From the NCBI GenBank assembly GCA_022072055.1, contig JAJVIK010000007.1:310001-374000 (forward strand): a DNA stretch of 64,000 nucleotides. Direction: 5' to 3'. Every line of letters begins with the position of its first letter. Positions within the stretch are counted from its first letter, which is position 1. The position numbers and the translations under genes were made by a program. Shown here piece by piece: positions 1-64,000 of the stretch. The notes beneath the pieces are model-generated. The model had not been told where the DNA came from. It saw only the letters and a list, made by a program, of their open reading frames with translations, and searched no databases. This stretch comes from a bacterium (GTDB lineage Bacteria > Hinthialibacterota > Hinthialibacteria > OLB16).

Positions 1-38
1 TCCGGGTGGGAGCCGGGAGTTGCGCGCCCTTCCCGCGC

Positions 39-53
39 CTTGCCCTAGGCAAG
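39..53. other. Short inverted repeat upstream of the MBOAT gene
   Basis: CTTGCC and GGCAAG flank a CTA spacer. No T-run follows, so it is more likely an operator or the remnant of an upstream gene end than an intrinsic terminator. I see no gene in bases 1-126. Confidence 0.3.
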
Positions 54-126
54 AGGCCGGGTTATGCTGTCATGGATTCGTTGATCCCCCCTTCAGGCTG
101 TTTGTGAGGAGCCACACCCGCGTTCG

Positions 127-1548
127 ATGCTGTTCAACTCGATTACCTTTCTGATCTTCTTCGCGATTGTTCTCGCGCTCCATAACCTGCCGATATCCTG
201 GACCTGGCGCAAGGCCAATCTCCTGGTGGCCTCGTACATCTTCTATGCCGCCTGGAATCCCCCCTTCGTGGTGCTGCTCTGGATCACGAACCTGATCGAC
301 TGGTACGCGGCCTGGGCTTTGGGACGAACCGAGGGGGCGAAGGCCCGAAAAGTTCTGATTGTCATCAGCATGGCGGCGAACCTCGGACTCTTGGGGTTCT
401 TCAAATACGGGAATTTCATGCTGGAGAACTTCATCGAATTGGCCCACATGGTCGGGATCGAATACCACCCCGCGCCGTGGAGCATCATCCTTCCGATCGG
501 GATTTCCTTTTACACCTTCCACTCCATGTCCTACACGATTGATGTGTACCGTCGGAAATACAAACCCTGCGACTCGTTTCTCGATTTCGCGCTCTATGTC
601 GGTTTCTGGCCTGCGCTGGTGGCTGGACCGATCCTGCGCGCGGACCCGTTTCTGGAGCAGTGCCGGACCCCGCGCAAGGCCACCGCGAGGCAGTATGGCT
701 GGGGACTAACCCTTCTGACCCTCGGCCTCTTTTCGAAAACCATCCTGGCGGACTGGATCATGGGTCCGGTCTCCGATGATGTCTTCGCCAATGTGACGGG
801 GATGAGTTGTCTGGATGCTTGGGTGGGGGTGCTGGCTTTCTCGGGGCAGATCTACTTCGACTTCTCGGGATACTCCCTGTGCGCGATGGGAACCGCGATG
901 TGTCTCGGTTTCATGGTTCCCGACAACTTTCATTTTCCTTACGCCTCGATTGGTTTCTCGGATTTCTGGCGGCGCTGGCACATTTCGCTTTCCAGCTGGC
1001 TCCGGGATTACCTCTACATCACCCTGGGGGGAAATCGCGCGGGCCACCGCCGGACCTATGTGAACCTGATGCTGACTATGTTGCTCGGGGGTCTGTGGCA
1101 TGGAGCCTCCTGGAAGTTTGTGGTGTGGGGTGGATTGCATGGGGTGTATCTGGTTGTGGAGCGCCTGTTCCGGAGCCGCTGGGGTGAGACCTGGATGACC
1201 GAGACGCGCAGGCGCCAGATCGGTTTCGCCCTGCTCACCTATTTCCTCGTCCTGATCACCTGGGTGTTCTTCCGGGCCGCGAACCTTTCGGATTCCCTTT
1301 CGGTGCTCGCCACCATGTTCCTCGGAAGCGGAAACCCGATCTTCCTCCCGGACAATCAGATCCAGCGTGTCCTGCTGCTCACGGTCGGTCTGCTGGCGGC
1401 CCATTGGCTTCTCCGGGACTCGAATCTGGAGGCGGTGGCCGGGCGGCTGCGAGGATGGCAGGTTTCCGTGGCGCTCGCCGGACTTCTCTTAACCATGATT
1501 TTGAACGCCAGTGGGGATAGCCGTGGCTTCATCTATTTCCAATTCTAA
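127..1548 (+). CDS. MBOAT-family membrane O-acyltransferase (AlgI-like)
   Basis: A 473-residue polytopic membrane protein with the hallmarks of the AlgI/DltB branch of MBOAT enzymes: the FWRRWHISLSSWLRDY block (about residues 280-295) and the GGLWHGASW block with the catalytic-type histidine at about residue 325. These enzymes take an acyl group, usually acetyl, and pass it across the cytoplasmic membrane to an extracellular polysaccharide. The length is typical of AlgI. The 3' end overlaps the next gene, which encodes an SGNH-like protein, the usual partner in acylation systems. The acceptor polymer cannot be deduced. Confidence 0.88.
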   Translation: MLFNSITFLIFFAIVLALHNLPISWTWRKANLLVASYIFYAAWNPPFVVLLWITNLIDWYAAWALGRTEGAKARKVLIVISMAANLGLLGFFKYGNFMLENFIELAHMVGIEYHPAPWSIILPIGISFYTFHSMSYTIDVYRRKYKPCDSFLDFALYVGFWPALVAGPILRADPFLEQCRTPRKATARQYGWGLTLLTLGLFSKTILADWIMGPVSDDVFANVTGMSCLDAWVGVLAFSGQIYFDFSGYSLCAMGTAMCLGFMVPDNFHFPYASIGFSDFWRRWHISLSSWLRDYLYITLGGNRAGHRRTYVNLMLTMLLGGLWHGASWKFVVWGGLHGVYLVVERLFRSRWGETWMTETRRRQIGFALLTYFLVLITWVFFRAANLSDSLSVLATMFLGSGNPIFLPDNQIQRVLLLTVGLLAAHWLLRDSNLEAVAGRLRGWQVSVALAGLLLTMILNASGDSRGFIYFQF

Positions 1549-2581
1549 CTCACGGATTCCGAGCCTGCCGTATGGCCGCGCCTGGGCGCTGGCCTTCGGG
1601 CTGGTGGTCGGCTTACTGCTGCCCATGGAGGTCCTGGCGCGGCTGAATGGGTATCCCGGCGCGCCTAAAGACGACCCCGCGTTGTGGGCCTTGGCGCGCA
1701 GCCATGTGCGCGATGATGACCCCCACCAGGTGGTGCTGCTCGGCTCCTCCCGCATGCAGCTCGGCATCGACAGTTCGATCTTCGCCGAAACCCTGGGCAC
1801 CGATCCCCCGATCCAGCTCGCGATCGTGGGGAGCTCCCCGGTTCCTGTCCTGAAACACCTGGCCGAGAAATCCGGCTTCCAGGGGACGGTGCTGTGCGAG
1901 ATCTTCCCCGGAATCCATTTCAAGGCCGACAACCGACGTTCCCTGGCGCGCCCCAAGGAGTATCTGGAATTCTACGACAATCGGACCGCCACCGCCCTGT
2001 TGGAACGTCAACTCAAGCTTTGGGTGGAGCTCTCCTTTGCCTCGATGAACTCTCGGTTCCGACCCAGTCGGGTGCTCAAGAACTGGATTCGGACCGGCGA
2101 GCCTTTCCCGCCCAGCGCGATTGTCCACGCCGACCGCACGATTGACGCGGATTTCACCCGCGTGGATGACCGTCGCGAACGGGACGACACCGGGCAATAT
2201 GGTCCCCCCATGTCGCCCGAGCAGTTGGCCGCGGCGCTCCGGGAGATCGAGGCGGCGGTGTTGGCGATCCATGCCCGCGGAGGGCAAGTGGTGTTCACCC
2301 GCTTTCCAGCCGCCGACACTCAATATGAGGCCGAGGGGGGAATGTATCCTCGCTCGGTCTTCTGGGAGGGCCTTGGACGGATTCAGGGGGTTGCCACGAT
2401 CCATTTCACCGACTACCCCAGTCTGTCCCAGTTCACCGCCGCGGATGGCTCTCACCTGGATTTCCGAGTGGCGGAAGGTTTCTCACGGGAACTCGGGAAG
2501 ATTCTGGCGGACCGGGTTCCACGCTTCGCCAAGGCCTCCTCGGAGGGTCTCTCCCATGACGGCGCCGCTCCCGCGCCTTGA
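1511..2581 (+). CDS. SGNH-like membrane-anchored protein, partner of the MBOAT acyltransferase
   Basis: A 356-residue protein with one N-terminal hydrophobic segment (about residues 22-45) followed by an extracytoplasmic domain. LLGSSRMQLGIDSSIF (about residues 76-91) resembles the nucleophile block of SGNH folds, and DGSHLD near residue 316 resembles the C-terminal D-x-x-H block. It overlaps the MBOAT gene by 38 nt from a GTG start, which suggests translational coupling. By analogy with AlgJ/AlgX it would move acyl groups to a polysaccharide in the periplasm. The start is uncertain because the first 20 residues look non-structural. Family assignment is by motif only. Confidence 0.62.
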   Translation: MGIAVASSISNSNSRIPSLPYGRAWALAFGLVVGLLLPMEVLARLNGYPGAPKDDPALWALARSHVRDDDPHQVVLLGSSRMQLGIDSSIFAETLGTDPPIQLAIVGSSPVPVLKHLAEKSGFQGTVLCEIFPGIHFKADNRRSLARPKEYLEFYDNRTATALLERQLKLWVELSFASMNSRFRPSRVLKNWIRTGEPFPPSAIVHADRTIDADFTRVDDRRERDDTGQYGPPMSPEQLAAALREIEAAVLAIHARGGQVVFTRFPAADTQYEAEGGMYPRSVFWEGLGRIQGVATIHFTDYPSLSQFTAADGSHLDFRVAEGFSRELGKILADRVPRFAKASSEGLSHDGAAPAP

Positions 2582-2615
2582 GGATCGCGCCGGGGTGGAT
2601 TACCCTTAGGGTGAA

Positions 2616-3011
2616 ATGCGAACCATGGGACGAATCATCACGTCGGTCACCATCGAGAATCTCTTATCGCGTGATAAGAGGATCCACTGCGACGCGCTGG
2701 TGGACACGGGCGCCTCCCACATGACGCTCCCCTTGGCTTGGCGGGACCGATTGGGGGAGTTGGAGGAGGCGCGTCGCATTCGCCTTGAGATGGCGGACCA
2801 GACCACGTTGGAAGGCGTGGTCTGCGGGCCGGTCCGGCTTCAAATCACCGGGTTCGAGCCGGTCTTCAGTGAGGTCATCTTCGTGGACATGGTTCCGGAT
2901 GATGGGGACTATGAACCGCTGATCGGGTACATCCCCCTGGAGCAAAGCCAGGCCGCGGTGGACATGCTGGGGCACCGTTTGGTGCATGTCAAAAGACTGG
3001 ATCTGAAGTAA
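2616..3011 (+). CDS. Retropepsin-like clan AA aspartic protease
   Basis: A 131-residue protein with ALVDTGASHMTLP around Asp30, the D-T-G-A-S active-site signature of retroviral-type aspartic proteases, then alternating beta segments and an IGYIPLEQ segment near the C-terminus, where the family has its second glycine-rich psi loop. One aspartate per chain implies a homodimer. There is no signal peptide, so it should act in the cytoplasm. AGGGTGA upstream supports the ATG at 2616; a second ATG lies 9 nt later. The substrate is unknown, and neighbours do not suggest one. Confidence 0.72.
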   Translation: MRTMGRIITSVTIENLLSRDKRIHCDALVDTGASHMTLPLAWRDRLGELEEARRIRLEMADQTTLEGVVCGPVRLQITGFEPVFSEVIFVDMVPDDGDYEPLIGYIPLEQSQAAVDMLGHRLVHVKRLDLK

Positions 3012-3094
3012 CACCCCTCCCGGGAGCCGCTGCTCAGCCCCCCCCTCCTTCTTCTTCACTCCTCGCACCCTCCAAAATCCGTGAATTGGACTTG

Positions 3095-3124
3095 TTGACA
3101 GGTGCTACGTTTAGCGTTTACGAT
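3095..3124 (+). promoter_or_regulatory. Sigma70-type promoter for the PadR-permease pair
   Basis: TTGACA (3095-3100), an 18-nt spacer and TACGAT (3119-3124). The stretch also has partial repeats of TTTAGCGTTTACG type, possible operator half-sites for the adjacent regulator. Confidence 0.5.
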
Positions 3125-3155
3125 AGACGTAATACATTCAAGTGGGAAAAGGTTC

Positions 3156-3524
3156 ATGCACATCGACGACCAGAAACCCCTCCAACGTGAAATCCTGCTC
3201 GGGTTTTGGAAGGTCCACATCCTCCATCATGCCTGCGAGGGGGCTGTGGTGGGACAATGGATGCTCCAGGAGCTTCGTCACCACGGCTATGACATCAGTC
3301 CGGGGACTCTGTATCCGATCCTCCACAGGATGGAGCGCTTGGGGTGGCTGCGGAGCGAGGTGGAAGCCGGCGGCGGCCCCCGCGCCAAGCGCTCCTATTA
3401 CGCCACGGACAAGGGGCGATGTGTCCTGAGGACCGCTCAGGCGAAAGTTGCGGAGCTGGCCTGCGAGATCCTGCCAAGGCGAGAGGCTGCTCATCTCAGC
3501 GCCGGCCGCCGGAGGGGCGCCTGA
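3156..3524 (+). CDS. PadR-family transcriptional regulator
   Basis: A 122-residue winged-helix protein. GQWMLQELRHHGYDISPGTLYPILHRMERLGWL is the typical PadR recognition helix and wing, followed by RAKRSYYATDKG of the wing hairpin and a dimerising C-terminal helix. PadR proteins usually repress a neighbouring detoxification or transport gene. The ATG at 3156 has AAAAGG upstream and begins just before the conserved domain; upstream in-frame codons lie inside the promoter. Its stop overlaps the permease start as TGATG, so the two are co-translated and the permease is the probable target. Confidence 0.82.
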   Translation: MHIDDQKPLQREILLGFWKVHILHHACEGAVVGQWMLQELRHHGYDISPGTLYPILHRMERLGWLRSEVEAGGGPRAKRSYYATDKGRCVLRTAQAKVAELACEILPRREAAHLSAGRRRGA

Positions 3525-4315
3525 TGCCCCCCCTACTCTTCGTGGGCGCGGTGGCCTTTGCAGCCGCCGGATTGAGCTTCTTTTCCGGTTTCGGACTGGG
3601 GACAGTCCTGCTTCCCGTGTTTGCACTCTTCTTCCCCGCTGAGGTGGCCGTGGCCGCCACCGCTGTTGTCCATGCGGTGAACGGTTTCTTGAAGGTCTTG
3701 ATGGTGGGAAGTCACGCCGCCCCATCGGTGGTTCTCAGGTTCGGCCTTCCCTCGGTTCTCGCGGCTTTTGTCGGCGCGTCCGCGCTCGATTATGTCTCCC
3801 ATTTCGGGGTGCTCGCGACCTATTCGCTGGGTTCGAGAACCGCGGTTATCACTCCGCTCAAGGTGTTCCTCAGCGGCGCCATGTTTGTGTTCGCCTTGTT
3901 TGAGCTCTTGCCGCGCCTGCGTGAACTTCGATTCGATCGAAAGCACCTCGTTCTCGGCGGCGTTCTTTCAGGTCTCTTTGGGGGCTTCTCCGGTCACCAA
4001 GGGGCGCTCCGCTCGGCTTTTCTGACCAAAGTGGAAGGTTCCACCGAGGCTTTTGTCGGGACCACGGCGGTCATCAGCCTCATGGTCGATGTGACCCGCA
4101 TCGCGACGTACACGGCCGCGTTCTTGCCCTCGGATGGGGTCGGTCCGATTCACGCGGATGGTTGGAATCTTGTGCTCGCCGCCGTTGTCGGATCTTCTTG
4201 CGGGATTCTGCTGGCGCGACATTTTCTGGCGGCCATCACCATGCAGACGGTGCGGGCGTTAACCGGATTCCTACTGCTTGGGATCGCCGCCGCGCTGGGC
4301 ACGGGAGTTATTTGA
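3524..4315 (+). CDS. TSUP (TauE/SafE) family membrane permease
   Basis: A 263-residue hydrophobic protein with about eight membrane segments arranged as two halves. It begins with MPPLLFVGAVAFAAAGLSFFSGFGLGT, the glycine-rich first helix of the TauE/SafE family, and has a matching GLFGGFSGHQGALRS block in the second half. Family members export sulfite, sulfoacetate or other small organosulfur anions. The ATG overlaps the padR stop (TGATG) and is preceded by GGAGGGG. Substrate unknown; PadR control suggests induction by a small molecule. Confidence 0.78.
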   Translation: MPPLLFVGAVAFAAAGLSFFSGFGLGTVLLPVFALFFPAEVAVAATAVVHAVNGFLKVLMVGSHAAPSVVLRFGLPSVLAAFVGASALDYVSHFGVLATYSLGSRTAVITPLKVFLSGAMFVFALFELLPRLRELRFDRKHLVLGGVLSGLFGGFSGHQGALRSAFLTKVEGSTEAFVGTTAVISLMVDVTRIATYTAAFLPSDGVGPIHADGWNLVLAAVVGSSCGILLARHFLAAITMQTVRALTGFLLLGIAAALGTGVI

Positions 4316-4380
4316 ACTCGTCTGTCGCGCGCGAGTGGTCCGGGATGTATGTGAACAAGAGGGTAAGGAGGGCTTTCCCC

Positions 4381-4965
4381 ATGACCCACTCGACCAGATC
4401 CACCGGGGTCTTCTTGCTCGGACTCGTCCTCGGAGCGACGCTGGTTTCCGTGTTCCGCCTCCTTGAGCCGGACGACTCCTCTGTTTCCGTGTGGGCGGAA
4501 GAGAGACCGAGGGACCTCGATCCGATTTGGGTGGAGCGCGTCGGTCTCCTCGAAGGGAAGCTCCCCGGCCAATCTCACGCCATGATGGATGTAGCCTACC
4601 ATTTCGCCAATCTCTGGTTCGCCGCGCAAGCGGAAAACTGGCCACTGGCGGATTTCTATCTCCGGGAAACCCTGTCCCACCTCAAGTGGGCCGTTCGGAT
4701 CATCCCGATTCGGAAGGACCCCGAGGGAAATGATGTCGATTTGGGAGGGATCCTCGAGTCGATCGAGACCACGCATTTTGTCTGGATGAGCGATGCCATC
4801 GCCAAGAAGGAGAAAGTCCGCTTTGATGAGGTCTATCGCCTCACGGTGGAGGCGTGCCACGCCTGCCACAAAGCCTCCGGGAAACCTTATCTACGACCCC
4901 AGATGCCGGAAGCCCCTCCTGAGAAGATGATCCGATTCTCTCCGGATGCCGAGTGGCCCAAGTAG
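4381..4965 (+). CDS. Exported mono-haem c-type cytochrome-like protein
   Basis: A 194-residue protein with an N-terminal hydrophobic segment (about residues 8-24) and a single haem-binding CHACH site near residue 161. Its helical middle part (MMDVAYHFANLWFAAQAENWPLADFYL) recalls four-helix-bundle cytochromes. AAGGAGG lies 9 nt upstream of the ATG at 4381. An upstream ATG at 4345 in frame has no such site. It sits just before the 16-haem cytochrome, but a 273-bp gap with its own promoter separates them. Electron partner not deducible. Confidence 0.66.
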   Translation: MTHSTRSTGVFLLGLVLGATLVSVFRLLEPDDSSVSVWAEERPRDLDPIWVERVGLLEGKLPGQSHAMMDVAYHFANLWFAAQAENWPLADFYLRETLSHLKWAVRIIPIRKDPEGNDVDLGGILESIETTHFVWMSDAIAKKEKVRFDEVYRLTVEACHACHKASGKPYLRPQMPEAPPEKMIRFSPDAEWPK

Positions 4966-5123
4966 GAGTTCAAGGGAGGGAAACCAAGAGAGACCAGCGC
5001 GGGATTCTTGTCGTTGGACCGGAGGATGAGGCTGAAAGCAGCGGAGGATCCGTGACGCGGGGTAATCTGGAGTTACCCGCCAACTCTTCTCATGAATTCA
5101 GCGATCATCGCTCAAAACATGGA

Positions 5124-5153
5124 TTGCAAATTCCAGATAGTCCATGCTATTAT
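5124..5153 (+). promoter_or_regulatory. Sigma70-type promoter upstream of the multihaem cytochrome
   Basis: TTGCAA (5124-5129), an 18-nt spacer and TATTAT (5148-5153), about 85 nt before the likely start codon. The surrounding intergenic stretch is AT-richer than its neighbours. Confidence 0.45.
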
Positions 5154-5238
5154 ACGCTTTCTGTTTACGTGGAATCCCGCCCAATCCGATTGCCATTTGG
5201 ACCATTTGCGGCCCAAGGTTCTAGGAGGAGGTCAAGTC

Positions 5239-8200
5239 ATGCGGTATCTATCTGCGGTGGGGGGAGTTCGAAGCCTTGGAAGGAGGGTGCTTATCGGTGG
5301 TTTCCTCTCCTGTTTCACGCTCTTTCCTGTTTTCGCCATCGAAGGTGACGTCAATCTCGACGGGTTTGTGGACGCGGAGGACCTCCTCATGCTCCAGGAG
5401 AACTGGCACGAGGGCCTTGCGGAGGGGGCATTCTCCGGTTCCCAGAAATGCGCCGCCTGTCACGAGGAAATCTACCAGAAGTGGCGGAGTTCGCTCCATT
5501 CGCTGCTCTATCGCGATCCCTCCGATCCGAGAGCGTCCGTTCTTCCCCCGTGGAGTGGAGATGTCACGGTGAGTGGTGGGGGTCTCTCCCTCACGGCGAC
5601 CCTGGAGATGCGCGGGGCCAGCGAGTACTGGGCGGTGCTGCACTTCGCCGATGGCGACCGCGAATACCGCGTGGACCGCGTCCATGGCGGTTATCCCATC
5701 GACGAGAACGAGGACCCTCGGGCTCCGAACACGGCGGGGCACTCCAAATGGATCGGCAAACAGCGCTATCACACCAAGATCGCGGAGGCATACTACATCC
5801 TTCCGTTCCAATGGAATCCGGTTCCGAACCTGGATGGCCAAGGCAAAGGGTGGGGACTGGGGACGGACGAGTTCGGCTCAAGTCCGGACAGCGACGAAGA
5901 GAAGGCGGCCTGGGTGGGCTACAACCTGGCCCATTGGGTGGATGCCTCCGGAAACTTTGTTCTCAACCTGGTAACCCGCCCGGAGGAGCGCAACTGCGCG
6001 GGCTGCCACCAGGCGGGTGTCAAGCCCGAGTTCGACGCGGATTTGAACCAGTTCCAGCACCACGCGATTGAGCCCAATATCGCCTGTGAGAATTGCCATG
6101 GCCCCGGCGGCAAGCATATTGTTTCGCAGGACCCGGCCGATATCACAAACCCCGAAGAGCTGGCGGACATGTTCCGTCAGAGCGAAACTTGCGGCCAGTG
6201 CCATTCTCGCGGGGAGAGCATCGACCAGATCAATGGTCTCGCGTTGGAGTATCCTTACGCGGATGGACGGACATTCCGCCCAGGCGACAGCTTGGAGGAG
6301 TTCTACCACTTCGACCTCGCCGCCAATCAATGGCCGGATGGAACCGCGAAGAAACACCACCAGCAGTTTGAAGACTTCATGAAGAGCGGGCATTTCCCGA
6401 TGGTTCGTTGCTGGGACTGCCACGACCCGCATGGATCCGACTTTGAGCATGACCTGGTCGCCAGCGCCCGGGACAATGGCCTCTGCCTGCGCTGCCACGA
6501 ACAGTCATACAATTCGAGCGCCCACACTCACCACGACGCCCCGGCCAACAATAACGGCTTCCCGCGCTGCGTGGACTGCCACATGCCGCCCTTCCAGCCC
6601 TCCGGGGTGAATTTCGACATTCATGCCCACGTCTTCAAAGTGGCCCTTCCGCAAGGAACTCTCGACCACCAGGGAACTGGGTCCGGTCAGCCGAACGCGT
6701 GCGCGATTTGCCATCGTTCGGAGAATGGAGCGACGGACACCAATATTGGGGTATGGAACGCGGCTTCGGACATCACCATCGCGACCTACCTGGATGGATT
6801 TGCGGACACATGGTGGGGGGACTACCCGACTCCCACTCCGACGCCGGACCCGGTTGTCCCGACTCCGACACCGACCACCATTCCCAATTATCTCGGGTCC
6901 GCCCAATGCCTGACCTGTCACGCCAACGCGGGCATCGTGGACAGCGTGACACCGGCGGTTCAGTGGCAGAACAGCCTCCACGCCGCCATCTACCGCGACC
7001 CGGATAGCGCCGAGGCGGAGTTCTTGATCCCCTCCGCCAGCTGGACGGGAAACGTCTCGGTTTCGTCTACCGCCTCCGGGGTGGTTTACCGCGTGACCGC
7101 AACCTTGGAGATCCGCAACACCGATGAGCGCTGGTTTGTGGTCCACTTCGCGGATGGCGACCGTGAATACAAGGTGGATCGAGTCCACGGTGGGAAAGCG
7201 ATTCCCGGCAACGTCGACCCGCGCAACCCGAATCGTCCGGGCGGAACCCAATGGATCGGGAAGCAGCGCTACCAGACAGTCATCGGCGATTCGTTTTACA
7301 TCCTGCCGTTCCAGTACAACCCGACCGCCGACCTGGACAACAAACGGAAGGGATGGGTCGCCTATAACCCGAACAACTGGGTCACGGCCCAGGGGAATTA
7401 CGCCCTGAATCTGACCAACCGCGCGGAAGAGCGCAATTGCGCGGGTTGTCACCAGCAGGGGGTGCGGCCTGAGCTGGTATACAACAATATCCTGAGCGCA
7501 ACGCAATTCGACGCCCACGCGGTGGAGCCGAACATCGGCTGCGAGAATTGTCATGGTCCCGGCGGGAACCATCCCGCCCTGGCGTTCACTCAACCGCCAG
7601 GCAAACGTGGCATCATTGTTCCCAGCATGCTTGACAACCCCGCGCGCAGGCTCGAAGCCTGCGGGCAATGTCACGGACGCGGCAAGAGCGTGGGTGAACT
7701 CGGCGACTACGAACTGGAGTATCCCTACAACGGAGAGCGGACCTACATTCCGGGGGATGTATTGGCCGACTTCTACACGGACGGCGGCGGGGACTGGCCG
7801 GATGGCACCTCACGGCAGCATCACCAGCAGTACCTCGATTACCTCTTGAGCAAACACTGGACCGTGGCCAAGTTCGAGTGTTGGGAGTGCCATGACCCGC
7901 ACGGGAGCGACAACGAGCACGACCTGAAGACAACCGCGCGAGACAACAGCCTATGTCTGGAATGCCACCAGGCGGCCGATTACAACACCACTGAACACAC
8001 ACACCATTCGGGCAATCTGGCTGGCGGCAGCCCGCGGTGTGTGGATTGTCACATGGCGGCGGTCCAGAACTCCGGGGTCAATTACGACATCCACAACCAT
8101 CTCTTCCAGGTGTTGTTGCCCGAGCGGACCTTGGCCCATCAAGGAACCGCCAATGGCTCTCCGAACGCCTGCATGTTGTGTCACCGCAGTTTCGGCGGGT

Positions 8201-8361
8201 TCACCGAAACGGACGCGAGTAAGTGGAACGAGGCCAACGACATCAAGATCGCCACGCTCCTTGATGAGATCGTGAGGCAGTGGTGGCCCGGCGCCCTGGC
8301 CAAGGAAGCGCAAGACAAGGGCAAGATCAATGTGATTCTGGAAGATCAACTGGATCAGTGA
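5239..8361 (+). CDS. Exported 16-haem c-type cytochrome made of two octahaem repeats
   Basis: A 1040-residue protein with a signal peptide (about residues 1-33) and a dockerin-like stretch (GDVNLDGFVDAEDLLMLQENW). Eight CXXCH sites run from about residue 71, a Thr/Pro linker follows near residue 535, and eight more start at about residue 557. The two sets share order and flanking residues (NCAGCHQ, CENCHGPGG, CGQCH, CWDCHDPHGSD, CLRCHE, RCVDCHM, CHRS). The N-terminal part of each repeat (YWAVLHFADGDREYRVDRVHGG) is also duplicated. It probably carries electrons in the periplasm or at the surface. AGGAGGAGG lies upstream of the ATG at 5239. It resembles cytochrome c554/octahaem-type proteins, but the reaction is unknown. 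Confidence 0.85.
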   Translation: MRYLSAVGGVRSLGRRVLIGGFLSCFTLFPVFAIEGDVNLDGFVDAEDLLMLQENWHEGLAEGAFSGSQKCAACHEEIYQKWRSSLHSLLYRDPSDPRASVLPPWSGDVTVSGGGLSLTATLEMRGASEYWAVLHFADGDREYRVDRVHGGYPIDENEDPRAPNTAGHSKWIGKQRYHTKIAEAYYILPFQWNPVPNLDGQGKGWGLGTDEFGSSPDSDEEKAAWVGYNLAHWVDASGNFVLNLVTRPEERNCAGCHQAGVKPEFDADLNQFQHHAIEPNIACENCHGPGGKHIVSQDPADITNPEELADMFRQSETCGQCHSRGESIDQINGLALEYPYADGRTFRPGDSLEEFYHFDLAANQWPDGTAKKHHQQFEDFMKSGHFPMVRCWDCHDPHGSDFEHDLVASARDNGLCLRCHEQSYNSSAHTHHDAPANNNGFPRCVDCHMPPFQPSGVNFDIHAHVFKVALPQGTLDHQGTGSGQPNACAICHRSENGATDTNIGVWNAASDITIATYLDGFADTWWGDYPTPTPTPDPVVPTPTPTTIPNYLGSAQCLTCHANAGIVDSVTPAVQWQNSLHAAIYRDPDSAEAEFLIPSASWTGNVSVSSTASGVVYRVTATLEIRNTDERWFVVHFADGDREYKVDRVHGGKAIPGNVDPRNPNRPGGTQWIGKQRYQTVIGDSFYILPFQYNPTADLDNKRKGWVAYNPNNWVTAQGNYALNLTNRAEERNCAGCHQQGVRPELVYNNILSATQFDAHAVEPNIGCENCHGPGGNHPALAFTQPPGKRGIIVPSMLDNPARRLEACGQCHGRGKSVGELGDYELEYPYNGERTYIPGDVLADFYTDGGGDWPDGTSRQHHQQYLDYLLSKHWTVAKFECWECHDPHGSDNEHDLKTTARDNSLCLECHQAADYNTTEHTHHSGNLAGGSPRCVDCHMAAVQNSGVNYDIHNHLFQVLLPERTLAHQGTANGSPNACMLCHRSFGGFTETDASKWNEANDIKIATLLDEIVRQWWPGALAKEAQDKGKINVILEDQLDQ

Positions 8362-8408
8362 CCGAAGGAGCTCTTCCCGCGGACCGTTAATGGAAGAGCC
8401 GGATTTCC

Positions 8409-8444
8409 CCCCCAGCCGTTTTGAGAGAGACGGCTGGGGGTTTT
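8409..8444 (+). terminator. Intrinsic terminator after the multihaem cytochrome gene
   Basis: A perfect 11-bp stem (CCCCCAGCCGT with ACGGCTGGGGG), a 10-nt loop and TTTT. Confidence 0.85.
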
Positions 8445-8491
8445 CCGAGAATAACCGGCTGGCCGAAGCGTGCTCCGGTCCCCCCCTCTCC

Positions 8492-8520
8492 TTGACACCC
8501 GCCCCCCGCCCCGGTTTACT
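8492..8520 (+). promoter_or_regulatory. Sigma70-type promoter for the ABC ATPase gene
   Basis: TTGACA (8492-8497), a 17-nt C-rich spacer and TTTACT (8515-8520), about 50 nt before the ATG. Confidence 0.55.
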
Positions 8521-8571
8521 TTTCCACTGCCGAAGGGACGGTTCCATCGGAACAAGCAGAGGAGAGCGCAC

Positions 8572-9678
8572 ATGGCGGAGGTCAGCTTCAAGGGCGTGAA
8601 GAAGATCTTCCCCGGCGGGATTGTCGCCGTGGAGGAGTTCAACCTCGAAGTCCACGACAAGGAATTCCTGATCCTGGTCGGCCCCTCCGGATGCGGGAAG
8701 TCCACCTCCCTGCGGATGGTGGCGGGGCTGGAGGAGATCACCGACGGCGAGATCAGCATCGGCGGCAAGGTGGTCAACGATGTCCCCCCCAAGGACCGCG
8801 ACATCGCCATGGTCTTCCAGAATTACGCGCTCTACCCCCACATGACGGTCTACAAGAACATGGCTTTCGGACTCAAGCTCCGGAAGTATCCCAAGGCGGA
8901 GATCGACAAGCGGGTCCAGGAGGCGGCCCAAATCCTCGGAATCCCCGACCTGCTCGACCGCAAGCCCAAGGCGCTTTCCGGCGGGCAACGTCAACGGGTC
9001 GCGGTCGGTCGCGCGATTGTCCGCAAGCCCAAGGTGTTTCTCTTCGATGAGCCGCTCTCCAACCTCGACGCCAAGCTGCGCGTGCAGATGCGGACCGAGA
9101 TCTCCAAGCTCCACAACCGCCTGGAGACCACCATGATCTATGTCACCCACGATCAGCTGGAGGCCATGACCATGGGCGATCGGATCGTGGTGATGAAGGA
9201 TGGGCGGATCATGCAGGTGGATGACCCGATCACCCTGTACGATCATCCCAAGAACCTCTTTGTGGCCGGCTTTATCGGCTCGCCCCCGATGAACTTCATC
9301 CCGGGGCGGCTGACCTCCGAGGGGGGCGCGGTGTTCTTTGGGGATGGACACATCCGAGTGCAACTCGATGAACGCCTGCTCAACGGCCAGGTTCAGGGTT
9401 TCATGAATCGCAACGTGATCTTCGGGATTCGCCCGGAGGACATCAACGACACCCAAGAAGTCCGCGAAATCCGCCCCAACACCTCGGTCAAGGCCAAGGT
9501 CGAGGTGATTGAGCCGGTCGGCTCCGAATCGATCTGGTACCTTTCGGCGGGTCCCGCCACCTTCATCGCCAAGGTCAACTCGCATGTCCGCGCGGAGGTC
9601 AATCGGGAGAAGGAGATTGTCTTCAATGTCGCCAAGGCGCATCTGTTCGACCCGGCCACGGAGAGCGCCATTGTCTGA
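8572..9678 (+). CDS. MalK/UgpC-type ABC transporter ATP-binding protein
   Basis: A 368-residue ABC ATPase. Visible motifs are Walker [10 protein letters not shown] (about residues 37-45), the signature [15 protein letters not shown], Walker [13 protein letters not shown], the switch THD, and a C-terminal TOBE-like regulatory domain with GIRPEDI. This architecture belongs to ATPases that energise sugar, glycerol-phosphate or related binding-protein-dependent importers, and one ATPase often serves several permeases. No permease or binding protein is adjacent, so it is an orphan here. AGAGGAGA precedes the ATG. The substrate is undetermined. Confidence 0.88.
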
Positions 9679-9723
9679 GTTCACCCCATCCGCCCGATCC
9701 CGCGCGGCGCGAGGATAGACCGC

Positions 9724-10059
9724 ATGGAGCTCTCGGCCCGCAAAGAAGGAGGCATCCTTGTGCTCTCGGTCTCGGGGATGCTGGATTCCGGACACGCCAA
9801 CCGCTTTCGGGAGGATTTCCTCGATAAGGCCGCCGAGGAGACCCGGATTGTCCTGGACTGCGAGGGGCTGAGCTATCTCGACAGCAGTGGGCTTGCGATT
9901 CTGGTGAACATTCAGAAGGGGCTTTCGGACCGCGACGCGCGCATGGTGATTTGCGGGCTTTCGGATGGGGTCCTCCGGGTCATCCGATTCACCAAGCTCG
10001 ACCGGGTCTTTTCGCTCGCGGAGAACTGCGAGGAAGCCCTCGGGGACCTTAGCCGGTGA
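9724..10059 (+). CDS. STAS-domain anti-anti-sigma factor-like protein
   Basis: A 111-residue single-domain STAS protein. LDCEGLSYLDSSGLAILVNI contains the D-S-S-G site where SpoIIAA/RsbV-type proteins are phosphorylated by an anti-sigma kinase and dephosphorylated by a PP2C phosphatase. The window encodes such a phosphatase at 18839-19822. No RsbW-like kinase is visible here, so the partner switch would need one elsewhere. It follows the ABC ATPase by 45 nt and its 3' end overlaps the convergent DUF58 gene by 11 nt. Confidence 0.85.
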   Translation: MELSARKEGGILVLSVSGMLDSGHANRFREDFLDKAAEETRIVLDCEGLSYLDSSGLAILVNIQKGLSDRDARMVICGLSDGVLRVIRFTKLDRVFSLAENCEEALGDLSR

Positions 10060-11005
10060 CCCGCCGTCGGCGGGAAAGCACGCGAGTCAGCGCGCGCTGG
10101 GCCGGTTCGTCGGTGACAATCGGGCTGTAGTCGATCCCAAGCTTGAAGCATCCCGCCCTGAGCGCCTCGCGGTGCTCCTCCAGGCGGCGGCGGTAAGACT
10201 CCCGGATGTTTCGCCCCTCGGTTTCAAGCGGGGTCATCTCCTCCATCCCCTCCACTTCCAAGCTTCCAAGGAACGGAAACTCCACCTCCTCCGGGGTGAG
10301 CAGGTGGAAGACTAGTATCTCGAAGCCGCGGTGCGCGAAATGGGAAAGCCCCGATAGGGTCTCCTCCACCTTGTCCCAGAAGTCCGATATAAGGATCAAA
10401 AACCCGCGCCGTCGAATGCGCTGCGCGAGGAACTGCAGGGTGGAGCCGGTCTTGGTTTTCCATTGCGGACGGGCCAGCTCCAGCGCGTTGTAGATCCGGC
10501 GGAGCTGTTCGGGCGAGGCCACCGGCGCGAGCCAATAGCGCAGCTCCTCATCGTAGAGCGCCAGCCCCACCGAGTCCTTCTGGGTGATCAGCAGGGTCGA
10601 GATCGCGGCGGCAAGCTCGGCTCCATACTGCATCTTCTGACGCGGCCCATCGCCGTACAGCATCGAGCGGCTGACATCGAGCGTGATCACCGCGCGCACC
10701 GCGGTCTCCGCCTCGAAGCGCTTGATGTACAACCGGTCGCAGCGTCCATAGGCGCGCCAGTCGATGTGACGAAGATCATCCCCCGGAACATATTCGCGGT
10801 AATCGGCGAACTCGATGTTCTGGCCGAACTGGCGACTCTCGTGCTGTCCGGAGAGCATCCCCTCCGCGACCTTCCGGGCGCGGATGCCGATGGTCGAAAG
10901 CCCGGCCATCGGCATGGGCTTGACGACCCGCGCGCGACGGTCCTTCTCCTTGAGGAGGGACTCGCTCAGAGTTCCCAGCACATCCTCGGCTTTTTCAGTG
11001 GCCAC
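10049..11005 (-). CDS. DUF58 protein (MoxR-AAA associated, vWA-like)
   Basis: A 318-residue protein. SGQHESRQFGQNIEFADYREYVPGDDLRHIDWRAYGR is the conserved DUF58 core, followed by TLDVSRSMLYGD, a MIDAS-like D-x-S-x-S motif of von Willebrand A folds. DUF58 proteins usually sit beside MoxR AAA ATPases and act in assembly or maturation of other proteins; no MoxR gene lies next to this copy. A GTG at 11005 with AGAGG upstream is the likely start, because the reading frame before it is low-complexity and runs over the divergent tsaB region. Confidence 0.82.
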   Translation of the reverse strand: MATEKAEDVLGTLSESLLKEKDRRARVVKPMPMAGLSTIGIRARKVAEGMLSGQHESRQFGQNIEFADYREYVPGDDLRHIDWRAYGRCDRLYIKRFEAETAVRAVITLDVSRSMLYGDGPRQKMQYGAELAAAISTLLITQKDSVGLALYDEELRYWLAPVASPEQLRRIYNALELARPQWKTKTGSTLQFLAQRIRRRGFLILISDFWDKVEETLSGLSHFAHRGFEILVFHLLTPEEVEFPFLGSLEVEGMEEMTPLETEGRNIRESYRRRLEEHREALRAGCFKLGIDYSPIVTDEPAQRALTRVLSRRRRVTG

Positions 11006-11189
11006 GATTCGATCCTCTCTGGGAATGTACCCCGAACCGGACGGAGAGTCGATCCGGGTTTTGTTGGATACGGATGAGGACGAGAGGCGCTCGCGGGCGC
11101 GCTCGGCTTGGACCCCTTGCCCGCCGGGACTAAGATTTCCCCGCTCAGGATGCGCGCCGACCGGGCGGCCATCCCACGCGGGAGATCTT

Positions 11190-11939
11190 GTGAATTTCAC
11201 TTCCACCCCAAACTCGCTGGTCCTCGGCATCGACACCTCCTCCGCCTGGGGGAGCCTGGGCCTTATCCGGGGGGAATCCCTGGTGGCCTCGCTCACCCTG
11301 CGCGTGGCCGAAGGGCATGGCGGTGGTTTGGCCGGGCGAATCGACTGGCTGCTCCGCGAGGCGGCAGTGGACCCGAAAACCCTGGAGGCCATCGGGGTGG
11401 TGAGCGGACCCGGGTCGTTCACCGCGCTTCGAGTTGGGGTGGCGACCGCTCAAGGCTTGGGGCTGGCGCTCGGGGTTCCCGTGGTCCCCATCGGAACCCT
11501 GGAGGCGCTTGTGAGCGGGCTTCCGGAATCGGCGGGGCGTGTGCTTGCCCTAGCTCCGGCCAGAAAGGGGGAGGTTTTCGCGCAGGTTTTCCAGTCGGAC
11601 CCGGTTGTTGGATGGCTCCCGTGCGGTGTGGTAAGCTGTGTGAAACTGGAGGAGCTCGGGCGCGAGGAGCCGCCCGCTGACCTGGTGACTGGGCCGGCGG
11701 TGGATCTCCACAGGGAGGAACTGGCCGCGATCCTGGGCCCCGGGGTTCGGTTGGGCTCCGTGCTGGCAAGATACCCGCGCGGGGAAGTCGTGGCGCGCCT
11801 TGCCCTGAAGCGATTGACCGAGGGGAGTGAGAGTTTTCCCCCTGAGCAGGTGGAGATTCGTTATCTTCAGTCGCATGGGGCCCTCACCATCAAGGAGCGA
11901 AGCAAGGGGAACCGACATGCCGAAAAGGGGGAGTCCTAG
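11190..11939 (+). CDS. tsaB: tRNA N6-threonylcarbamoyladenosine (t6A) biosynthesis protein TsaB
   Basis: A 249-residue member of the ASKHA fold. LVLGIDTSSAWGSLGLI and GVVSGPGSFTALRVGVATAQGLGLALGVPVVPIGTLEAL are the family signatures. TsaB is the non-catalytic scaffold that dimerises with TsaD and, with TsaE, completes threonylcarbamoyl transfer to A37 of ANN-decoding tRNAs in the cytoplasm. GTG start at 11190 with GGGAG upstream. The C-terminal tail overlaps the next gene by 23 nt. Confidence 0.88.
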   Translation: MNFTSTPNSLVLGIDTSSAWGSLGLIRGESLVASLTLRVAEGHGGGLAGRIDWLLREAAVDPKTLEAIGVVSGPGSFTALRVGVATAQGLGLALGVPVVPIGTLEALVSGLPESAGRVLALAPARKGEVFAQVFQSDPVVGWLPCGVVSCVKLEELGREEPPADLVTGPAVDLHREELAAILGPGVRLGSVLARYPRGEVVARLALKRLTEGSESFPPEQVEIRYLQSHGALTIKERSKGNRHAEKGES

Positions 11940-13389
11940 TTTTCGAGAGTGGCGGGGGAAGGCCCTCACCGCCTGCTTGCTGGCATTTGCCTCCAGTTCC
12001 TCGGCGCAGGAGACCAGCTTTATCGAGGCGGCCTATGCGCGCTGGGAGTCGGTCCTCGCCGACCTCCACTCCGGGAAGATCAAGCGCCCCGAGGCGCCTC
12101 CCGCCGAAAAAGCTCCCGATGAGTCTCATGTCCTTCCCGCTTCGGAAGTCACCCCAATCATTCCCATCCCCACCGACCTGGTGATCCCGCAGCTCCAGCT
12201 TCCTCCTCCGGGGGGGGGAGCCGCGATCATCGACGGACGCGTGATACGGACTCGGCCTCGCGCCGCCCCCAACCTGTTCGGAGAGACGGTCTCGACCGCC
12301 AGCAGGGTGGCGCCCGCCTCCTCGGCCGTGTCGCTTCCGGCGGCCACGGCCACCTTGGCGCCGACAGCCACTCCGGCTCCGGTGAAGATCAAAGTGGCCC
12401 GCCTGGTGGAAGGCAAGATTGTGATGGTGGAGATCGAGGTGACCCCGACTCCCGCGCCCACCCAGGTTGCCCCGGCCACTCCAACCGCGGCGGCCCCGGC
12501 CCAAGTGAAAGCGGCCACCGGGGTCATGGCCGAGCTCCAAGAGCGCCTCGCGGTCGCGGTGAAATCTCCGGAAAAACCGACCGAATTCCAACCTCGACAG
12601 CTCGCCAAGATGCGCGAGGAAATCTCCCGCATCGCCGCTAACTTGAAGAAGGAAAAGAAACCCCCCGAGGCCGCGGCCGGACCGGTGGCGAGTCTCACTC
12701 AAGTCACCCAACTGCTGGTGAAAATCCATCGCCTTTCGGCGCAAGCCAAGGGAGCGAGTCTGGATGCCCCCACCGCCAAGGCGATCCAGTCCCTGCTCTT
12801 CCCCGAACCGCCTAAACCCCAAGCCAAGGCGGCAAGCCCTCAAGTCGCCGGGGCGACAATGCAGTCCGCCACGCGATCCGCCTCCGCGTCTCCCGCAACC
12901 TCCGGGGGAGATGACCTCTTCATTGTGGAGGAAGAGGAACCCCAGGCCTCCACTCAACGGGAAATCTTTATCGATCCGGTCACCGGTCAGTATGTCTATG
13001 AGGATGGGACCCCGGTCTCGCCGCCTCAACAGCAACAGCCCAATCCTTATTCCCCGCCTCCACCCCCGCCCCAAGAGCAGCCGCCACCCGTGGAATACAG
13101 CCAACCGCCTCCGCCTCCGCCGCCACCTCCGGAGTATTATGTTGAGGAGGGAACCATCGGGGGCGAGACCGGCGCCGATCCGGGTTATTACGAAGACCAG
13201 GGGTATGTCGAGGAGAACCCGGACGAGATGGAATATGAGGAGGATCCCTCCTTCCAGGAGGAGCCGGAGGTCTGGGAAGAGGGTGAATTCCAAGAGGGCG
13301 AGGGGGAGTATTACGAGGAGGATTACACCGAGTTTGACGAAAACGAGGTTGATCCGGACTCGTTTGAGGAGAACTTCGAGTTTGAGTGA
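11917..13389 (+). CDS. Exported Pro/Thr-rich protein with acidic C-terminus, function unknown
   Basis: A 490-residue protein with a signal peptide (about residues 1-31, ending SSSAQ). It has Pro/Ala/Thr-rich linkers (VTPTPAPTQVAPATPTAAA), a helical Lys/Glu-rich middle part, a Pro/Tyr/Gln-rich stretch (PPPPPQEQPPPVEYSQPPPP) and a strongly acidic tail rich in Glu, Asp and Tyr. No enzymatic motif is visible. The composition suggests an extended envelope or cell-surface protein. The ATG at 11917 lies inside the end of tsaB. I do not recognise a family. Confidence 0.6.
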   Translation: MPKRGSPSFREWRGKALTACLLAFASSSSAQETSFIEAAYARWESVLADLHSGKIKRPEAPPAEKAPDESHVLPASEVTPIIPIPTDLVIPQLQLPPPGGGAAIIDGRVIRTRPRAAPNLFGETVSTASRVAPASSAVSLPAATATLAPTATPAPVKIKVARLVEGKIVMVEIEVTPTPAPTQVAPATPTAAAPAQVKAATGVMAELQERLAVAVKSPEKPTEFQPRQLAKMREEISRIAANLKKEKKPPEAAAGPVASLTQVTQLLVKIHRLSAQAKGASLDAPTAKAIQSLLFPEPPKPQAKAASPQVAGATMQSATRSASASPATSGGDDLFIVEEEEPQASTQREIFIDPVTGQYVYEDGTPVSPPQQQQPNPYSPPPPPPQEQPPPVEYSQPPPPPPPPPEYYVEEGTIGGETGADPGYYEDQGYVEENPDEMEYEEDPSFQEEPEVWEEGEFQEGEGEYYEEDYTEFDENEVDPDSFEENFEFE

Positions 13390-13471
13390 GCCTTCGGGCC
13401 TGAGATAGAACCCAGTGGAGACCCGCGGACCATTTCAGCGCTCAGGGGGAGCGCGCTCTCACGCCGACTCC

Positions 13472-15241
13472 ATGAACTGGAATGGTCTGATCTCGCATCC
13501 GGCGCTCCCCAGGATCGCGCTTGTCCTCGCGCTCGCGCATGGCGCCTTTCTGCGCGCGGATCGGCTGCTCGACAATCCCAGCTTTGTTCACCCGGATGCC
13601 CTGAAGCACTTCATCGCCGCCGAGGAGATCCGCGCGGGCGAGCCGCTCACCTGGTTCGCCGTGCATCGCGGGTACCTTCCGTTCGCCTGGACAGTGCGCG
13701 CGGCCTTTGGGCTGGGCTCTCATACGCCGGTCACTCAACGCCTGGTGACCGTGCTCTACTCGGCGCTCCTGATTGTCTTGGTGGCCTGCGTGGCGGGGAG
13801 TCGATTGGGGCCTTGGGCGGGGGCGCTCGCGGCCTATCTCACCGCAATCTCGCCCGCGCTGATTGAATCCTCCGACAACGGCATCCGCGAGGATTTTCTG
13901 GCCTGCTTTTGGATCGCGCTCTTCGCCCTGTTATTCGCGCCGATTCGTGTTCCGGGAGGGGACAAGGTCCGCTGGGGGCTGGTCGGTTTCCTCTCGTGGG
14001 TGATTCTGCTCACACGGATCGACTCGGCGCTCGCTCTTCTTGGGATGCTGTTGCTTGCGGGCATCCACCGCCGAGCGTGGACTCAGCTCGGAGTGGTCTG
14101 GCGCGCGCCCGCGGTCTTTGCCGCGTTGCTCTTGCCGGTCGTTGTCGCCAACGGACTGCGCTATGGCGATCCGTGCTATTTCGTGGACCGTGAGAAGAAG
14201 ATCCTGCGCTACTGGGCCAATCTCGAGTTCAAGGGCAAACCCGGTTTTCCGAGCGCGGAGGAGGTCGCGGCCAACTCAAGGATTGGGGACTCGCTTTCCG
14301 CGCTCGAATACTTTGGGGGGGTCCTGGGGTGGAGTGAAACCGCCTCGCGCTTTGCCCACGGTTACTGGGACCTTTTTCGCAAGAACATCCTCACCGGGGT
14401 GTACGCCTTCTCCGCCTATCCGAACCAGATCGGGATGGTCGGAATCCTGACCCTTGTGGGGCTGGGACTCGCGCTTTATCGAAGACAGTGGGCCCTCCCG
14501 CTCAGCATCCCGCTCCTGGTCGTCGGAACGATCTGGACCTACAACATCGCGGGGGGACGTGATTTCCGCCTCTATCAGATTGTGATCCCCTTCGCGATTC
14601 TGCTCGCGGTGGAGGGAGCGGTCTTCCTCCTGGAGAAAGCCCGCGCCCTTCCGTGGCCACGGATGCAGCTTCTTGTTCGGGCCGCGCTTGTGTTGCTGGT
14701 GGTCTCGAATCCCTGGAACCACGCCCTGGCGACCTCATTCCCGTGGCGGGTCGGGCCGGTTTCGGATGTTCCGATGAGGGCGCGTTTTGTCCCGCCGATG
14801 TCCTTCGGGAATGAACTGGAACTCGTCGGATCGGAGTGTTTGAGGGTCGGAGCCTTGGGGCAGCGGTTCAGTCGCTTCGACTCCCTCCGCGCCGGGGACC
14901 GTTTCCTGGTCCGGCTCTACTGGCGCAAACCGGAGATGACGGTTACTGGCAGCGGGTCAGTCTCCTCTCCGCCGAACGCGTATGTGGTCTCGCTCGATCA
15001 TGACACGCTCGGAACCATCGGCATGCTCCGTCCCCATCCGCTCACCGAGAAACACCCGCTCGCTCACTGGCTTCCCGGACAGGTCGTTCTCGATGAAATC
15101 GAATACCTGGTCTATCCCAATGTGCGATCGGGTCGTGTCCGTGTGGTGGTCCAGGCTCGATGCGGGGAAGAGCGGGTCGGGGAGCCTCGGGGGATAGCCG
15201 CCTTCACCCTGCGCGGTAAATCGCCGATAGTCTCGCCATGA
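13472..15241 (+). CDS. GT39/PMT-like polytopic membrane glycosyltransferase
   Basis: A protein of about 589 residues with eight or more membrane segments. DRLLDNPSFVHPDALKHFIAAEEI and the following RGYLPFAWTVRAAFGLGSHTPVTQRLV resemble the first periplasmic loop of dolichyl/undecaprenyl-phosphate sugar transferases of the PMT_2 group. NGIREDFLACFWIALF and TRIDSALALLGM resemble later loops. It ends in a soluble beta-rich domain (about residues 440-589). It would transfer a sugar from a lipid carrier on the periplasmic side. A GTG at 13415 is an alternative start; neither has a clear ribosome-binding site. Confidence 0.62.
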   Translation: MNWNGLISHPALPRIALVLALAHGAFLRADRLLDNPSFVHPDALKHFIAAEEIRAGEPLTWFAVHRGYLPFAWTVRAAFGLGSHTPVTQRLVTVLYSALLIVLVACVAGSRLGPWAGALAAYLTAISPALIESSDNGIREDFLACFWIALFALLFAPIRVPGGDKVRWGLVGFLSWVILLTRIDSALALLGMLLLAGIHRRAWTQLGVVWRAPAVFAALLLPVVVANGLRYGDPCYFVDREKKILRYWANLEFKGKPGFPSAEEVAANSRIGDSLSALEYFGGVLGWSETASRFAHGYWDLFRKNILTGVYAFSAYPNQIGMVGILTLVGLGLALYRRQWALPLSIPLLVVGTIWTYNIAGGRDFRLYQIVIPFAILLAVEGAVFLLEKARALPWPRMQLLVRAALVLLVVSNPWNHALATSFPWRVGPVSDVPMRARFVPPMSFGNELELVGSECLRVGALGQRFSRFDSLRAGDRFLVRLYWRKPEMTVTGSGSVSSPPNAYVVSLDHDTLGTIGMLRPHPLTEKHPLAHWLPGQVVLDEIEYLVYPNVRSGRVRVVVQARCGEERVGEPRGIAAFTLRGKSPIVSP

Positions 15242-15864
15242 TCGCGGCGACCCTGGCGTTGGCATTTCTGTTGGGGAGCATTCCCTTTTCGTGGATTCTG
15301 GTGTGGGCCCTTCGTGGCTTGGACTTGCGCTCGGTCGGGAGCGGGAACCCGGGGGCCACGAACGCGATCCGAGTCGTGGGTCCCTTTTGGGGCGGAGTGG
15401 CGATGGCTCTGGATGTGCTCAAGGGTGTGGCCGCCGCCGCGGGCGTTCCGATCCTCGCAGGGGAAGCGGCGCGCGAATGGCTCCCGGCGCTGTGCGGGCT
15501 GGCCGCGATTTTGGGGAATGTGTTTTGCCCCTTCCTCAAGTTCAAAGGTGGCAAGGCGGTCTCCACCGCCGGGGGGGTCTTTCTCGGCCTTGCCCCACGG
15601 TTCACCCTGATCGTCGCGGTGGTCTTCTTTGCACTCTTTAAGGCTACCGGGAAAGCCTCCATCGGTTCGCTGGCCTGCGCGGCGCTCCTCCCGGCGCTCC
15701 TCACCTTGGGTTGGATGTTCGATTGGGGGGACCGGCCAACCCTCCATGAAGTCGCCCTGGTCTGGGCTGCCGCGACCCTGGTGGTGGCTCGCCACAAGGA
15801 CAACATCCGCCGTCTGCTCTCCGGAGAGGAGTCCGCCGCCCTCTCGAAAGGAGCGGAGCGGTGA
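15238..15864 (+). CDS. plsY: Acyl-phosphate:glycerol-3-phosphate acyltransferase PlsY
   Basis: A 208-residue membrane protein with the three PlsY signatures: SIPFSWILVW, GSGNPGATNAIRVVG and GNVFCPFLKFKGGKAVSTAGG. PlsY makes 1-acyl-glycerol-3-phosphate from acyl-phosphate in the cytoplasmic membrane, the first acylation of phospholipid synthesis. It overlaps the gene before it by 4 nt (ATGA) and gpsA after it by 4 nt, so substrate (G3P) and first acylation are made from one transcript. Confidence 0.93.
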   Translation: MIAATLALAFLLGSIPFSWILVWALRGLDLRSVGSGNPGATNAIRVVGPFWGGVAMALDVLKGVAAAAGVPILAGEAAREWLPALCGLAAILGNVFCPFLKFKGGKAVSTAGGVFLGLAPRFTLIVAVVFFALFKATGKASIGSLACAALLPALLTLGWMFDWGDRPTLHEVALVWAAATLVVARHKDNIRRLLSGEESAALSKGAER

Positions 15865-16892
15865 GCAGGACCGGGGGTTCAACTTCCGGAACCGTGGCCG
15901 TGCTTGGCGCGGGGAGCTGGGGCGCGACCCTGGCGCACTTGCTCGCCGAAAAGGGCCTTGCGGTCCACCTGTGGAGTCACACCCCGGAGAATGCCGCGCG
16001 GCTCTTGGAGGAGCGGACCCTTCCTGGGAAGCTTCCGGGCTTTCAGCTATCCCGCGCGGTGACTGTCGGCCATCGGTTGGATCAGGTCCTCGCCGGCGCA
16101 ACCACGCTGGTGGTGGCCGTGCCGAGCCGTCACTTCCGGGAAACCACCGTCGCGCTTCGCAAGGCGGTCCGCGCGCGGGAGTTTCGGGAAATGCTGACGG
16201 TCACCGCGACCAAGGGTTTTGAATTTGGGACCCTTAAGCCGATGACTTCGATCCTCTCCGAGGAGCTTGGAGTCGAGCATCCGGTGGCGCTTTCGGGACC
16301 TTCGCACGCCGAGGAGGTCTGCCGGGGGCTGCCCACCACGGTGGTCGCGGCTTCTCGGAGCATGGAGGCCGCGCGGGCGGTCCAAGACCTGTTCCGGACA
16401 CCGCGCTTCCGGGTCTACACCAGCAATGACCTAGTGGGGGTCGAGCTCGGCGGCGCGCTCAAGAATGTGATCGCCATCGCCGCCGGAGCCGCCGCCGGAA
16501 TGGGTTTCGGAGACAACACCATGGCCGCGCTGGTGACACGGGGCCTTGCGGAGATCGCGCGTCTGGGAGCGGCGATGGGCGCCGACCCGCTCACCTTTGC
16601 CGGGCTTTCCGGCTTGGGAGATTTGGTGGTGACCTGCGCGAGCCCCCACTCCAGGAACCGTCGCCTCGGCATGGCGCTCGCGCGCGGGGCCACTCTCCAG
16701 CAGGCGCTTTCCGAGATCGGCATGGCGGTGGAGGGGGTGGAGACCGCCCGCTCGGTCCAGGCGCTCACGGCAACGCACGGGATCGAGATGCCGATTGCCT
16801 CGCAAGTGGCGGAAACCCTCTTTGGGGGAGTTCCGGTCCAGGAGGCGGTGACCGCCCTCATGTTGCGTGATCCCAAGCCGGAGAAGGCCTAA
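15861..16892 (+). CDS. gpsA: NAD(P)-dependent glycerol-3-phosphate dehydrogenase GpsA
   Basis: A 343-residue enzyme. VAVLGAGSWGATLAHLLA is the N-terminal Rossmann loop; LSGPSHAEEV, ELGGALKNVIAIAAGAAAGMGFGDNTMAALVTRGLAEIARLG and GLSGLGDLVVTCASPHSRN are GpsA signatures, with Lys in ALKN as the catalytic base. It reduces dihydroxyacetone phosphate to sn-glycerol-3-phosphate for phospholipids in the cytoplasm. It starts at GTG in a 4-nt overlap with plsY. Confidence 0.95.
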   Translation: MSRTGGSTSGTVAVLGAGSWGATLAHLLAEKGLAVHLWSHTPENAARLLEERTLPGKLPGFQLSRAVTVGHRLDQVLAGATTLVVAVPSRHFRETTVALRKAVRAREFREMLTVTATKGFEFGTLKPMTSILSEELGVEHPVALSGPSHAEEVCRGLPTTVVAASRSMEAARAVQDLFRTPRFRVYTSNDLVGVELGGALKNVIAIAAGAAAGMGFGDNTMAALVTRGLAEIARLGAAMGADPLTFAGLSGLGDLVVTCASPHSRNRRLGMALARGATLQQALSEIGMAVEGVETARSVQALTATHGIEMPIASQVAETLFGGVPVQEAVTALMLRDPKPEKA

Positions 16893-16895
16893 ACG

Positions 16896-18782
16896 ATGCA
16901 ATTCCCGGTGCTCGCCAAGGAGTTCCGTCTCGCGTTGCGCGGCAGGCAGACCTTCCGCTCGGCGTTCCTACTGTATGCTGGGGTCACCCTGCTCACCTCG
17001 ATGTTCTGGCTGATCGCGAACGAGGAGGGACTTGGGTGGCGGCGCGAGACCTACTCTCGATTCCTGTTTCTGGTGGTCGTTTTCGGCGGCGGGGTGATGT
17101 TCTGCTTCCATGCTTGTGTCATGGCCTCGCGGATCCTGGTGGTGGAGCGCGAAACCAAGACCTCTTCCCTGCTCCGGACGGCGCCGATCCGGCCCTCCTC
17201 GCTGGTTTTTCAGAAGATCGCCACCCCGATTTTCCTCGAATGGCTGCTGCTCTTCGGCCTCCTCCCGGTGCTTTCGCTGGTGTTCCTCTTGGGCGGGGTC
17301 GGGTTTTCCGAGTTCATCCTGCAGTTGGCCAACCTCGGGGTGTGCCTGAACACTTCGGTCCTGGTGGGGGCCGTGGTTTCGTCTCTATGGAAGTCCTCGA
17401 GCAAGGCGGCGGGCAACGCCCTTGCCATCCTTTGGGGCGTGGGGGTGGGATTGCCGCTGGTACCCACGCTCTTTGAGAGCTTGGGAACGGCCCTCCCGTT
17501 CCTTCTGGGGGGACGGTTCCTCGAGGGCCACTTGATTTACATGTGCGAACTACTCGCCTGGGCGACCTATCCGCTCTCCTGCCTGTCGCCCTTCTGGCTC
17601 GCGGGTTCGGTTTACATCATGGACCCATCCGGATTCTATCCCTTCCCGGCGGATGAGCTGATGGGGATTGTGCCCGATTGTCCGCCCTTCGTGGGCTGGA
17701 TGCTCCATCTGGTCCTCCAGGGGCTGCTCTTTCTACTGGCGGTGCGCGGCTGGAAACGGATCACCGAAGAAGCGGATGTGGCCCCGGAGGTCCGCGAGGT
17801 GCGTGGCGTTCGGGGGTTCCTCCGCTGGTTGCGCCGGGGCCGGGTCCGTCGGGGGCACTTCCCGGAGTCCTGGCGAGCCTGCACAGCCCAGGAGGATCGC
17901 GCGCTGTTCAAGAAGGGCTGGGCTGAAAAGGGGTTTTTCGCCGTGGTGGTCGTGGCTCTTCTGGTGAGCTTGTTCCGCTATGTTTCGGGCAGCGGACGGG
18001 ATGCCCTGGTGGTTCTGATCAACTCGCTAATCTCGACCACCTTCGTTCCGACTCTGCTGTTTTCGGGGGTGCTCGCCACTTACGCCTTGAGGCGCGAAAA
18101 GACCCGCGACACCGGCGTGCTCTTGCTGGTGACCCCACAACCCGCCAAGGCTTTGGTCTTCGGCAAGTGGCTCTTTTACCAGCTCCTGGTGGTCGCGGTC
18201 CTGGTGGCCGCGTGCGCTTTGGTCTGTCTGGGGACACTCTTCGTGAGCTACGCGCTTTTCCTGGGGCCGATCTCGTTTCGATTCCTCGAGCTTGTCCCCT
18301 ACTACGCGGTGTTTATTCCATTGGTCACGATTATCGGGTTGTATTCCGGACTGTCGCGTTATCGTTCGGGGCTGCTTTCGCGCGTCCTGATCCCCGCCGG
18401 GATGTTTTACTTCCTCTTCATCATCGTGCTGAATTTCTTCGGCGGGTCGCGGAACGCCTGGTTGTGGGAGTGGCTGGTCACCTTCATCCGGGACATCCTG
18501 GGGCTGGGGCTGCTCAACCTGACGGCGCTTTCTCTGGTGATGCCTTGGGGAATAGCTCCAAGCGAGCCGGAATGGAAGCGCCCCTGTCGAATCGCGCTGG
18601 GCTTGATGACTTTTGTCCTCGTCGGTTATGAACTTCTTGGGGATGTGAGCGACGAATGGAAGATCAAACGGCTGGTCCTTGCGACCCCGCTGTGCATCGC
18701 GTGGCTGATCTGGCTGCGCCTCGCGAGCCGTCCCACCAACTGGTGGGTTCGCGCGCTCCTGGAGGAGCACAAGGGGATCTGA
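16896..18782 (+). CDS. ABC-2 type membrane permease-like protein
   Basis: A 628-residue protein with about twelve membrane segments in two halves. Each half has the ABC-2 pattern: a first helix, a loop with RETKTSSLLRTAPIRPSSLVFQK or REKTRDTGVLLLVTPQPAKALVFGK, then a hydrophobic bundle. The loop (E-x-x-T-x-x-L-L-x-x-T-P) is the coupling element that meets an ABC ATPase. No ATPase gene adjoins it. It lies 4 nt after gpsA, so it is probably co-transcribed. The substrate is unknown. Confidence 0.72.
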   Translation: MQFPVLAKEFRLALRGRQTFRSAFLLYAGVTLLTSMFWLIANEEGLGWRRETYSRFLFLVVVFGGGVMFCFHACVMASRILVVERETKTSSLLRTAPIRPSSLVFQKIATPIFLEWLLLFGLLPVLSLVFLLGGVGFSEFILQLANLGVCLNTSVLVGAVVSSLWKSSSKAAGNALAILWGVGVGLPLVPTLFESLGTALPFLLGGRFLEGHLIYMCELLAWATYPLSCLSPFWLAGSVYIMDPSGFYPFPADELMGIVPDCPPFVGWMLHLVLQGLLFLLAVRGWKRITEEADVAPEVREVRGVRGFLRWLRRGRVRRGHFPESWRACTAQEDRALFKKGWAEKGFFAVVVVALLVSLFRYVSGSGRDALVVLINSLISTTFVPTLLFSGVLATYALRREKTRDTGVLLLVTPQPAKALVFGKWLFYQLLVVAVLVAACALVCLGTLFVSYALFLGPISFRFLELVPYYAVFIPLVTIIGLYSGLSRYRSGLLSRVLIPAGMFYFLFIIVLNFFGGSRNAWLWEWLVTFIRDILGLGLLNLTALSLVMPWGIAPSEPEWKRPCRIALGLMTFVLVGYELLGDVSDEWKIKRLVLATPLCIAWLIWLRLASRPTNWWVRALLEEHKGI

Positions 18783-18838
18783 GCTGGTTTCAGCCGCCTG
18801 TACGCTCTCTCCATTCCCCTTTATCATTGCTCGCGCCG

Positions 18839-19822
18839 ATGACCGATAAAGACTCCATGCCTCCCGCGGATTCCACGGAGCTCGCGAGCCTCGCCCTCCG
18901 GAAGGTGGCCGCGGCAAGGACTCACGCCCGCGAAGCGTTCCTTGAAAGCGAAACCTATCGCCACTTCCAGCGGCGCATTGATGAGGTGGTCGAGGGGTGG
19001 GAGCGAGTGCTCACCGAGCTTCTCGGCGAGGCCAACGATCTGCTCCTGCGCCAGAATGAGGAGCTGACCCAGGTCTCCGAGCGCCTCACCCTGGAGATGC
19101 GTCAGGTTCAAGCGATCCAGGAAAGCCTGCTCCCCCAACGCCTGCCCGAGTTTTCGGGCCTTGAGTTCGCCAGCCACTATCTTCCAAGCGGCGAGGCCAG
19201 CGGGGACTATTACGATTTTCTCGACCTCTCCAGCAACCATGTCGGGGTCCTGGTGGCGGATGTCTCCGGGCATGGGGCCGCCTCGGCGGTGGTGATGGCG
19301 ATCATGCGCGTGCTCGCGCAAGCCAACCTGAACCAACTGCTGCTCGCGGGCGGGGCGCTCTCGGTGCTCAACAGCCTGATGACCCGCTTTGTGCCGGGTG
19401 AGCAGTTTGTGACCGCGATCTACGGAATCTACAACCGCCTTTCGGGGTCGCTTTCCTATGCCACGGCCGGCCATCCGCCGCCGATCCTGATCCGCGCCGA
19501 GGATCGCTCAGTCTCGTTGCTCCCGGTCAAACCCAAGTTCCCGCTCCGTATCTTCGAGCCGGTGGAGTACGAGACCCTCGAGGTGAGACTCCAGCCCGGG
19601 GACGCGGTCATCTTCTACACCGATGGCCTCACCGAGCTCTGGAACATCGACCGCGAACTCGCCGGCGAGGCGCGCTTGGTCGAGTGGCTCCAAGGCTCTC
19701 CCGCGGAGACCGCCTCGGGGATTCTGTGGGGGATCCTGGAACAGGCCTCGCTCTTCACCGAAGGGCGCCCCCCGGTGGATGACTTCACCATCGTGGTGAT
19801 GAAACGCTCGGAGAGCGCCTGA
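18839..19822 (+). CDS. PP2C-type (SpoIIE/RsbU) serine phosphatase
   Basis: A 327-residue protein. The N-terminal half is helical with a coiled-coil stretch (about residues 60-100); the C-terminal half is a PP2C domain with ASGDYYDF, VADVSGHGAASAVVMAIMR, YATAGHPPPILIR and FYTDGLTELWN, including the metal-binding aspartates. It should dephosphorylate a STAS protein such as the one at 9724-10059 and so release a sigma factor. The N-terminal helix bundle is the probable sensory or partner-binding part. The ATG at 18839 precedes a good domain boundary. Confidence 0.85.
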   Translation: MTDKDSMPPADSTELASLALRKVAAARTHAREAFLESETYRHFQRRIDEVVEGWERVLTELLGEANDLLLRQNEELTQVSERLTLEMRQVQAIQESLLPQRLPEFSGLEFASHYLPSGEASGDYYDFLDLSSNHVGVLVADVSGHGAASAVVMAIMRVLAQANLNQLLLAGGALSVLNSLMTRFVPGEQFVTAIYGIYNRLSGSLSYATAGHPPPILIRAEDRSVSLLPVKPKFPLRIFEPVEYETLEVRLQPGDAVIFYTDGLTELWNIDRELAGEARLVEWLQGSPAETASGILWGILEQASLFTEGRPPVDDFTIVVMKRSESA

Positions 19823-19869
19823 CATCTCTGAGCGCCCTCCAATAATCCTTCTGTCCCGGAGGACCGTCG

Positions 19870-21309
19870 ATGCGAAAGACCACCTTGTTCGCCGCCGCGA
19901 TTCTGGCTGTCTGCGCCTTGCGCGCGCAGGCCCAACCGATCGACATCGGGGACCGTCTTGAGCTGTTCGTGGACCGCTTCCTGATCGAGCGCCTGCAGGA
20001 CGCGGAGCTTCGACTCCACGAGCCCACGCCGGCGGGGGAGGTCTTGCGCTTCGACCGCCCCTGGGAGGGGCGCTACTGCGGGTATGTGAGCGTGTTCCAG
20101 GATGGGGACCTCTTTCGCATGTACTACCGCGGCCTGCCGCGCGCGGGGAAAGACGGCTCCGACATTGAAGTCACCTGTTACGCCGAGAGCCGAGATGGAG
20201 TTGCCTGGGAAAAGCCCAACCTCGGAATCCACGAGGTGAACGGCTCCGGAAAGAACAATGTGGTGCTCGCGAACCTCGCGCCGTTCTCGCACAACTTCAG
20301 TCCGTTTCCGGATACACGCCCGGGGGTCCCGGGCGAGGAGCGGTACAAGGCCCTGGCCGGAACCTCGGCAACCGGCCTGGTGGCGTTTGTGTCGGCGGAT
20401 GGTCTCAACTGGAGGAAAGTTCAGGACGCGCCCGTGATCACCCAAGGGGCGTTCGACTCGCAGAATGTCGCCTTCTGGTCCGCGACCGAGGGGAAGTACC
20501 TTTGCTATTTCAGGACCTGGAGCGAAACCCAGTTCGGCGGGTTTCGGACCGTGAGTCGCGCGACCTCGGAGGATTTCCTTCACTGGTCCGAGCCGGTCCC
20601 GATGCGTTTTGGGGACACCCCTCCGGAACACCTCTACACCAATCAGACCCTGCCCTACTTCCGCGCCCCACACCTCTATCTCGCGCTCGCCGCGCGGTTC
20701 ATGCCCGGCAGACGGGTGGCGCCGACGGAAGCGGCCTTCACGCTGGGGGGTGATGCCCAGTATACCGGCGACTGCTCCGACACCGTGTTGCTCAGCAGCC
20801 GTGGCGGCGCGGATTATGACCGGACTTTCATGGAAGGGTTCGTGCGACCGGGGATCGGGCTTGAGAACTGGACCTCGCGCACCAACTACCCCGCGCGCGG
20901 GGTCGTGCCCGCCGGAGAAAGCCGCATCGCCTTTTACATTCAGCGCCGCTACGGTCAGGATGCCCACTTTCTTGAGCGCATGCTGCTCCGCGCGGATGGT
21001 TTCGCCTCGGTTCACGCTCCTTACGGCGGCGGAGAGCTGCTCACAAAACCGCTTCGCTTCACCGGCAAAGAGCTGGCACTGAACGTCTCCACCTCCGCGG
21101 CGGGTGGGGTCCGAGTGGAGCTGCAAGACGAACACGGCGCGCCGATTCCTGGGTTTGCACTCGAGGATTGCCTCGAAATCATCGGGGACGAGATTGAGCA
21201 CACGGTCGCCTGGAAGGGTGAAGCGGATCTGAGCGAGCTCGCGGGAAAGACCGTGCGGCTTCGAGTGGCGCTGAAAGACTCCGATTTGTATGCGCTGCGG
21301 TTTCGCTGA
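19870..21309 (+). CDS. Secreted glycoside hydrolase-like beta-propeller protein
   Basis: A 479-residue protein with a signal peptide (MRKTTLFAAAILAVCALRAQA). Repeated beta-propeller features include GDLFRMYYRGLP, ESRDGVAWEKPNLGIHEVNGSGKNNVV, VSADGLNWRKVQDAPV and SQNVAFWSATEGKYLCYFRTW. These are typical of GH32/GH43-like proteins common in planctomycete-like genomes. A C-terminal beta-sandwich with VRVELQDEHGAPIPGFALEDC is present. It would act on carbohydrate outside the cytoplasm; the linkage cannot be deduced. GGAGG precedes the ATG. Confidence 0.7.
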   Translation: MRKTTLFAAAILAVCALRAQAQPIDIGDRLELFVDRFLIERLQDAELRLHEPTPAGEVLRFDRPWEGRYCGYVSVFQDGDLFRMYYRGLPRAGKDGSDIEVTCYAESRDGVAWEKPNLGIHEVNGSGKNNVVLANLAPFSHNFSPFPDTRPGVPGEERYKALAGTSATGLVAFVSADGLNWRKVQDAPVITQGAFDSQNVAFWSATEGKYLCYFRTWSETQFGGFRTVSRATSEDFLHWSEPVPMRFGDTPPEHLYTNQTLPYFRAPHLYLALAARFMPGRRVAPTEAAFTLGGDAQYTGDCSDTVLLSSRGGADYDRTFMEGFVRPGIGLENWTSRTNYPARGVVPAGESRIAFYIQRRYGQDAHFLERMLLRADGFASVHAPYGGGELLTKPLRFTGKELALNVSTSAAGGVRVELQDEHGAPIPGFALEDCLEIIGDEIEHTVAWKGEADLSELAGKTVRLRVALKDSDLYALRFR

Positions 21310-21313
21310 CGCC

Positions 21314-21973
21314 TCAACTGTTTTCAGCGCTCGGTTGGAGCAGACGCTGTGAAAGACCGTTGCGCAGGTATGGTGAAAGGGATTCGATTCGCAGGGCGCG
21401 CTCCGCGCTCTCTAGGTCGCTCGGATCAAGCAGCACCAAGTCGGACATGGCGCGCACGCTGAACCCCACGGGATCCCGCTCGACCAAGTGGATGGGGTCC
21501 CCCGCCCCCACCGACCCCTCCTCCAGCACCCGCAGGTAAAAACCGACCCTTCCGGTCTGAACAAAGGGGCGGAGGATGTCCGGTCGTCCCATCTTGATGC
21601 CGAGCTTGAAGCAGGGCTGGCGCGGTTCGGAGACTTGCAGGAGTGTCTCACCAACCCGGTAGATATCGCCGATGCAAACCTCCTCCTCCAGCATCCCGGT
21701 GACTGTCAGGTTCTCGCCGAACTGCCCCGGCGGAAAGTCGCGCGCCTCGCCGAGCTCCTCGCGCCAACTCGCATAGTGCTCAAAGGGATAGGCGTAGACC
21801 GCCTTCTCCAGGCCGCCGTGGTGCCGACGGTCGGCCTGGATATCGCCGAAGAGTCCAAGTCTTCTCACCCGGACCCGACCCTCGACCGGCTGCTTAAAGA
21901 TCCCGGTCCAAACCTCGCGCCCCTCAAGGCTCACGACACGGATGGGAGAGACATTGACGGAGTGGAGGTTCAT
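21314..21973 (-). CDS. MOSC-domain protein (YiiM-like)
   Basis: A 219-residue protein. The MOSC core is visible: GDIQADRRHHGGLEKAVYAYPFEHYASWREEL, PGQFGENLTVTG and SEPRQPCFKLG with the conserved cysteine. MOSC proteins carry molybdenum cofactor or act on sulfur; the YiiM group reduces N-hydroxylated compounds. It starts in an ATGA overlap with the upstream DUF1569-like gene. Substrate unknown. Confidence 0.83.
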   Translation of the reverse strand: MNLHSVNVSPIRVVSLEGREVWTGIFKQPVEGRVRVRRLGLFGDIQADRRHHGGLEKAVYAYPFEHYASWREELGEARDFPPGQFGENLTVTGMLEEEVCIGDIYRVGETLLQVSEPRQPCFKLGIKMGRPDILRPFVQTGRVGFYLRVLEEGSVGAGDPIHLVERDPVGFSVRAMSDLVLLDPSDLESAERALRIESLSPYLRNGLSQRLLQPSAENS

Positions 21974-22425
21974 ACCCCGAACTGCCTCATGTGGTGCGAG
22001 AAATGGACGCCGTGGATGCGCCGCCAATACTCCAAGGGCTGCGGCCCGAGGAAGGGACTGATTCCGGTCCGTGTCGGCTCCTTCTCCGCCGCGACAAGAA
22101 ATCGCTCGATGGCGTCCAAGAGCAACTCACGCTCGCGCTCGAAACTCTCCGAAGGCTCGGGAGTGAAGATCTCCGGAGCCTTGAGACCTTTCGGCCACCT
22201 GGTGAACCAGTGGAACACCAGGCGCTTCACCATGTGGCGACTGAACCAATTGCTCCGGTCCTCGACCTCGACCTCGCCCAGCGACATCTCGATGGAACGA
22301 GTGAGATGGCGCATCAGCTTGGTCGCGCTGAGCGACCCCCACTTGGGGGCGCTATCCGCGCGAAGGGCCGAAATTCGGGCCACGAATTGGGGTTGGGTCT
22401 TGCGGTTCAGGAAGACAACAGGCAT
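21970..22425 (-). CDS. DUF1569/DinB-like protein
   Basis: A 151-residue helical protein. SATKLMRHLTRSIEMSLGE and the end HGVHFSHHMRQFG, which places paired histidines near the C-terminus, match the DinB-like four-helix metal-binding fold seen in DUF1569 proteins. The function is unknown. It is translationally coupled to the MOSC gene. Confidence 0.6.
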   Translation of the reverse strand: MPVVFLNRKTQPQFVARISALRADSAPKWGSLSATKLMRHLTRSIEMSLGEVEVEDRSNWFSRHMVKRLVFHWFTRWPKGLKAPEIFTPEPSESFERERELLLDAIERFLVAAEKEPTRTGISPFLGPQPLEYWRRIHGVHFSHHMRQFGV

Positions 22426-22471
22426 GGCCGGCCTCCATCCGAGTTCATTCCTGTCAGGGTACTTGCCAGAC

Positions 22472-22514
22472 GCAAAAAGCTGAAGGGCGAACCCACCGAG
22501 TGGATCCGCCCTTC
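22472..22514 (-). terminator. Intrinsic terminator after the outer-membrane protein gene
   Basis: On the minus strand GAAGGGCG and CGCCCTTC form an 8-bp stem around an inner pairing region, followed by CTTTTT. It lies directly downstream of the gene at 22538-23707. Confidence 0.75.
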
Positions 22515-22537
22515 GTTCAATCCGTTGTCCGAGGCGC

Positions 22538-23707
22538 TTAGAAGTGGAAACGCGCGCTCACTGTGTTGTTGATGTCGCCATCGCCGAGGAAGCGATACTC
22601 GATGCCGTAATCGAGGGTCAAGTTCGGGTTGTATACCCAGCCGATGCCGGCGGACATGGCGTGATAGGAGGTGTCGAAATCCCGATCGTCGCGGAAGAAG
22701 GTTCCGCGAATCCGGTTTTCATAGTCCCACATCTGATACCGATAACCCAGGCGCGCGAGCAGACAATTGAAGTAGTTCTGCTCCACGCCGACCCGGAATC
22801 CCCACCCATCGATGTCCTCGTTGTTGTCGAAGAACTCATCTTGGATCGGGTCGTAGGTCGGGCCATCGAAGGTGTGGTTGTTGTAGTCCACCGAGGCGGC
22901 AAGCAGCGTCCGCTCCAGCACCTGCCAGGAATAACCGAGCTCCAGGCCCCAGCTGTCGAGGTCTCCCTCGTCGCTGCCGATGGTCGCGGTGTCCACTTCC
23001 GGTTGACCGTGAGCGAAATAGCCGCTGAAGCCGAACACACAGGCCGGGCTGGCGCACGGGCGCATCTGCAAACCGAAGGTGTGGCGGAACCCATTGTCGA
23101 GCTCATAGTCCGAGAAGTCGTCATCGACCTCATCGTTGAAGTAGGTCAGGCTGTAACCGATAGAGAAGCAATCGTTGATCGCGTAGCCGTAACCGCCGTT
23201 CACACGCCAGCGTTCGGCCTCGCCATCGCGGTTGTTGTCGATATCGGTGTCGTCATACCAGCCGCCGAACCCAAAGACCCCCTTGCTGTAGCACGGCAGC
23301 ACAAGCTGCAGCCCGCCTTGATCCTTGCGTCCGTTGACCTTGCGCCGGAAGGGGCCGCCGATGGCCTTTTCGGGAAAGGTGTTCGGGCCGGGGAGATCGA
23401 TAAAATCGACATCCTCGCCGGAAAGCTCATCGTGGCTGTAGTTCAAGCCGACCTCGGGGCCTTTCACGAATCCGAGTCCCGCCGGGTTGTTGTAGACGCT
23501 GGAGATATCGGCGGCGGTGACTCCGATGGCGCCCGCCATGCCGACTTCGCGGGCGGTTTGCGGCAGGTCGTAGAAACGATCCACGCGGCTTTCAACCAAC
23601 CACTCCTCATATTCATCGGCCCAGGCGGCGCCTCCCACCCCCAGGGCTGTCAGGCAAAAAACCCAGAAAAGCCAAAAAACAAACGCCCTTTCATTGCACT
23701 TTTTCAT
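22538..23707 (-). CDS. Outer-membrane beta-barrel protein (PorV/FadL-like)
   Basis: A 389-residue protein with a signal peptide ending in AWA (about residue 30). The mature N-terminus carries VGMAGAIGVTAADISSVYNNPAGLGFV, the hallmark of PorV/UPF0164/FadL-like barrels (start-up region with an Asn-Pro-Ala-Gly-Leu motif). The rest shows alternating amphipathic strands, each ending in aromatic residues, and a C-terminal Phe (ARFHF) as required for BAM insertion. It probably forms an outer-membrane channel or secretion accessory. GGGAG lies 7 nt before the ATG. Confidence 0.78.
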   Translation of the reverse strand: MKKCNERAFVFWLFWVFCLTALGVGGAAWADEYEEWLVESRVDRFYDLPQTAREVGMAGAIGVTAADISSVYNNPAGLGFVKGPEVGLNYSHDELSGEDVDFIDLPGPNTFPEKAIGGPFRRKVNGRKDQGGLQLVLPCYSKGVFGFGGWYDDTDIDNNRDGEAERWRVNGGYGYAINDCFSIGYSLTYFNDEVDDDFSDYELDNGFRHTFGLQMRPCASPACVFGFSGYFAHGQPEVDTATIGSDEGDLDSWGLELGYSWQVLERTLLAASVDYNNHTFDGPTYDPIQDEFFDNNEDIDGWGFRVGVEQNYFNCLLARLGYRYQMWDYENRIRGTFFRDDRDFDTSYHAMSAGIGWVYNPNLTLDYGIEYRFLGDGDINNTVSARFHF

Positions 23708-23995
23708 GTCGCAACTCCCGTTTCCCCATAGAATGGCAAACAAAATATCGTCACTCCCCGCATGGGGCTTGACGACATTTTTTACATTTTCCAGACCGAC
23801 TGTGGGAAACCAAGTTCTCCCCCCGAAGAAGCAAGGTTCCAGCTCAAGGGAGAATATACGCAAACCGCCTCCGTCTGTATAGCCCCTTTTCGCGTGTTTT
23901 TCGGGTTCCCGGTTGACGGATGGTCAGGGTGACGTTGGGGAATTGACCGGGGCTGGAGGGTTGGGGTAAGGTTCCTGAGTGTTGTTCGCCTCGGT
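23708..23995. other. Intergenic region between the outer-membrane protein gene and tRNA-Ala
   Basis: 288 bp without a credible coding sequence. It has an AT-rich stretch (23735-23880) that should hold the promoter of the minus-strand outer-membrane protein gene, and a candidate tRNA promoter on the plus strand: TTGACC (23943-23948), an 18-nt spacer and TAAGGT (23967-23972). Confidence 0.5.
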
Positions 23996-24071
<76 letters not shown>

Positions 24072-24352
24072 TTAAATCCTTCATAAGATTGGACTTAGGT
24101 CAGCCTAAAAACACCCTCTTCCAGAGCGACACCCCCCTAAAACCCCCTTATTTACCGGGTTCTGCCGGGTTCGACTTGGCACATGTGCCAACTAAGTTGT
24201 TCAGATTCCAGTGCCGGGAGTGCCGGGAGTGCCGCAGTTTTGAAAACTTCTCCATGCGGGTCTTGAGGATCAGCGATAGAAGTCCCCTGATGCGACAAGG
24301 GCCGCCATCGCTCGGCGGCGTGGCGGCCCTCGTTCTGGAGGTTCTGGAGGTT
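24072..24352. other. Prophage left end, non-coding
   Basis: 281 bp without a credible gene. It has a perfect 16-bp palindrome TTGGCACATGTGCCAA at 24176-24191 and tandem AGTGCCGGG copies around 24210-24235. It probably holds integrase or excisionase arm sites and the end of the left early transcript. Confidence 0.6.
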
Positions 24353-24583
24353 CTACAGGTCGCCCAGAGTCCTCTCGACGACGGCGACGATGTCGGCGTC
24401 CTCCAGCACGCCGCGACTGACGCCGAGGACTCGGCAGACCTCGTCGATCCTCTCACCGGGCAGCGGCCTCTCGCCGGTGGTCCACCTGCTGACCGTCGCC
24501 TGGGTCACGTTCAACCGCTCGGCGAGCTCGGCCTGCGTCATCCGCCTGATCCTCAAAAGCGCGTCGATGTTCGTCCCGATCAC
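24353..24583 (-). CDS. XRE (Cro/CI) family DNA-binding protein
   Basis: A 76-residue protein that is almost entirely a Cro/CI helix-turn-helix: RRMTQAELAERLNVTQATVSRWTTGERPLP, with the recognition helix at TQATVSRW. It has no peptidase or dimerisation domain, so it is Cro-sized rather than a LexA-like CI. The GTG at 24583 has AGGAGG upstream, inside the end of the preceding gene. It is the last gene of the left early operon, next to attL, and probably binds inverted repeats in the 25862-26056 control region. Confidence 0.82.
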   Translation of the reverse strand: MIGTNIDALLRIRRMTQAELAERLNVTQATVSRWTTGERPLPGERIDEVCRVLGVSRGVLEDADIVAVVERTLGDL

Positions 24584-24585
24584 GT

Positions 24586-24921
24586 TCAGTCCTCCTCTCT
24601 CGTCACGTCCGGCTGCGGGACCGGCTGGTCGTCGTCCCACCGCTCCGGCTCGTGGTCTTCGACCCACATCGCCAGCGCTTCGGCAAGCGGGTCGGCGTCG
24701 TCGTACCAGACGACCGCCTGGGCGTAGATCCCGAAGTCGTGCGGAAACCACTCGACGCGGAACCTGAGCCCGACCTCCCTCGCCCACGGGAACCGCCTGC
24801 CCAGCAGGTCGACGTAGCGCTGGCACTCCTCTCGCATCGCGTCCACGTAGTCGGTGCCGGTCCGGACCTGGACGCAGTCCTCGAAGAGCGGCGAGCTGGA
24901 CAGGGTCGTGCGTGCCCTCAT
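24586..24921 (-). CDS. Small prophage protein, paralogue of the next gene upstream
   Basis: A 111-residue protein of unknown function. It shares an RYVDLLGRRFPW block, a central AQAVVWY strand and a C-terminal ERWDDDQPVPQP block with the protein at 24918-25223, so the two arose by tandem duplication. It begins in an ATGA overlap with that gene. Early-operon position suggests a host-takeover or regulatory role, but nothing in the sequence defines it. Confidence 0.7.
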   Translation of the reverse strand: MRARTTLSSSPLFEDCVQVRTGTDYVDAMREECQRYVDLLGRRFPWAREVGLRFRVEWFPHDFGIYAQAVVWYDDADPLAEALAMWVEDHEPERWDDDQPVPQPDVTREED

Positions 24922-25223
24922 CGCTTCTTCTCCCACGGCATGGGCGGAACGGAGTCGTCGTCCCACCGCAGCGGGATGTTCTCGTAGACGTAGCGCGCCC
25001 AGGTCTCGCGCTTCAGCCTGTACCGCAGGACTGCCACCATCTGGGGAGCTTCGGCGTCGTCCCTCTCGTCGGAGACGTCTGCCCCGAACTCCATCTCGCC
25101 CGTCGCGTTCTCGACCCACGGGAACCTCGCGCGCAGCATGTCGAGGTACCGCGCGAGGCCCTTCGTCGTCGTCGTCGGGTGCTCGTTTGCGGGTGCAGAA
25201 CCGAGCGTCGTGACGTCCATCAT
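24918..25223 (-). CDS. Small prophage protein, paralogue of the next gene downstream
   Basis: A 101-residue protein sharing RYLDMLRARFPW, MVAVLRYRL and LRWDDDSVPPMPW with the product of 24586-24921. AGGAGG lies 8 nt upstream of the ATG at 25223. No known family is recognised. Confidence 0.7.
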   Translation of the reverse strand: MMDVTTLGSAPANEHPTTTTKGLARYLDMLRARFPWVENATGEMEFGADVSDERDDAEAPQMVAVLRYRLKRETWARYVYENIPLRWDDDSVPPMPWEKKR

Positions 25224-25303
25224 CGTGCTTTCCTCCTCTCTGGCTGTCGCCGACGCCCCGCGCTGAAGCGGAGCGTTTCGCCCGGGTGCCACCCGGGTGC
25301 TCG

Positions 25304-25579
25304 TCAGGGCTTGGCGGTCTGTGGCTTGGCGGCGGACTTCCTGCGCTTGGCCGCGCGCTCCTCCTTCGGTGTGAGGCGCCAGAGCTCCTTCTTCAGCGAC
25401 ACGATTTGCTTGTCGAGGCTCTCCTTCTTGGTCCGGAGCTCGGCGAGCTCGCCCTTGACTTGGGTGTACCGCTCCCGGTCGGCGGCCGCCCTCTTCGCGG
25501 CGACGAGGGACTCCAACTCCGCGAGGCTGAGGTCCGTCGTGCTCGAACCTTCCGATGCTGTGGTGGTGGTCTTCTTCAT
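25304..25579 (-). CDS. Coiled-coil protein with basic C-terminus
   Basis: A 91-residue protein. After a Thr/Ser-rich start, residues about 20-65 form a heptad-rich coiled coil (LAELESLVAAKRAAADRERY, then ELAELRTKKESLDKQIVSL), and the tail is Lys/Arg/Pro-rich (KRRKSAAKPQTAKP). The layout recalls small nucleoid-associated proteins, with oligomerising helix and basic tail, but no specific family is identified. AAGGAGA precedes the ATG at 25579. Confidence 0.65.
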   Translation of the reverse strand: MKKTTTTASEGSSTTDLSLAELESLVAAKRAAADRERYTQVKGELAELRTKKESLDKQIVSLKKELWRLTPKEERAAKRRKSAAKPQTAKP

Positions 25580-25654
25580 CTCTGTCTCTCCTTCGTGTCG
25601 TGCTGCGTTTTCAAAAAGAGTGGGGGCCGCCAAGCGGCCCCCACCCACGCTTGT

Positions 25655-25861
25655 TCAGGTCGTCCAGCGCTCGAAGACCTGGTCGACAGGCGTGAAGCCG
25701 CGTGAGCCGAAGACGTCGCTGACCCGGTCCACGACGTGCAGCGGCAATCCTTCCAGTCGTCCGGCCTCGGCGGCCTCTGCGAACCTACGGAGCGCCCTGC
25801 GCTCCGCGTAGGTAGCGGATTCCCAAACTCGTACGAATTCCATGAGCGTCTTGATGTCCAT
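25655..25861 (-). CDS. Small helical prophage protein, first gene of the left early operon
   Basis: A 68-residue acidic and helical protein beginning MDIKTLMEFVRVWESATYAE. AAGGAGAG lies upstream. It is the first gene downstream of the GGTATA-CTT-TATACC operator, so it is directly controlled by that site. I do not recognise a family. Confidence 0.6.
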   Translation of the reverse strand: MDIKTLMEFVRVWESATYAERRALRRFAEAAEAGRLEGLPLHVVDRVSDVFGSRGFTPVDQVFERWTT

Positions 25862-26056
25862 GACCTTCTCTCCTTCCTTGATTTGATGGGTATACTTTAT
25901 ACCAAACAGGTAGCCGTGTACACAGTTTTCTGTGACCGCCCGAGAAGTTTTTTTTAAGCCCAACCGTGAGTGCTACTTGCGTACGTGCTCGCGGGTTCAA
26001 CGCGGCGGAGAGGAGAGGTAGAATGCTAGCCATATCAAAGAAGGAGGGCAGAGACG
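25862..26056. promoter_or_regulatory. Divergent early control region with operators
   Basis: 195 bp between the left and right early operons. Visible sites are a perfect inverted repeat GGTATA-CTT-TATACC (25889-25903) overlapping a TATAAA-type -10 for the minus strand; GTGTACAC (25916-25923) overlapping CACAG-TTTT-CTGTG (25921-25934); and a plus-strand promoter TTCAAC (25996-26001), 17-nt spacer, TAGAAT (26019-26024). The layout is that of a lysis-lysogeny switch, though repressor assignment is inference. Confidence 0.72.
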
Positions 26057-26434
26057 ATGGAAGACGAAGCGCGAGACGACCGGCCGTGCGTGTTCTCCTA
26101 CACGCGAAGGCAGGCCCTAGAAGACGGAGTTCTGGTGGACGTGAGCGAGCTCGCTCGGGAGGCGGGTTTCAAGCTCCCGGTCGCGGTCACGTCGGAGGTG
26201 TGGTGGGGGCACGTCGCCAGGGCCGCGCCGCCCGAGTCTGAGAGCGGCAGGCTCTGGGACCTCCTAAACGTCCTGCGGATGCTCATCCGCGCGCTGCCGG
26301 ACGGGAGCAGGGCGGACCGCCTGGAGTTCCGGGTCAGGTTCGGCGAGGAAGACGTGGACCTCTGGGCCTTGGTCGGGCCCGGCGACCGGATCGACGAGCC
26401 GGTCTTGACGATCATGGTGGTGGGGGAGGACTAA
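26057..26434 (+). CDS. DUF6573 family protein
   Basis: A 125-residue protein whose start, FSYTRRQALEDGVLVDVSELAREAGFKLPVAVTSEVW, matches the DUF6573 family found on phages and plasmids. Function unknown. AAGGAGG lies 9 nt before the ATG. It is the first gene of the right early operon. Confidence 0.75.
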   Translation: MEDEARDDRPCVFSYTRRQALEDGVLVDVSELAREAGFKLPVAVTSEVWWGHVARAAPPESESGRLWDLLNVLRMLIRALPDGSRADRLEFRVRFGEEDVDLWALVGPGDRIDEPVLTIMVVGED

Positions 26435-26437
26435 ACG

Positions 26438-26764
26438 ATGGCCCAGCCAGAGAGAGTGACGTTTCGGACGTACGACGTCGAGGACGACGATCCGCTCACG
26501 TTCGCGGTTTTCCCAGACGATGTCGTCCTCAACAGGACGTGCCAGCGCCGTGCCGCCGCGTGCATGCTCCTGGACGACGAGGCGACGTTCTTCTGGGTGA
26601 AAGAGGCGCAGACGATGCGCGAGACCAGGCCCGCGACCGTCGCCGAGGCCGGACCGCTGATGGCCGCGCTCGAACGAGCTGGGTACGAGCTGGTCGAGGC
26701 GAGCGTCGCGAAGACGGGGCCGAAACCGAAACCGCCCGAGGAGGCGCGCGATGAGGCGGCCTGA
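26438..26764 (+). CDS. Small prophage protein, paralogue of the next gene
   Basis: A 108-residue protein. VTFRTYDVEDDDPLTFAVFP and RPATVAEAGPLMAALERAGYEL align with VVFRVWRSRPRTVLALFP and RPATLEESADLREELERIGYQL of the following gene, which points to tandem duplication with divergence. The next gene starts inside its last codons. Confidence 0.7.
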   Translation: MAQPERVTFRTYDVEDDDPLTFAVFPDDVVLNRTCQRRAAACMLLDDEATFFWVKEAQTMRETRPATVAEAGPLMAALERAGYELVEASVAKTGPKPKPPEEARDEAA

Positions 26765-27041
26765 AGAGAGGACGGCGGTCGTCTTCAGGGTCTGGCGTTC
26801 TCGTCCCAGGACGGTCCTCGCCCTGTTCCCGCTCGAACCCGCCGACGCCCTCGGACGATGGTGCCTCTCGTACGAGCGCGTGGGACAGCACGGAGCCGCC
26901 GACTACCTCGCCTGCCTCGACGGCACCAGGCCAGCGACGCTCGAAGAGAGCGCCGACCTGCGAGAGGAGCTGGAGCGCATCGGGTACCAGCTCGACGTGG
27001 TCCAGAGGAGGCCGGTTGACGCGCCGCGAGTCCGGCGCTAA
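26751..27041 (+). CDS. Small phage/plasmid-type protein, paralogue of the previous gene
   Basis: A 96-residue protein. ALFPLEPADALGRWCLSYERVGQHGAADY is a block seen in small unannotated proteins of phages and conjugative elements (recalled, not searched). It overlaps the previous gene by 14 nt. Function unknown. Confidence 0.72.
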   Translation: MRRPEERTAVVFRVWRSRPRTVLALFPLEPADALGRWCLSYERVGQHGAADYLACLDGTRPATLEESADLREELERIGYQLDVVQRRPVDAPRVRR

Positions 27042-27066
27042 CAGTTCTACCAGCGGAGGTGCGAAG

Positions 27067-27900
27067 ATGGCCGTTCCAGCGAAAGTTCAAGAGAGGATGT
27101 GCGCCGGGTTGGCGCGGATGAAGCCGGTCCTGCTCCAGCAGAGGCAGAGGGACGTTTCCGAGGCCGACACGGTCACGCTCGTCAAGGACACTCTGGAGTG
27201 CGTGTTCGGCTACGACAAGTACGCCGAGCTGACCGGAGAGCTCGCGATCAGGGGGACCTACTGCGACCTCGCGGTGAAGCTCAACGACAAGGTCCAAGCG
27301 CTGATCGAAGTGAAGGCTGTCGGGATCTCGCTCGACGACCGCCACCTGAAGCAAGCGGTGGACTACGCCGCGAACCACGGTTGCGAGTGGGTGGTTCTGA
27401 CGAACGCCATCGTGTGGCGGCTCTACTGCGTGGTCTTCGCGAAGCCGATAGACAAGCAGCTCGTCCTCGATTTCGACCTCTCTCAGCTCGACCCGAAGCG
27501 CGAAGAGGTCGCCGAGGCGCTCTATCCGATCACGCGCGAGGGAGTGCTGAAGGGAGCGCACGCGGCCCTCCGGGACAGGCAGGTCGCCACGAGCCGCTAC
27601 ATGCTCGCGGCGCTCGTCGTCGAGAACGAGAACGTCCTCACTACGATCAGGCGAGAGCTGCGTCGAGTGGTGGACATCGGAGTCGAAGAGGACGAGCTCT
27701 CGCGGATCCTCGCCGACCAGGTCGTCAAGAGAGACTGCTTCGAGGGAGTCCTGGCCGAGCAGGCCAGAGAGCTCATCCAGAGCAGGGTCGGTCGGGCGAT
27801 GCGTAAGCCTAAACGGAAACGAGAAGAGTCCTCTGGAGACGACCAGAGTCCGCCTGCGGACGTCGTGGAGCTCCGTCCCTCCGAGGAAGGCGCGGCCTGA
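27067..27900 (+). CDS. Stand-alone PD-(D/E)XK nuclease domain, HsdR N-terminal type
   Basis: A 277-residue protein. The type I restriction HsdR_N-like nuclease core is visible: GELAIRGTYCDLAV with Asp67, ALIEVKAVG with Glu81 and Lys83, and QAVDYAANHGCEWVVLTNAIVWRLY with the Q-x-x-x-Y motif at 97-101. No helicase, specificity or methylase domain is attached or adjacent. The C-terminal half is helical and ends in a Lys/Arg tail. GGAGG precedes the ATG at 27067. It may process DNA, degrade host DNA or exclude other elements. Confidence 0.78.
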   Translation: MAVPAKVQERMCAGLARMKPVLLQQRQRDVSEADTVTLVKDTLECVFGYDKYAELTGELAIRGTYCDLAVKLNDKVQALIEVKAVGISLDDRHLKQAVDYAANHGCEWVVLTNAIVWRLYCVVFAKPIDKQLVLDFDLSQLDPKREEVAEALYPITREGVLKGAHAALRDRQVATSRYMLAALVVENENVLTTIRRELRRVVDIGVEEDELSRILADQVVKRDCFEGVLAEQARELIQSRVGRAMRKPKRKREESSGDDQSPPADVVELRPSEEGAA

Positions 27901-28214
27901 CCGTCTCCGAAAAGCTCCACCCGAGTCGGGTCTCTCTCCCCGGGAAGCTCACCGCCGTCGTCGCGTTCGTCCTCGACGAGGTCTGGACCGAACCGGCGCT
28001 GGCAGCACTCTACGTCACCTCAGACGGCCACGTGGGGACTTGGGAAGAACTCCTGGGGACGCGCGAGGAGCTGCTGAGCGGTCTGCTCGCTGCCTTCGAC
28101 CTGGCGGGACTCACGCCGGAAGAACGAGCAGAGTTCTGGAGGCGCTACCTCGAACGCGTGGACGACGGCGTGACGCGCGAGAGATTCAACGGCCTGACCG
28201 CGACGCTGAACTGA
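27897..28214 (+). CDS. Small early protein with a probable CTG start
   Basis: The frame is open from 27897 and encodes a compact 105-residue protein (LTVSEKLHPSRVSLPGKLTA, VVAFVLDEVWTEPALAALYV, then LTPEERAEFWRRYLERVDDG). No ATG, GTG or TTG precedes residue 46, but a CTG overlaps the previous stop as CTGA with GGAAGG upstream, in the same style as the ATGA/GTGA overlaps elsewhere. The GTG at 28032 would cut the domain in half. Function unknown. Confidence 0.55.
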   Translation: MTVSEKLHPSRVSLPGKLTAVVAFVLDEVWTEPALAALYVTSDGHVGTWEELLGTREELLSGLLAAFDLAGLTPEERAEFWRRYLERVDDGVTRERFNGLTATLN

Positions 28215-28222
28215 GGCGAGTC

Positions 28223-28606
28223 TCACCACCTGGCTCTGTCGCGCCGGGCGTCCACGTGGCACCCCCACCTGTAGCGGTGGTAGCCGCTGTCGCGGCACTC
28301 GCTCTCGCAGATGAACGCGAACATGTCGTGCGTCAGGTACTTCGGCCACCACAGGTCCAGAGCGTCGCCGAACAGGTGCCTCGACTTCTCTTTGCCGCCC
28401 ACGCTCGCGTTGTGAGCGGGACAGCGCACGCCGGACTCGACGTGGATGGGACAGTCCCTCCCCGCCGCGACGCACGACTTGGACCTGATCCTCTCGAACA
28501 ACGCGGCGGCGTCCGGAGAGAACGCCCTGAGGCCGCATCCGCAGCGGCACTCGACCTCTCCCCACGTCAGGTGCTCCGAAGGACCGAGCGAGGCGTCCCA
28601 GCTCAC
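28223..28606 (-). CDS. Endolysin, peptidase M15 (D,D-carboxypeptidase) family
   Basis: A 127-residue single-domain protein with the M15A zinc motif SRHLFGDALD (Ser75-x-His77-x-x-Gly80-x-Ala82-x-Asp84) and the second metal-ligand block HVD (His117-x-Asp119). It has a cysteine-rich N-terminus (ECRCGCGL). These enzymes cut peptide cross-links in the cell wall. No signal peptide, so it needs the holin-like neighbours for release. It starts with GTG in a GTGA overlap and converges on the right early operon. Confidence 0.85.
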   Translation of the reverse strand: MSWDASLGPSEHLTWGEVECRCGCGLRAFSPDAAALFERIRSKSCVAAGRDCPIHVESGVRCPAHNASVGGKEKSRHLFGDALDLWWPKYLTHDMFAFICESECRDSGYHRYRWGCHVDARRDRARW

Positions 28607-29028
28607 TTGACCGGCGGCGTGCGGTAGAGCAGGCGCTTCAGCGGCGCGGCGGCGTATTTCACCGCCGCAGAGATGATCGGCTTCGAGACCAGCCGCTTGA
28701 GCCAGCCGACGTTCCGCTTTTCGAGCTCGGCGCTGACGAGCGAGACGGCGTAGTCGTAGCGTTCGCCGCTGGGCTTTCCGGCTCGCTCCAGCTCGGCGGC
28801 GGTGACGACCGCCCCGACGACGTCGATCATCACTCCGAAGTCCTTCCAGACCGAGTGGAGCCCCGCGAGCGCGAGCCCCGCGAGCGCGATGCAGACAGTC
28901 GTGAGGTCTCCCTGGTACACTTCAGGCAGTCCCGCGTGCGCCGCCGCGTTGGCGAGGATCGTCCCGAGCGCCCACTTCGTCATCAAGATCGCCTCCGAGT
29001 GCTGCTTGGTCGTGACTTCGTTGCTCAT
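28603..29028 (-). CDS. Putative holin-like membrane protein
   Basis: A 141-residue protein with two hydrophobic stretches (about residues 17-35 and 43-66, with TVCIALAGLALAGLHSVW) and a helical C-terminal half ending in a basic tail. Position directly upstream of the endolysin and overlap by GTGA support a lysis role. The ATG at 29028 overlaps the previous stop (ATGA). Assignment as holin is from context; no family signature is recognised. Confidence 0.5.
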   Translation of the reverse strand: MSNEVTTKQHSEAILMTKWALGTILANAAAHAGLPEVYQGDLTTVCIALAGLALAGLHSVWKDFGVMIDVVGAVVTAAELERAGKPSGERYDYAVSLVSAELEKRNVGWLKRLVSKPIISAAVKYAAAPLKRLLYRTPPVK

Positions 29029-29168
29029 CGTTTCGCCTTCTTTCTCGCCCAGCGGACCAAGTCTCTGAGCCGCCGACCGTGCTTTCCGAACCGCATCTTG
29101 AACCCGAACCTCCACCCCTTCGTCTCGTGGGCCGGACCTTTTGGGTCCAGCGGGTCTCCCACCCCCAT
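29025..29168 (-). CDS. 47-residue basic protein of the lysis cassette
   Basis: A 47-residue protein, MGVGDPLDPKGPAHETKGWR followed by an Arg/Lys-rich helix (GKHGRRLRDLVRWARKKAKR). It is supported by exact coupling at both ends: its ATG overlaps the stop of the gene before (TGATG) and its TGA overlaps the ATG of the gene after (ATGA). The C-terminal helix is amphipathic and cationic, so it could bind membrane or nucleic acid. Function unknown. Confidence 0.55.
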   Translation of the reverse strand: MGVGDPLDPKGPAHETKGWRFGFKMRFGKHGRRLRDLVRWARKKAKR

Positions 29169-29389
29169 CACCGAATTCCCTTAATGAACGCCCAGACTGC
29201 CTCGCCGAGCGGGATTCCGAGCCACTGGAGGACGAGCGCGACGGTGAGCAGCTGGAGCCATCGCAGGATGATGGAGAGCTGCGACGACTGGTTCCGAACC
29301 ACTTCGTCTAGGCCAGGCACTCCGTTCCCGTAGAGCGTCGCCTTCATCCCCTTCACGTCTTCGCGGAGGTCGTCGAGGTTAACGGCCAT
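29168..29389 (-). CDS. XhlA-like small membrane protein (lysis accessory)
   Basis: A 73-residue protein with an N-terminal coiled-coil part (LDDLREDVKGMKATLYG, then EVVRNQSSQLSIILRWLQ) and one C-terminal membrane helix (LLTVALVLQWLGIPLGEAVW). This is the layout of haemolysin XhlA-type proteins that help holins. It lies in the lysis cassette with overlapping neighbours. Confidence 0.6.
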   Translation of the reverse strand: MAVNLDDLREDVKGMKATLYGNGVPGLDEVVRNQSSQLSIILRWLQLLTVALVLQWLGIPLGEAVWAFIKGIR

Positions 29390-29837
29390 ATTCCGACTCC
29401 CTCAAGAGGCCGAGGCGGAGCACCAGCTTCGACCTCTCGGCCTCGTCGCTCGCGATCTCGTCCGCCCACGCCGAGGCGTTGTCGGCGACCACGTCTCTGA
29501 CCACTCTGCGCTCTCGCGCGTGGACTTCGGCGATCCGCTTGTACGCGCGCCGCATGAACGAGTCGTTCGTCAGCGAGAACCAGCGCTGCCACACGAGCGG
29601 GTGGACCGGGACCTGCTCCGAAGTCGTCGAGGGGACCGCTCCGGCCAGCGCCAGCTCCAGGACCAGGTCGATCGTTCCCGCCGGGTCCGCGTTGAGCATG
29701 TCTACGGCGGTCCGCTTGAACTCCAGGACTCGCGTCAGGTCTATGACCTCCGCCGCGCCCGCGAACGGACCGAACCCCGTCTCCTGAGCTCCGGCTGACC
29801 CCGCGAACAAAGCGAGCGCCAAAAAGAGAACCCTCAT
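29379..29837 (-). CDS. Exported protein of the prophage late cluster, function unknown
   Basis: A 152-residue protein with a clear Sec signal peptide (MRVLFLALALFAGSAGAQ, cleavage after GAQ or AGA). The mature part is helical, with many charged residues in its second half (RRAYKRIAEVHARERRVVRDVVADNASAWADEI). GGAGGG lies 8 nt upstream of the ATG, so the signal-bearing start is well supported. It lies between fibre and lysis genes. It could be a periplasmic lysis factor or a lysogenic-conversion product. Confidence 0.6.
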   Translation of the reverse strand: MRVLFLALALFAGSAGAQETGFGPFAGAAEVIDLTRVLEFKRTAVDMLNADPAGTIDLVLELALAGAVPSTTSEQVPVHPLVWQRWFSLTNDSFMRRAYKRIAEVHARERRVVRDVVADNASAWADEIASDEAERSKLVLRLGLLRESEYGR

Positions 29838-29852
29838 CTCGCTCTCCCTCCT

Positions 29853-32660
29853 TTAGTTGTTCAGCGCCGACGACTGGAGCATCCACTCGTCGCCGCCGAC
29901 GTAGACGAACGTCACGACGTCGTTCGCCCCGTCCAGAGTGATGTTCGCCCCGCACTGGATGTTCCCGCTCCCGTCGCGGATCGTGATCGTCTTTCCCACA
30001 GTCCCGACGAAGGTCACTCTAGAACCCACTCCGGCGGCCCCGTCGATGTCGTAGAGGTCGTCGGACCCGGCGGTGCAGGTCAGCTTGTGGACCGAGCAGC
30101 TAATCGTCACGGCGTTTCCGCTGATCTCAAGCGTGGTCAGCGAGCTCCCGTTGTGCACCTGCCCGAGGGTCATCGTGTCGCCCTGGTCGGAGTCGACCGA
30201 GAACTTCGTGGTCGTGCCGCCCGAGGCGTAGATCCTCCACTCGTTCGTCGTCGCCGAATCGTAGGCGATGCCCGACTCCCCGGTCCCGTTCCCGTACAGG
30301 ATCACGCCGCCAGCCGTGTTGTAGCTCCCGATGATCGGCTTGTACGCGTAGACGTTGCCCGAGTCGAAGGCGAGCCTGATAGTGTTCTTGTGCACCACGT
30401 AGCCGAGGTCGGACCCGTCTACGTACCGGAGCGCGACCCCGTCGCTGATCGAGGTCCCGGCGATAACCTCGCTCGTCCCCCCGACGTTGGTCACGGTCAG
30501 AGTCGAGGTGCCGCTACCGGGCCCGGTCACGGTGACGTTGCCCGCGTCGGAGACCGAAAGCCGGGTGGTCCCAGACTGATTCTTTATCGAGAACGATCCC
30601 GAGGTGGTCTTCACCGTGACCTGGTCGGTCACGAGCCCGCCGGAGAGCTGCATCGTCCCGTCGTCGTGGTCCAGCCAAGCGTAGGTCGAGCTCGCGTTTC
30701 CCCAGGACGTCCTGTTGTTGACCGTGTCGAACGTGTTCCGGATGTCGTTGTCCCCGCCCCAGAAGACGACGCCGGACCCGTCCACCTTGAAGCGCTCGAA
30801 GCCCGCCGTGTAGACCGTGACTCTCCCGCCCGTTTCCTGGTTCGTGAGCACCAGGTCGCCCGTCGAGGTCTCCAGGCCCACGAGGACCCCGTCTCCCGCG
30901 TTGCTCCCGGTCGAGGTGTTGATGAACTGCATGATCGCCGAGCCGGAGTCTGGCTGGTAGAGCGTGACGAGCCAGTTGTAGAGCGCCGTGCCGAGGGAGA
31001 GCTTAGCGTGCCCCGCCACCGTCTCCTTGATCTGGAGCATCGTCGCCTCTCCAGGCGTCGGGTACGTGTACTTGTTGATCTTCAGCGTCTCTCCGGTCGC
31101 GCTGGTCTCGAACTGCCACTCGCCGCCGTACACGCTGGGGTTCCCGCCGAAGTGGAGCTCGGCGTTCGCGTGAGTGAGGTAGGTCTTCTGGAGCGGGAAG
31201 AAGACGCCGTTCCCGCTCGTCCCGTCGAGCGTGATGTAGGTCGTCGAACCCATCTTGAGCGCGCCCGAAGTGTTGACCGTCCCCACGAGCTGGAACCCTC
31301 CCGACCCGAAGCCGATCTGGACGGTCCCCACGTTCGATCCGTTGGCGAGGTGGAGGACGCCGGTGACGGCGTCCCAGTAGTCGGGCTGCGTCGCGGGGTC
31401 GTTCGCCGCTCCCACCTGGACGTAGCCGTCGGTGACGTACGTCCCGTGCACCTGGAGCGCGTTCGCGTCGAGGAAAGTTTCAGGCCCGACCATGAGCCCG
31501 GTGGGCCCGAGGCTGACAGACTCGCTCACGAAGAGGTACCCGGTGTCGGTCATCCTCACCCCGTTCTCGAAGCCGAACGAGTCGTCCTCGATCCACGCCT
31601 CGCCGGAGTCCCGGACGGCGTCGTGCGAGAACACCACCGCGTCCCTCGCGAAGATGTTCTTCGCCCAGAGCGAGCTCTTGCTAACCAGGGCGTCGATCAC
31701 TCCGTTCCCGGTCGTCTTCCAGGTGGACCGTCCCGAGTTGATGAGGACGTTCGACACCGGGTTCCCGTCCACCTCGTCGGGCGGGAGCGGAGTATCGGTC
31801 GGCGTCGCCGTGTTCGTGGGAGTGGGCGTCGGCGTCCCTGGGCCCGGAGTGGGAGTCCACGTCGCAGTGTTCGTCGCCGTGGGCGGCACCGGAGTGTTCG
31901 TCGCCGTCGGGAACGCGGTCGGAGTCTCCGTCGGCGTGTGCGTCGGAGTGGACGTCGGAGCTCCGACCGGAGTGTCCGTCGGAGTCGGAGTCGGTCCGGA
32001 GTGGACGACGACCAAACGCGGGCGCTTCGTGGGGTCGTCCCAACGCACGCGCATCTGCCTGTCGGAATTGCGCATGATCAGGACGAACGAGAGCGTGAAC
32101 CCCTCGGCTGGCATCCTGTCCGGAGCGCAGCAGTAGTTCCCCATGACGTTGAACGTCACGGTCTGGTTCGGTCCGTCGCTCGGCTGGGCCTCTATCGACC
32201 CCGCGTGGATCGAGTCGTCCGGGTGCGTGTGGGCGACCTGCGGGATCATCCAGGACTCGTCGTACTGCCACGGGTAGTTGTTGTCGCCGTCGAACCAGTC
32301 CCAAGTCGGGAGGTTGACCGGCGCGCGCAGGACTTTGTACAGGAGGAGCGTCTCGGGAAAGGTGAAGCTCTCCTCGTACTCGTCGAACTTCAGTTCGACC
32401 GAGTCCAAGACGACGTTCGTCGGGACGGAGCCGGGCTCGACGGTGAAGGTGACAAGCAGGTGCTGGTAGATGTCGTACGAGGGGAAAGTCGAGACGGTGA
32501 GCGCCGTCCCGTCGAGCTCGTGGTGCGCGCGCGGGTCCTCGTAGACGAGCAGGCCGTCGTCGAGGGGGTCCGCGTCGCAGTAGACCGTCACCGTCGCCGC
32601 TTCGACGGAAGCGCTGGCCAGGAACGCCGCCAGGAACGCCGCCAGGAACGCGCGCCTCAC
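29853..32660 (-). CDS. Fibre-like protein with signal peptide, DNRLRE-like domain and Thr/Pro linker
   Basis: A 935-residue protein in four parts: a Sec-type signal (about 1-22, MRRAFLAAFLAAFLASASVE); a beta-sandwich (about 23-217) resembling DNRLRE/CBM96 domains; a Thr/Pro-rich linker (about 218-292); and a long Gly/Thr/Ser/Asn-rich beta-helical fibre ending in TVGKTITIRDGSGNIQCG and DVVTFVYVGGDEWMLQSS. The position after the baseplate genes suggests the receptor-binding fibre, but an export signal is odd for a virion protein. The GTG start overlaps the lipoprotein stop (GTGA) and has GGGAGG 6 nt upstream. A GTG at about codon 25 would remove the signal. Confidence 0.72.
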   Translation of the reverse strand: MRRAFLAAFLAAFLASASVEAATVTVYCDADPLDDGLLVYEDPRAHHELDGTALTVSTFPSYDIYQHLLVTFTVEPGSVPTNVVLDSVELKFDEYEESFTFPETLLLYKVLRAPVNLPTWDWFDGDNNYPWQYDESWMIPQVAHTHPDDSIHAGSIEAQPSDGPNQTVTFNVMGNYCCAPDRMPAEGFTLSFVLIMRNSDRQMRVRWDDPTKRPRLVVVHSGPTPTPTDTPVGAPTSTPTHTPTETPTAFPTATNTPVPPTATNTATWTPTPGPGTPTPTPTNTATPTDTPLPPDEVDGNPVSNVLINSGRSTWKTTGNGVIDALVSKSSLWAKNIFARDAVVFSHDAVRDSGEAWIEDDSFGFENGVRMTDTGYLFVSESVSLGPTGLMVGPETFLDANALQVHGTYVTDGYVQVGAANDPATQPDYWDAVTGVLHLANGSNVGTVQIGFGSGGFQLVGTVNTSGALKMGSTTYITLDGTSGNGVFFPLQKTYLTHANAELHFGGNPSVYGGEWQFETSATGETLKINKYTYPTPGEATMLQIKETVAGHAKLSLGTALYNWLVTLYQPDSGSAIMQFINTSTGSNAGDGVLVGLETSTGDLVLTNQETGGRVTVYTAGFERFKVDGSGVVFWGGDNDIRNTFDTVNNRTSWGNASSTYAWLDHDDGTMQLSGGLVTDQVTVKTTSGSFSIKNQSGTTRLSVSDAGNVTVTGPGSGTSTLTVTNVGGTSEVIAGTSISDGVALRYVDGSDLGYVVHKNTIRLAFDSGNVYAYKPIIGSYNTAGGVILYGNGTGESGIAYDSATTNEWRIYASGGTTTKFSVDSDQGDTMTLGQVHNGSSLTTLEISGNAVTISCSVHKLTCTAGSDDLYDIDGAAGVGSRVTFVGTVGKTITIRDGSGNIQCGANITLDGANDVVTFVYVGGDEWMLQSSALNN

Positions 32661-32833
32661 GACGCGCCTCCCGGCGCTGGGCTCGGCGACGGCACCGGAG
32701 TCGGGATCGTCCTCGTCTCGCCGTTCGGGTACGTCAGGACGGACGTGACCGGGTCGTAGCCGACCGGGTCGACCGTCGGAGCGGCGCAGCCCGCGAGGAC
32801 CGCGAGGACCGCTGTCAAGAACAACTCGCGCAT
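32657..32833 (-). CDS. Small proline-rich lipoprotein
   Basis: A 58-residue protein with a complete lipobox: hydrophobic LFLTAVLAVLAGC with Cys16 as the lipidation site. The mature part is 43 residues and ends TIPTPVPSPSPAPGG. GGAGG lies 7 nt before the ATG. Size, lipobox and proline-rich tail recall Rz1-type outer spanins, but there is no obvious inner-membrane partner and it lies upstream of the fibre, far from the endolysin. A superinfection-exclusion lipoprotein is the alternative. Confidence 0.65.
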   Translation of the reverse strand: MRELFLTAVLAVLAGCAAPTVDPVGYDPVTSVLTYPNGETRTIPTPVPSPSPAPGGAS

Positions 32834-32852
32834 TCGTCCACCTCCAGCCGCT

Positions 32853-32863
32853 TATCTACCGCT
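32853..32863 (-). promoter_or_regulatory. Late-gene motif copy (AGCGGTAGATA) upstream of the lipoprotein gene
   Basis: Minus-strand AGCGGTAGATA, 19 nt before the ATG at 32833. Other copies are at 41930, 43980, 47129 and 54119. TAGATA resembles a -10 element; no -35 match is visible. Confidence 0.5.
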
Positions 32864-32866
32864 CGC

Positions 32867-34297
32867 TCACGTCGCGGGTACGGCGGTCTCCAGGTGCGGC
32901 TCCAGCCAGTAGCGCCAGACCTTGCGGACGAGAGACCCGGACATCTCAAAGCCCGCCAAGCCGAGGGCCTCGCGCAGGTGCAGGACGCTCATCTCGGACC
33001 TGCCGTAGGCCCCGACGTTGAACCCGAACGGACCGTCGCCCCACGACGCGTAGGCCGCGTTGCCGACGTCGTGGTACGCGGACGGGTCCGCAAGGTCGCG
33101 CGACGTGTCGAACGTCACGGCGTCCAAGCAGGCACGGGCCTCGTTGAACTTCGCGTCCTCGTCCTCCCCCACCTGCTTGACTCGTTCGGCCCACTCGCTG
33201 GGAGTAGGATCAGTCAAAGACCACACGTACCGCCCAGCGAGTCCTGGAGTCCCGCCCAGCAAGTCCGCGAGCGACATCGGTTCGGAGTCGGAGGACCGCC
33301 ACGACGCGGTCGGCTGGTCTTCGGTCACGGTCGTGCTGCCGTAATCTTGCATCACGCAAGTGTCCAGCGTGGGGCTCGTTGGCACCCCCCCTTTCACCAC
33401 GAGGAGGGGGTATTCCTCCGGGTGGAGCGGGTCCCCGGGGCATCCCTGGTGCTCGGCGTGCTCGATGTTGATGCCCGCCACCTGGCACACGTGGTGGGCG
33501 GCCGCATGCGTCTGGTGGTTCGCCCCGAGGTCGAAGTAACCCAGAGACAGGGACGGTTCCGGTCCGGCGAGACTGACGTCCGTCCACGACCCCGGGTGCG
33601 CCGCCTCCAGCGCCTCGGTGGACAGCTGACCGCCGAGCTCGAGCACCCGAAACAGGTAACCGACCTCTTCTGTCAAGGTCGGGTCTTCGATCTCGCCCTG
33701 GACGACGCCTTCGTCCAGCCAACCGTCGCTCGTCACGGTGTAGTTCGAGTCGTCGCACGGATTGGCGACAGAACCGCTGAGAGTGACGCGGTACTCCGAG
33801 TACAGCGATTTCTCCGAAGAGGCCTCGGCCTCGGACTTCGCGTACAGGACGGCCATGCCGCCGACGCCCGGCGCTGGGCTCTGGGCGATGTACTTCTTGT
33901 GCTTCGCCGTCGCGCTGCCCACCCGTCCGATCGCCTGCTTAAGCTCGACCACGTGGCACAGGTTGATCCGGCACTTGTCTCCTATCGGCCTGGCGGCCCA
34001 GTCCTCGGCGCTCGGCACCGTCTCCCACGGGAACGGCGGCGCTCCGCCGAGCGAGCGGCACCTGTCCACGGCGTCGCGGAGGTAACCGGGGGTCGTGCCG
34101 CCCACCTTGACCATCATGTGCGGCGCGAAGTGCGAGGTGGGCTTCGGCGCGACGGCGGTGTTCCACGTGGTGAGGGAGATCCCGAGGAACTCCTCGACCG
34201 CGTTGATCGCCGCGAGGACGTCTTCCATGTCTTGGCCGATGCCGACGCCGCGGATCTGCTCGTACGCGGCCTGCTTGACGTCGTAGAAGCCGCTCAT
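32867..34297 (-). CDS. Large tail/baseplate-region protein, unrecognised
   Basis: A 476-residue protein starting MSGFYDVKQAAYEQIRGVGI in an ATGA overlap with its neighbour. It has many cysteines and histidines in the middle (HQTHAAAHHVCQVAGINIEH, AEHQGCPGDPLHPEEYP) and aromatic-rich ends. No known enzymatic motif is identified. Position between hub-like and fibre genes suggests a baseplate or receptor-binding part of the tail tip. Confidence 0.5.
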   Translation of the reverse strand: MSGFYDVKQAAYEQIRGVGIGQDMEDVLAAINAVEEFLGISLTTWNTAVAPKPTSHFAPHMMVKVGGTTPGYLRDAVDRCRSLGGAPPFPWETVPSAEDWAARPIGDKCRINLCHVVELKQAIGRVGSATAKHKKYIAQSPAPGVGGMAVLYAKSEAEASSEKSLYSEYRVTLSGSVANPCDDSNYTVTSDGWLDEGVVQGEIEDPTLTEEVGYLFRVLELGGQLSTEALEAAHPGSWTDVSLAGPEPSLSLGYFDLGANHQTHAAAHHVCQVAGINIEHAEHQGCPGDPLHPEEYPLLVVKGGVPTSPTLDTCVMQDYGSTTVTEDQPTASWRSSDSEPMSLADLLGGTPGLAGRYVWSLTDPTPSEWAERVKQVGEDEDAKFNEARACLDAVTFDTSRDLADPSAYHDVGNAAYASWGDGPFGFNVGAYGRSEMSVLHLREALGLAGFEMSGSLVRKVWRYWLEPHLETAVPAT

Positions 34298-34611
34298 GGC
34301 ACGTAGCTGTCGTAGACGCTGACGAACAGCCCGTTGTTCCCCTTCTTCAGCCCGAGCCCGCCGGTCTGCCCCTTCGAGTCGATGCACTTCGCCTTGTCCG
34401 GCGCGAGCATGGCGCGGTGCTCTCTGGACGCGTCAACCGCCTGGGTCCCGAGCTCTATCAGGTCGCTGAACGAACCAGACCCCGTGGAGTCGTACACGCG
34501 CGACTGGACCGACATCCCGGTTTCGCCTCCGGAGACCAGCGAAGCGACGAGCTGTTTGAGGTCTCTCACCTCGTCTTCCAGCTTGGCGATTCTCTCGTCT
34601 GCGCTAGTCAC
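34294..34611 (-). CDS. Small tail protein with N-terminal coiled coil
   Basis: A 105-residue protein: a short coiled coil (ADERIAKLEDEVRDLKQLVASL) and a Gly/Ser-rich second part ending GLKKGNNGLFVSVYDSYVP. GTG start in a GTGA overlap with the hub-like gene. Coiled coil plus small beta domain suits a trimeric tail-tip or adaptor protein; this is inference from layout. Confidence 0.55.
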   Translation of the reverse strand: MTSADERIAKLEDEVRDLKQLVASLVSGGETGMSVQSRVYDSTGSGSFSDLIELGTQAVDASREHRAMLAPDKAKCIDSKGQTGGLGLKKGNNGLFVSVYDSYVP

Positions 34612-36392
34612 AGCCGGACTCCTGTCAGGAACTTGGCGTACACGTTCGAGCACTCGAGCGTCGTGGTCCCGCTCTTGCGGTCCACCTTGACTCTCTCGAC
34701 GATCCAGCCCAGGTCGCCGTCCACGACCCGGTCTCGCGAGTCCAGTATCTCCTCGACCTCGTCTCCGATCATCCAGCTCCAGTCCTCCCACCAGAGGACG
34801 ATCTGGACCGAGACCTCTGGGACGCTCGTGTCTGCGGCGACGGAGTCGGTCTCCGCGACGAGCCTGTCGGTGGCGTCGTGGGACGCGAGGGCGGTGACCG
34901 CCACTCTCTCGCCGTCCGGACCGACCTCGTACCGGACGCCGTCCGTGAACTTCGTCAGCGAGCGGTTGAAGTGCGGCCTGACCCTCTCGCGCGGGAAGTC
35001 GCCCACCACTCCCGTGTCGTGGACAAGCTCGTCGCCGATCCCGACGCACTGGATCTGGAACTGTTTGATCCCGACCGTCGGCGTCGCCGCCTCCCCGCTC
35101 TCGCGCGCAGCTCTCTGCTCGTCGGTGTAGTACTCGGCTCGCTGCGGCTGCTCGAACACGACCAGGGCGTGATTGCCCCTCGCGAGCCCGACGTCGTCCG
35201 CCCGGTCGAGGGGGTCGGCACCCACGTCGCCGTCTCCGCGCCCGAACTCGATCCTGTGCTTCGCCTCGCTCTTCTTCCAGAGCGCTCCGGCGTGGTCTCG
35301 CTCCCACAGGACGTGCCTGTCCTGCATCGCCTCGGGGCTCGCCGCGCCCCCGAGCTTGGTCGGCTTGGGCCCGAACGGGAACACGCTCATCGGCACCCTG
35401 AACGCGCGCGCCACGTGCGAGTGCGAGTTCTTGCTCGCGTAGGACGCGTCCGACAGCCACGACGCCGCCTCGCCGCTCGTCCAGGTGGGGAGCAGGTCCA
35501 CGACCTCGGTCGTCCTTTCGCGGTCTCCCCTTCCGATCACCCTGTTGACAACCTTGGAGTAGTCCACCGAGCCCCTGATCGAGACCACGTCTGGAACGAA
35601 TTTGACGTCCGCGCGACGCATGACCCTGCCGATCCGGATGTAGCGCTTTCGCCACCCGCGCTCTCTCCCGACGATGACGACCTTCTTCTTGTCGTACTCG
35701 ATGTCTGGGATCAGTCCCGCGTGCTCGATCACTTGGTGGATGATCTGCGCCGTCGTCTGGCCCTGGAGCTTCAGGTTGGGCACCCTGTTCGCGCGCCTGA
35801 ACAGGTCGCCCGATATCGTGAACAGCTTCTTTCCGTCCCTGAACTCGGTGAGCGGAGGGGGGTCCCAAGACGTGATCCGACTGACATACTCTTGCGACTC
35901 CTTGTCCCACCGGCGCTCGGTGTACAGGTTGCCGTTCAGCGTCGCTAAGATCTGCCCGCCGGTGAGCTTCTCAGAACCCTCCAAGTCGACGGTCGTGTCG
36001 GCGAGCAGGTACCACGGGTCCCTGACGTAGAGGTCCACCGCGTTCTCCTTCGCGGACGCCTGGATCCCGCGAGAAGCGACGCAGCCCGTGAAGACGACCT
36101 GCTGGAGGTTGCGCCTGTTGGACCTCCTCCTGACCTCGACCGTCACGAGCGCTCCCGTCAGCTCCTCGGCGACGACGTCTGGATCGCTCGCGAGAGCGTA
36201 CTTGCGGTCGCCGAACGGCCTGAGCGTGACCGAACCGCCTGTCGGCCCCTGCTGCCTGTCGAGCGAGACGAGCTCCAGGTCGTGCCGGACAGCGCCGCGA
36301 GACGAGGCCCCTCCCCTGTCGTTCGGGCCGTCGAGCACTCTCACCGCGACTGGGTACCTCGTCAGCGCTCCTCCCTTTCGAAGCGTGGCCAT
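34608..36392 (-). CDS. Tail hub / baseplate-like protein
   Basis: A 594-residue protein starting MATLRKGGALTRYPVAVRVL (TGATG overlap). GALVTVEVRRRSNRRNLQQVVFTGCV and the following TGGQILATLNGNLYTERRW, then TAQIIHQVIEHAGLIPDIEY, have the beta-rich layout of siphophage hub or gp27-like proteins, with a C-terminal oligonucleotide-binding-like part. Position after the tape measure and upstream of the fibres supports a tail-tip hub role. Family assignment is tentative. Confidence 0.55.
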   Translation of the reverse strand: MATLRKGGALTRYPVAVRVLDGPNDRGGASSRGAVRHDLELVSLDRQQGPTGGSVTLRPFGDRKYALASDPDVVAEELTGALVTVEVRRRSNRRNLQQVVFTGCVASRGIQASAKENAVDLYVRDPWYLLADTTVDLEGSEKLTGGQILATLNGNLYTERRWDKESQEYVSRITSWDPPPLTEFRDGKKLFTISGDLFRRANRVPNLKLQGQTTAQIIHQVIEHAGLIPDIEYDKKKVVIVGRERGWRKRYIRIGRVMRRADVKFVPDVVSIRGSVDYSKVVNRVIGRGDRERTTEVVDLLPTWTSGEAASWLSDASYASKNSHSHVARAFRVPMSVFPFGPKPTKLGGAASPEAMQDRHVLWERDHAGALWKKSEAKHRIEFGRGDGDVGADPLDRADDVGLARGNHALVVFEQPQRAEYYTDEQRAARESGEAATPTVGIKQFQIQCVGIGDELVHDTGVVGDFPRERVRPHFNRSLTKFTDGVRYEVGPDGERVAVTALASHDATDRLVAETDSVAADTSVPEVSVQIVLWWEDWSWMIGDEVEEILDSRDRVVDGDLGWIVERVKVDRKSGTTTLECSNVYAKFLTGVRL

Positions 36393-37912
36393 CACACCAC
36401 CTCCGCCGCGAGCGACACGACCGCCGCAGCAGCGGCAGTGTCCACGACCAACCTGAAAGTCTCTTCGTTCTGCTCCTCCCACCCGTCGTTCGACGCGCGC
36501 GCTCCGATCAGGTACGTCCCGTCGTCTAGCTCGAAGTCGACCGTGAGCACCTGGAGGTCTCCGGCCTGCGGATTGACGACCTGAGCGACGACCGACTCGT
36601 AGTCCACCGGACCGCCGAGCGAGTCGCCGACGTAGACTCTGACCACCGTCGAGGTCGAGTCCACGACCACCGTCGCTCTCACCGTCCCGTCTTCGAGCAC
36701 CCGCGCGGTCAGGGACTCCGGCGCGCTGGGGACCTCGTCCACCATCTCGTAGTCCTCGGTCAGCAAGGCGACCGCGTAGTCCAGGTTGCGCTCTTCGTTC
36801 CCCGCAGCGTCCGTCATCCTCGCCACCAAGCGGTTCTCGCCGGGCACCAGGTCCGTGAGCACGACCGAGAACTCCTCGTCGGGCCCCACCGCGCCGTCGG
36901 CGACGGGGAACCAATGCAGAGCGGGGAGCAATCCACCGTCGTCTCCCACCCTGTTCCGAAAGACCCTGTAGCGGACCACGTCCGCCTCGTCGGGCGAGCG
37001 CCAAGTGAAAGTCGTCGCTCCGGAGCTGGGGTCTCTGACCACAGAGACGAGGGTCGGCGGAGACGGGTAGGCGTCCACGGTCGCAGAGACCGGGCCCTCG
37101 TCTGTTCTCAGACCCAGCGCGTTCACCGTCGAGACCGTGACTCTGTGCTCGCCGTCCGCGAGGGGACCGGACGTCCACTCTTCTGGCATCGCGACCCGCA
37201 CAGTCCACGAGTCGCCCGCTTCGAACGTCCCCGAGCCCCAACTGCACCGGATCCCGTTGAAGAGCTCTCTGCGGACGCTCCAGGTCGTCCCGCTCATCGT
37301 CTCTTCGCCGTAAGTCGCCGTGAACTCCGCGACTCCCGCGACTCCTCCGCTCGTCACCTCCACCGTCACCTCTGCGTACGCCTCAGCGCCGCGCCACTTC
37401 CCGTCCGCGCGGAACTCGTTCCCGCTCACGCTCCCAGCGGGGTCCTCGACCGAGACGACCGAGTCTCTCATGTCCGCGACCGGTTCGTCCTCCGCCGTGT
37501 CCGGGTCCGCTCCCAGAGAGCGAAAGACCTCGACGCGCGACGCGCGACCGACCTGCTCCCAGGTGACGTGCGCTCGCTGCCTCGGGACCCAAAGCGGCAC
37601 GTGGTGCCACCCCTCGTAGCCTTCCCACGCGGGCGCCAGGGCGACCTCAAGAGAGACCCTCTCCGCGCCCCGCCTCATCACGTACTCGAAGCTCTTCAGC
37701 GCGGCGGGAAACCGAGACCAGTAGACGCCGTCCTCCCACACGTGGAGCGCGGCGTCCGAGTCCTCGAATCCGGGGAGGAGCTCGTAGTCCCAGACGCAGT
37801 ACACCCTGTCGCCCTCGACGACGTGGTCCAGCTCGACGAGGCGTCCGACCGAAGTCCACCCGTCGCCGAACTCGACAGACTCGCTCAGCGGGTCGTCCGG
37901 AGCTACCAGCAT
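36392..37912 (-). CDS. Fibronectin type III-containing tail-tip protein
   Basis: A 506-residue beta-rich protein. YPSPPTLVSVVRDPSSGATTFTWRSPDEADVVRYRVFRN and the parallel APESLTARVLEDGTVRATVVVDSTSTVVRVYVG are fibronectin III or Ig-like modules, common on siphophage tail tips where they bind surface carbohydrate. It starts with ATG in a TGATG overlap with its neighbour. There is no catalytic motif. Confidence 0.62.
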   Translation of the reverse strand: MLVAPDDPLSESVEFGDGWTSVGRLVELDHVVEGDRVYCVWDYELLPGFEDSDAALHVWEDGVYWSRFPAALKSFEYVMRRGAERVSLEVALAPAWEGYEGWHHVPLWVPRQRAHVTWEQVGRASRVEVFRSLGADPDTAEDEPVADMRDSVVSVEDPAGSVSGNEFRADGKWRGAEAYAEVTVEVTSGGVAGVAEFTATYGEETMSGTTWSVRRELFNGIRCSWGSGTFEAGDSWTVRVAMPEEWTSGPLADGEHRVTVSTVNALGLRTDEGPVSATVDAYPSPPTLVSVVRDPSSGATTFTWRSPDEADVVRYRVFRNRVGDDGGLLPALHWFPVADGAVGPDEEFSVVLTDLVPGENRLVARMTDAAGNEERNLDYAVALLTEDYEMVDEVPSAPESLTARVLEDGTVRATVVVDSTSTVVRVYVGDSLGGPVDYESVVAQVVNPQAGDLQVLTVDFELDDGTYLIGARASNDGWEEQNEETFRLVVDTAAAAAVVSLAAEVV

Positions 37913-38967
37913 CAGGGCACCTGGTTGATCGCGGGCCCGAGCCCCGAGCAGACGAACACGCTTGCCGAAACCGCCTTGCCCGCGTGCTGGACCCAATCTC
38001 CGGTGACGAGGCCGTTCGTCGCCTCGAACGAGTCGTCGTCGACGTACCAGGTGGGCTTCCCGTTCCTGCCGACGTAGACGTCTCTGTTGACCAGCATCGT
38101 CGCTCCAGGAGTGAACTTGCCGACTGCGACGGCGGTCGCCGTCTGGCCCGTCGTGTATGTCCCCGCGACCCACACCGTCGCCAGCTTGTCTCGGTCGGTC
38201 ACGTCCGGCTTGTAGAGCTTCCCGTCGGTTGGGTCGAATCGAGCGAAGCACGCCGAGAGGTTCTCCCCGCAGACGCCGGTCAGCGCGGTCGAGCTCGCCC
38301 CCAGAGCGGCGACGTCCGACTGAAGGGTCGTGACGTCCGACTGAAGGGTCGTGACGTCGGATTGAAGGGTCGTGACGTCCGACTGGAGACCCGACACGTC
38401 CGACTGAAGGGTCGTGACGTCGGACTGAAGGGTCGTGACGTCCGACTGGAGTCCCGACACGTCCGACTGGAGACCCGACACGTCCGACTGAAGGGTCGTG
38501 ACGTCGGACTGAAGGGTCGTGACGTCCGACTGGAGAGCCGTGACGTCTCCCTGCGCTGCGACGACCGCGTTCCAGACTCGCGCGAAGTCTGCCATCGTCA
38601 GCGAAGAGTGAGACGCCTGGTAGGTCGCGTAGACCGTGTTGCCGACCGCGCTGGCGTGGAAACGCAGGCGGCCCTTGAACGGAAGCGCTTGGACCTGGAA
38701 CTCGGACTCGGGCGGACTGAGCCGGACCGTGTACGGCGTTCCCGTGCCCCCAGCGCCGCTCGTTATCGAGAGGTTGGCGACCTTCGTGGGGTCTCCCCCG
38801 ACCGCGTGGAGGAGCGCCCAGAGCCCTCCCTCTGGCACTTGGAACGTCTCGTCCGTGATCGGCTGCCTCGCGGTCGTGTCGTCGAGGTCCCAGAACATTT
38901 CCAGGAACTGCCGCGCCTGGAGCGAGACGTCTATGTCTAGCGGCGTGAGCCCTTCGTACCACCTCAT
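37912..38967 (-). CDS. Tail fibre-like protein with a 12-heptad coiled coil
   Basis: A 351-residue protein. Residues about 145-225 are near-perfect heptads of the form LQSDVTT/LQSDVSG with Leu and Val at the core positions, a long parallel, probably trimeric, coiled coil. It is flanked by a beta-rich N-terminal domain (about 1-140) and a beta-rich C-terminal tip domain (about 235-351). Such shafts join a tail attachment domain to a receptor-binding head. It overlaps neighbours on both sides. Confidence 0.7.
   Translation of the reverse strand: MRWYEGLTPLDIDVSLQARQFLEMFWDLDDTTARQPITDETFQVPEGGLWALLHAVGGDPTKVANLSITSGAGGTGTPYTVRLSPPESEFQVQALPFKGRLRFHASAVGNTVYATYQASHSSLTMADFARVWNAVVAAQGDVTALQSDVTTLQSDVTTLQSDVSGLQSDVSGLQSDVTTLQSDVTTLQSDVSGLQSDVTTLQSDVTTLQSDVTTLQSDVAALGASSTALTGVCGENLSACFARFDPTDGKLYKPDVTDRDKLATVWVAGTYTTGQTATAVAVGKFTPGATMLVNRDVYVGRNGKPTWYVDDDSFEATNGLVTGDWVQHAGKAVSASVFVCSGLGPAINQVP
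38308..38545. repeat. 21-bp tandem repeats coding for coiled-coil heptads
   Basis: About eleven units related to ACGTCCGACTGAAGGGTCGTG, alternating with GGAGACCCGAC variants. They lie inside the gene at 37912-38967 and stay in frame. Copy number is likely to change by slippage, which would alter shaft length. Confidence 0.85.
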
Positions 38968-39365
38968 CCGTACACCGCCGTCGTCTTCTTAAATGTCAGC
39001 GTCAATCGCCGCTTGTATCTATTGACTTTTCGCTCCGCGACGGACGCCAGCGTCATCATCGTCCGAGAGCCAGAGTCGTCGGCCTGGACCCATTCGACCG
39101 TGCCCGTCGTCGCCTTCAGGGCTTTCCAGGCCCTGACGACGGTCATCAGCGCGGCCTGCGACGCCCCGTCCACGATCACCTCGTAGACGTAGTCTCCCCC
39201 CTCGCCGGGACCCAGGTAGCGCGCGACCAGTCCCCCTCCCATGACCGGCTCCAGGACCACGACCTCGTCCGAGTCCGGCTCGACGACGGTGAGCAGGGTC
39301 GCCGTCTTCTTAGACTGCGACCTGTGGTCTGGGAAAACGGCCGTGTAGGAGAACGTGCTCGCCAC
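38964..39365 (-). CDS. Small tail-tip protein after the tape measure
   Basis: A 133-residue beta-rich protein starting MASTFSYTAVFPDHRSQSKK. It contains ARYLGPGEGGDYVYEVIVDG and a C-terminal KRRLTLTFKKTTAVYG. It sits directly after the tape measure, the place of distal-tail proteins in siphophages, and overlaps the next gene by 4 nt. Function by position only. Confidence 0.5.
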   Translation of the reverse strand: MASTFSYTAVFPDHRSQSKKTATLLTVVEPDSDEVVVLEPVMGGGLVARYLGPGEGGDYVYEVIVDGASQAALMTVVRAWKALKATTGTVEWVQADDSGSRTMMTLASVAERKVNRYKRRLTLTFKKTTAVYG

Positions 39366-39366
39366 T

Positions 39367-40776
39367 TCACACTCCGAGAGCGAGCGCCTCTCGCGCTCCG
39401 AGCATCGCGTTGGCGTAGTCGCCGGGAGCGAAGTTGGCGTGCGAGACGTTGATGTTCGGGGCAGACTCGCCCCTGAGCTTCTTCAGCTCTGCGGACCTGC
39501 GCTCCAGCTCGGGGTCCGCCGTCGCCGCGCCCCCCTCGGTCGCCTGCCCGATGAGCGCGCCCGAGATCGCGGTCCCGATCCCCGTGCCGGTCATGCGGTC
39601 GAGCACGTTGCCCGCCGCTCCCTCGCCCCCGAGAAAATCCTTGGTCCCCGAGACGAGCTCTTTCGCCATCCAGAGGTCGCCCAGAGCGAGACCGGCGACC
39701 CCGAGCGCTTTCCCCGCGCCCGCGGCCAACCCTCCAGCTTTCGAGAGCAGTCCCTTCCCCGCCGCGGCTCCGCCGACAGCGGCTGCCTTTCCAGCGGCTC
39801 CAGCGGCTCCGGCCGCTCCGGCCGCCGTCTCTGCGGCCTGCGCTCCCAGCGCCGCCGCCTTGATCAGCTCGTAGGCCGTCTTCACCGCGAGCAGCCCCTC
39901 GCGGAAAGTCTTGTAGGTCCCGATCAGCGCCTTGACTCCGGCGATGAGCGGCCACACCGCCGCCAAAAACCCTCCCAGCGCGAGCCCACCCGCGACGACG
40001 GCCTGCGTCAGTCCAGGGTGGTCTTGGGCGAGCCGCCCGATCGTCGCCGCCCACTCTGTAAGCTTCTCGATCATCGGGATCAGGACCGGGATCACGTGCT
40101 GGCCGATGGCCATCCCCAGTCCCTGCGCGGCGGTCTTGAGGCGCGTGATGTCGTCGTTGAACTTCTCAGACATCTTGGCCTGGTCGGTCGTCATCGTGAC
40201 CCCGAGCGTCCGCGCCTCCTCGCGCATCTGCTTGAGCCCCTCGGCTCCGCCCGCAAGCATCGGGAGGAGCTGGGTCCCAGACTTGCCGAACAGCTCCATC
40301 GCGACCGCCGAGCGCTCCACCGGGTCGGGGATCGCGGCGACCGCCAGCGAGACCTTCTCGAACAGCTGGTCTGGATTGAGCCCCCGCAGGTCGGCGACTT
40401 TAAGTCCGATGCGCTCGAACGCCTTCTCGGCGGAGTTCCCCGCCTTGCCGTTGACCGCTTCGTCCATCGTCCGGGCGAGCTTCTGGAAACCCTTCTCCAT
40501 CCCCTGGAGCGAAGTGTCAGAAAGGTTGGCCGCGTGGCGCAGTTCGGACAGCGCCTCGACGCTCATCCCGGTGCGTGCGGACATCTTGGCGAGCTCGTCG
40601 CCGGTCTTCGCGAACGTGTGCGCCGCCCCGCCGAGGGCCGCGAGCATCCCCGCTCCGAGGAGGCTGGCGGACTTGGCGAGTTCCATGATCGACTTGTCCG
40701 CCTTGTTCAGCTTCTTCGCGAGGTCCTTGTCCTCCGCCCCGAGGTAGAGGATCGCGTCACCCAGCTTGATCGGCAC
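39367..40776 (-). CDS. Tape measure protein
   Basis: A 469-residue protein with an N-terminal helical domain (LGAEDKDLAKKLNKADKSIM), PhageMin_Tail-type blocks (TGMSVEALSELRHAANLSDTSLQGMEKGFQKLAR, ELFGKSGTQLLPMLAGGAEGL), hydrophobic helices (VVAGGLALGGFLAAVWPLIAGV) and a long Ala/Gly-rich stretch. It sets tail length; at about 0.15 nm per residue the tail would be some 70 nm. GTG start with AGGAGGAG upstream. It directly follows the frameshifted chaperone pair, as in lambda-like tails. Confidence 0.85.
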   Translation of the reverse strand: MPIKLGDAILYLGAEDKDLAKKLNKADKSIMELAKSASLLGAGMLAALGGAAHTFAKTGDELAKMSARTGMSVEALSELRHAANLSDTSLQGMEKGFQKLARTMDEAVNGKAGNSAEKAFERIGLKVADLRGLNPDQLFEKVSLAVAAIPDPVERSAVAMELFGKSGTQLLPMLAGGAEGLKQMREEARTLGVTMTTDQAKMSEKFNDDITRLKTAAQGLGMAIGQHVIPVLIPMIEKLTEWAATIGRLAQDHPGLTQAVVAGGLALGGFLAAVWPLIAGVKALIGTYKTFREGLLAVKTAYELIKAAALGAQAAETAAGAAGAAGAAGKAAAVGGAAAGKGLLSKAGGLAAGAGKALGVAGLALGDLWMAKELVSGTKDFLGGEGAAGNVLDRMTGTGIGTAISGALIGQATEGGAATADPELERRSAELKKLRGESAPNINVSHANFAPGDYANAMLGAREALALGV

Positions 40777-41427
40777 TCGCTCTCCTCCTGATCAGCGGCG
40801 TGCGCGCGAACAGCTCCTCGTCGCTCACCGCTTCGTCGTCTCTCACGCCGCGCTCGGCGCGCTTCCTCTCGGCGAGCTTGGCGACCATCAGGCAGAGCAG
40901 CTCGTCCGTCCACGTCTCGGCGATCACGACCGGGTCCACTCCCCACTCGTGGAGCGCGAGCTCGAACACCGCTCCCCAGCTCAGCGTTTCGCCGTCGTCG
41001 CCGCGCTCCTCACCGCGCCCGCCGCGACGAAAAAAGGGGTGAGGACGAACGAGCACAGGGTCGTGAACGCCGTCAGAACCTCGTCGTCGTAGGCCTCCTC
41101 CTCGATCTTCTCGCGGACGAACAGCTCTGGGTCGTAGGCGCACAGCGTGTCGAGGACGTCGTCGGGAAAGTCGACGAGGATAGACTTGACCGCCGACGCG
41201 AACGCCGAAGGGTCTTCCGTGCTCGCCTCGACCAACGGAACGACCTTCTCCGCCAGCGCCGAGAGCTTCTCCCTCCACTCCCGGCTCCTGCGCACCGTCA
41301 GCGGGGGCACCCGCACCTCTTCGCCGCAGAGCCGGACCACGACCGGGTCCCTCGTCACCGCTTGTGCCTCGCTCCGCTCCAAGAGCGCGAGCCCCCGCCC
41401 CTTCTGCGCGCCGCGTCCTTTTGTCAT
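40757..41427 (-). CDS. Tail assembly chaperone fusion (gpGT-like) made by -1 frameshift
   Basis: A predicted 223-residue product: the first 133 codons of the frame at 40981-41427, a -1 slip on T TTT TTC (41029-41035), then 90 codons of the overlapping frame (RRGGRGEERGDDGETLSWGA and onwards to the stop at 40757). The downstream frame has no good start of its own and encodes a conserved-looking domain (FELALHEWGVDPVVIAETWTDEL). Lambda-type tails need such a minor fusion protein, encoded exactly here between tail tube and tape measure. Confidence 0.82.
40981..41427 (-). CDS. Tail assembly chaperone (gpG-like)
   Basis: A 148-residue zero-frame product. Beta-rich start (DPVVVRLCGEEVRVPPLTVRRSREW) then helices (LDTLCAYDPELFVREKIEEE), like gpG-type proteins that coat the tape measure during tail assembly. 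It overlaps the tail tube stop (TGATG) and is the main product; the fusion reads past its end by frameshifting. Confidence 0.8.
   Translation of the reverse strand: MTKGRGAQKGRGLALLERSEAQAVTRDPVVVRLCGEEVRVPPLTVRRSREWREKLSALAEKVVPLVEASTEDPSAFASAVKSILVDFPDDVLDTLCAYDPELFVREKIEEEAYDDEVLTAFTTLCSFVLTPFFVAAGAVRSAATTAKR
41029..41035 (-). promoter_or_regulatory. Programmed -1 frameshift slippery site
   Basis: Minus-strand T TTT TTC in the zero frame (codon boundaries after the first T). Another heptamer, C CCT TTT, overlaps it. A GC-rich stem can form just downstream: GTCGC with GCGAC enclosing GCGC with GCGC. The zero frame ends 48 nt further on. Confidence 0.82.
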
Positions 41428-41903
41428 CAGGAGCCGTCCGCGATGGTGACCGCCTCGCCCGAGTCGGGGACGAGAGCCTCGAACGCGAACGGGATCAGGT
41501 TCTTCTGGCCCTTTTTGTACGACAGGCCGACTGGACCCACGCAGACGCCCTTCTGGATCGTGATCGTCCGCGTCGCGCCCGACGGAGCCTTCCCGAGGAT
41601 CACGACGGTGACGTACTTCGTCACTCCGGCTCCGATCCCGTCTCCAGAAGCCTCCATGCCCGCGATGGCGAGCCTGAGGTTAGCCAGAGTCGCCTCGGCG
41701 AGGTTGCACTTGACCGTGACCTTCTCGGCCGTGATCACCTTGTCGAGCGCTAAGGACTCTTGGTCCACGCGCACGTCCTCGAAGTCCGCCGCGTACTCCA
41801 TCTCAACACCGTCGTCGGTGTACCCCACGTCCGTTGCGGCGCTGCCAGCGGCCGCGATCTTCAGGGTCGCCAGACCCACGCAAACGTTCGCCTTCGTTCC
41901 CAC
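41427..41903 (-). CDS. Major tail tube protein
   Basis: A 158-residue beta-rich protein (MGTKANVCVGLATLKIAAAG, then DVGYTDDGVEMEYAADFEDVRVDQESLALDKVITAEKVTVKCNLAEATL). The VKCNLAEATLANL block is typical of siphophage tube proteins that stack as hexameric rings. It lies between the terminator-like gene and the chaperones. GTG start at 41903 with AGGAGG upstream, after a 64-nt gap with an AGCGGTAGATA motif copy, which fits separate high-level expression. Confidence 0.82.
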   Translation of the reverse strand: MGTKANVCVGLATLKIAAAGSAATDVGYTDDGVEMEYAADFEDVRVDQESLALDKVITAEKVTVKCNLAEATLANLRLAIAGMEASGDGIGAGVTKYVTVVILGKAPSGATRTITIQKGVCVGPVGLSYKKGQKNLIPFAFEALVPDSGEAVTIADGS

Positions 41904-41929
41904 TTCTCACCTCCTGACGTCGTCGGAGG

Positions 41930-41940
41930 TATCTACCGCT
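41930..41940 (-). promoter_or_regulatory. Late-gene motif copy (AGCGGTAGATA) upstream of the tail tube gene
   Basis: An exact minus-strand copy, 26 nt before the GTG of the tail tube gene, in a 64-nt gap that also contains the AGGAGG ribosome-binding site. Confidence 0.55.
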
Positions 41941-41967
41941 TGGGGAATCGCGGGGATCGGGGGCGGG

Positions 41968-42363
41968 TCAGCGGACGAGGAGGGTCCAGATCGAGAGGAC
42001 GTTCGGCCACTCGGTCCCCGGGTCTACCAGGTCCTGACCTGCGACGTCTTCGACCATGGAATCGATCACGTTGCTGCCGACTTGGACGCGCTCGACGCCC
42101 TGGAGCGCGTCGTAGACCGCGCCGTAGAGACTCCTAGCGACGAACGGCGTGGACCCCCAGCACTGGATCTGGACCGTCGCCGACGGGAGGTCTGGAACGT
42201 GCGGATTGGTCCTGCCTCCCCGGCAGGCGAAGGTCACCGCCGGACCGACCGACGGGGTGTATCCTGGCTTAAGCAACACAGCCCAGACGCGGTCTCCGAC
42301 CACGGCGGTCACCCCAGAGACCGTCAGCAGGTGCGCCCTCAAGACCGCGTTCGGGTCGACCAT
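41968..42363 (-). CDS. Tail terminator / completion protein (DUF3168-like)
   Basis: A 131-residue protein: VDPNAVLRAHLLTVSGVTAVVGDRVWAVLLKPGYTPSVGPAVTFACRGG and PSATVQIQCWGSTPFVARSLYGAVYDAL follow the DUF3168 pattern. Such proteins cap the tail tube and join it to the head connector. Position before the tube gene fits. Confidence 0.75.
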   Translation of the reverse strand: MVDPNAVLRAHLLTVSGVTAVVGDRVWAVLLKPGYTPSVGPAVTFACRGGRTNPHVPDLPSATVQIQCWGSTPFVARSLYGAVYDALQGVERVQVGSNVIDSMVEDVAGQDLVDPGTEWPNVLSIWTLLVR

Positions 42364-42367
42364 CTGC

Positions 42368-42841
42368 TCATCCCTCTTCCTCGGAGCTCATCGCGGAGCT
42401 GTCGGCGCTGCTCGCCGGTCCGCTCTTGCCTACGCTCTCGCGCACCATCGCTTGGAGCGAACTGATGTTCGCCTCTACGGCTGGACGCAGGTACGGCTGG
42501 GCGGGCGTCGCGCGGTGCTTCCCGCTCCCCTGAGTTCCGACTTCGATCCAGCCTCCTCGACCGCTAGTCGTGAACCATCGTCCGCCCGCGAACTTCTGGC
42601 TCAGCCCGTACTTGATGGAGTCTGCGTTGTGCACCGCGGGGAAGCGCGTCTCGCCCTTCGCGTGCCGCGAGTCTGGGTCCACGGGCGACCGCCTCGCTGC
42701 GTCGTCGCGGACGAGCTTCAGCCACTTCCTGAACTGCTTTTTCAGGTCGCTCCGGACGATCCCGAGCACCTGCTCCGGCGTGATCTTGTCGATCGCGAGA
42801 GCGACGCCGCCCTTGAACGAGACGTTCTGACCGCGCGCCAC
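42368..42841 (-). CDS. HK97 gp10-like neck/tail completion protein
   Basis: A 157-residue protein. The basic helical start (LKKQFRKWLKLVRDDAARRSPVD), the turn with WFTTSGRGGWIEVGTQ and the later QPYLRPAVEANISSLQAMV are the gp10-like pattern. These neck proteins join connector and tail. The C-terminus is Ser/Glu-rich. Confidence 0.75.
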   Translation of the reverse strand: MARGQNVSFKGGVALAIDKITPEQVLGIVRSDLKKQFRKWLKLVRDDAARRSPVDPDSRHAKGETRFPAVHNADSIKYGLSQKFAGGRWFTTSGRGGWIEVGTQGSGKHRATPAQPYLRPAVEANISSLQAMVRESVGKSGPASSADSSAMSSEEEG

Positions 42842-42842
42842 C

Positions 42843-43160
42843 TCACCGCACCTCCTTCAGCACAGCGTGCACGTGGTGACCCCGCCCCGCTGGGTCCATG
42901 ACGTTCACCACGTCGTAGACACGCCCGCCGACGACGACCTGGCTCTGCTCGGTGATCGTCGCTCCGGGCCCGAGGTAGAGGTCGTGCTCGCCGACCACCG
43001 CCCGGTCCGGGCTCACGCCCTCACGCCCGCCCCTGGGCTGCAGAGAGCACGCTTCGGTCGCCTCGCTCCACGTGCCCGTCGGGTCCCCGTAGCCGTCGGT
43101 CGAAGTCTGGGAGAAGGTCCTGATCGTGCAAGTGTTAACGAGCAGCCGCCTGAGACCCAT
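42843..43160 (-). CDS. Head-tail joining (stopper) protein
   Basis: A 105-residue beta-barrel type protein: MGLRRLLVNTCTIRTFSQTS and the later SQVVVGGRVYDVVNVMDPAGRGHHVHAVLKEV match the phage head-tail joining (SPP1 gp16-like) pattern, small protein with an N-terminal ligand strand and final beta hairpin. It overlaps the connector gene stop by 1 nt. Confidence 0.78.
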   Translation of the reverse strand: MGLRRLLVNTCTIRTFSQTSTDGYGDPTGTWSEATEACSLQPRGGREGVSPDRAVVGEHDLYLGPGATITEQSQVVVGGRVYDVVNVMDPAGRGHHVHAVLKEVR

Positions 43161-43975
43161 CAGCGCACCTCGTGAACGACGTACTTCGAGAGCGCTCCGA
43201 GCTCAGCGGTCGTCAGCCCCGTCGTCTGAGAAGCGCCGCCGGTCGCGTAAGAGACGGAGTAGTTCCCGATCCGCTCGCTCGTGGTCTCTCGCCCGTCTTC
43301 GGCCGAGTAGCACCGCGCCGCGACAAGCTCGCAGAGGTGCTCTATCGACTCCGGCGCGCGCACGACGTAGACGGTCGCTCCAGAGTGCGTCGACGCCGTC
43401 GTCCCGTTCACCGCTCGCCGGACCGTGACCGTGCTCGCCGCGACCGCCGTGACGTACATCTGCTCGTCTCCGACCCTGATCGTGTCGCCGCGAACGACAG
43501 ACGTCCCCGGAGTCGCCGTCAGAGTCGTCCCATTCGTGGTCGCGACGGTCGCGGTCACGGAGGTCGCGACGAACGGGTCCGCAGTCTCGGCGTACCCCCA
43601 CGTCCCCGCCACCCGCACAGACCTGAGCCCGTTCGGGAGCGCCTTCTCGCCAGCCGAGATCATCAGCCACTTGGGGTAGGAGTTGTGCGGCAGGAGGTGG
43701 CAGTCTGTCCCCTGGACGAGGACCGTCTCGTAGACGCCGTCGCCGTCGTAGTCGCAAGCGACTTCGGTCGCGACGAGGAGGTCCGGAACGATCAGGCTGG
43801 CCGCGCCCCACGAGTCGAAGTAGCGCGTCGCGCTCGTCACGAAGAAGTTACGCTGCGCGGCGTCGTCGATCATCCGAGACGCCGCTTGGATCGCGCGGAT
43901 GACCGCGTCGTCGGCGCTCGACCCGACCAGGCCGAGCCGACTGTTAACGTTCGAGAGTTGAGTGTAGAGGTTCAC
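43160..43975 (-). CDS. Head-tail connector (gp6-like adaptor) with an inserted beta domain
   Basis: A 271-residue protein. MNLYTQLSNVNSRLGLVGSS and IRAIQAASRMIDDAAQRNFF are the helical core of connector adaptors; the C-terminal ELVAARCYSAEDGRETTSERIGNYSVSYA completes it. Between them lies an extra beta-rich, Thr/Val-rich stretch (about residues 130-205) that makes it longer than the usual adaptor. GTG start just 4 nt after a TAGATA motif copy, which suggests a leaderless or very short leader transcript. Confidence 0.72.
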   Translation of the reverse strand: MNLYTQLSNVNSRLGLVGSSADDAVIRAIQAASRMIDDAAQRNFFVTSATRYFDSWGAASLIVPDLLVATEVACDYDGDGVYETVLVQGTDCHLLPHNSYPKWLMISAGEKALPNGLRSVRVAGTWGYAETADPFVATSVTATVATTNGTTLTATPGTSVVRGDTIRVGDEQMYVTAVAASTVTVRRAVNGTTASTHSGATVYVVRAPESIEHLCELVAARCYSAEDGRETTSERIGNYSVSYATGGASQTTGLTTAELGALSKYVVHEVR

Positions 43976-43979
43976 GCCG

Positions 43980-43990
43980 TATCTACGGCT
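43980..43990 (-). promoter_or_regulatory. Late-gene motif variant (AGCCGTAGATA) upstream of the connector gene
   Basis: One base different from AGCGGTAGATA and embedded in the 14-bp palindrome GCCGTATCTACGGC. The TAGATA ends 4 nt before the GTG start. Confidence 0.48.
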
Positions 43991-44190
43991 CGCGAACGAC
44001 GCCGGATAGGCAGGACGACGGGCGGAAGGGAGGAGGGACGAACGGTTTCGGCTCTCGCTTCTCCGTCCGCCCCTCGGGGCAGCTCTCTGTCTCTGCTCGC
44101 GAAACCACGGTTCCCGGCTGGAAAGTGCGTGGCAGAATAACGCTGGGGTCGCTCACGAGTTTCAGTCATCGTGTTCCCTGCAGAGGTCGG

Positions 44191-44228
44191 GCCCTCTGCC
44201 TCCAGGTCGAAACCTAGAAGCAGAGGGC
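44191..44228 (-). terminator. Long hairpin with UUCG loop, no U-tract
   Basis: In minus-strand RNA a continuous 17-bp stem (two G-U pairs) is closed by UUCG. In plus-strand RNA the two wobbles become A/C mismatches, so it is built for the late transcript. No T-run follows. It is more likely a processing or 3'-end stabilising element than a classical terminator. Confidence 0.6.
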
Positions 44229-44238
44229 GCGTTGCCTT

Positions 44239-44263
44239 CCCCTCTCGCTCTTTGAGCGAGGGG
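44239..44263 (-). terminator. Second hairpin downstream of the decoration-like gene
   Basis: A 10-bp stem with a 2-nt bulge (CCCCT and CGCTC pairing with GAGCG and AGGGG) and a 3-nt loop. No T-run. Confidence 0.45.
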
Positions 44264-44313
44264 TTGTCGCCGGAAAAGCATTCGCTCAACCGACGACGTT
44301 TGCAGCCGAGGAC

Positions 44314-44781
44314 TCAATTGTTGGACGTCGGCATGCTCGCTGGCAGACCACGAATGACCGTCGCGCTGTAGTGCGCTCCGGTCGCGCCGGAACCGATCAC
44401 AGACGCCACCCTGAGGTAGCGCTTCGACCCGATGTAGCCGATCGTGTAGGCTTTGTTCTGATCCGGAGTTCCGTCGAGAACCACCGCCGAGCCGATCAGA
44501 TAACCCGCCGCGACGTCGGTGTAGGAGCTGTTGTCCGCGCTGTCTTCTAGATGGATCGTGTGAGTGCCGTTCGTGTAAGCGCCTGCGCTGATCACCACTG
44601 TTGCGGCGTCGTAGCCCGCGAGGTCCACGCCGGTGCCGTTCGAGGTCCCGGTCGTGTAGACCGCCGAGTTCAACGAGTTCTTCGCGCTCAGCCTGTTCTT
44701 CTGATCGCGGAGCGCGTAGGCGCTTCCGACCATCACGATCATCAACGCCACGAGGGCGACGTTTTTGAAGCAGTCTCTCAT
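44314..44781 (-). CDS. Capsid decoration-like protein with an N-terminal signal peptide
   Basis: A 155-residue protein. The mature part (YTTGTSNGTGVDLAGYDAATVVISAGAYTNGTHTIHLEDSADNSSYTDVAAGYLIGS, then YTIGYIGSKRYLRVASVIG) is the beta-sandwich found downstream of the major capsid gene in many siphophages. Unusually it begins MRDCFKNVALVALMIVMVGSAYA, a textbook Sec signal. GGAGA lies 7 nt before the ATG, and no cytosolic start follows before the domain. A TATAGA element lies at 44801-44806. Confidence 0.72.
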   Translation of the reverse strand: MRDCFKNVALVALMIVMVGSAYALRDQKNRLSAKNSLNSAVYTTGTSNGTGVDLAGYDAATVVISAGAYTNGTHTIHLEDSADNSSYTDVAAGYLIGSAVVLDGTPDQNKAYTIGYIGSKRYLRVASVIGSGATGAHYSATVIRGLPASMPTSNN

Positions 44782-44823
44782 CGTTTCTCTCCGTTCCTGT
44801 CTATAGAAGACTGTCTGCCGGGG

Positions 44824-45093
44824 TCAGTGACCGCGTTTCTTTCTCGCGGCCTGCTGCTCGACCGGATGTTCTGCCTGGTCGACTGGCTGCTCGACCGGAT
44901 GTTCTGCCTGGTCGACTGGCTGCTCGACCGGCTGCTCGACCGGCTCTTCGAGGACCTCTTCGGCGTCCTCCGGAGCGTCCGCCACCTCGGCGAGCCCCTT
45001 CGCGATGAATCGTTCGGCTTCGTCGTCTGGGACGTCGGCGCAGTGCCTGTCGTCTGTGACGTAGCTCGTTCCGCACAAAAACCTGATCCACAT
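44824..45093 (-). CDS. Small phage protein with repeated Pro-Val-Glu-Gln segments
   Basis: An 89-residue protein. The start MWIRFLCGTSYVTDDRHCAD, then VPDDEAERFIAKGLAEVA, resembles DUF7302-like small head-region proteins. The C-terminal half repeats VEQPVDQAEHP and ends in a basic tail. GGAGG lies 9 nt upstream of the ATG at 45093; a TTG 18 nt earlier would place the SD inside the gene. Position between major capsid and decoration genes suggests a head accessory role. Confidence 0.62.
   Translation of the reverse strand: MWIRFLCGTSYVTDDRHCADVPDDEAERFIAKGLAEVADAPEDAEEVLEEPVEQPVEQPVDQAEHPVEQPVDQAEHPVEQQAARKKRGH
44864..44945. repeat. 33-bp tandem repeat inside the small head-region gene
   Basis: The unit, beginning CTGCTCGACCGGATGTTCTG, is repeated in full once and then partly as CTGCTCGACCGG copies. 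It stays in frame and codes for the PVEQ-type segments. Confidence 0.75.
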
Positions 45094-45120
45094 CTTTGGC
45101 TGCCTCCGCAAGGTCTTCAG

Positions 45121-45144
45121 AGGGGGGAGCTCTCGCTCCCCCCT
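45121..45144 (-). terminator. GNRA-loop hairpin after the major capsid gene
   Basis: A perfect 10-bp GC-rich stem with a GAGA tetraloop in minus-strand RNA, 25 nt after the capsid stop codon. No T-run. It probably stabilises or partly terminates the capsid message. Confidence 0.6.
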
Positions 45145-45168
45145 GGGGTCGTTAAAGCTGCGTCACGC

Positions 45169-46368
45169 TCAGGCGTGCATCTGGCCGACCACTACCGCGA
45201 GGGCGTCGGTGAGGAGCCCGTCGTGGCGAGACCAGGCCTTGAACCCGACCTGGCCAGTGTCGGCGTAGCGCTCGGCGAGCCGCTGGACGACGATCGGCGA
45301 ACGGTCGGCGATCCAGTACTTTTTCAGGTCGCCGAAGACGATCGCCTTCAGGTTCGCCGTCGAAGCGGGGACGTTGTCAGACACGTAGATCGGCTTGCCG
45401 AGGAGCCTGTCGGGGTCGCCCGCCGTCAGGCCAGGCTGCCAGATGTAGTCCTGGCTCCCGCCGGTCTTCAGCTTGCGGAGCTTCAGGGCGGTCGAGTCCT
45501 TGACGATCCACCCCACGCTGGGCCCGCGCCTGAACCTGGGCGGCAGCGAGTGGTAGAGGTCGAGGATCTCGTCGCTGGTCAGCGCGGTCGCCGACGCCAT
45601 GGTGACGCCGACGGTCGCAGAACCGACCACGCCGGTGGGCTCTCCAGAGCCGGTCCCGGCGACGAAAGCCCTCTCTTCTTCGGCTCCGATGGCTTCGGCC
45701 ATCTGGGCCAGGACGAACTCCTGGACGTCGAAGGCGGAGTCTTGGAGGAGCTCCTCGCTGACCTTAATGAGGCAGGTCAGCTTGTGAGCGGTCAGAGACT
45801 TCTGCCCGAACTCCGGGTCGGTCCCGCCGAACGAGAGCTCCTCCGCCTTGTAAGCGGCGGTCGCGTTGGTCGCGACGGTCGGGATCTCGGTCGGGTTGCT
45901 CGTGGTGAGCACAGTCGCCAGCTGGCGCATCACGTTCGCCTCGCGGACGAGCGGGATGAGCTGCGGCAGGGTCGTGGTGGGGATGAGGTAGCCTCCCTCC
46001 GACGCGCTTCCGAAAGCCTGCAGAGCGCGAGTGCTCATCCCGCGCCGGACGAAGTCGTCCCAGAACGCGGCGGCGTACTCCGGAGTGGCGCGCCTGTCGG
46101 CGACGGACGCCGCGCTGGCTCCGTCGTTTCCGGGCGTCACCAGGGCGTGCCCGCGAGCGGAGGTCGAAGCGAGCTCGCGCTCGCGAGCCTCGGCGGCCTC
46201 CATCCTCTGAACTCTCGCGCCGAGCGAATCGATCTCGGCGTTTATCCGAACGTACTGCTCGTTCTCTTCCGCGCTGAAGTCGCGGTTCTCTTTCTCACAC
46301 TTCTCGACGAGCGCTTTGGCCTGCTCGAAGGCGCGAGCTCTCTGCTCGCGAAGCTCGACTACGGTCAT
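45169..46368 (-). CDS. Major capsid protein, HK97 family
   Basis: A 399-residue protein. An N-terminal coiled-coil delta-domain (about 1-100: LREQRARAFEQAKALVEKCEK) ends near the likely protease site; the mature part has GTSTRALQAFGSASEGGYLIPTTTLPQLIPLVREAN-type start, FVAGTGSGEPTGVVG, and GKPIYVSDNVPAS, which are HK97-fold E-loop, P-domain and A-domain signatures. Directly follows the protease gene in an overlap of 4 nt. Confidence 0.9.
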   Translation of the reverse strand: MTVVELREQRARAFEQAKALVEKCEKENRDFSAEENEQYVRINAEIDSLGARVQRMEAAEARERELASTSARGHALVTPGNDGASAASVADRRATPEYAAAFWDDFVRRGMSTRALQAFGSASEGGYLIPTTTLPQLIPLVREANVMRQLATVLTTSNPTEIPTVATNATAAYKAEELSFGGTDPEFGQKSLTAHKLTCLIKVSEELLQDSAFDVQEFVLAQMAEAIGAEEERAFVAGTGSGEPTGVVGSATVGVTMASATALTSDEILDLYHSLPPRFRRGPSVGWIVKDSTALKLRKLKTGGSQDYIWQPGLTAGDPDRLLGKPIYVSDNVPASTANLKAIVFGDLKKYWIADRSPIVVQRLAERYADTGQVGFKAWSRHDGLLTDALAVVVGQMHA

Positions 46369-47123
46369 CGTCTCTCCCTCGTTTCGAGTTCGAGTCTGCG
46401 CATGCGGTTGAGGACTGCTGGACTTAACCGCGTGCTGGACGCCTCCATCGAGTGGCCTTTAGAGTGGTCCTCCTGGACCGGCTCTTGGACCGGCTCCGGT
46501 TCCTCCGGCGCTTCAACGCCGCGCAGCGCGCGGACGATGATTTCTGTCTTCTTCTTCTCTTCGGGGCTCGGATCTGCTCGCGTGAGCAGCTCGACGAGCT
46601 CGCGGATATCTATGCCCATCCGGGCCAGGCGGTCCCTGGCCTCGACGTACGTCCCCTCGTAGGAGGGAAACGGACAGATCGAGGTCTCGACCAGCGCCGC
46701 CTCGGTGACTACAGTCGTGGTCAGACCGTCCACCTTCTCCGTCGAGGTCTTCACGGGCCAGAACCCGACGCTGTTCCCGTCTACAAGCTGCCGTCTCACC
46801 AGCTCGCTGACGTCGCGAGCGAGAGTCGTGTCGGGCAGGTCGGCGCACCGGAAGTGCAGTCCGTCGTCCTCTTCCCACAGCTCCAGGTTCTTCGGCCCGC
46901 CCTTCGACCGCCCCAACACGTTCGAAGTGTCGTGATTGTAAAGCAGGCGGACGTCCGCCTCTCTGATCGTCTTCTTGAACGCGCCCTTCCGGACGACCTC
47001 GTCGTACCACTCGTTGCGGACGTCGAACGGGCACGCGACTCCTTCGAGGACGTTCGCTCCCCCCTCTGCGGCCCTGATCGCCACAGGCGGCACCTGGTAA
47101 GTTCGTCTGAGCAAGTGTCTCAC
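46365..47123 (-). CDS. Prohead protease, family S78
   Basis: A 252-residue serine protease. The catalytic residues are visible: His64 in LLYNHD, Ser118 in DGNSVGFW, with acidic residues in TEAALVETSICPFPSY completing the site. VLEGVACPFDVRNEWYDEVVRKGAFKKTI is the family N-terminus. It removes the capsid delta-domain during head maturation. The C-terminal tail (Glu/Pro-rich, then RRLELETRERR) probably binds the scaffold. GTG start, 5 nt after the TAGATA motif. Confidence 0.88.
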   Translation of the reverse strand: MRHLLRRTYQVPPVAIRAAEGGANVLEGVACPFDVRNEWYDEVVRKGAFKKTIREADVRLLYNHDTSNVLGRSKGGPKNLELWEEDDGLHFRCADLPDTTLARDVSELVRRQLVDGNSVGFWPVKTSTEKVDGLTTTVVTEAALVETSICPFPSYEGTYVEARDRLARMGIDIRELVELLTRADPSPEEKKKTEIIVRALRGVEAPEEPEPVQEPVQEDHSKGHSMEASSTRLSPAVLNRMRRLELETRERR

Positions 47124-47127
47124 GTGT

Positions 47128-48822
47128 CTATCTACCGCTTTCTCCCGCGGCGGTACGGCCCCTCGCGTAGTCTGCTAAAAGCGCCAGCTCGTCGTCGGCC
47201 TCGGGACCCGCCCTGAGAGACCAAGACTCGACCGCCGCTTCGGGAGCCTCGGCCGCGTAGAGCTCCGTCCGGCTCCGCTCGCAGTGCCGCGCCGCCGTCG
47301 CGACCAGGAACTCCGCCGTCCACCCCGCCCTTTGGGACTCGTCGCTCTCGACCTCGTCGAGGGACCAAGCCTCGAACCACGCGAGGATGATCGGGCGCAT
47401 CACGTCGCCGAGGAACCTCCTGAACGACCCGTTCTCCTCGTAGTAGACGTCGACGTGCGCCGCGCGCTCCTCGCCTTCGTGCTTTTTCAGGATCGCCGAG
47501 ACGTCGGCCTGCTCTCTCCGCAGCGCCCTGCCCAGCGCGTCCGCCGCCAGCACTCTCCACGGCGAGACCGGAGGCGCGGACCGCGTCGCTCTCTCCCCGT
47601 CTTCGGGACCATCGTCCTCTCGCGCGCCTTCGTAGATCGCCGTCAGACGAGAAAGCGGCACGGTGTTCAGCGGCACGAGCAGCTCGTCTCCGCCCTCGAC
47701 TGGCGGCAGGTTCAGCTTCCTGCGGGCCTCGTTCACGCGCATCAGGCCGCCCGTGACCGACCTGCTCAGCGCGTTCGTCTTCGTCTCCAAGCCCGTCCTG
47801 AGCAGCACGTCCTCGTCCATCTCCATGTAGTACCTGCCGCCGTCGAACGGGTCGAAGAGCGCCGAGTTGAACGCGCTCTCGACGCAGCGGAGGTACGGCA
47901 GGAGGCACACCGATCGGAACTCTTCACTCTGCACCTCGATGTTGTTGTAAGTGCTCCGGTCGAGCTTCCCGATCATGTGCTGCGGCACGCCGTAGATCCG
48001 CGCGACGTCTTCGACCGAAAACTGCGCCTGATCAATGTACTGCATGTCGTGCGGTGACATGGACAGCGGCGTGAACTGGAACCCGGCCTTGATCCACATC
48101 GTCTTGCCGGACTTCTGCGCGCTCGCGTGCACTTCCTCGTGCCGCGCGGACAGCTTGTTGAGCTCTTCGGACGTCGGGTTGCCCGGCACGGTCATCAGCC
48201 CGCGCGGGAAGCCCCCGTTCTCGAAGGTCTTCGAGGCGTACTCGGCGCTCGCCAGAGCCAGCCCGACGGTAGATTTGTGGTACTGGACCGGGTTCAGCCC
48301 GACGACGCCGTCGAGAGTGAGCAGCTTCAGGTGGATCAGCTCGTCGTGCGCGAACGTCTCCTGACGCCCGTCTTCGAGCGTGAACGTGTAGACGAGCCCG
48401 GACGAGGTCTGCTTGACCTCTGTCGCGCTCGCGTTTATCGGCCAGAGCGACATCCCGTTGCGCCCGCCGCGCGTGAACTCGGGATAGACGTAGGAGTTGC
48501 CGCGAAGCGCGAGGTGCGCGACGACCATGCTCCAGAACGTGTAAGAGTCCTGGACCGGGTTCGGCTTCGACTTCAGAGCGCGCCACAGCGGGTGCTCTCT
48601 CGCTTCGCGGTTTCCCCCCTCCTCGTCGCGCTCGTACACCTTCGCGGGCAGGCTCGCGAACGTCGTGCTGATCACCCGCACGCACGCCCACACCGCCGAA
48701 ACGCCGAGCGCGGTCCGCTCGTTGACGACCATCCCCGCCGACGAGCCCCCGCCCCAGAAGGCCGTCAGCCACTGCGGCGGCTGCGCCAACGTCCAACGCT
48801 TCAGCGTCGATACCAGTCCCAC
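47128..48822 (-). CDS. Portal protein
   Basis: A 564-residue protein of the HK97/lambda-like portal group: ALGVSAVWACVRVISTTFASLPAKVYE, HPLWRALKSKPNPVQDSYTFWSMVVAHLALRGNSYVYPEF and FSVEDVARIYGVPQHMIGKLDRSTYNNIEVQSEEFRSVCLLPYL are characteristic. It forms the dodecameric DNA-entry ring at one capsid vertex. GTG start at 48822 directly after the terminase stop. Its C-terminal codons contain the TAGATA motif. Confidence 0.92.
   Translation of the reverse strand: MGLVSTLKRWTLAQPPQWLTAFWGGGSSAGMVVNERTALGVSAVWACVRVISTTFASLPAKVYERDEEGGNREAREHPLWRALKSKPNPVQDSYTFWSMVVAHLALRGNSYVYPEFTRGGRNGMSLWPINASATEVKQTSSGLVYTFTLEDGRQETFAHDELIHLKLLTLDGVVGLNPVQYHKSTVGLALASAEYASKTFENGGFPRGLMTVPGNPTSEELNKLSARHEEVHASAQKSGKTMWIKAGFQFTPLSMSPHDMQYIDQAQFSVEDVARIYGVPQHMIGKLDRSTYNNIEVQSEEFRSVCLLPYLRCVESAFNSALFDPFDGGRYYMEMDEDVLLRTGLETKTNALSRSVTGGLMRVNEARRKLNLPPVEGGDELLVPLNTVPLSRLTAIYEGAREDDGPEDGERATRSAPPVSPWRVLAADALGRALRREQADVSAILKKHEGEERAAHVDVYYEENGSFRRFLGDVMRPIILAWFEAWSLDEVESDESQRAGWTAEFLVATAARHCERSRTELYAAEAPEAAVESWSLRAGPEADDELALLADYARGRTAAGESGR
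47129..47139 (-). promoter_or_regulatory. Late-gene motif copy (AGCGGTAGATA) at the end of the portal gene
   Basis: An exact minus-strand copy that overlaps the last portal codons and stop, 5 nt before the GTG of the prohead protease gene. Confidence 0.5.
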
Positions 48823-48823
48823 G

Positions 48824-50425
48824 TCACATCACCCCGAACGCGTCGGAGTAGTCGTAGGACGGCTCCGGAGCGCCGCGCGCTCTGGAGTGCGCCATGACCG
48901 CGGCGATCACGCCGTCGATCCGACCGCGCGAGTGGTCTTTCAGGAGCTTGACCCGCCCCTGCTCGTTCCTCTTCGCCGCCGCGCAGTGCACCATGTGGCG
49001 GAGCATCGGGTCCCCGCCGTGCGCGATCCGGCGCTCCAGGACGTCGTCGAGGAAGTTCTCCACGTCTTCGCTCAACCAATACCCCTGCTTCATCTCGACG
49101 CACGGGACGTTCAGCTCGCTCTCGATCCTGACCGCCAAGCCCCCGACGTTGTGCGGGTCGTAGGCCAGCTCGCGGACGTCGAACCTGTCGCAGAGCGCCT
49201 GAACCGTCGCGAATACGGCCTCGTGGTCGACTGTGTTGCCCTCAGTCACCATGTACCTCTCCGGGTGCGCCAAAGCCCAGCTCGTCCACGGCGTTCTCCT
49301 GTCGTCTACGTTCGCGCGCGGCACCCAAGCCCACGCCGCGACCACGTATCTATTGGTGGTCTCGCCGTCGGGGTCGGGGGCGGGGGGAAAGTCGAGGACG
49401 ACGCAGGTGACGTCCCTCCTGCTTGAAAGGTCGAGGCCCGCGAAGCAGGGACGCCCCTTCAGATCTTCAAGGTCCACCTCTCCGGCGCAGGCGTCCCACC
49501 TGTCGAGCGGGCACCACGCCGCGACGCCGCTCGCGTCGACGTAACGGTTCAGGTAGTATCGCGTGAACACCGGAACGTAAGTCGGGTCGTTCTGCGCGCG
49601 AACCAGCTCTCCGCGCAGGAAGTCGAGCTGGACGGTGTCCCCCAAGTGCGGGTTGGCCTGCCGCCAAGCTTCTTCCGAGTCGATGGGCAGGTCGTCGTCC
49701 GCAGCGCAGACGTAGAAGAAGAACGCGTCGTCCTCGACCAGCCCCGCGCAGACCCGCTCTGCGTACTCTCGCTCGCGAAACAAGACGTTCGTCGGGTCGT
49801 GCTCGCCTGCGGTGCTGACCATCAGCATCAGGGGCTGCAGCCTCGTGCCGGAGCTGGTGACGATCTTCTCCCACGGGGCCGGGTCGACGCACTCGCCGCT
49901 CTCGTCGTACACCCCGAACGAGGCGTTCCTGCCGTCGCCCGACTTAGGCGAGTTCGTCAGGATCAGCGCTTTCCCGTTCGTCTTGGCACACGACACGCTC
50001 GCGGTGTACGATTCGACGTTCCTCCGAAGGTACGGGTGCGCCCTGACCATCTCGTCGATCGCGCGGAAGATGTCCTTCGCTTGGGTCTGGGAGTTCGCCA
50101 TCAAGAGCGCTTCGGGCGCGCCCTCTTCGTCGGCGGTGATCATGTACAAAGTGAGCGCCGACACCAGCATGCTCTTCCCCCACTTGCGCGCGGTGCTGAT
50201 GAGCCCGCGCCGGTAGCGTCGGAGCCCGTCGGACCTGCGCTTCACTCCGAACAGGGGCTTGATGACGTGCTCTTTCTGCTCGTCGCTGAGCGCGAAAGGC
50301 TGTCCAGCGCGGTGGCCTTGCCAATGGCGGCAGTAGCGCTGGACGTAGTCCACCACTCGCTGCGCCGCCGCTTCGTCGTAATAGTACGCGGGAGGCAGGT
50401 CGCGGTACGAACAGGTGAGGCGCAT
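48824..50425 (-). CDS. Terminase large subunit
   Basis: A 533-residue packaging motor. ATPase: ISTARKWGKSMLVSAL contains the A-R-K-x-G-K-S Walker A (residues 79-85); FGVYDESGE is the Walker B with catalytic Glu. Nuclease: CFAGLDLSSRRDVTCVVLDF and RIDGVIAAVMA carry the metal-binding aspartates. Together with the small subunit it cuts concatemers and drives DNA into the prohead. The ATG at 50425 is 6 nt after the small subunit stop. Confidence 0.92.
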   Translation of the reverse strand: MRLTCSYRDLPPAYYYDEAAAQRVVDYVQRYCRHWQGHRAGQPFALSDEQKEHVIKPLFGVKRRSDGLRRYRRGLISTARKWGKSMLVSALTLYMITADEEGAPEALLMANSQTQAKDIFRAIDEMVRAHPYLRRNVESYTASVSCAKTNGKALILTNSPKSGDGRNASFGVYDESGECVDPAPWEKIVTSSGTRLQPLMLMVSTAGEHDPTNVLFREREYAERVCAGLVEDDAFFFYVCAADDDLPIDSEEAWRQANPHLGDTVQLDFLRGELVRAQNDPTYVPVFTRYYLNRYVDASGVAAWCPLDRWDACAGEVDLEDLKGRPCFAGLDLSSRRDVTCVVLDFPPAPDPDGETTNRYVVAAWAWVPRANVDDRRTPWTSWALAHPERYMVTEGNTVDHEAVFATVQALCDRFDVRELAYDPHNVGGLAVRIESELNVPCVEMKQGYWLSEDVENFLDDVLERRIAHGGDPMLRHMVHCAAAKRNEQGRVKLLKDHSRGRIDGVIAAVMAHSRARGAPEPSYDYSDAFGVM

Positions 50426-50430
50426 TCGTG

Positions 50431-50874
50431 TTAAAAGAGCTCGTCCTCGTCGAGGGTCGGCGGAGCGACGTGGAGGCGCTCCCTGCTCATCGGCGTGAAG
50501 CCGAACTCGACCGCGAGCTTCGCCATCTGCGCGGCGGCGCTCTCGGCGATCCTCACCGCCGGATGCGGCACCGGGTTGCCGCGCACGCCGACCGCGAGCA
50601 GCGTCTTCCTCGCGAGCTTGTTCGCGCGCACCCAGCGCGACGCCGCCGCGCAGTAGGCGGCGAGCTGCTGGACGTCGACGACCGTGAGCAGCCCGAGACG
50701 CTCCAGCTCCGGAGCGATCCTCGTCCACTCGCGCCTCGCTTCGTAGTCGCCCCGAAGCGACGCGGGAACTTCGGAGGCTTGGTAGGTAAACGGTTTCGGG
50801 CTGGGTCGGCGGTCTCGAATTCGAGACCCCTCCGCCAAGCGCTGCTCAACAGACTTCGGCTTCGGACCCCTCAT
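50431..50874 (-). CDS. Terminase small subunit, P27 family
   Basis: A 147-residue protein starting MRGPKPKSVEQRLAEG, with PASLRGDYEARREWTRIAPELERLGLLTVVDVQQLAAYCAAASRWVRANK and NPVPHPAVRIAESAAAQMAKLAVEFGFTPMSRERL, the P27 pattern. It recognises packaging-site DNA and recruits the large subunit. P27 members are common in HNH-associated, cos-type packaging; an HNH gene lies directly upstream in an overlap of 4 nt. Confidence 0.9.
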   Translation of the reverse strand: MRGPKPKSVEQRLAEGSRIRDRRPSPKPFTYQASEVPASLRGDYEARREWTRIAPELERLGLLTVVDVQQLAAYCAAASRWVRANKLARKTLLAVGVRGNPVPHPAVRIAESAAAQMAKLAVEFGFTPMSRERLHVAPPTLDEDELF

Positions 50875-51383
50875 CTTCTTTCTCCTTCTCCCGTCGCGGT
50901 GACCGCGCCCTCAAACTCGTCCATAAAACTGCTGTGCTGACCGTGCGGTACACCGACGACGCGGCCCGATGAGCGACGGGCCCTACCCCCGGTCTGTCCT
51001 GTTTTGGACGCTCTCATCGCGGCGAGCTGCTCGCGCCGTGTCTTGCCGTTGTGGCAAGACCGGCACATGCTCTGAACGCCGGTCCTGGCCGCGGCTTCCG
51101 TGGCGTCTTCGTAGACCTCTTTGGGCACGACGTGGTCCACCACGTTCGCCAGCGCTCCGCACGCCGAACAATAGGGGTGCAGCTTCAGGTGCTCCGCCCG
51201 GAAAGCGCGCCACCTCGCGTCGTAACCCCGCTCCGAAGGCGACCCGCGCCACCGCTCGATCTTTGCGCCATCTCTGCGCCGCTCTTCCGCGCGCTTCTTC
51301 TGATGCGCCGGGCAGTACATCGCCTCGGAAGCCAGGGCCCGACATCCCGGGTGGCAGCACACTCGCTTGCTAGCGTTCGGCAC
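50871..51383 (-). CDS. HNH endonuclease next to the terminase
   Basis: A 170-residue protein. ERGYDARWRAFRAEHLKLHPYCSACG, ANVVDHVVPKEVYEDATE and SMCRSCHNGKTRRE make the HNH fold with zinc cysteines (C-x-x-C pairs) and catalytic His in VVDHV. An extra N-terminal zinc-binding-like block (CCHPGCRALASEAMYCPAHQ) is typical of phage HNH proteins beside P27 terminases, which help cleave cos DNA. Overlaps the terminase small subunit start. Confidence 0.88.
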   Translation of the reverse strand: MPNASKRVCCHPGCRALASEAMYCPAHQKKRAEERRRDGAKIERWRGSPSERGYDARWRAFRAEHLKLHPYCSACGALANVVDHVVPKEVYEDATEAAARTGVQSMCRSCHNGKTRREQLAAMRASKTGQTGGRARRSSGRVVGVPHGQHSSFMDEFEGAVTATGEGERR

Positions 51384-51648
51384 TCGTCGCTCCTTCCGCG
51401 CTCGCGGGCGCGGGCAGGCGCTCCCGGACGACGTCCTCTACGTCTCCGAGGCGCGCTCCTTTGAACGTCATTCTCATCAGCGCGTCGCCCTCAGCGTCGC
51501 GGATCGGGAACGTCACCGCGAGCGGAGTCCTGTCCCGAAGCCCGAGCCTGATCCCTCCGCCTCCGAGCTTGACGCTGAACGCTTGGTTCAGCAGCGCCCA
51601 CGCCGCCGCTCCGGCGACCGCCCATCCGATCCTCGATCTCCAACTCAC
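51370..51648 (-). CDS. Small protein with N-terminal membrane segment
   Basis: A 92-residue protein starting SWRSRIGWAVAGAAAWALLNQAF after a GTG, with one short hydrophobic helix, then a Gly-rich turn and beta-rich part (TPLAVTFPIRDAEGDALMRMTF). GTGA overlap with the upstream gene and 14-nt overlap with the HNH gene. Function unknown. Confidence 0.55.
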   Translation of the reverse strand: MSWRSRIGWAVAGAAAWALLNQAFSVKLGGGGIRLGLRDRTPLAVTFPIRDAEGDALMRMTFKGARLGDVEDVVRERLPAPASAEGATSAER

Positions 51649-52127
51649 GTCGCGCTCCTTTTTTTGAACAGCTCGGGCCACCGCTCCAAAAGAAAGTCCG
51701 CCGCGCCCATCTTCCGCACGATCTCGAAGCGCGGCCTCGGCCCGTGGACGTGTCTTCCCGCCGCGTTCTTCCGCTCCAAGATCGGCGCGACGTGGAGGCA
51801 GTCTCCCAACCCCGACCATCCCGACGCGTCGCCTTTGCACACGTACAGCGTCGCCGAGCGAGAGCTCCAGACGACGACGACGTCTCGCTCGTTCCTTTCG
51901 TCTCGCTCGTCGCCCCAAAACTCGTCGAAGAGCCTGCTCGTCCCGCGATAGGGCCTGACGATCTTCGGGAAGAGGAGCTCCCCGCCGCACTGGGTAAACC
52001 TGCTGCCGCCAGCGAGCGCGACCGCCGTGACGACGTGGAGCTCGTCTCCTGGAAGCGACCAGGCCATGACGGCGTCTCCCGCCATGTCGCGGCGCACCAG
52101 CGCGCGGACGTGGTCGTAGGCGCTCAC
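51645..52127 (-). CDS. Prophage protein of unknown function
   Basis: A 160-residue protein starting MSAYDHVRALVRRDMAGDAV. It has alternating beta strands in the middle (ELHVVTAVALAGGSRF, DVVVVWSSRSATLYVCKG) and a helical C-terminus. The start overlaps the HNH-AP2 gene stop by 4 nt. I do not recognise a family. Confidence 0.55.
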   Translation of the reverse strand: MSAYDHVRALVRRDMAGDAVMAWSLPGDELHVVTAVALAGGSRFTQCGGELLFPKIVRPYRGTSRLFDEFWGDERDERNERDVVVVWSSRSATLYVCKGDASGWSGLGDCLHVAPILERKNAAGRHVHGPRPRFEIVRKMGAADFLLERWPELFKKRSAT

Positions 52128-52618
52128 GCTCTCGCTCCGAACGCGAACTCGCCGTGGACTCTCAGCGCCATCTCCCTGTACGCGACGCGCGCCGCTTCCG
52201 GAGACAAGAAGGGTCCGCGCCGGTAGACCTCTCCGCCCCTGCTCACTCGCGCCCAGAAAGTCCTGCCGCTTCCGCTCGCCGCGACTCCGCGCCCGTGGCG
52301 GCTGGAGCGGTCTCTAGAGTTCGAGTTGTTCTGGCTAACGCTCGCGACGCGGAGGTTCGAGATCCGGTTGTCGATAACTTCTCCCTCCAAGTGGACTCTG
52401 TGGTCGACCACCATGCCCGGCGGGATCGGTCCGCGCGCCAAAGACCAGACGAGGCGCTGCATCCTAAGCGCGGACCTGCTCCCCGCCTCTCGGGAAACGG
52501 CGTAGGGGTTTCCCGCGCGGTTCACGAAGACGTGCCACTCGTAAGCGTCGAGGACCTCGAAAAGGTCCTCGTCGACGAGGATCGTCCAACCGTTCGTGGC
52601 GTCGACGACGGCGCTCAC
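52124..52618 (-). CDS. HNH-AP2 type endonuclease
   Basis: A 164-residue protein. GPIPPGMVVDHRVHLEGEVIDNRISNLRVASVSQNNSNSR is the HNH_3 nuclease core (His in VDH, D-N-R, N-L). The C-terminal RTFWARVSRGGEVYRRGPFLSPEAARVAYREMALRVHGEFAF is an AP2-like DNA-binding domain. This pairing is common in free-standing phage homing endonucleases. GTG start in a GTGA overlap, so it is built into the operon rather than inserted in a gene. Confidence 0.85.
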   Translation of the reverse strand: MSAVVDATNGWTILVDEDLFEVLDAYEWHVFVNRAGNPYAVSREAGSRSALRMQRLVWSLARGPIPPGMVVDHRVHLEGEVIDNRISNLRVASVSQNNSNSRDRSSRHGRGVAASGSGRTFWARVSRGGEVYRRGPFLSPEAARVAYREMALRVHGEFAFGARA

Positions 52619-52956
52619 GACCGCCGCTCCTCGATCCCGAGCGTCGCCGAGAGCTCGGCGAGCTCTCTCGCCAGGCCTCTCGCCGCCTCGACGATCTTCG
52701 CCAGCTCTCGCCCCTGCGCTCGCTCCAGCGCCACCGCGCGCCGCAAGACTTTCGCCAACGCCTCTCTGCTCGCGTCTGTCACCATCTGCCCTTCCTCCGT
52801 TTCTCTTTTCCTCCTGCCCGTCGCGCGCTCCCACGCCGCCTCCAGCGCCGCGCAGAGCGCGCAGTCCGGATGCACCTCGACCAGCGCGGTGACCAGACCG
52901 TCTATCCAGCCCGCGCAGAGCTCGAGCTCCGCGCGCTCAGGGTCGGTCAGAGCCAT
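52615..52956 (-). CDS. Small prophage protein with a cysteine-rich start and helical C-terminus
   Basis: A 113-residue protein: MALTDPERAELELCAGWIDG, then HPDCALCAALEAAWERATGRR with a C-x-x-C, and a helical C-terminal half (EALAKVLRRAVALERAQGREL). Unknown function. It overlaps genes on both sides. Confidence 0.55.
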   Translation of the reverse strand: MALTDPERAELELCAGWIDGLVTALVEVHPDCALCAALEAAWERATGRRKRETEEGQMVTDASREALAKVLRRAVALERAQGRELAKIVEAARGLARELAELSATLGIEERRS

Positions 52957-53134
52957 CGTCTCCGGCGACGACGAGGCAGAGCCCGCGCACAGTCTCCTCC
53001 AGCTCTTCGACGCGCTTCTCCATGTCCTCGACTTCTCCGCCGAGCTCTCGCGAGCGCTCCCGCGCTTCGTGCGCGACGATCCTCGTCTCTTCGATCTTCG
53101 TCCAAGCTCTCTTGACTCTCTCTTCCGCCATCAT
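52937..53134 (-). CDS. Small coiled-coil protein
   Basis: A 65-residue protein that is helical throughout (MMAEERVKRAWTKIEETRIV, then ELGGEVEDMEKRVEELEETVRGL). AAGGAG lies 7 nt before the first ATG at 53134, whose start overlaps the metallophosphoesterase stop. Function unknown. Confidence 0.55.
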   Translation of the reverse strand: MMAEERVKRAWTKIEETRIVAHEARERSRELGGEVEDMEKRVEELEETVRGLCLVVAGDDGSDRP

Positions 53135-54114
53135 CTCTTCGCTCCTTTCTCGTGGCGCGCTTCCCGAAGGTAGACGAGCGCCTCTCGAACGTCTAAAAAT
53201 CCGACGACTCGCTTCTTCGTCGGGTAGAAAACGAAAGTCGGGCACGACGGCACCGCCGCGTTGAAACCGATAGACTCTGCGTAGGGGTCTCTGACCAGGT
53301 AGCTCCCCGGACGGCAGGCCCACCGCACCTCGCCGTGCGCCCAAAAAGGTTCTAGAGCCGCTTCGTGGAGGTGGCAGATGCACCCGACGTCCCAAGCGTG
53401 CTCGCCGGTGCGCCAGTGCTGCTTGTGAGAATGCGTGGAGTTGAACCCGGAGTTGAAGCGTCCCTTATGCCTGATCCACAGGCGGTACTCAGCGCCGTGA
53501 TGCCGCAGCAGGATCCGGTGCTCGTGCTGCCCGTACAAAAGCCCTCGCCGCGCGGCGATCCGCCTGACGACGTCGACCCCGGCGCGCTCCAGAGTCCACA
53601 GGTCGTGGTTCCCGCTGATCATCGCGACGACCTTTTCGCCGAACATGTCGAGGTAGTGCTCGAAGGCCGAGACCTGCTCGTCGGGGAGGACGTTGCTCGC
53701 CAGCACCGCCGCCCAATGTTTCACGTGGTTGTCGCACCCGTCGCCGCCGAGGACGGCGAACACGCCCGGAGTCGAAGCTATCAGCTCGGCGTCTTCGCGC
53801 ATCCTTTTGTAATCGCAAGCGCCGCCGACGTGCTGGTCCGAAACGAACGCGAACGCGACGGGCAAAGGGTCGTGGACGTCGACCGACGACTTCAACCGTC
53901 CCGGAACGTCCTGCGGCGCGGCGCTCTCCAAGCCGCTCCACACTTTTTTCCCGTCAGGCGGCGAGCAGGGCTGGGCGGCCTCGACGGTGAAGGCCGCCCC
54001 TTTCGCCCCTCGGCTCGAATGCGATCTCGTCGCAGATCGCCTTCGAACCGTCTCAACAGCGCTCTTCGGCTTCTTCTTCGCCGTCTTCTTCGCCGTCTTC
54101 GTTTTCTTGATCAC
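53131..54114 (-). CDS. Metallophosphoesterase (calcineurin-like)
   Basis: A 327-residue protein. A Lys/Arg-rich N-terminal extension (about 1-35: KKTKTAKKTAKKKPKSAVE) precedes the domain, where the metal motifs are SDQHVG (D-x-H), GGDGCDN, SGNHDLW and, downstream, HSHKQHW and CHLHE. It hydrolyses a phosphodiester or phosphomonoester; nucleic acid or nucleotide substrates are likely in a phage. GTG start 4 nt after the TAGATA motif. Confidence 0.82.
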   Translation of the reverse strand: MIKKTKTAKKTAKKKPKSAVETVRRRSATRSHSSRGAKGAAFTVEAAQPCSPPDGKKVWSGLESAAPQDVPGRLKSSVDVHDPLPVAFAFVSDQHVGGACDYKRMREDAELIASTPGVFAVLGGDGCDNHVKHWAAVLASNVLPDEQVSAFEHYLDMFGEKVVAMISGNHDLWTLERAGVDVVRRIAARRGLLYGQHEHRILLRHHGAEYRLWIRHKGRFNSGFNSTHSHKQHWRTGEHAWDVGCICHLHEAALEPFWAHGEVRWACRPGSYLVRDPYAESIGFNAAVPSCPTFVFYPTKKRVVGFLDVREALVYLREARHEKGAKR

Positions 54115-54117
54115 GCT

Positions 54118-55701
54118 TTATCTATGCGACGCGCGATCAAAAGCTCGAAAAAAAATCCTCCGGAACGAAAAAAAACTGGAACCGCGTGGTCGGCGCTCCG
54201 CTGCCCCTCGCGCCGCCTCACGAACTCGAAGCGGTCGCCGACCTCGAAGGCGTGGGCATCTCCCTCTCCTCCCTCTCTCCCTGACTCTCGCAAGCTCTGG
54301 CGGACTCTCCGGCGACCCCCGGATGGGACTGCCCCTCACGGGCGAACCCCTGACCAGGACCTCTCCACGCCTCGCAAGTCCGTCCGGCGTCCGGACGCTC
54401 CAGACCACCGCTCTCGGAGCCCTCGACCGGCGCGCCGAACGCCGCGGAGCCGAAACTCTCCGAGCGGGCGCCACCGCTTCTGGAACCGGCGCAGCGCTCT
54501 CGAAGATCAAGCTCTTCACCGCGCCGCCAGACAAACGAAGCAGGACTCCGTACGCCTGTTCCAACACTCGCCGCCGCCTGTCGTAGACCCCGCGCTTCGT
54601 CAGAGAAGGACAGTCTAGCTCCTGGTCCGCGAGCGCCACGCAGACCTCGCGGCAGGTCCGCGTCGTCCACTCGCCGCTCTCATGCTCCCGGAGGCGGACC
54701 GAGTCGCCCTCCACCCGACACTCGTCGTAGCGGCAGGTGTGGCGGCGCGCCATGTAGCTGGCGTACTCCGCAACTCGACCGGACTCCACTCTGGTCGGAG
54801 CGCCGACCAAACCCTCCGAAGCGCTCTCTGCGCCCTCTGCGCCAGACAAGAACTTCGAGGCAAGGCCTCGCACTCTGGCGCTCCACTCTCGTTCCAACTT
54901 CTGGCCTAGAAGCCGCAGATCTATGGGAGAAACGACAGGAACTCGCCCCTCAAGGCGCATCGGAGCGACCAAAACGTGGACGTGCAGGTCGCGGCGCATC
55001 CACGTCAGAGGGTGCACCGAAAGCATCGCCGGGACTCCCGCGCCGACCGCCGCCTCTGCGCACTCGTACGCGGCGTCCAACAAAGCGGCGAGGAAGCGCC
55101 TGGAACGATAACTCCACGCGAGAGCGGCGAGATCGGGAGGCAAGCGGAGAGACCAAGCGACGTGCTCGACCGGTAAGACCCTAGACGAGACGTCGTGGTA
55201 GACCTCTCTAGCGTCTTCGTGCCACCTGGACGCCTCCGTGAACTTCGAGCGCGCTTCAGAGCGGCGCGGAGCGCAACCCGTGACTGGACACCGAAGCCGG
55301 TCGAGAAGCGCTTCGTGCGCCGCTCTAGAGATCGACGGAGAGGCGGCGGAGAGGCCGAGGCGGACCGCTTCGTTCAGATCGCGCGAGAGGGCGACGTGGA
55401 CGTGGCTGGTAGAGGCGCGCCACTTCCTGGGGAGGGGAAAGCTGGGCCGGTCGGGGAAGTCTAGGACCTGGGGCGCTTGATGGGGGTGCGCTTGCGCCTG
55501 GTGCGCCGGAAGGGGACACGCTTGCGCCAGGTGGGGGTGCGCTTGCGCCAGGTGGGGGTGCGCTTGCGCCTGCTCCAAGCGCGTCAGGTGCGCCGGAAGG
55601 TCCTCTTTTGTTAAGGTTTCGGATAGTGGGGTACATATAGTTCTCTGCGCCGAAGCCGGAACGGCGGCGAGAGCGGGATATGTGGTCGGCTTGTTTCGCA
55701 T
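54118..55701 (-). CDS. IS91-like HUH (Y2-type) endonuclease, putative replication initiator
   Basis: A 527-residue protein. VLPVEHVAWSLRLPPDLAALAW, then SYRSRRFLAALLDAAYE, matches the IS91 transposase block before the HUH site. The site itself is LTWMRRDLHVHVLV, with His240-x-His242. ESGRVAEYASYMARRHTCRY follows, with Tyr313 and Tyr316 where IS91 enzymes have Y-x-x-x-Y. The zinc ribbon is reduced to CPVTGC. Residues about 40-80 are His/Ala/Pro-rich, coded by 21-bp repeats; the C-terminus is basic. It may nick its own repeat region to start rolling-circle synthesis. The start is uncertain. Confidence 0.62.
   Translation of the reverse strand: MRNKPTTYPALAAVPASAQRTICTPLSETLTKEDLPAHLTRLEQAQAHPHLAQAHPHLAQACPLPAHQAQAHPHQAPQVLDFPDRPSFPLPRKWRASTSHVHVALSRDLNEAVRLGLSAASPSISRAAHEALLDRLRCPVTGCAPRRSEARSKFTEASRWHEDAREVYHDVSSRVLPVEHVAWSLRLPPDLAALAWSYRSRRFLAALLDAAYECAEAAVGAGVPAMLSVHPLTWMRRDLHVHVLVAPMRLEGRVPVVSPIDLRLLGQKLEREWSARVRGLASKFLSGAEGAESASEGLVGAPTRVESGRVAEYASYMARRHTCRYDECRVEGDSVRLREHESGEWTTRTCREVCVALADQELDCPSLTKRGVYDRRRRVLEQAYGVLLRLSGGAVKSLIFESAAPVPEAVAPARRVSAPRRSARRSRAPRAVVWSVRTPDGLARRGEVLVRGSPVRGSPIRGSPESPPELARVRERGRRGRCPRLRGRRPLRVREAARGAAERRPRGSSFFSFRRIFFRAFDRASHR
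54119..54129 (-). promoter_or_regulatory. Late-gene motif variant (TCGCATAGATA) upstream of the metallophosphoesterase gene
   Basis: The most divergent copy of AGCGGTAGATA. It overlaps the end of the HUH gene, and the TAGATA ends 4 nt before the GTG start. Confidence 0.35.
55480..55600. repeat. Iteron-like 21-bp repeats inside the HUH gene
   Basis: Four tandem units of the TGGGGGTGCGCTTGCGCCAG type (one diverged to GGGGACACGCTTGCGCCAGG), plus two copies of GGTGCGCCGGAAGG at 55500-55513 and 55587-55600. Each unit carries GCGC-TT-GCGC. Tandem binding sites of this sort are usual at rep-gene origins. Confidence 0.75.
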
Positions 55702-55872
55702 GTTTTTGTGCGCCGACGAGGGGGCAGGCCATGCGATACCCGTCCCCTCCCGGCGCGTGGCCAGGGATCAGCTGGCAAGTCTATAAACGGTGGGTGGGCG
55801 CGGTTTTCGAGCGGTCGAGGCGATTAAAACGGAGGTGGGGAACCTAAGCGTAAACCTGAGTGCTGTTTACGT
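55702..55872. other. Intergenic region between HUH gene and the AT-rich gene
   Basis: 171 bp without a gene. It contains the hairpin at 55843-55877 and should hold the promoter of the long minus-strand late operon. A TCTATAAAC stretch at 55789-55797 (GTTTATAGA on the minus strand) is a candidate -10. Confidence 0.45.
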
Positions 55873-55877
55873 TTAGG
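55843..55877 (-). terminator. Imperfect 13-bp hairpin at the end of the AT-rich gene
   Basis: Arms CCTAAGCGTAAAC and GTTTACGTTTAGG (one mismatch) around a 9-nt loop. It overlaps the TAA stop of the gene at 55873. No long T-run follows, so it may act as terminator or as a protein-binding operator. Confidence 0.5.
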
Positions 55878-56430
55878 GTATGTCGCGGGCGGCGTCTCTG
55901 ATGCGTTGGGCGTCCAGCGCTATCGAGTCGGCGTTGCGCCGAAGAGTCTCGACGAGCTTAGCGAGCGCGGCGCTGTGGTCGTGCGCGGTCTTTATGTTCT
56001 TCATCCATTCCTTGGCTTCGTTCTCGCAATGATCGCGCGTGGTCTTTATGGTCTTTACCCATTTATGCACTTCGTTCTTGCAATATTCGTCGGCGATGTA
56101 ATCTAACAAATCCAGCGTCCTCATCTCCGGTCCAGCGTACCTCGCAAGCGTTCGAATGAGGTGGGACCATTCGTAATGCGCGACGCCAACTAATCTTAGC
56201 TGCTCGAACATGTCGTGCTTGTCTTGCGGATTGTTCATTTTGTCTTCTTCCTCCATCTCCATCATTTCTTTCGCTTTGAAGATCGCGTTTTTTGCGGCTT
56301 TGGCGAGGCTTATCTTGTGGTCTTCGCTGACGAAAAGCAACCATTCAAAAAGGTCTTCCTTTTCGTCCCTCTTCTCGAACGTTATTTTGACCTGTTTTCG
56401 TTCGTCTTTTGGTTTCGTTTTGTCGCACAT
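55873..56430 (-). CDS. AT-rich helical protein, probable acquired (moron-like) gene
   Basis: A 185-residue protein, helical and Lys/Glu-rich: MCDKTKPKDERKQVKITFEK, then EDLFEWLLFVSEDHKISLAK. Related segments repeat near the C-terminus (NEVHKWVKTIKTTRDHCE and NEAKEWMKNIKTAHDHS). Base composition and codon use (many AAA, ATT, TTT) differ clearly from all neighbours, a sign of recent acquisition. GAGGG precedes the ATG. It has its own terminator-like hairpin and lies between modules, so it may be expressed in the lysogen. Function unknown. Confidence 0.65.
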   Translation of the reverse strand: MCDKTKPKDERKQVKITFEKRDEKEDLFEWLLFVSEDHKISLAKAAKNAIFKAKEMMEMEEEDKMNNPQDKHDMFEQLRLVGVAHYEWSHLIRTLARYAGPEMRTLDLLDYIADEYCKNEVHKWVKTIKTTRDHCENEAKEWMKNIKTAHDHSAALAKLVETLRRNADSIALDAQRIRDAARDIP

Positions 56431-56492
56431 TTTTGCCCTCGGGTACACACAAAGTCGTCCAGCGAAAACGTGTGCTACAACCTCATTCGTCG

Positions 56493-56514
56493 GGCGGGGC
56501 GATCCCTCCCCGCC
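56493..56514 (+). terminator. Attenuator-like hairpin in the replication-operon leader
   Basis: GGCGGGG pairs with CCCCGCC over an 8-nt loop and is followed by TTT. It lies 50 nt before the first gene, so it would act as an attenuator rather than a gene-end terminator. Confidence 0.5.
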
Positions 56515-56517
56515 TTT

Positions 56518-56537
56518 CGTCCCAGCGTGCTGGGACG
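56518..56537. promoter_or_regulatory. 20-bp palindrome in the replication-operon leader
   Basis: CGTCCCAGCGTGCTGGGACG: perfect 9-bp arms around GT. It could be an operator or the second hairpin of an attenuator. It ends 26 nt before the PrimPol-like start. Confidence 0.55.
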
Positions 56538-56563
56538 ACAACCTTAAAGTGAGGTGACGAACA

Positions 56564-57463
56564 ATGTCAACCGAACAATTGGCGGCCGAACAGGCCGCCA
56601 GTCCGTCGATTCCGGCAGAAATCGCGGACATGAATCACTTCTGCTGCGTCTCCGGCCGCGGACGAAGCGTCGCCGGGTACCATCCGGTTACGGGAGCGGT
56701 GGTCGACCAGTCGACCCTTGTTTCTTACGATACCGCGCGCGTCGGCGCGGTCATGACCGGGGGGCGCGTAGGTTTCGTCCCGCCGCCCGAAAGCGGGTAT
56801 GCAGGTCTCGCGGTCGCCTACTACGACAACGGCGTCCCTGTCCCTCCTGCGCGCGAGCTGGTGGGACATCTCGCCAGCTACGCGGTCAACCTCGAGGACG
56901 GAGTCCACGTTCTCGTGCTCGTTCGTTCGACCTCTCCGATACCGCGCGTGTTCTCTTCCGATCGCCCGGTTTGGACTCAGACGGGTGTCATCGACCTCGG
57001 TGTGTCGAAGTTGGACGGCGCTCCGCTCGTGGTCGCTGAGGCAGACCTCGGCAGCTTGATCGGGGAGCTCACCGGCGGGTCCGGTCTGTCTCCGGAGGAC
57101 GCCGAGCTCCTCGACAAGATGATCGGGGCGCGCAACTCCCAGCGCGTGAGGATGTATTACGATTCCTCGCCGCGCGTCTCGGACCAGAACGCGGCCGAAG
57201 AGGAACTGTGCCGCCGCCTTGCGTGGTGGTGCGACCGCGACGTCGCGCGCGTGGACCGGCTCTTCCGCGCGTCGAGCATTTTCGACCCGGCGCGTTGGGA
57301 CCGCGTGATGTTCCCGGCGACCGGAATGACACGCGGTCGGTGGGTCATCGACCGCGCCGTCTCGAACGTCAACGAGGGTTACAGGCCGTCTAAAAAAGGG
57401 CGGACGACGCACCGAAACATCGGCGCGTGGGATCAAGTCAGCAACCGTGAGGTGCAGTCATGA
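56564..57463 (+). CDS. PrimPol-like protein with catalytic aspartates lost, plus helicase-binding-type domain
   Basis: A 299-residue protein that follows NrS-1/P4-type primase N-terminal regions: HPVTGAVVDQSTLVSYDTARVGAVMTGGRVGFV, then YAGLAVAYYDNG where the family has GIDLD, then HLASYAVNLEDGVHVLVLVR where it has SYTEISPSGDGLHVVV. Both metal-binding Asp positions are Ala (Ala83, Ala85); His115 remains. Residues about 210-270 (AEEELCRRLAWWCDRDVARV) match the domain that joins primase to SF3 helicase. It probably loads or positions the helicase rather than making primers. GAGGTGA precedes the ATG. Confidence 0.7.
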   Translation: MSTEQLAAEQAASPSIPAEIADMNHFCCVSGRGRSVAGYHPVTGAVVDQSTLVSYDTARVGAVMTGGRVGFVPPPESGYAGLAVAYYDNGVPVPPARELVGHLASYAVNLEDGVHVLVLVRSTSPIPRVFSSDRPVWTQTGVIDLGVSKLDGAPLVVAEADLGSLIGELTGGSGLSPEDAELLDKMIGARNSQRVRMYYDSSPRVSDQNAAEEELCRRLAWWCDRDVARVDRLFRASSIFDPARWDRVMFPATGMTRGRWVIDRAVSNVNEGYRPSKKGRTTHRNIGAWDQVSNREVQS

Positions 57464-58074
57464 TGATTCAGGGCGAGAACCTGAGCCCGGTCGCCGTGGG
57501 CGTAGTCGGCGAGAACATGCTGGAGAGGTTGAGCGCGGTCGCGCAGAGCAGCAGGTGCGGCGGCGCTCCGGTCGAGGACCCCGGTCGCGACGACCAGACC
57601 AGCAGCGTGCGCGAGCTGCTGGACATGGGCAACGAGGTGTACGTGCTGGAGGGTCTGCTTCGATCCGCTCGTTCGCGGCGGTCGTGGCAAATGAGCAGGT
57701 CGTGCGAGCTCTTTCTCGCCGCTTTGGGCACCTGCCCGAAGCTGGACGAGGAAACGATGCGATCGCACGAGTGGACGTCGGCGGAGGTCGACGCGGCCCT
57801 GGGCAAGTCGGGTTACTCGTCCGGCGTTTACGCGGCGGTGGCGATCAACACCGAGCGCAAGCTGACGGGCGAGGGGCACGGTAACCTCGCCAACGACGCG
57901 ACGCTGGTCCGTTCGTTCGGCATCTACGAGCGCGTCGGGTCGGGCAGGTACCGGTTGTCTGCTCGCGGAGTGGGAGTCGCCCTCCTGCTGCTGGGGCTCA
58001 GCGGCGAGCAGTGGGAGCACCTGGTGGTTCCCGAAGCGGCGCGGCGGTGCATCGCCGCCGTCCTCGGACGTTAG
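57460..58074 (+). CDS. Replication-operon protein with a C-terminal winged-helix-like domain
   Basis: A 204-residue protein. The N-terminal part (about 20-70) is helical; the C-terminal part, SSGVYAAVAINTERKLTGEG followed by SFGIYERVGSGRYRLSARG, looks like a winged helix with the wing at YERVGSGRYRL. It starts in an ATGA overlap with the PrimPol-like gene and precedes the helicase. A copy-control or origin-binding role is plausible. No family is recognised. Confidence 0.5.
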   Translation: MMIQGENLSPVAVGVVGENMLERLSAVAQSSRCGGAPVEDPGRDDQTSSVRELLDMGNEVYVLEGLLRSARSRRSWQMSRSCELFLAALGTCPKLDEETMRSHEWTSAEVDAALGKSGYSSGVYAAVAINTERKLTGEGHGNLANDATLVRSFGIYERVGSGRYRLSARGVGVALLLLGLSGEQWEHLVVPEAARRCIAAVLGR

Positions 58075-58082
58075 CGGGTCAA

Positions 58083-58127
58083 GTTCGGCGGGGGTCCTGC
58101 GGGGGTCCTGCGGGGTCCCCGCCGAAC
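58083..58127 (+). other. Hairpin with direct repeats in its loop, upstream of the helicase gene
   Basis: Perfect 11-bp arms GTTCGGCGGGG and CCCCGCCGAAC around a 23-nt loop that holds two copies of TCCTGCGGGG. Candidates are a replication origin element or a translational/transcriptional control hairpin for the helicase gene. Confidence 0.55.
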
Positions 58128-58143
58128 GAAACGGAGAACGACG

Positions 58144-59655
58144 ATGCGCTACGCTTTGCACGAAGACGGAAACGCCGCGCGGTTGGTGCTGGAGCACAGG
58201 TCCACCGCCAGGTACGTCCCCGAGTGGAAACGATGGGTGCGCTGGGACGGGAGGATGTGGCGGATCGAACGGGGCGGGTGGTGGCGTCGTGAGTGCGCCA
58301 ACCGCATCCAGGAGTTGCTAGCCGCAGAGCTCGACGAGACCGAGGACGAGGGCGAGCGGTCGGCGATCGTCGGTTGGATCGGGCGGTCGATGTCGTCCTC
58401 GGTCATGGAGCAGGTGGGACGGCTTTGGTCGGCGCGTTGCGAGGCGGACTCGACCGCGTGGGACCGCGACCCGATGGTGCTCCAATCGTCGGACGGTGCG
58501 CGGGTCGATCTCGTTACCGGAGAATCGCGCCCTGCGGAGCCGAGCGACATGCTGCTCCGCAAGGCGGGAACCTCGGTGGGATCGGGCGAACCGAAGCGCT
58601 GGACAGAGTTCCTGCGCCAGGTCGCCTGCGGAGACGACGACCTGGTCGGGTTCCTGCGGCGCTGGTTCGGATACGCGCTGACGGGCGACGTGGGAGAGCA
58701 GCGGCTGGTCGTGATGCACGGCGACGGGGCGAACGGAAAGTCTGTCTTGCTTTCTGTCGTCCAGCGCGTGATGGGCGAATACGCCAGGAGGTCATCGTCG
58801 CAGCTCGTCACCGTTTCGCGGTACGCCGGTGGCAAACCTCCTGGCGAGGTCGCCGCGCTGAACGGAGTACGATTGGCAGTCGTGGTCGAGCTCGACGACC
58901 GCGCCGAGCTCGACGAGGGGCTGATTAAATCACTGACAGGCGGCGACGACGTGAACGCTCGATTTTTGTACCACGACACGCACACTTTTCGGCCTACCGC
59001 AAAGCTGGTCTTGTGCTCCAACCACCGTCCGTCCGTGCGGGGTGCGGACCACGGGATCTGGAGGAGGGTGCTCGCCGTGCCGTTCCGGTGGCGCGTGCCA
59101 GAGGCGGATCAGGACCCGCATCTCGCCGAGAAGCTGGCGGCGGAGGAGGGACCAGCGATCCTCGGGTGGATGATTCGCGGCGCGCTAGAGTGGCGCCAGC
59201 GCGGGCTAGACGCGCCGCCGTGCGTGTTGGCAGAGACCGAAGACTATCGATCGCAGGTCGGAGACGTGCCGACGTTCCTCGCGGAGTGCTGTCGGACGGG
59301 GAGCGACATGAAAGTCCCGCCGAGCGAGATGTACGAGGCTTACAAGGCGTGGTGCGCCGACCGGGGGAACACGCCGCTGACGGTCCAGAGGTTCCGGGAA
59401 GGGGCGAGAAGCGCCGGAATCGAGACGGTGCGCAGCAACGGCAAGCGCTGGTTTCGGGGAATCGACCTGCGTCCAGACTACCTGACACTGCTGACCGAGC
59501 GGTTGGCGACTCGTCCCGTGATGGTCGAGGACCCCGGGATCGTGGCGAGGCAGTGGGACACGGCGGCGCGGATCGGCGGTCTGTTCGCTCCTCCTCCTCC
59601 GGGAGCCGTTCCGGTCACCGTCCCGGACGAGAGCGGTAGGATGATGACACCGTGA
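58144..59655 (+). CDS. SF3 helicase (P4/D5-type primase C-terminal module)
   Basis: A 503-residue protein. Residues about 1-170 match the D5_N-type domain (WVRWDGRMWRIERGGWWRRE). The AAA+/SF3 core follows: Walker A GDGANGKS (193-200), Walker B LAVVVELDD (244-252), SF3 sensor KLVLCSNHRP (287-296) and RRVLAVPFRW. A C-terminal winged-helix part (NTPLTVQRFREGARSAGIETVRSNGKRWFRG) completes the family layout. It unwinds the phage origin. In relatives the primase is fused to this helicase; here it is a separate, apparently inactive gene. Confidence 0.9.
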   Translation: MRYALHEDGNAARLVLEHRSTARYVPEWKRWVRWDGRMWRIERGGWWRRECANRIQELLAAELDETEDEGERSAIVGWIGRSMSSSVMEQVGRLWSARCEADSTAWDRDPMVLQSSDGARVDLVTGESRPAEPSDMLLRKAGTSVGSGEPKRWTEFLRQVACGDDDLVGFLRRWFGYALTGDVGEQRLVVMHGDGANGKSVLLSVVQRVMGEYARRSSSQLVTVSRYAGGKPPGEVAALNGVRLAVVVELDDRAELDEGLIKSLTGGDDVNARFLYHDTHTFRPTAKLVLCSNHRPSVRGADHGIWRRVLAVPFRWRVPEADQDPHLAEKLAAEEGPAILGWMIRGALEWRQRGLDAPPCVLAETEDYRSQVGDVPTFLAECCRTGSDMKVPPSEMYEAYKAWCADRGNTPLTVQRFREGARSAGIETVRSNGKRWFRGIDLRPDYLTLLTERLATRPVMVEDPGIVARQWDTAARIGGLFAPPPPGAVPVTVPDESGRMMTP

Positions 59656-59906
59656 AGATCGACCCAGACACCGCCTACACCAAGGCGGCGCTCGTTCAGC
59701 TCCTCGGCGACGCCGTGGACGTCGATGAGTTCCTCCACCGGCTCAAGCCCAAGAAGTGCTTCCGGGGGCTCTGGCTCGGCAGCGACATCCTCGATGCGTG
59801 GCGGCGTTGCCCGGCGATCACGTCCTCACCACATCCTCATCCACCACCTCGCAGGACTCGTGCAGACCGCTCTGCGACGCGGCACAGCGGGCTCAACCTG
59901 ATCTGA
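59652..59906 (+). CDS. Small HTH protein, possible excisionase (AlpA/Xis-like)
   Basis: An 84-residue protein. AYTKAALVQLLGDAVDVDEF, then HRLKPKKCFRGLWLGSDILDAWR, has the MerR/AlpA-like winged-helix layout of excisionase-type proteins. The C-terminus is Pro/His/Arg-rich. It starts with GTG in an overlap with the helicase stop (GTGA) and lies directly before the integrase, the usual place of a recombination directionality factor. Confidence 0.6.
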   Translation: MKIDPDTAYTKAALVQLLGDAVDVDEFLHRLKPKKCFRGLWLGSDILDAWRRCPAITSSPHPHPPPRRTRADRSATRHSGLNLI

Positions 59907-59969
59907 TCAACCCAGTGTAACGATAGGTGTAGAGAATATAAAATGATGTGGAATATCGGAGGTGCCTCA

Positions 59970-61103
59970 GTGCCTGAGAAACGAAAGTTGGGTCCAGTGC
60001 TTATCAAAGTGGACGGAGACGTGTGCTGGCTCCGGTTCACGAACGCAAGCGGGCGCGACGTCCGCAAACGTTTCACCGGGCTGACTCGCGCGGAGATAGA
60101 CAGGCGCGCCGCGATGTGCGTCTACGAGGCGACGCTGTTCGACGGTAAGGAAGAATCATTGCCGCCCATCGACGAGACGTTCAAGAAGGTCGTTTCAATG
60201 AGTCGCGGAAATGCGACCTCGCGTGAAGCGATGCGCCAGGACTGCAACCGTTTCATCACGTGGCTCAGGACCGAATACCCGTCGATCGGGCGCTGGGAGG
60301 ACATGCGCCCCGACCACGTCGTCGCCTACGCACGTTGGATGGAAGCGAAGGGGCTTGCGTACGACACGGTGCGTTTGAGACTCTCGCCGATCAAAGCCGC
60401 TTGGAAGCACCTCGTCGAGTCCTACGACGGAGTGCGCCCTCTGCCCACGATCCGGCTCCGCCCCGCTCCCCTGATCGAAAAAGACTGTCTCACCCCAGTC
60501 GAGGTCGCCGCGCTCCTCGACTATCTCCGTGAGAACGAGCCCGAGGTCCATCCCCTCTGCGCTCTCCAAGCGCTCTGCGGTCTCCGCATTTTGGAGGCCG
60601 CTCACCTGCGCCGCTGCGACGTCGACTGGACCAACGGCACGGTCACCGTGACCGACACGGGTCGTCATGCGCCGAAGAACCGCAGCTCTTACAGGACGCT
60701 CCCAGCATGCCGTGAGGTGATGGACGCCCTGCGCCGCACCGCAGACGACCAAGTGAAGGCGCCCGCTTCCGACGAGCTGTTCACGGCGGAGGGAGGAAGG
60801 CCGTGGAACTTGGACACGGTCACCCAGAGGATCAAGCGCGCGATGCGCCGTGCCGCGAAGAAACTTGAGAACCCACGCTACAACGACATCGCGCCGCGCA
60901 GGCTGAGGGCCTCCTTCGCGACAATGAATTACGAGCTGGGAGTGGACGACAGCGCCGTGAAGCGTTACATGGGCCATTCCGGAGGCGACATGCTCAACCA
61001 GAATTACAAAGTCATCCGCATGGCGGACTTGGAGCGGGTAAGGATGGCGATAGAAGGCTGGAGGGGACTCTTAAATGGCATGAGTGCCAATGATGGATCG
61101 TAA
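59970..61103 (+). CDS. int: Tyrosine recombinase (phage integrase)
   Basis: A 377-residue protein with N-terminal arm-binding and SAM-like core-binding domains and a catalytic domain: GLRILEAAHLRR with Arg206, the beta-hairpin Lys region, RRLR (310-313), GHS with His336 and NQNY with Tyr346. The His of the usual H-x-x-R box is Arg. The GTG at 59970 has GGAGG 7 nt upstream and is preferred over the ATG at 59943. It lies 29 nt from attR and would catalyse integration into tRNA-Ala. Confidence 0.9.
   Translation: MPEKRKLGPVLIKVDGDVCWLRFTNASGRDVRKRFTGLTRAEIDRRAAMCVYEATLFDGKEESLPPIDETFKKVVSMSRGNATSREAMRQDCNRFITWLRTEYPSIGRWEDMRPDHVVAYARWMEAKGLAYDTVRLRLSPIKAAWKHLVESYDGVRPLPTIRLRPAPLIEKDCLTPVEVAALLDYLRENEPEVHPLCALQALCGLRILEAAHLRRCDVDWTNGTVTVTDTGRHAPKNRSSYRTLPACREVMDALRRTADDQVKAPASDELFTAEGGRPWNLDTVTQRIKRAMRRAAKKLENPRYNDIAPRRLRASFATMNYELGVDDSAVKRYMGHSGGDMLNQNYKVIRMADLERVRMAIEGWRGLLNGMSANDGS
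61076..61089. repeat. Inverted repeat near attR (TGGCA-TGAG-TGCCA)
   Basis: Its TTGGCAC half-site (minus strand) matches the TTGGCACATGTGCCAA palindrome at 24176-24191 near attL. It lies within the last integrase codons. Both could be arm-type recombinase or excisionase sites. Confidence 0.45.
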
Positions 61104-61132
61104 CTTATTCACAAGATTACGGTTACGTTTTA

Positions 61133-61169
61133 CAAGAGGTCAGGGGTTCGATCCCCCTCAGCTCCACCA
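61133..61169 (+). repeat. attR: 37-bp copy of the tRNA-Ala 3' end
   Basis: Identical to attL over 37 bp. It is the displaced end of the host tRNA gene, followed by host sequence (acccctcac). It has no cloverleaf of its own. Confidence 0.95.
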
Positions 61170-61475
61170 ACCCCTCACTTCAGATAGAGAGAATACAAGG
61201 GCCGCAGCACGCCCGTCCTAGTCGGGGAATTCGATCTCGACAAGGGTAGAGCCTGTCTTGACTCCACCATTCGTGTAGGCGTCTTGCCGATCCCCCCATC
61301 AGTTTCATTTCGAAGCGTCCTTTCACGGTTTTCCTCAGAAAACGAGTGCAATCCCTCTGCGATCTCGCCATCTGGAGTGAAAGCGCGGAATGGCTCCAGG
61401 AGCGTTAACTTGAGAAGTCGAGCACCTGCGCATCAGAGCTTGACATCATGATGCGCAACTCCCTAGACTCTCACC
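61170..61475. other. Intergenic region after attR
   Basis: 306 bp. A 63-codon minus-strand frame at 61180-61371 has no ribosome-binding site or recognisable domain, so I do not call it. The right end holds the promoter of the VapBC-like pair (61440-61469). Confidence 0.55.
61440..61469 (+). promoter_or_regulatory. Promoter and operator of the VapBC-like pair, probably leaderless
   Basis: TTGACA (61440-61445), 18-nt spacer and TAGACT (61464-61469). Only 6 nt separate TAGACT from the GTG start, so transcription should begin at or near the first codon. The 10-bp palindrome CATCATGATG (61444-61453) overlaps the -35 and spacer and suits autorepression by the antitoxin-toxin complex. Confidence 0.65.
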
Positions 61476-61715
61476 GTGCGAACCACCGTTAGGATCCGGG
61501 ATGAGGCGCTGAGACTTGGAAAGGAAGTCTCAAAAGCGCGCGGGCTACCGTTGGGGGAAGTCCTCAGTGAAGCATTGTTTGTCGCCTACGGTGAGCGCGC
61601 GGTAAGCACAAACATCGCGGACTGCGACCTTCCGAGCTCAGGCGAGGGGGGACTGCTACCGGGCGTGGACTTGGACAGCACATCGGCGCTCTTTGACCTG
61701 ATGGAGGGCCCATGA
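61476..61715 (+). CDS. VapB-like antitoxin
   Basis: A 79-residue protein. The N-terminal MRTTVRIRDEALRLGKEVSKARGLPLGEVLSEAL is a ribbon-helix-helix DNA-binding domain; the acidic C-terminal part would block the toxin. GTG start without a Shine-Dalgarno site, consistent with leaderless translation. It overlaps the toxin ATG by 4 nt. Confidence 0.78.
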   Translation: MRTTVRIRDEALRLGKEVSKARGLPLGEVLSEALFVAYGERAVSTNIADCDLPSSGEGGLLPGVDLDSTSALFDLMEGP

Positions 61716-62167
61716 ACCTCCTTGATGTCAATATCCTCGTATACGCGTTTCGGAGAGATACCGAGCGTCACCCGGAGTTTAGAGAATGGTTGCGCGAGCT
61801 GATGACCGGAGGGGAACCCTTCGGGATCTCCGAGACCGTCCTCTCATCCCTGGTCCGGGTGACAACACACCCGAAGGTTTTTCGGATTCCGAGTCGATTA
61901 ACGGAGGTGCTTGGATTTGCCGAACGCCTCCGAGCTCATCCCAAGTGTCGGATTGTAAACCCATCAAGAGACCATTGGGCGCTCTTCACGCGCATGTGCC
62001 GTCACGCTGACGCCAAGGGGAATCTTGCAAGTGACGCTTGGTTTGCGGCATTGGCCCTGGATTCGGGTTGCACATGGATCACCGCGGACCGGGACTACGC
62101 GAGATTTCCTGGTTTGCGGTGGCGTCACCCTCTTGACCACGAGGCGGACATTCAAAACCCGAGGTGA
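61712..62167 (+). CDS. VapC-like PIN-domain toxin (ribonuclease)
   Basis: A 151-residue PIN protein with the four acidic residues of the active site: Asp5 (MNLLDVNILVYAF), Glu41 (SETVLSSLVRV), Asp108 (NLASDAWFAALAL) and Asp126 (ITADRDYARF). VapC enzymes cut tRNA or rRNA. It is coupled to the antitoxin by ATGA. It is host-side, just outside the prophage. Confidence 0.87.
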   Translation: MNLLDVNILVYAFRRDTERHPEFREWLRELMTGGEPFGISETVLSSLVRVTTHPKVFRIPSRLTEVLGFAERLRAHPKCRIVNPSRDHWALFTRMCRHADAKGNLASDAWFAALALDSGCTWITADRDYARFPGLRWRHPLDHEADIQNPR

Positions 62168-62227
62168 ATTCTTTACCCCCACAAGGATCGGGATGATCCC
62201 TCGACCCGATCCCTCGCCCCCCTTTCC

Positions 62228-62257
62228 TTGACGTAAACCCCGGCGGCAAAGTACCCT
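62228..62257 (+). promoter_or_regulatory. Possible promoter for ileS
   Basis: TTGACG (62228-62233), 18-nt spacer and TACCCT (62252-62257), with GAGGAGA 13 nt before the ATG. The -10 match is weak. Confidence 0.4.
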
Positions 62258-62290
62258 TCCGAATCAATCCCTGAGGAGATTCCTTAAGTC

Positions 62291-64000
62291 ATGCCGGATG
62301 CCGTGGGGGCCGCCCCCAAACGGGACTACAAGAAGACCATTCGTCTGCTCTCCAAGACCGAGGCGGACTCCATCTTCCCGCAGAAAGCGGACCTGCCCAA
62401 GCGCGAACCGGAGATCCTTCGGTTCTGGAACGAGAGTCGCATCTATCGCCGTCTGCGCGAGGCCCGCCGCGGTCGCCCGCTCTTTGGTCTGCACGATGGC
62501 CCACCCTACGCCAACGGGCGCATCCACCTCGGAACCGCGCTCAACAAAATCCTCAAGGACATCACCCTCCGCGCCCGCGCGCTGGCTGGGTTCGATGTTC
62601 CCTACACGCCCGGGTGGGACTGCCACGGTCTCCCCATTGAACACAAGGTCATGCAGGAACTCCGCAAGGAGAAAGCGGAGGTCGGCGGCACGCTGGAGCT
62701 GCGCCGTCGCTGCCGGGACTACGCCCTGCACTACATCGACATCATGACCACCGATTTCCAACGCCTCGGAGTGATCGGCGACTGGGAAAACCCTTACCGC
62801 ACCATCGACCCGAACTTCGAGGGGGATGAACTCCGTCTGTTCTCCAGGATCGTGGAAAAAGGCATGGTGTATCGCAGCCTCAAACCGGTCTACTGGTGTC
62901 CGGGCTACGAGACCGCGCTGGCCGAGGCCGAGGTCGAGTATTACGAAAAGACCTCCCCCTCGATCTATGTCAAGTTCCCGGCGCTCGATGTGGAGACGGT
63001 GCTCGGGGAGGCATGTGGGGATCGCTCAAAACCCCTTTCGGTTCTAATCTGGACCACCACCCCCTGGACCATCCCTGCCAACCTCGCCATCGCCCTCCAT
63101 CCTCGCTTCGCATATGTGGTGATGGAGACCGAAACTGACCGGCTGCTTGTGGCGCGGGACCTCGCCGAGCGCGTGGCGCAAGAAGCAGGAGTGAAGATTG
63201 TCGCCCTTCACGAGGCCCCGGAGGGAACCGCCTTTGAACACAAGCGCTGCCGTCATCCTTTCCTGGAGAAGGACTCGCTCCTCATTCTCGGCGAGCATGT
63301 GACCTTGGAGGCGGGTTCGGGCTGTGTGCACACCGCTCCCGGGCATGGGCATGAGGACTACCTGGTGGGGATGAAGTATGGATTGGAGATTTACTCCCCA
63401 GTGGACTCGCGGGGACGGTTCACGCATGAGTTCCCCGCCTTCGAAGGGGTCCCGGTCGAAAAGGCCAATCGCGGGATCATCGACCTGCTCAAGGAGCGCG
63501 GCGCTCTGCTCTGGGAAGGCTCGGTAACCCACTCGTATCCGCATGACTGGCGCGAAAAGAAACCGGTCCTATTCCGCGCCACCCCGCAGTGGTTTGTCTC
63601 CCTGGAGCGCGGCGGGCTGCGTGAAAAGCTCCTCGCGGCCATCGACCAGGTTCAGTGGATCCCGAAATGGGGCCGCGAGCGCATCGGCTCGATGCTTGAG
63701 AATCGGGTCGAATGGTGCATCTCGCGTCAACGCTCCTGGGGGGTGCCGATTCCGGCGATTCATCTCCCGGCGCGGAATGAGGCAATCCTCGATGCCGGGT
63801 TTCTCCGCAACCTCGCGCGCTTGGTGGATGAAACCGGAGTGGATGTCTGGTTCGAGGCGCTTGAGGGAATCGACAATCCCGGCGCCCGACGCCTCCGGGA
63901 ATTGGTCTTGGAAACCCTCGCCGAGAAAGGCCATGCCGGAGAGGAGTGGAAGCTGGAGAAGGACACCCTCGATGTGTGGTTCGATTCCGGTTCGACCCAT
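62291..64000 (+). CDS. ileS: Isoleucyl-tRNA synthetase, 5' part (gene runs off the window)
   Basis: 570 codons are present. The class I signature is PPYANGRIHLGTALNKILKD, where the usual H-I-G-H box reads H-L-G-T. GWDCHGLPIEHKV, VYWCPGYETALAEAEVEY, the editing-domain blocks LIWTTTPWTIPANLAIALHP and VHTAPGHGHEDY, and WCISRQRSWGVPIPAI all identify IleRS. The KMSKS box lies beyond the window end. It charges tRNA-Ile in the cytoplasm. Confidence 0.95.
   Translation, partial: MPDAVGAAPKRDYKKTIRLLSKTEADSIFPQKADLPKREPEILRFWNESRIYRRLREARRGRPLFGLHDGPPYANGRIHLGTALNKILKDITLRARALAGFDVPYTPGWDCHGLPIEHKVMQELRKEKAEVGGTLELRRRCRDYALHYIDIMTTDFQRLGVIGDWENPYRTIDPNFEGDELRLFSRIVEKGMVYRSLKPVYWCPGYETALAEAEVEYYEKTSPSIYVKFPALDVETVLGEACGDRSKPLSVLIWTTTPWTIPANLAIALHPRFAYVVMETETDRLLVARDLAERVAQEAGVKIVALHEAPEGTAFEHKRCRHPFLEKDSLLILGEHVTLEAGSGCVHTAPGHGHEDYLVGMKYGLEIYSPVDSRGRFTHEFPAFEGVPVEKANRGIIDLLKERGALLWEGSVTHSYPHDWREKKPVLFRATPQWFVSLERGGLREKLLAAIDQVQWIPKWGRERIGSMLENRVEWCISRQRSWGVPIPAIHLPARNEAILDAGFLRNLARLVDETGVDVWFEALEGIDNPGARRLRELVLETLAEKGHAGEEWKLEKDTLDVWFDSGSTH

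Follow-up and report, generated by a model that had tools for sequence, protein, structure and literature searches.

The fibre-like gene at positions 32660 to 29853 raises the question of why a structural protein of a tailed phage should begin like an exported protein of its bacterial host, and of where such a protein would join its particle. In this study, the question was pursued in the window, that is, the whole stretch of 64,000 nucleotides in which the gene lies. The coordinates given in the original prediction (29853 to 32660) were correct, and the strand, which it lacked, is minus. The gene encodes 935 amino acids in four parts: a predicted signal peptide (residues 1-21), a DNRLRE-like domain (22-222), a Thr/Pro linker (about 222-296) and a fibre part (about 297-935).

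The N-terminus was examined at the level of the start codon and of the signal itself. As predicted originally, the GTG start has GGGAGG ending 6 nt before it and opens a signal peptide, which was flagged by our rule-based detector. The alternative that translation begins at a GTG near codon 25 was also considered; GTG24, like every other in-frame ATG, GTG or TTG in the first 320 codons, showed no Shine-Dalgarno-like sequence when judged by eye. Only one start is credible for this gene, and only one for the decoration gene described below. The signal (32598 to 32660, minus strand) contains two Arg residues, a hydrophobic core and the residues SVEA, with cleavage predicted before the following Ala (VRRAFLAAFLAAFLASASVEA, then ATVTV); thus n, h and c regions and an AxA-type site lie behind a good start. 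Signals throughout this study were called by the same home-made detector, whose rules were shaped on the window. The motif RRAFL may also suit the Tat route, and the host encodes TatC. The host also has LptD and therefore an outer membrane. The hydrophobic core consists of three 12-nt tandem units (AFLA, 32617-32652), in which in-frame slippage could alter the length of the core.

The domain behind the signal (31995 to 32597, minus strand) had no match in Pfam, NCBIfam or PHROG, and hmmscan at E <= 10 did not report the fibre for DNRLRE (NF033679), the curated cut-off of which is thus not reached. A comparison of profiles did reveal a resemblance: residues 22-222, aligned by hhalign with a profile built from 24 DNRLRE domains of this phylum, gave a probability of 65% and a score of 33.6 over 140 columns, whereas 242 host protein segments scored at most 19.0 (mean 11.6, sd 2.2). 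An earlier profile that contained one mis-cut row gave 29.7 (probability 42%) for the fibre domain, with five other fibre segments at no more than 12.8 and five shuffles at no more than 13.0. The match is weak but clear, and it is this similarity above controls that places the domain with DNRLRE. Exported DNRLRE proteins (NF033679) were found in 12 of the 14 genomes of the phylum, and the fibre domain follows directly after the signal, as it does in the host ORFs C3 and C11; it differs from those proteins in lying under NCBIfam detection and in being fused to a linker and a phage fibre. An AlphaFold model of residues 1-313, built without relatives, reached a pLDDT of 40 and was set aside.

The Thr/Pro linker (31773 to 31997, minus strand; about 75 residues) is a host idiom, occurring in four ORFs in 400 kb of host sequence chosen without regard to linkers; the N-terminus is signal-like in three of them, and the other ORF is truncated by the end of its locus. 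The likeness to two host proteins that had been claimed for it stands in part: the linker of the cytochrome (5239-8361) resembles it fairly well (PTPTPTPDPVVPTPTPTTIP), while that of the envelope protein (11917-13389) is Pro/Ala-rich and less alike. At the loci L005, L019 and L023, host proteins with such linkers end in what we take to be dockerin-like calcium-repeat motifs (DVNGDGVVNALDLI and similar). The remaining 640 or so residues of the phage protein are fibre-like by position and composition. Their C-terminal 148 aa matched phage tail proteins weakly (E = 0.02; with a longer query, E = 0.5), Pfam and PHROG gave no fibre match for the 935-aa protein, and no relatives of it were found in IMG/VR, in phage records or in the 13 other genomes of the phylum.

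The gene was foreseen as a fusion of a host surface-protein front with a phage fibre. The architecture agrees, in that signal, DNRLRE-like domain and Thr/Pro linker together form the layout of host exported proteins, exemplified by C3 and C11 and by the host linker ORFs; an origin from this very host is not indicated by the sequence comparisons. The N-terminal domain had no sequence match among host proteins (best other E = 1.12), so any transfer would be old or from elsewhere. Moreover, the domain had no relative in GTDB contigs, and no host-type DNRLRE domain was found in phage records.

The gene lies in a prophage at 24035 to 61169, bounded by a 37-bp exact direct repeat (24035-24071, the 3' end of tRNA-Ala, and 61133-61169, behind the integrase). 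An integrase match (PF00589, 59943-61103) and genes for TerL, a protease (PF04586), a capsid protein (PF05065), a portal of the HK97 type and a tape measure give the prophage the look of an intact temperate tailed phage. No relatives were found in IMG/VR through its portal or through the tail gene upstream of the fibre. On the plus strand near the left end are a DUF6573 gene (26057-26434) and a restriction-type HSDR_N_2 gene (27016-27900), which run against the late genes and are therefore perhaps carried for the lysogen.

The fibre gene has the place of a tail fibre, being a large gene directly after tail genes of the same direction (tape measure, central-fibre-J-like with E = 1.5e-4 and GPD-like with E = 0.018). 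It is also the second of three adjacent genes with signals. The first encodes a putative lipoprotein of 58 aa (32657 to 32833, minus strand) with an LAGC lipobox and a Pro-rich tail; its stop and the start of the fibre gene have 4 nt in common. The third, 15 nt downstream of the fibre (29837 to 29379, minus strand), has AGGAGG and a signal and encodes a predicted exported protein of 152 aa. These gene positions bear on the proposal that the protein is displayed on the lysogen, for example to exclude other phages. Its layout resembles that of host surface proteins, and lambda Lom, which likewise has a signal peptide and lies between fibre genes, is expressed in the lysogen according to the excerpts of one source (PMC12309495), which also describe Lom as an outer-membrane barrel, a form unlike a fibre. 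The fibre gene, however, is embedded in the late operon by the 4-nt overlap and the 15-nt gap, and a scan found no promoter-like site near it, which is weak evidence with 0.2 sites expected. A single late run of genes lends no support to expression in the lysogen; lysogen display, also part of the original prediction, was thus not borne out and is regarded as distinctly improbable.

A second structural gene of the same phage carries a signal. The gene at 44781 to 44314 (minus strand) encodes a capsid decoration protein of phrog_5707 (E = 1.4e-24), whose relatives are annotated as capsid cementing or decoration proteins; 53 relatives were found in IMG/VR, and the gene follows the capsid gene, the usual place for this family. 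A 23-residue signal (MRDCFKNVALVALMIVMVGSAYA, cleavage predicted between AYA and LRD) precedes LRDQKN, at the position where relatives begin with M-R-D, M-K-D or similar. The distance from start to core is thus 51 aa, compared with 27-34 aa in 51 of the 53 IMG/VR relatives; in the other two (50 and 130 aa), the script recognised no Shine-Dalgarno start. By the same script, none of the 53 has a signal-like start. Nor was a signal found in the relative in genome G009 or in any of the seven translated relatives from phage records (12 records contain a relative, the other five being taken as duplicates by name and place). The window protein is therefore alone among these relatives in having a signal, which appears to have been added exactly at the ancestral N-terminus. 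Given this placement, removal of the signal after export makes most sense. No start codon occurs at the junction of signal and core, and no second copy was found in the genome, hence no cytosolic version.

The structural comparison was consistent with this assignment. The predicted model (pLDDT 81.8, a single domain) has the jelly-roll fold of phage decoration proteins and aligned with those of Milano (8fwg; Z 10.4, rmsd 3.2, 114 aligned) and BPP-1 (3j4u; Z 10.1, rmsd 2.6, 107 aligned). Residue 1 of the capsid chains of Milano (8fwg) and of phage 7-7-1 (9hz8) aligns to model residues 22-23. Together with Carin1 (8cjz) and Streptomyces phage Chymera, these phages hold the decoration and cementing proteins that the window protein resembles in sequence family, locus and fold.

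The solved structures with the highest Z, however, were those of YomS of SPbeta (11.4) and XepA of PBSX (11.2), which share the decoration fold. In the excerpts of the report concerned, XepA is described as exported and as absent from mature particles (PMC6834076). This combination of the same fold, export and absence from virions constitutes the strongest argument against a coat added late, and it favours the main competing explanation, namely that both proteins are exported in the lytic phase and never enter the virion. On that account, the decoration-fold protein would aid lysis, as has been proposed for XepA, and the fibre would occupy receptors on dying cells and debris, thereby sparing the progeny. 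The fibre gene does lie among genes for exported proteins, and a gene that by eye looks holin-like (28603-29070) is nearby. There are differences, however: XepA is a two-domain dumbbell from a lytic-cassette gene, whereas the window protein is a single domain, which YomS also is, and stands at the capsid locus, groups with phrog_5707 and with annotated cementing and decoration proteins, and has no second, cytosolic copy. Exclusion of both proteins from the virion is considered rather unlikely.

Exported proteins near tail genes also occur in a second prophage of the same genome (G000 contig C22, 3332-44856, loci L133-L135), which has a 49-bp att repeat and several signal genes between its tail and lysis genes. 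It is unrelated to the window phage, its portal being of the SPP1 type instead of the HK97 type. One of its proteins (22042 to 21209) combines a signal, a PKD-like domain (E = 2.3e-4, just under the Pfam cut-off), a Thr/Pro linker and a domain without an assigned family. Another (20231 to 19320, L133/L134) is a signal-bearing endolysin-like protein of 303 aa with lysozyme-like and peptidase-like parts, presumably a secreted lysis enzyme. Directly after the fibre-like gene of C22 (26367 to 25150) lies a gene (25139 to 24648) whose signal-bearing product is a homologue of the window's 152-aa protein, with 31% identity over 138 aa and an alignment score of 110; shuffles gave 28 +/- 4.9, and none of 3000 scored as high. 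Across the phylum's 14 genomes, this family was found in these two places only, plus a marginal match of 28 residues in G001 (E = 0.04). Since the homologue follows the fibre gene in both, the two phages of one host are predicted to have an exported partner in common, and at least two unrelated prophages of this host thus seem to share parts of the arrangement.

The fibre-like protein of C22 has a hydrophobic N-terminus, MTHRAKLFICGGAAIGWGFLLMGVTYVIDG, that is more anchor-like than cleavable. This segment, together with the known assembly of tailed phages inside the cell, would suit a further explanation: that the hydrophobic N-termini are no export signals and are retained, serving during assembly as a tip of hydrophobic character or as a tether to the membrane, with virions made in the cytoplasm as usual. 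Against it stand the AxA-type cleavage sites, the decoration signal that ends exactly at the ancestral start, and the linker and DNRLRE-like domain that accompany export in this host. Retention of the N-termini is accordingly judged improbable.

Signal-bearing proteins within head and tail gene runs were also seen in other phages. The phage contig C59 of G009 has two among its head and tail genes (8636 to 7581 and 5393 to 4941), and the IMG/VR locus L092 has one at 10470-11162; two of these genes lie just after a decoration gene. The L092 gene is directly behind its decoration gene, and its VKSGG..SGGTFTAQSGST stalk resembles the C59 protein at 8636 to 7581. No homology of the L092 and C59 proteins to the window fibre was detected, and searches for relatives of the other signal-bearing proteins found none, one returning a match at E = 9 and another only the query itself. 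Two kinds of candidates were rejected. A supposed capsid protein with a signal (L082, 8507-9964) is taken as a start artefact in a longer ORF, as its PHROG major head match begins at profile position 264, and the portal-like matches in G002 and G006 sit among host genes.

In terms of frequency, three phages of the phylum yielded 10 signal-type genes of at least 110 aa over 91.8 kb, whereas 46 IMG/VR loci totalling 582 kb yielded 9 (p = 6e-5), a comparison that is biased, as it was the linker that first drew attention to C22 and the detector, applied alike to both sets, was shaped on the window. The 46 loci are the surroundings of decoration-gene relatives, and some of the nine genes are spurious. 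With the window alone, p was 0.03. The enrichment is indicative only. In the phage-like locus L153 of G001, there was no signal gene among the phage-like genes listed.

Taken together, the signals, the placement of the decoration signal, the domain, the linker, the operon order and the common exported partner support the export of both proteins well at the level of sequence; that they are in fact exported, cleaved and joined to the virion is what we infer from these features. Decoration proteins attach to the outside of finished heads, and late addition is thus feasible. We propose, tentatively and as quite possible, that the fibre and the decoration protein are both exported late in infection, reaching the particles at lysis. 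At that late stage, the two would be made with cleavable signals, along with the 152-aa exported partner and the small lipoprotein, and would pass through the inner membrane to fold either in the periplasm or on the surface of the cell. When the cell lyses, they would bind particles leaving the cytoplasm. The DNRLRE-like domain and the stiff linker would serve as an exposed stalk that may be glycosylated, and the next host would be bound by the C-terminal part of the fibre. The exported proteins are perhaps disulfide-bonded, or glycosylated on the Thr/Pro linker. The fuller form of the proposal, that a tailed phage finishes its particles outside the cytoplasm, with exported decoration protein and fibre processed alongside a partner and joined to heads and tails when the cell lyses, is conceivable and somewhat more doubtful.

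The domains involved are known, and phage proteins with signals have been described before, among them lysis enzymes, spanins and Lom (excerpts of PMC12309495 and PMC3556154). In the open literature searched, which excluded subscription papers and preprints, we found no report of a capsid decoration protein that has acquired a signal, nor of a fibre whose front is built like that of an exported host protein. The accepted view is that tailed phages are assembled entirely within the cytoplasm. That view is challenged directly, and in a way that can be tested, by a phage in which one signal lies exactly before a decoration protein and another begins the fibre. Looking for signals that precede conserved structural genes also provides a search rule for other phages. 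If true, a coat added outside the membrane would permit virion proteins that are oxidised or glycosylated by the host, and a particle surface resembling that of the host.

Follow-up and report, generated by a model that had tools for sequence, protein, structure and literature searches.

The window, a stretch of 64,000 nt of bacterial DNA (G+C content 64.2%) from an assembly of 5.86 Mb that belongs to a sparsely sampled phylum, contains a prophage of 37.1 kb that is flanked by a perfect 37-bp direct repeat corresponding to the 3' end of a tRNA-Ala gene (Table 1). Its minus strand carries genes for an HK97-type capsid protein, an S78 protease, portal, large terminase, tape measure and head-tail proteins; a D5/SF3 primase-helicase module is found on the plus strand. 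The region is a complete-looking prophage of a temperate tailed phage. A search with the terminase as query found no related phages. Two sets of tandem repeats were also observed, namely 21-nt units in the region of a tail-fibre-like gene (38269–38610; 12 overlapping register copies of a 111-nt reference) and 33-nt copies near the capsid genes (44853–44951; two perfect copies and a third, diverged one).

We focused on P0001, an open reading frame on the minus strand that occurs once in the genome according to a genome-wide search. Codon statistics trained on clear genes support its frame from ~55,600 to ~54,510, i.e. for aa 35–395. Over the AQAHPHL repeats near the N-terminus the coding signal is weak or ambiguous, and the last 130 aa have none. 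A small ORF in another frame (FEVGDRFEFVRRREG...) overlaps this C-terminal end, so the true end of P0001 is unsure; the stop of the small ORF overlaps the GTG start codon of the next gene (GTGA), and two runs of eight T are present within its region. Contrary to the first-pass annotation, in which the gene overlapped the late operon structure, the stop of P0001 precedes the GTG of the metallophosphoesterase gene (54114) with 3 nt between them. A MobB match of a protein neighbouring P0001 (E 0.077) fell short of the cut-off and was judged to be a chance match.

Table 1. Features of the P0001 locus and of the surrounding prophage (window coordinates)
Feature	Position	Strand	Basis or remark
Attachment site copy, 3' end of tRNA-Ala(GGC)	24035..24071	+	37-bp repeat
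Metallophosphoesterase / PHROG 7339 'DNA repair exonuclease', next operon gene	53131..54114	-	profile matches
Small ORF in another frame, overlapping the P0001 3' end	54111..54293	-	codon signal favours the small-ORF frame near 54,240
P0001, HUH-like protein ORF, 527 aa, ATG start	54118..55701	-	ORF listing
Codons of Y313-A-S-Y316, candidate catalytic tyrosines in predicted helix aa 307–321	54754..54765	-	sequence and predicted structure
aa 170–250 of P0001, matching the Y2/IS91 transposase profile (VLPVEHVAWSLRLPPDL...LHVHVLV)	54952..55194	-	profile-profile comparison
Codons of HUH motif H240-V241-H242, predicted strand aa 239–245	54976..54984	-	sequence and predicted structure
AQAHPHL-type N-terminal repeats of P0001, encoded by 21-nt direct repeats	55473..55575	-	repeat search
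AT-rich palindrome, 13-nt arms with one mismatch, 9-nt loop	55843..55877	.	upstream of the P0001 gene
D5_N / SF3 primase-helicase, phage replication module	58144..59655	+	profile matches; common in phages
Prophage tyrosine integrase	59943..61103	+	profile match; just inside the second attachment site copy
Second attachment site copy	61133..61169	+	37/37 identical to the copy at 24035–24071

HUH and tyrosine motifs in P0001

The two histidines of the putative HUH motif, H240 and H242, lie in the string HVHVLV (aa 240–245), exactly as they had been annotated, and the candidate tyrosines Y313 and Y316 are found in EYASYMARR. The tyrosine spacing is indeed 3, compared with 4 for Y249/Y253 of the IS91 TnpA protein (PMC5714925). 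Some of the Y2 proteins in our alignment retain the second tyrosine only. The reduced zinc ribbon was seen as well: the corresponding region of P0001 has just two cysteines (C138 and C143), as against six conserved ones in the aligned Y2 proteins (C97, C109, C112, C122, C127 and C130 in the numbering of L015). Upon shuffling of residues 130–410, a hydrophobic HxH strand followed by a tyrosine pair at the right distance occurred in 0.035% of trials, a value that is post hoc because the ORF had been picked for those motifs in the first place. A second HVHV string (SHVHVALSRDLNEAVR, aa 99–103, window ~55393–55407, minus strand) in the N-terminal part resembles the later strand-plus-helix segment and might be either a chance occurrence or an internal repeat.

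Profile comparison with Y2 transposases

Comparing P0001 with a profile of 15 Y2 transposases by hhalign, we obtained matches over aa 170–250 with probabilities of 71–79% and P-values of 1.6e-5 to 3.6e-5. P0001 scored 43.7, whereas none of 300 shuffled sequences exceeded 27.8. With an enlarged Y2 profile, the P0001 core reached 39.9 and the stop-to-stop ORF 40.8. Among the 187 further stop-to-stop ORFs of at least 150 aa in the window, the top score was 22.9; a Y1 transposase profile gave a P of 0.36. Assuming ~64 genes, we estimate the chance of a match at P ~2e-5 to be ~0.001 per window. HMMER searches with home-made Y2 profiles yielded 8.6 to 9.7 bits for P0001, and its core scored 9.9 versus 6.7 for the best of 2000 core shuffles. 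The signal stems from the diversity of the profile, as sub-profiles built from canonical IS91 members only or from divergent members only matched weakly or not at all; an alignment that included every Y2 protein proved too diverse as a scan query. The match stops at the HUH strand. When compared with the Y2 profile by itself, the tyrosine half was at chance level, with 952 of 2000 shuffles scoring as well. Aligners disagreed on the position of the tyrosine segment, and in MAFFT it differed between alignments; we therefore put no weight on the tyrosine alignment. Thus, of the IS91-like blocks described in the first-pass annotation, those before and on the HUH strand hold as a distant Y2/IS91 similarity, but the surroundings of the tyrosines do not; the profile-profile comparison it had proposed returned a modest, specific match for the one half and chance for the other.

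Predicted structure

The AlphaFold model computed from the single sequence had a mean pLDDT of 46.7. For a second model we supplied Y2 rows trimmed to the HUH half, which gave a mean pLDDT of 59.5. Both models contain the succession beta-alpha-alpha-beta-beta(HUH, H240/H242)-alpha-alpha(Tyr, Y313/Y316)-beta-beta-beta, followed by a helix. Structure prediction for HUH geometry had been suggested as a check; the order of elements fits HUH proteins, in models of low overall confidence (pLDDT 47 and 60). In the second model the tyrosine helix and the next hairpin reached a pLDDT of 76–91, and no homologous rows had been supplied for this part. Searching with Foldseek, we retrieved generic ferredoxin-like and KH folds for the single-sequence model. 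For the second model, the top 50 PDB rows contained 11 HUH relaxases (among them pCU1 TraI, F TraI, TrwC and pKM101 TraI), and the top 50 of the viral list (BFVD) included a microvirus Rep, a MobA/VirD2 and a CRESS Rep protein. No match of either model reached an E-value of 0.001, and no relaxase row was individually significant. The relaxase matches are supportive and partly circular, since Y2 rows had been supplied over the HUH half.

Search for relatives

P0001 matched none of the Pfam, PHROG, NCBIfam and PADLOC models, and the curated models gave nothing even at E 10. A defence protein identity was discarded on the basis of the PADLOC result. Protein scans of viral contigs (two) and of genome contigs (one) returned no relative, and neither did tblastn searches of phages and plasmids. 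In 60 relatives and 14 genomes of the phylum we found, apart from P0001 itself, random matches only (E 0.06–0.8). Degenerate DNA patterns for HVH were also searched in viral and genome contigs; each readable match looked non-coding and was devoid of an HUH layout. P0001 is, as judged by sequence similarity, an orphan in the phage, plasmid, viral-contig and genome collections searched.

These results bear on the possibility that P0001 is not an HUH protein at all but an orphan phage protein in which an HVHVLV strand and a YASY helix arose by chance. The failure of the curated models, the chance-level score of the tyrosine half and the lack of homologues in which the histidines and tyrosines could be compared would all agree with this, and the additional HVHV at aa 100–103 indicates that such strings arise in a protein of this composition. 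However, the profile match at P ~2e-5 lies far above the shuffles and the other ORFs of the window, the order and spacing of the elements fit HUH proteins, and relaxases are among the top structural matches. We therefore regard a chance origin of the motifs as unlikely. P0001 is a gene of the phage, and its product is probably an HUH protein that belongs to the Y2 line as a very divergent member.

Comparison with known HUH proteins

P0001 shares several features with the Y2 transposases of IS91 and ISCR elements. The strand LPVEHVAWSLRLPPDL resembles LPVEYFHVVFTLPDEL and is followed by the HUH strand in the same order; as in the IS91 family, where it comes after the LPxxxxHxVFTLP strand, the HUH motif of P0001 sits on a hydrophobic strand, and a tyrosine helix lies ~75 residues further on, with a beta hairpin and then a helix behind it. 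In contrast to the IS91 family, P0001 stays below detection by Pfam (PF04986, Y2_Tnp, was unmatched even at E 10), the zinc ribbon is missing, the tyrosines are spaced by 3, the tyrosine half is without sequence support, and the gene is a single-copy member of a phage operon. With Pfam match, zinc ribbon, tyrosine spacing and copy number all speaking against it, a classification of P0001 as an IS91-family transposase is not warranted. On the sequence evidence, the best reading is that its HUH half shares ancestry with the Y2 (IS91/ISCR-type) transposases; domestication from an insertion sequence and an origin in an old sister line are indistinguishable, since no relatives were found.

IS91 elements are mobile, have ori and ter ends and often occur in several copies. 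They have no terminal inverted repeats, so that the absence of such repeats alone is uninformative (PMC5714925). The 3 nt to the next gene, however, leave no room for an IS91 3' end, and together with the single copy and a prophage that has retained both attachment sites this argues for a phage gene rather than an intact IS91 copy, in agreement with the first-pass annotation. An intact IS91 insertion was accordingly ruled out by the single copy and the lack of room for the ends. Intact copies of such a gene do exist in the genome: contig C29 (17,295 bases) carries an ISCR/IS91-type transposase gene in two copies of the same orientation near its ends (469–1146 and 16062–16739). They match PF04986 and were not picked up by the genome-wide search with P0001. 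Both have a single tyrosine (RLCRYISRP); the pair may represent a composite element, a small circle or an assembly effect.

The presence of intact IS91/ISCR-type copies elsewhere in the genome fits a further explanation, namely that P0001 has no role in the phage and is a passenger or a decaying, immobile relative of the IS91 type whose catalysis may have been lost. The reduced zinc ribbon, the odd tyrosine spacing and the unusual C-terminal tail would be in line with decay, as would the 130 C-terminal aa devoid of a coding signal, and without relatives in phages there is no sign of selection on P0001 within them. On the other hand, the frame has remained open with a codon signal over aa 35–395, the next operon gene is only 3 nt away, and P0001 is a single-copy gene whose sequence did not lead to the copies on contig C29. 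We consider a mere passenger to be rather improbable and retain the interpretation of P0001 as a divergent HUH protein of the phage.

The relaxase domains of pCU1, F, R388 and pKM101 (TraI and TrwC) occur in the top 50 PDB rows, none of them significantly, and viral Rep/MobA proteins in the BFVD top 50; no Pfam relaxase model matches P0001. In relaxases the tyrosines precede the HUH motif. If P0001 is an HUH protein, it would resemble the P2 gpA and phiX174 gpA initiators (PF05840) in combining an HUH motif with tyrosine nicking and in starting rolling-circle replication. The PF05840 model did not match, and these initiators have a tyrosine spacing of 4. A further difference is the D5/SF3 primase-helicase module in the phage of P0001. 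A precedent for rolling-circle replication endonucleases in integrated temperate viruses is provided by Rep-Arvir, endonucleases of archaeal viruses whose relationship is visible only at the level of structure; unlike P0001, they belong to archaeal viruses and are kin to Rep_trans, not to Y2 transposases (PMC13107129).

Possible role in the phage

In HUH enzymes two histidines hold a metal ion, a tyrosine attacks the DNA and becomes covalently linked to the 5' end, and religation or transfer follows. The data show the ORF, its place in a prophage, the motifs, the profile match of the N-terminal half and the predicted succession of elements, whereas catalytic residues, nicking and a role in the phage are inferred. 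By analogy, P0001 would most likely be a phage-owned single-strand DNA endonuclease in which a metal bound by H240 and H242 assists nicking of one strand via Y316, perhaps together with Y313, and which religates or transfers the nicked end. Such a nickase would probably act in lytic DNA metabolism, for example by starting rolling-circle (sigma) replication to produce concatemers for the terminase. Within the minus-strand packaging operon the gene takes the upstream end, next to a putative DNA nuclease/phosphoesterase gene and to the terminase genes. Of several guesses, this position favours late DNA processing, such as the start of sigma replication. A role in replication proper can be proposed only tentatively. 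The presence of a primase-helicase in the phage counts against the proposed enzyme.

The first-pass annotation had suggested a functional pair of the HUH protein with the SF3 helicase and a search for this pairing in other phages. Both genes are located ~2.4 kb apart within one 37-kb prophage, but they are separate genes on opposite strands and do not encode one protein. The SF3 protein (D5_N/SF3/Pox_D5) is a primase-helicase and adjoins a protein with an NrS-1 polymerase HBD domain. Homologues of it were found in 1254 phage records and P0001 in none, so no phage record carries both; likewise, no HUH gene was seen beside the relatives in L009–L014, where the flanks are short. We dropped the conserved pair for this reason, and a partnership of P0001 with the SF3 helicase in a CRESS-like rolling-circle replicase is very improbable indeed.

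Domestication of transposases is known for TnpA-REP. If P0001 nicks DNA, the Y2 transposase line would have supplied a tailed phage with a working nickase, a new HUH family that current model libraries miss would be at hand, and the formation of concatemers in phages with primase-helicase replisomes would become testable in this phage type. Should P0001 not nick DNA, it would be a warning against calling HUH proteins from motifs alone.

Finally, the palindrome upstream of P0001 is located at the end of a minus-strand gene (55873–56631) and is AT-rich in an otherwise G+C-rich prophage. It is conceivable as a candidate binding or nick site or as an operator, with the proviso that simulated sequences of equal length also contain palindromes as good as this one by chance. 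In the most far-reaching scenario, which we regard as a long shot, P0001 would found a new family of phage HUH proteins descended from the Y2/IS91 line and would enable a tailed phage with a primase-helicase replisome to switch to rolling-circle (sigma) replication, and the palindrome at 55843–55877 would be its nick site.
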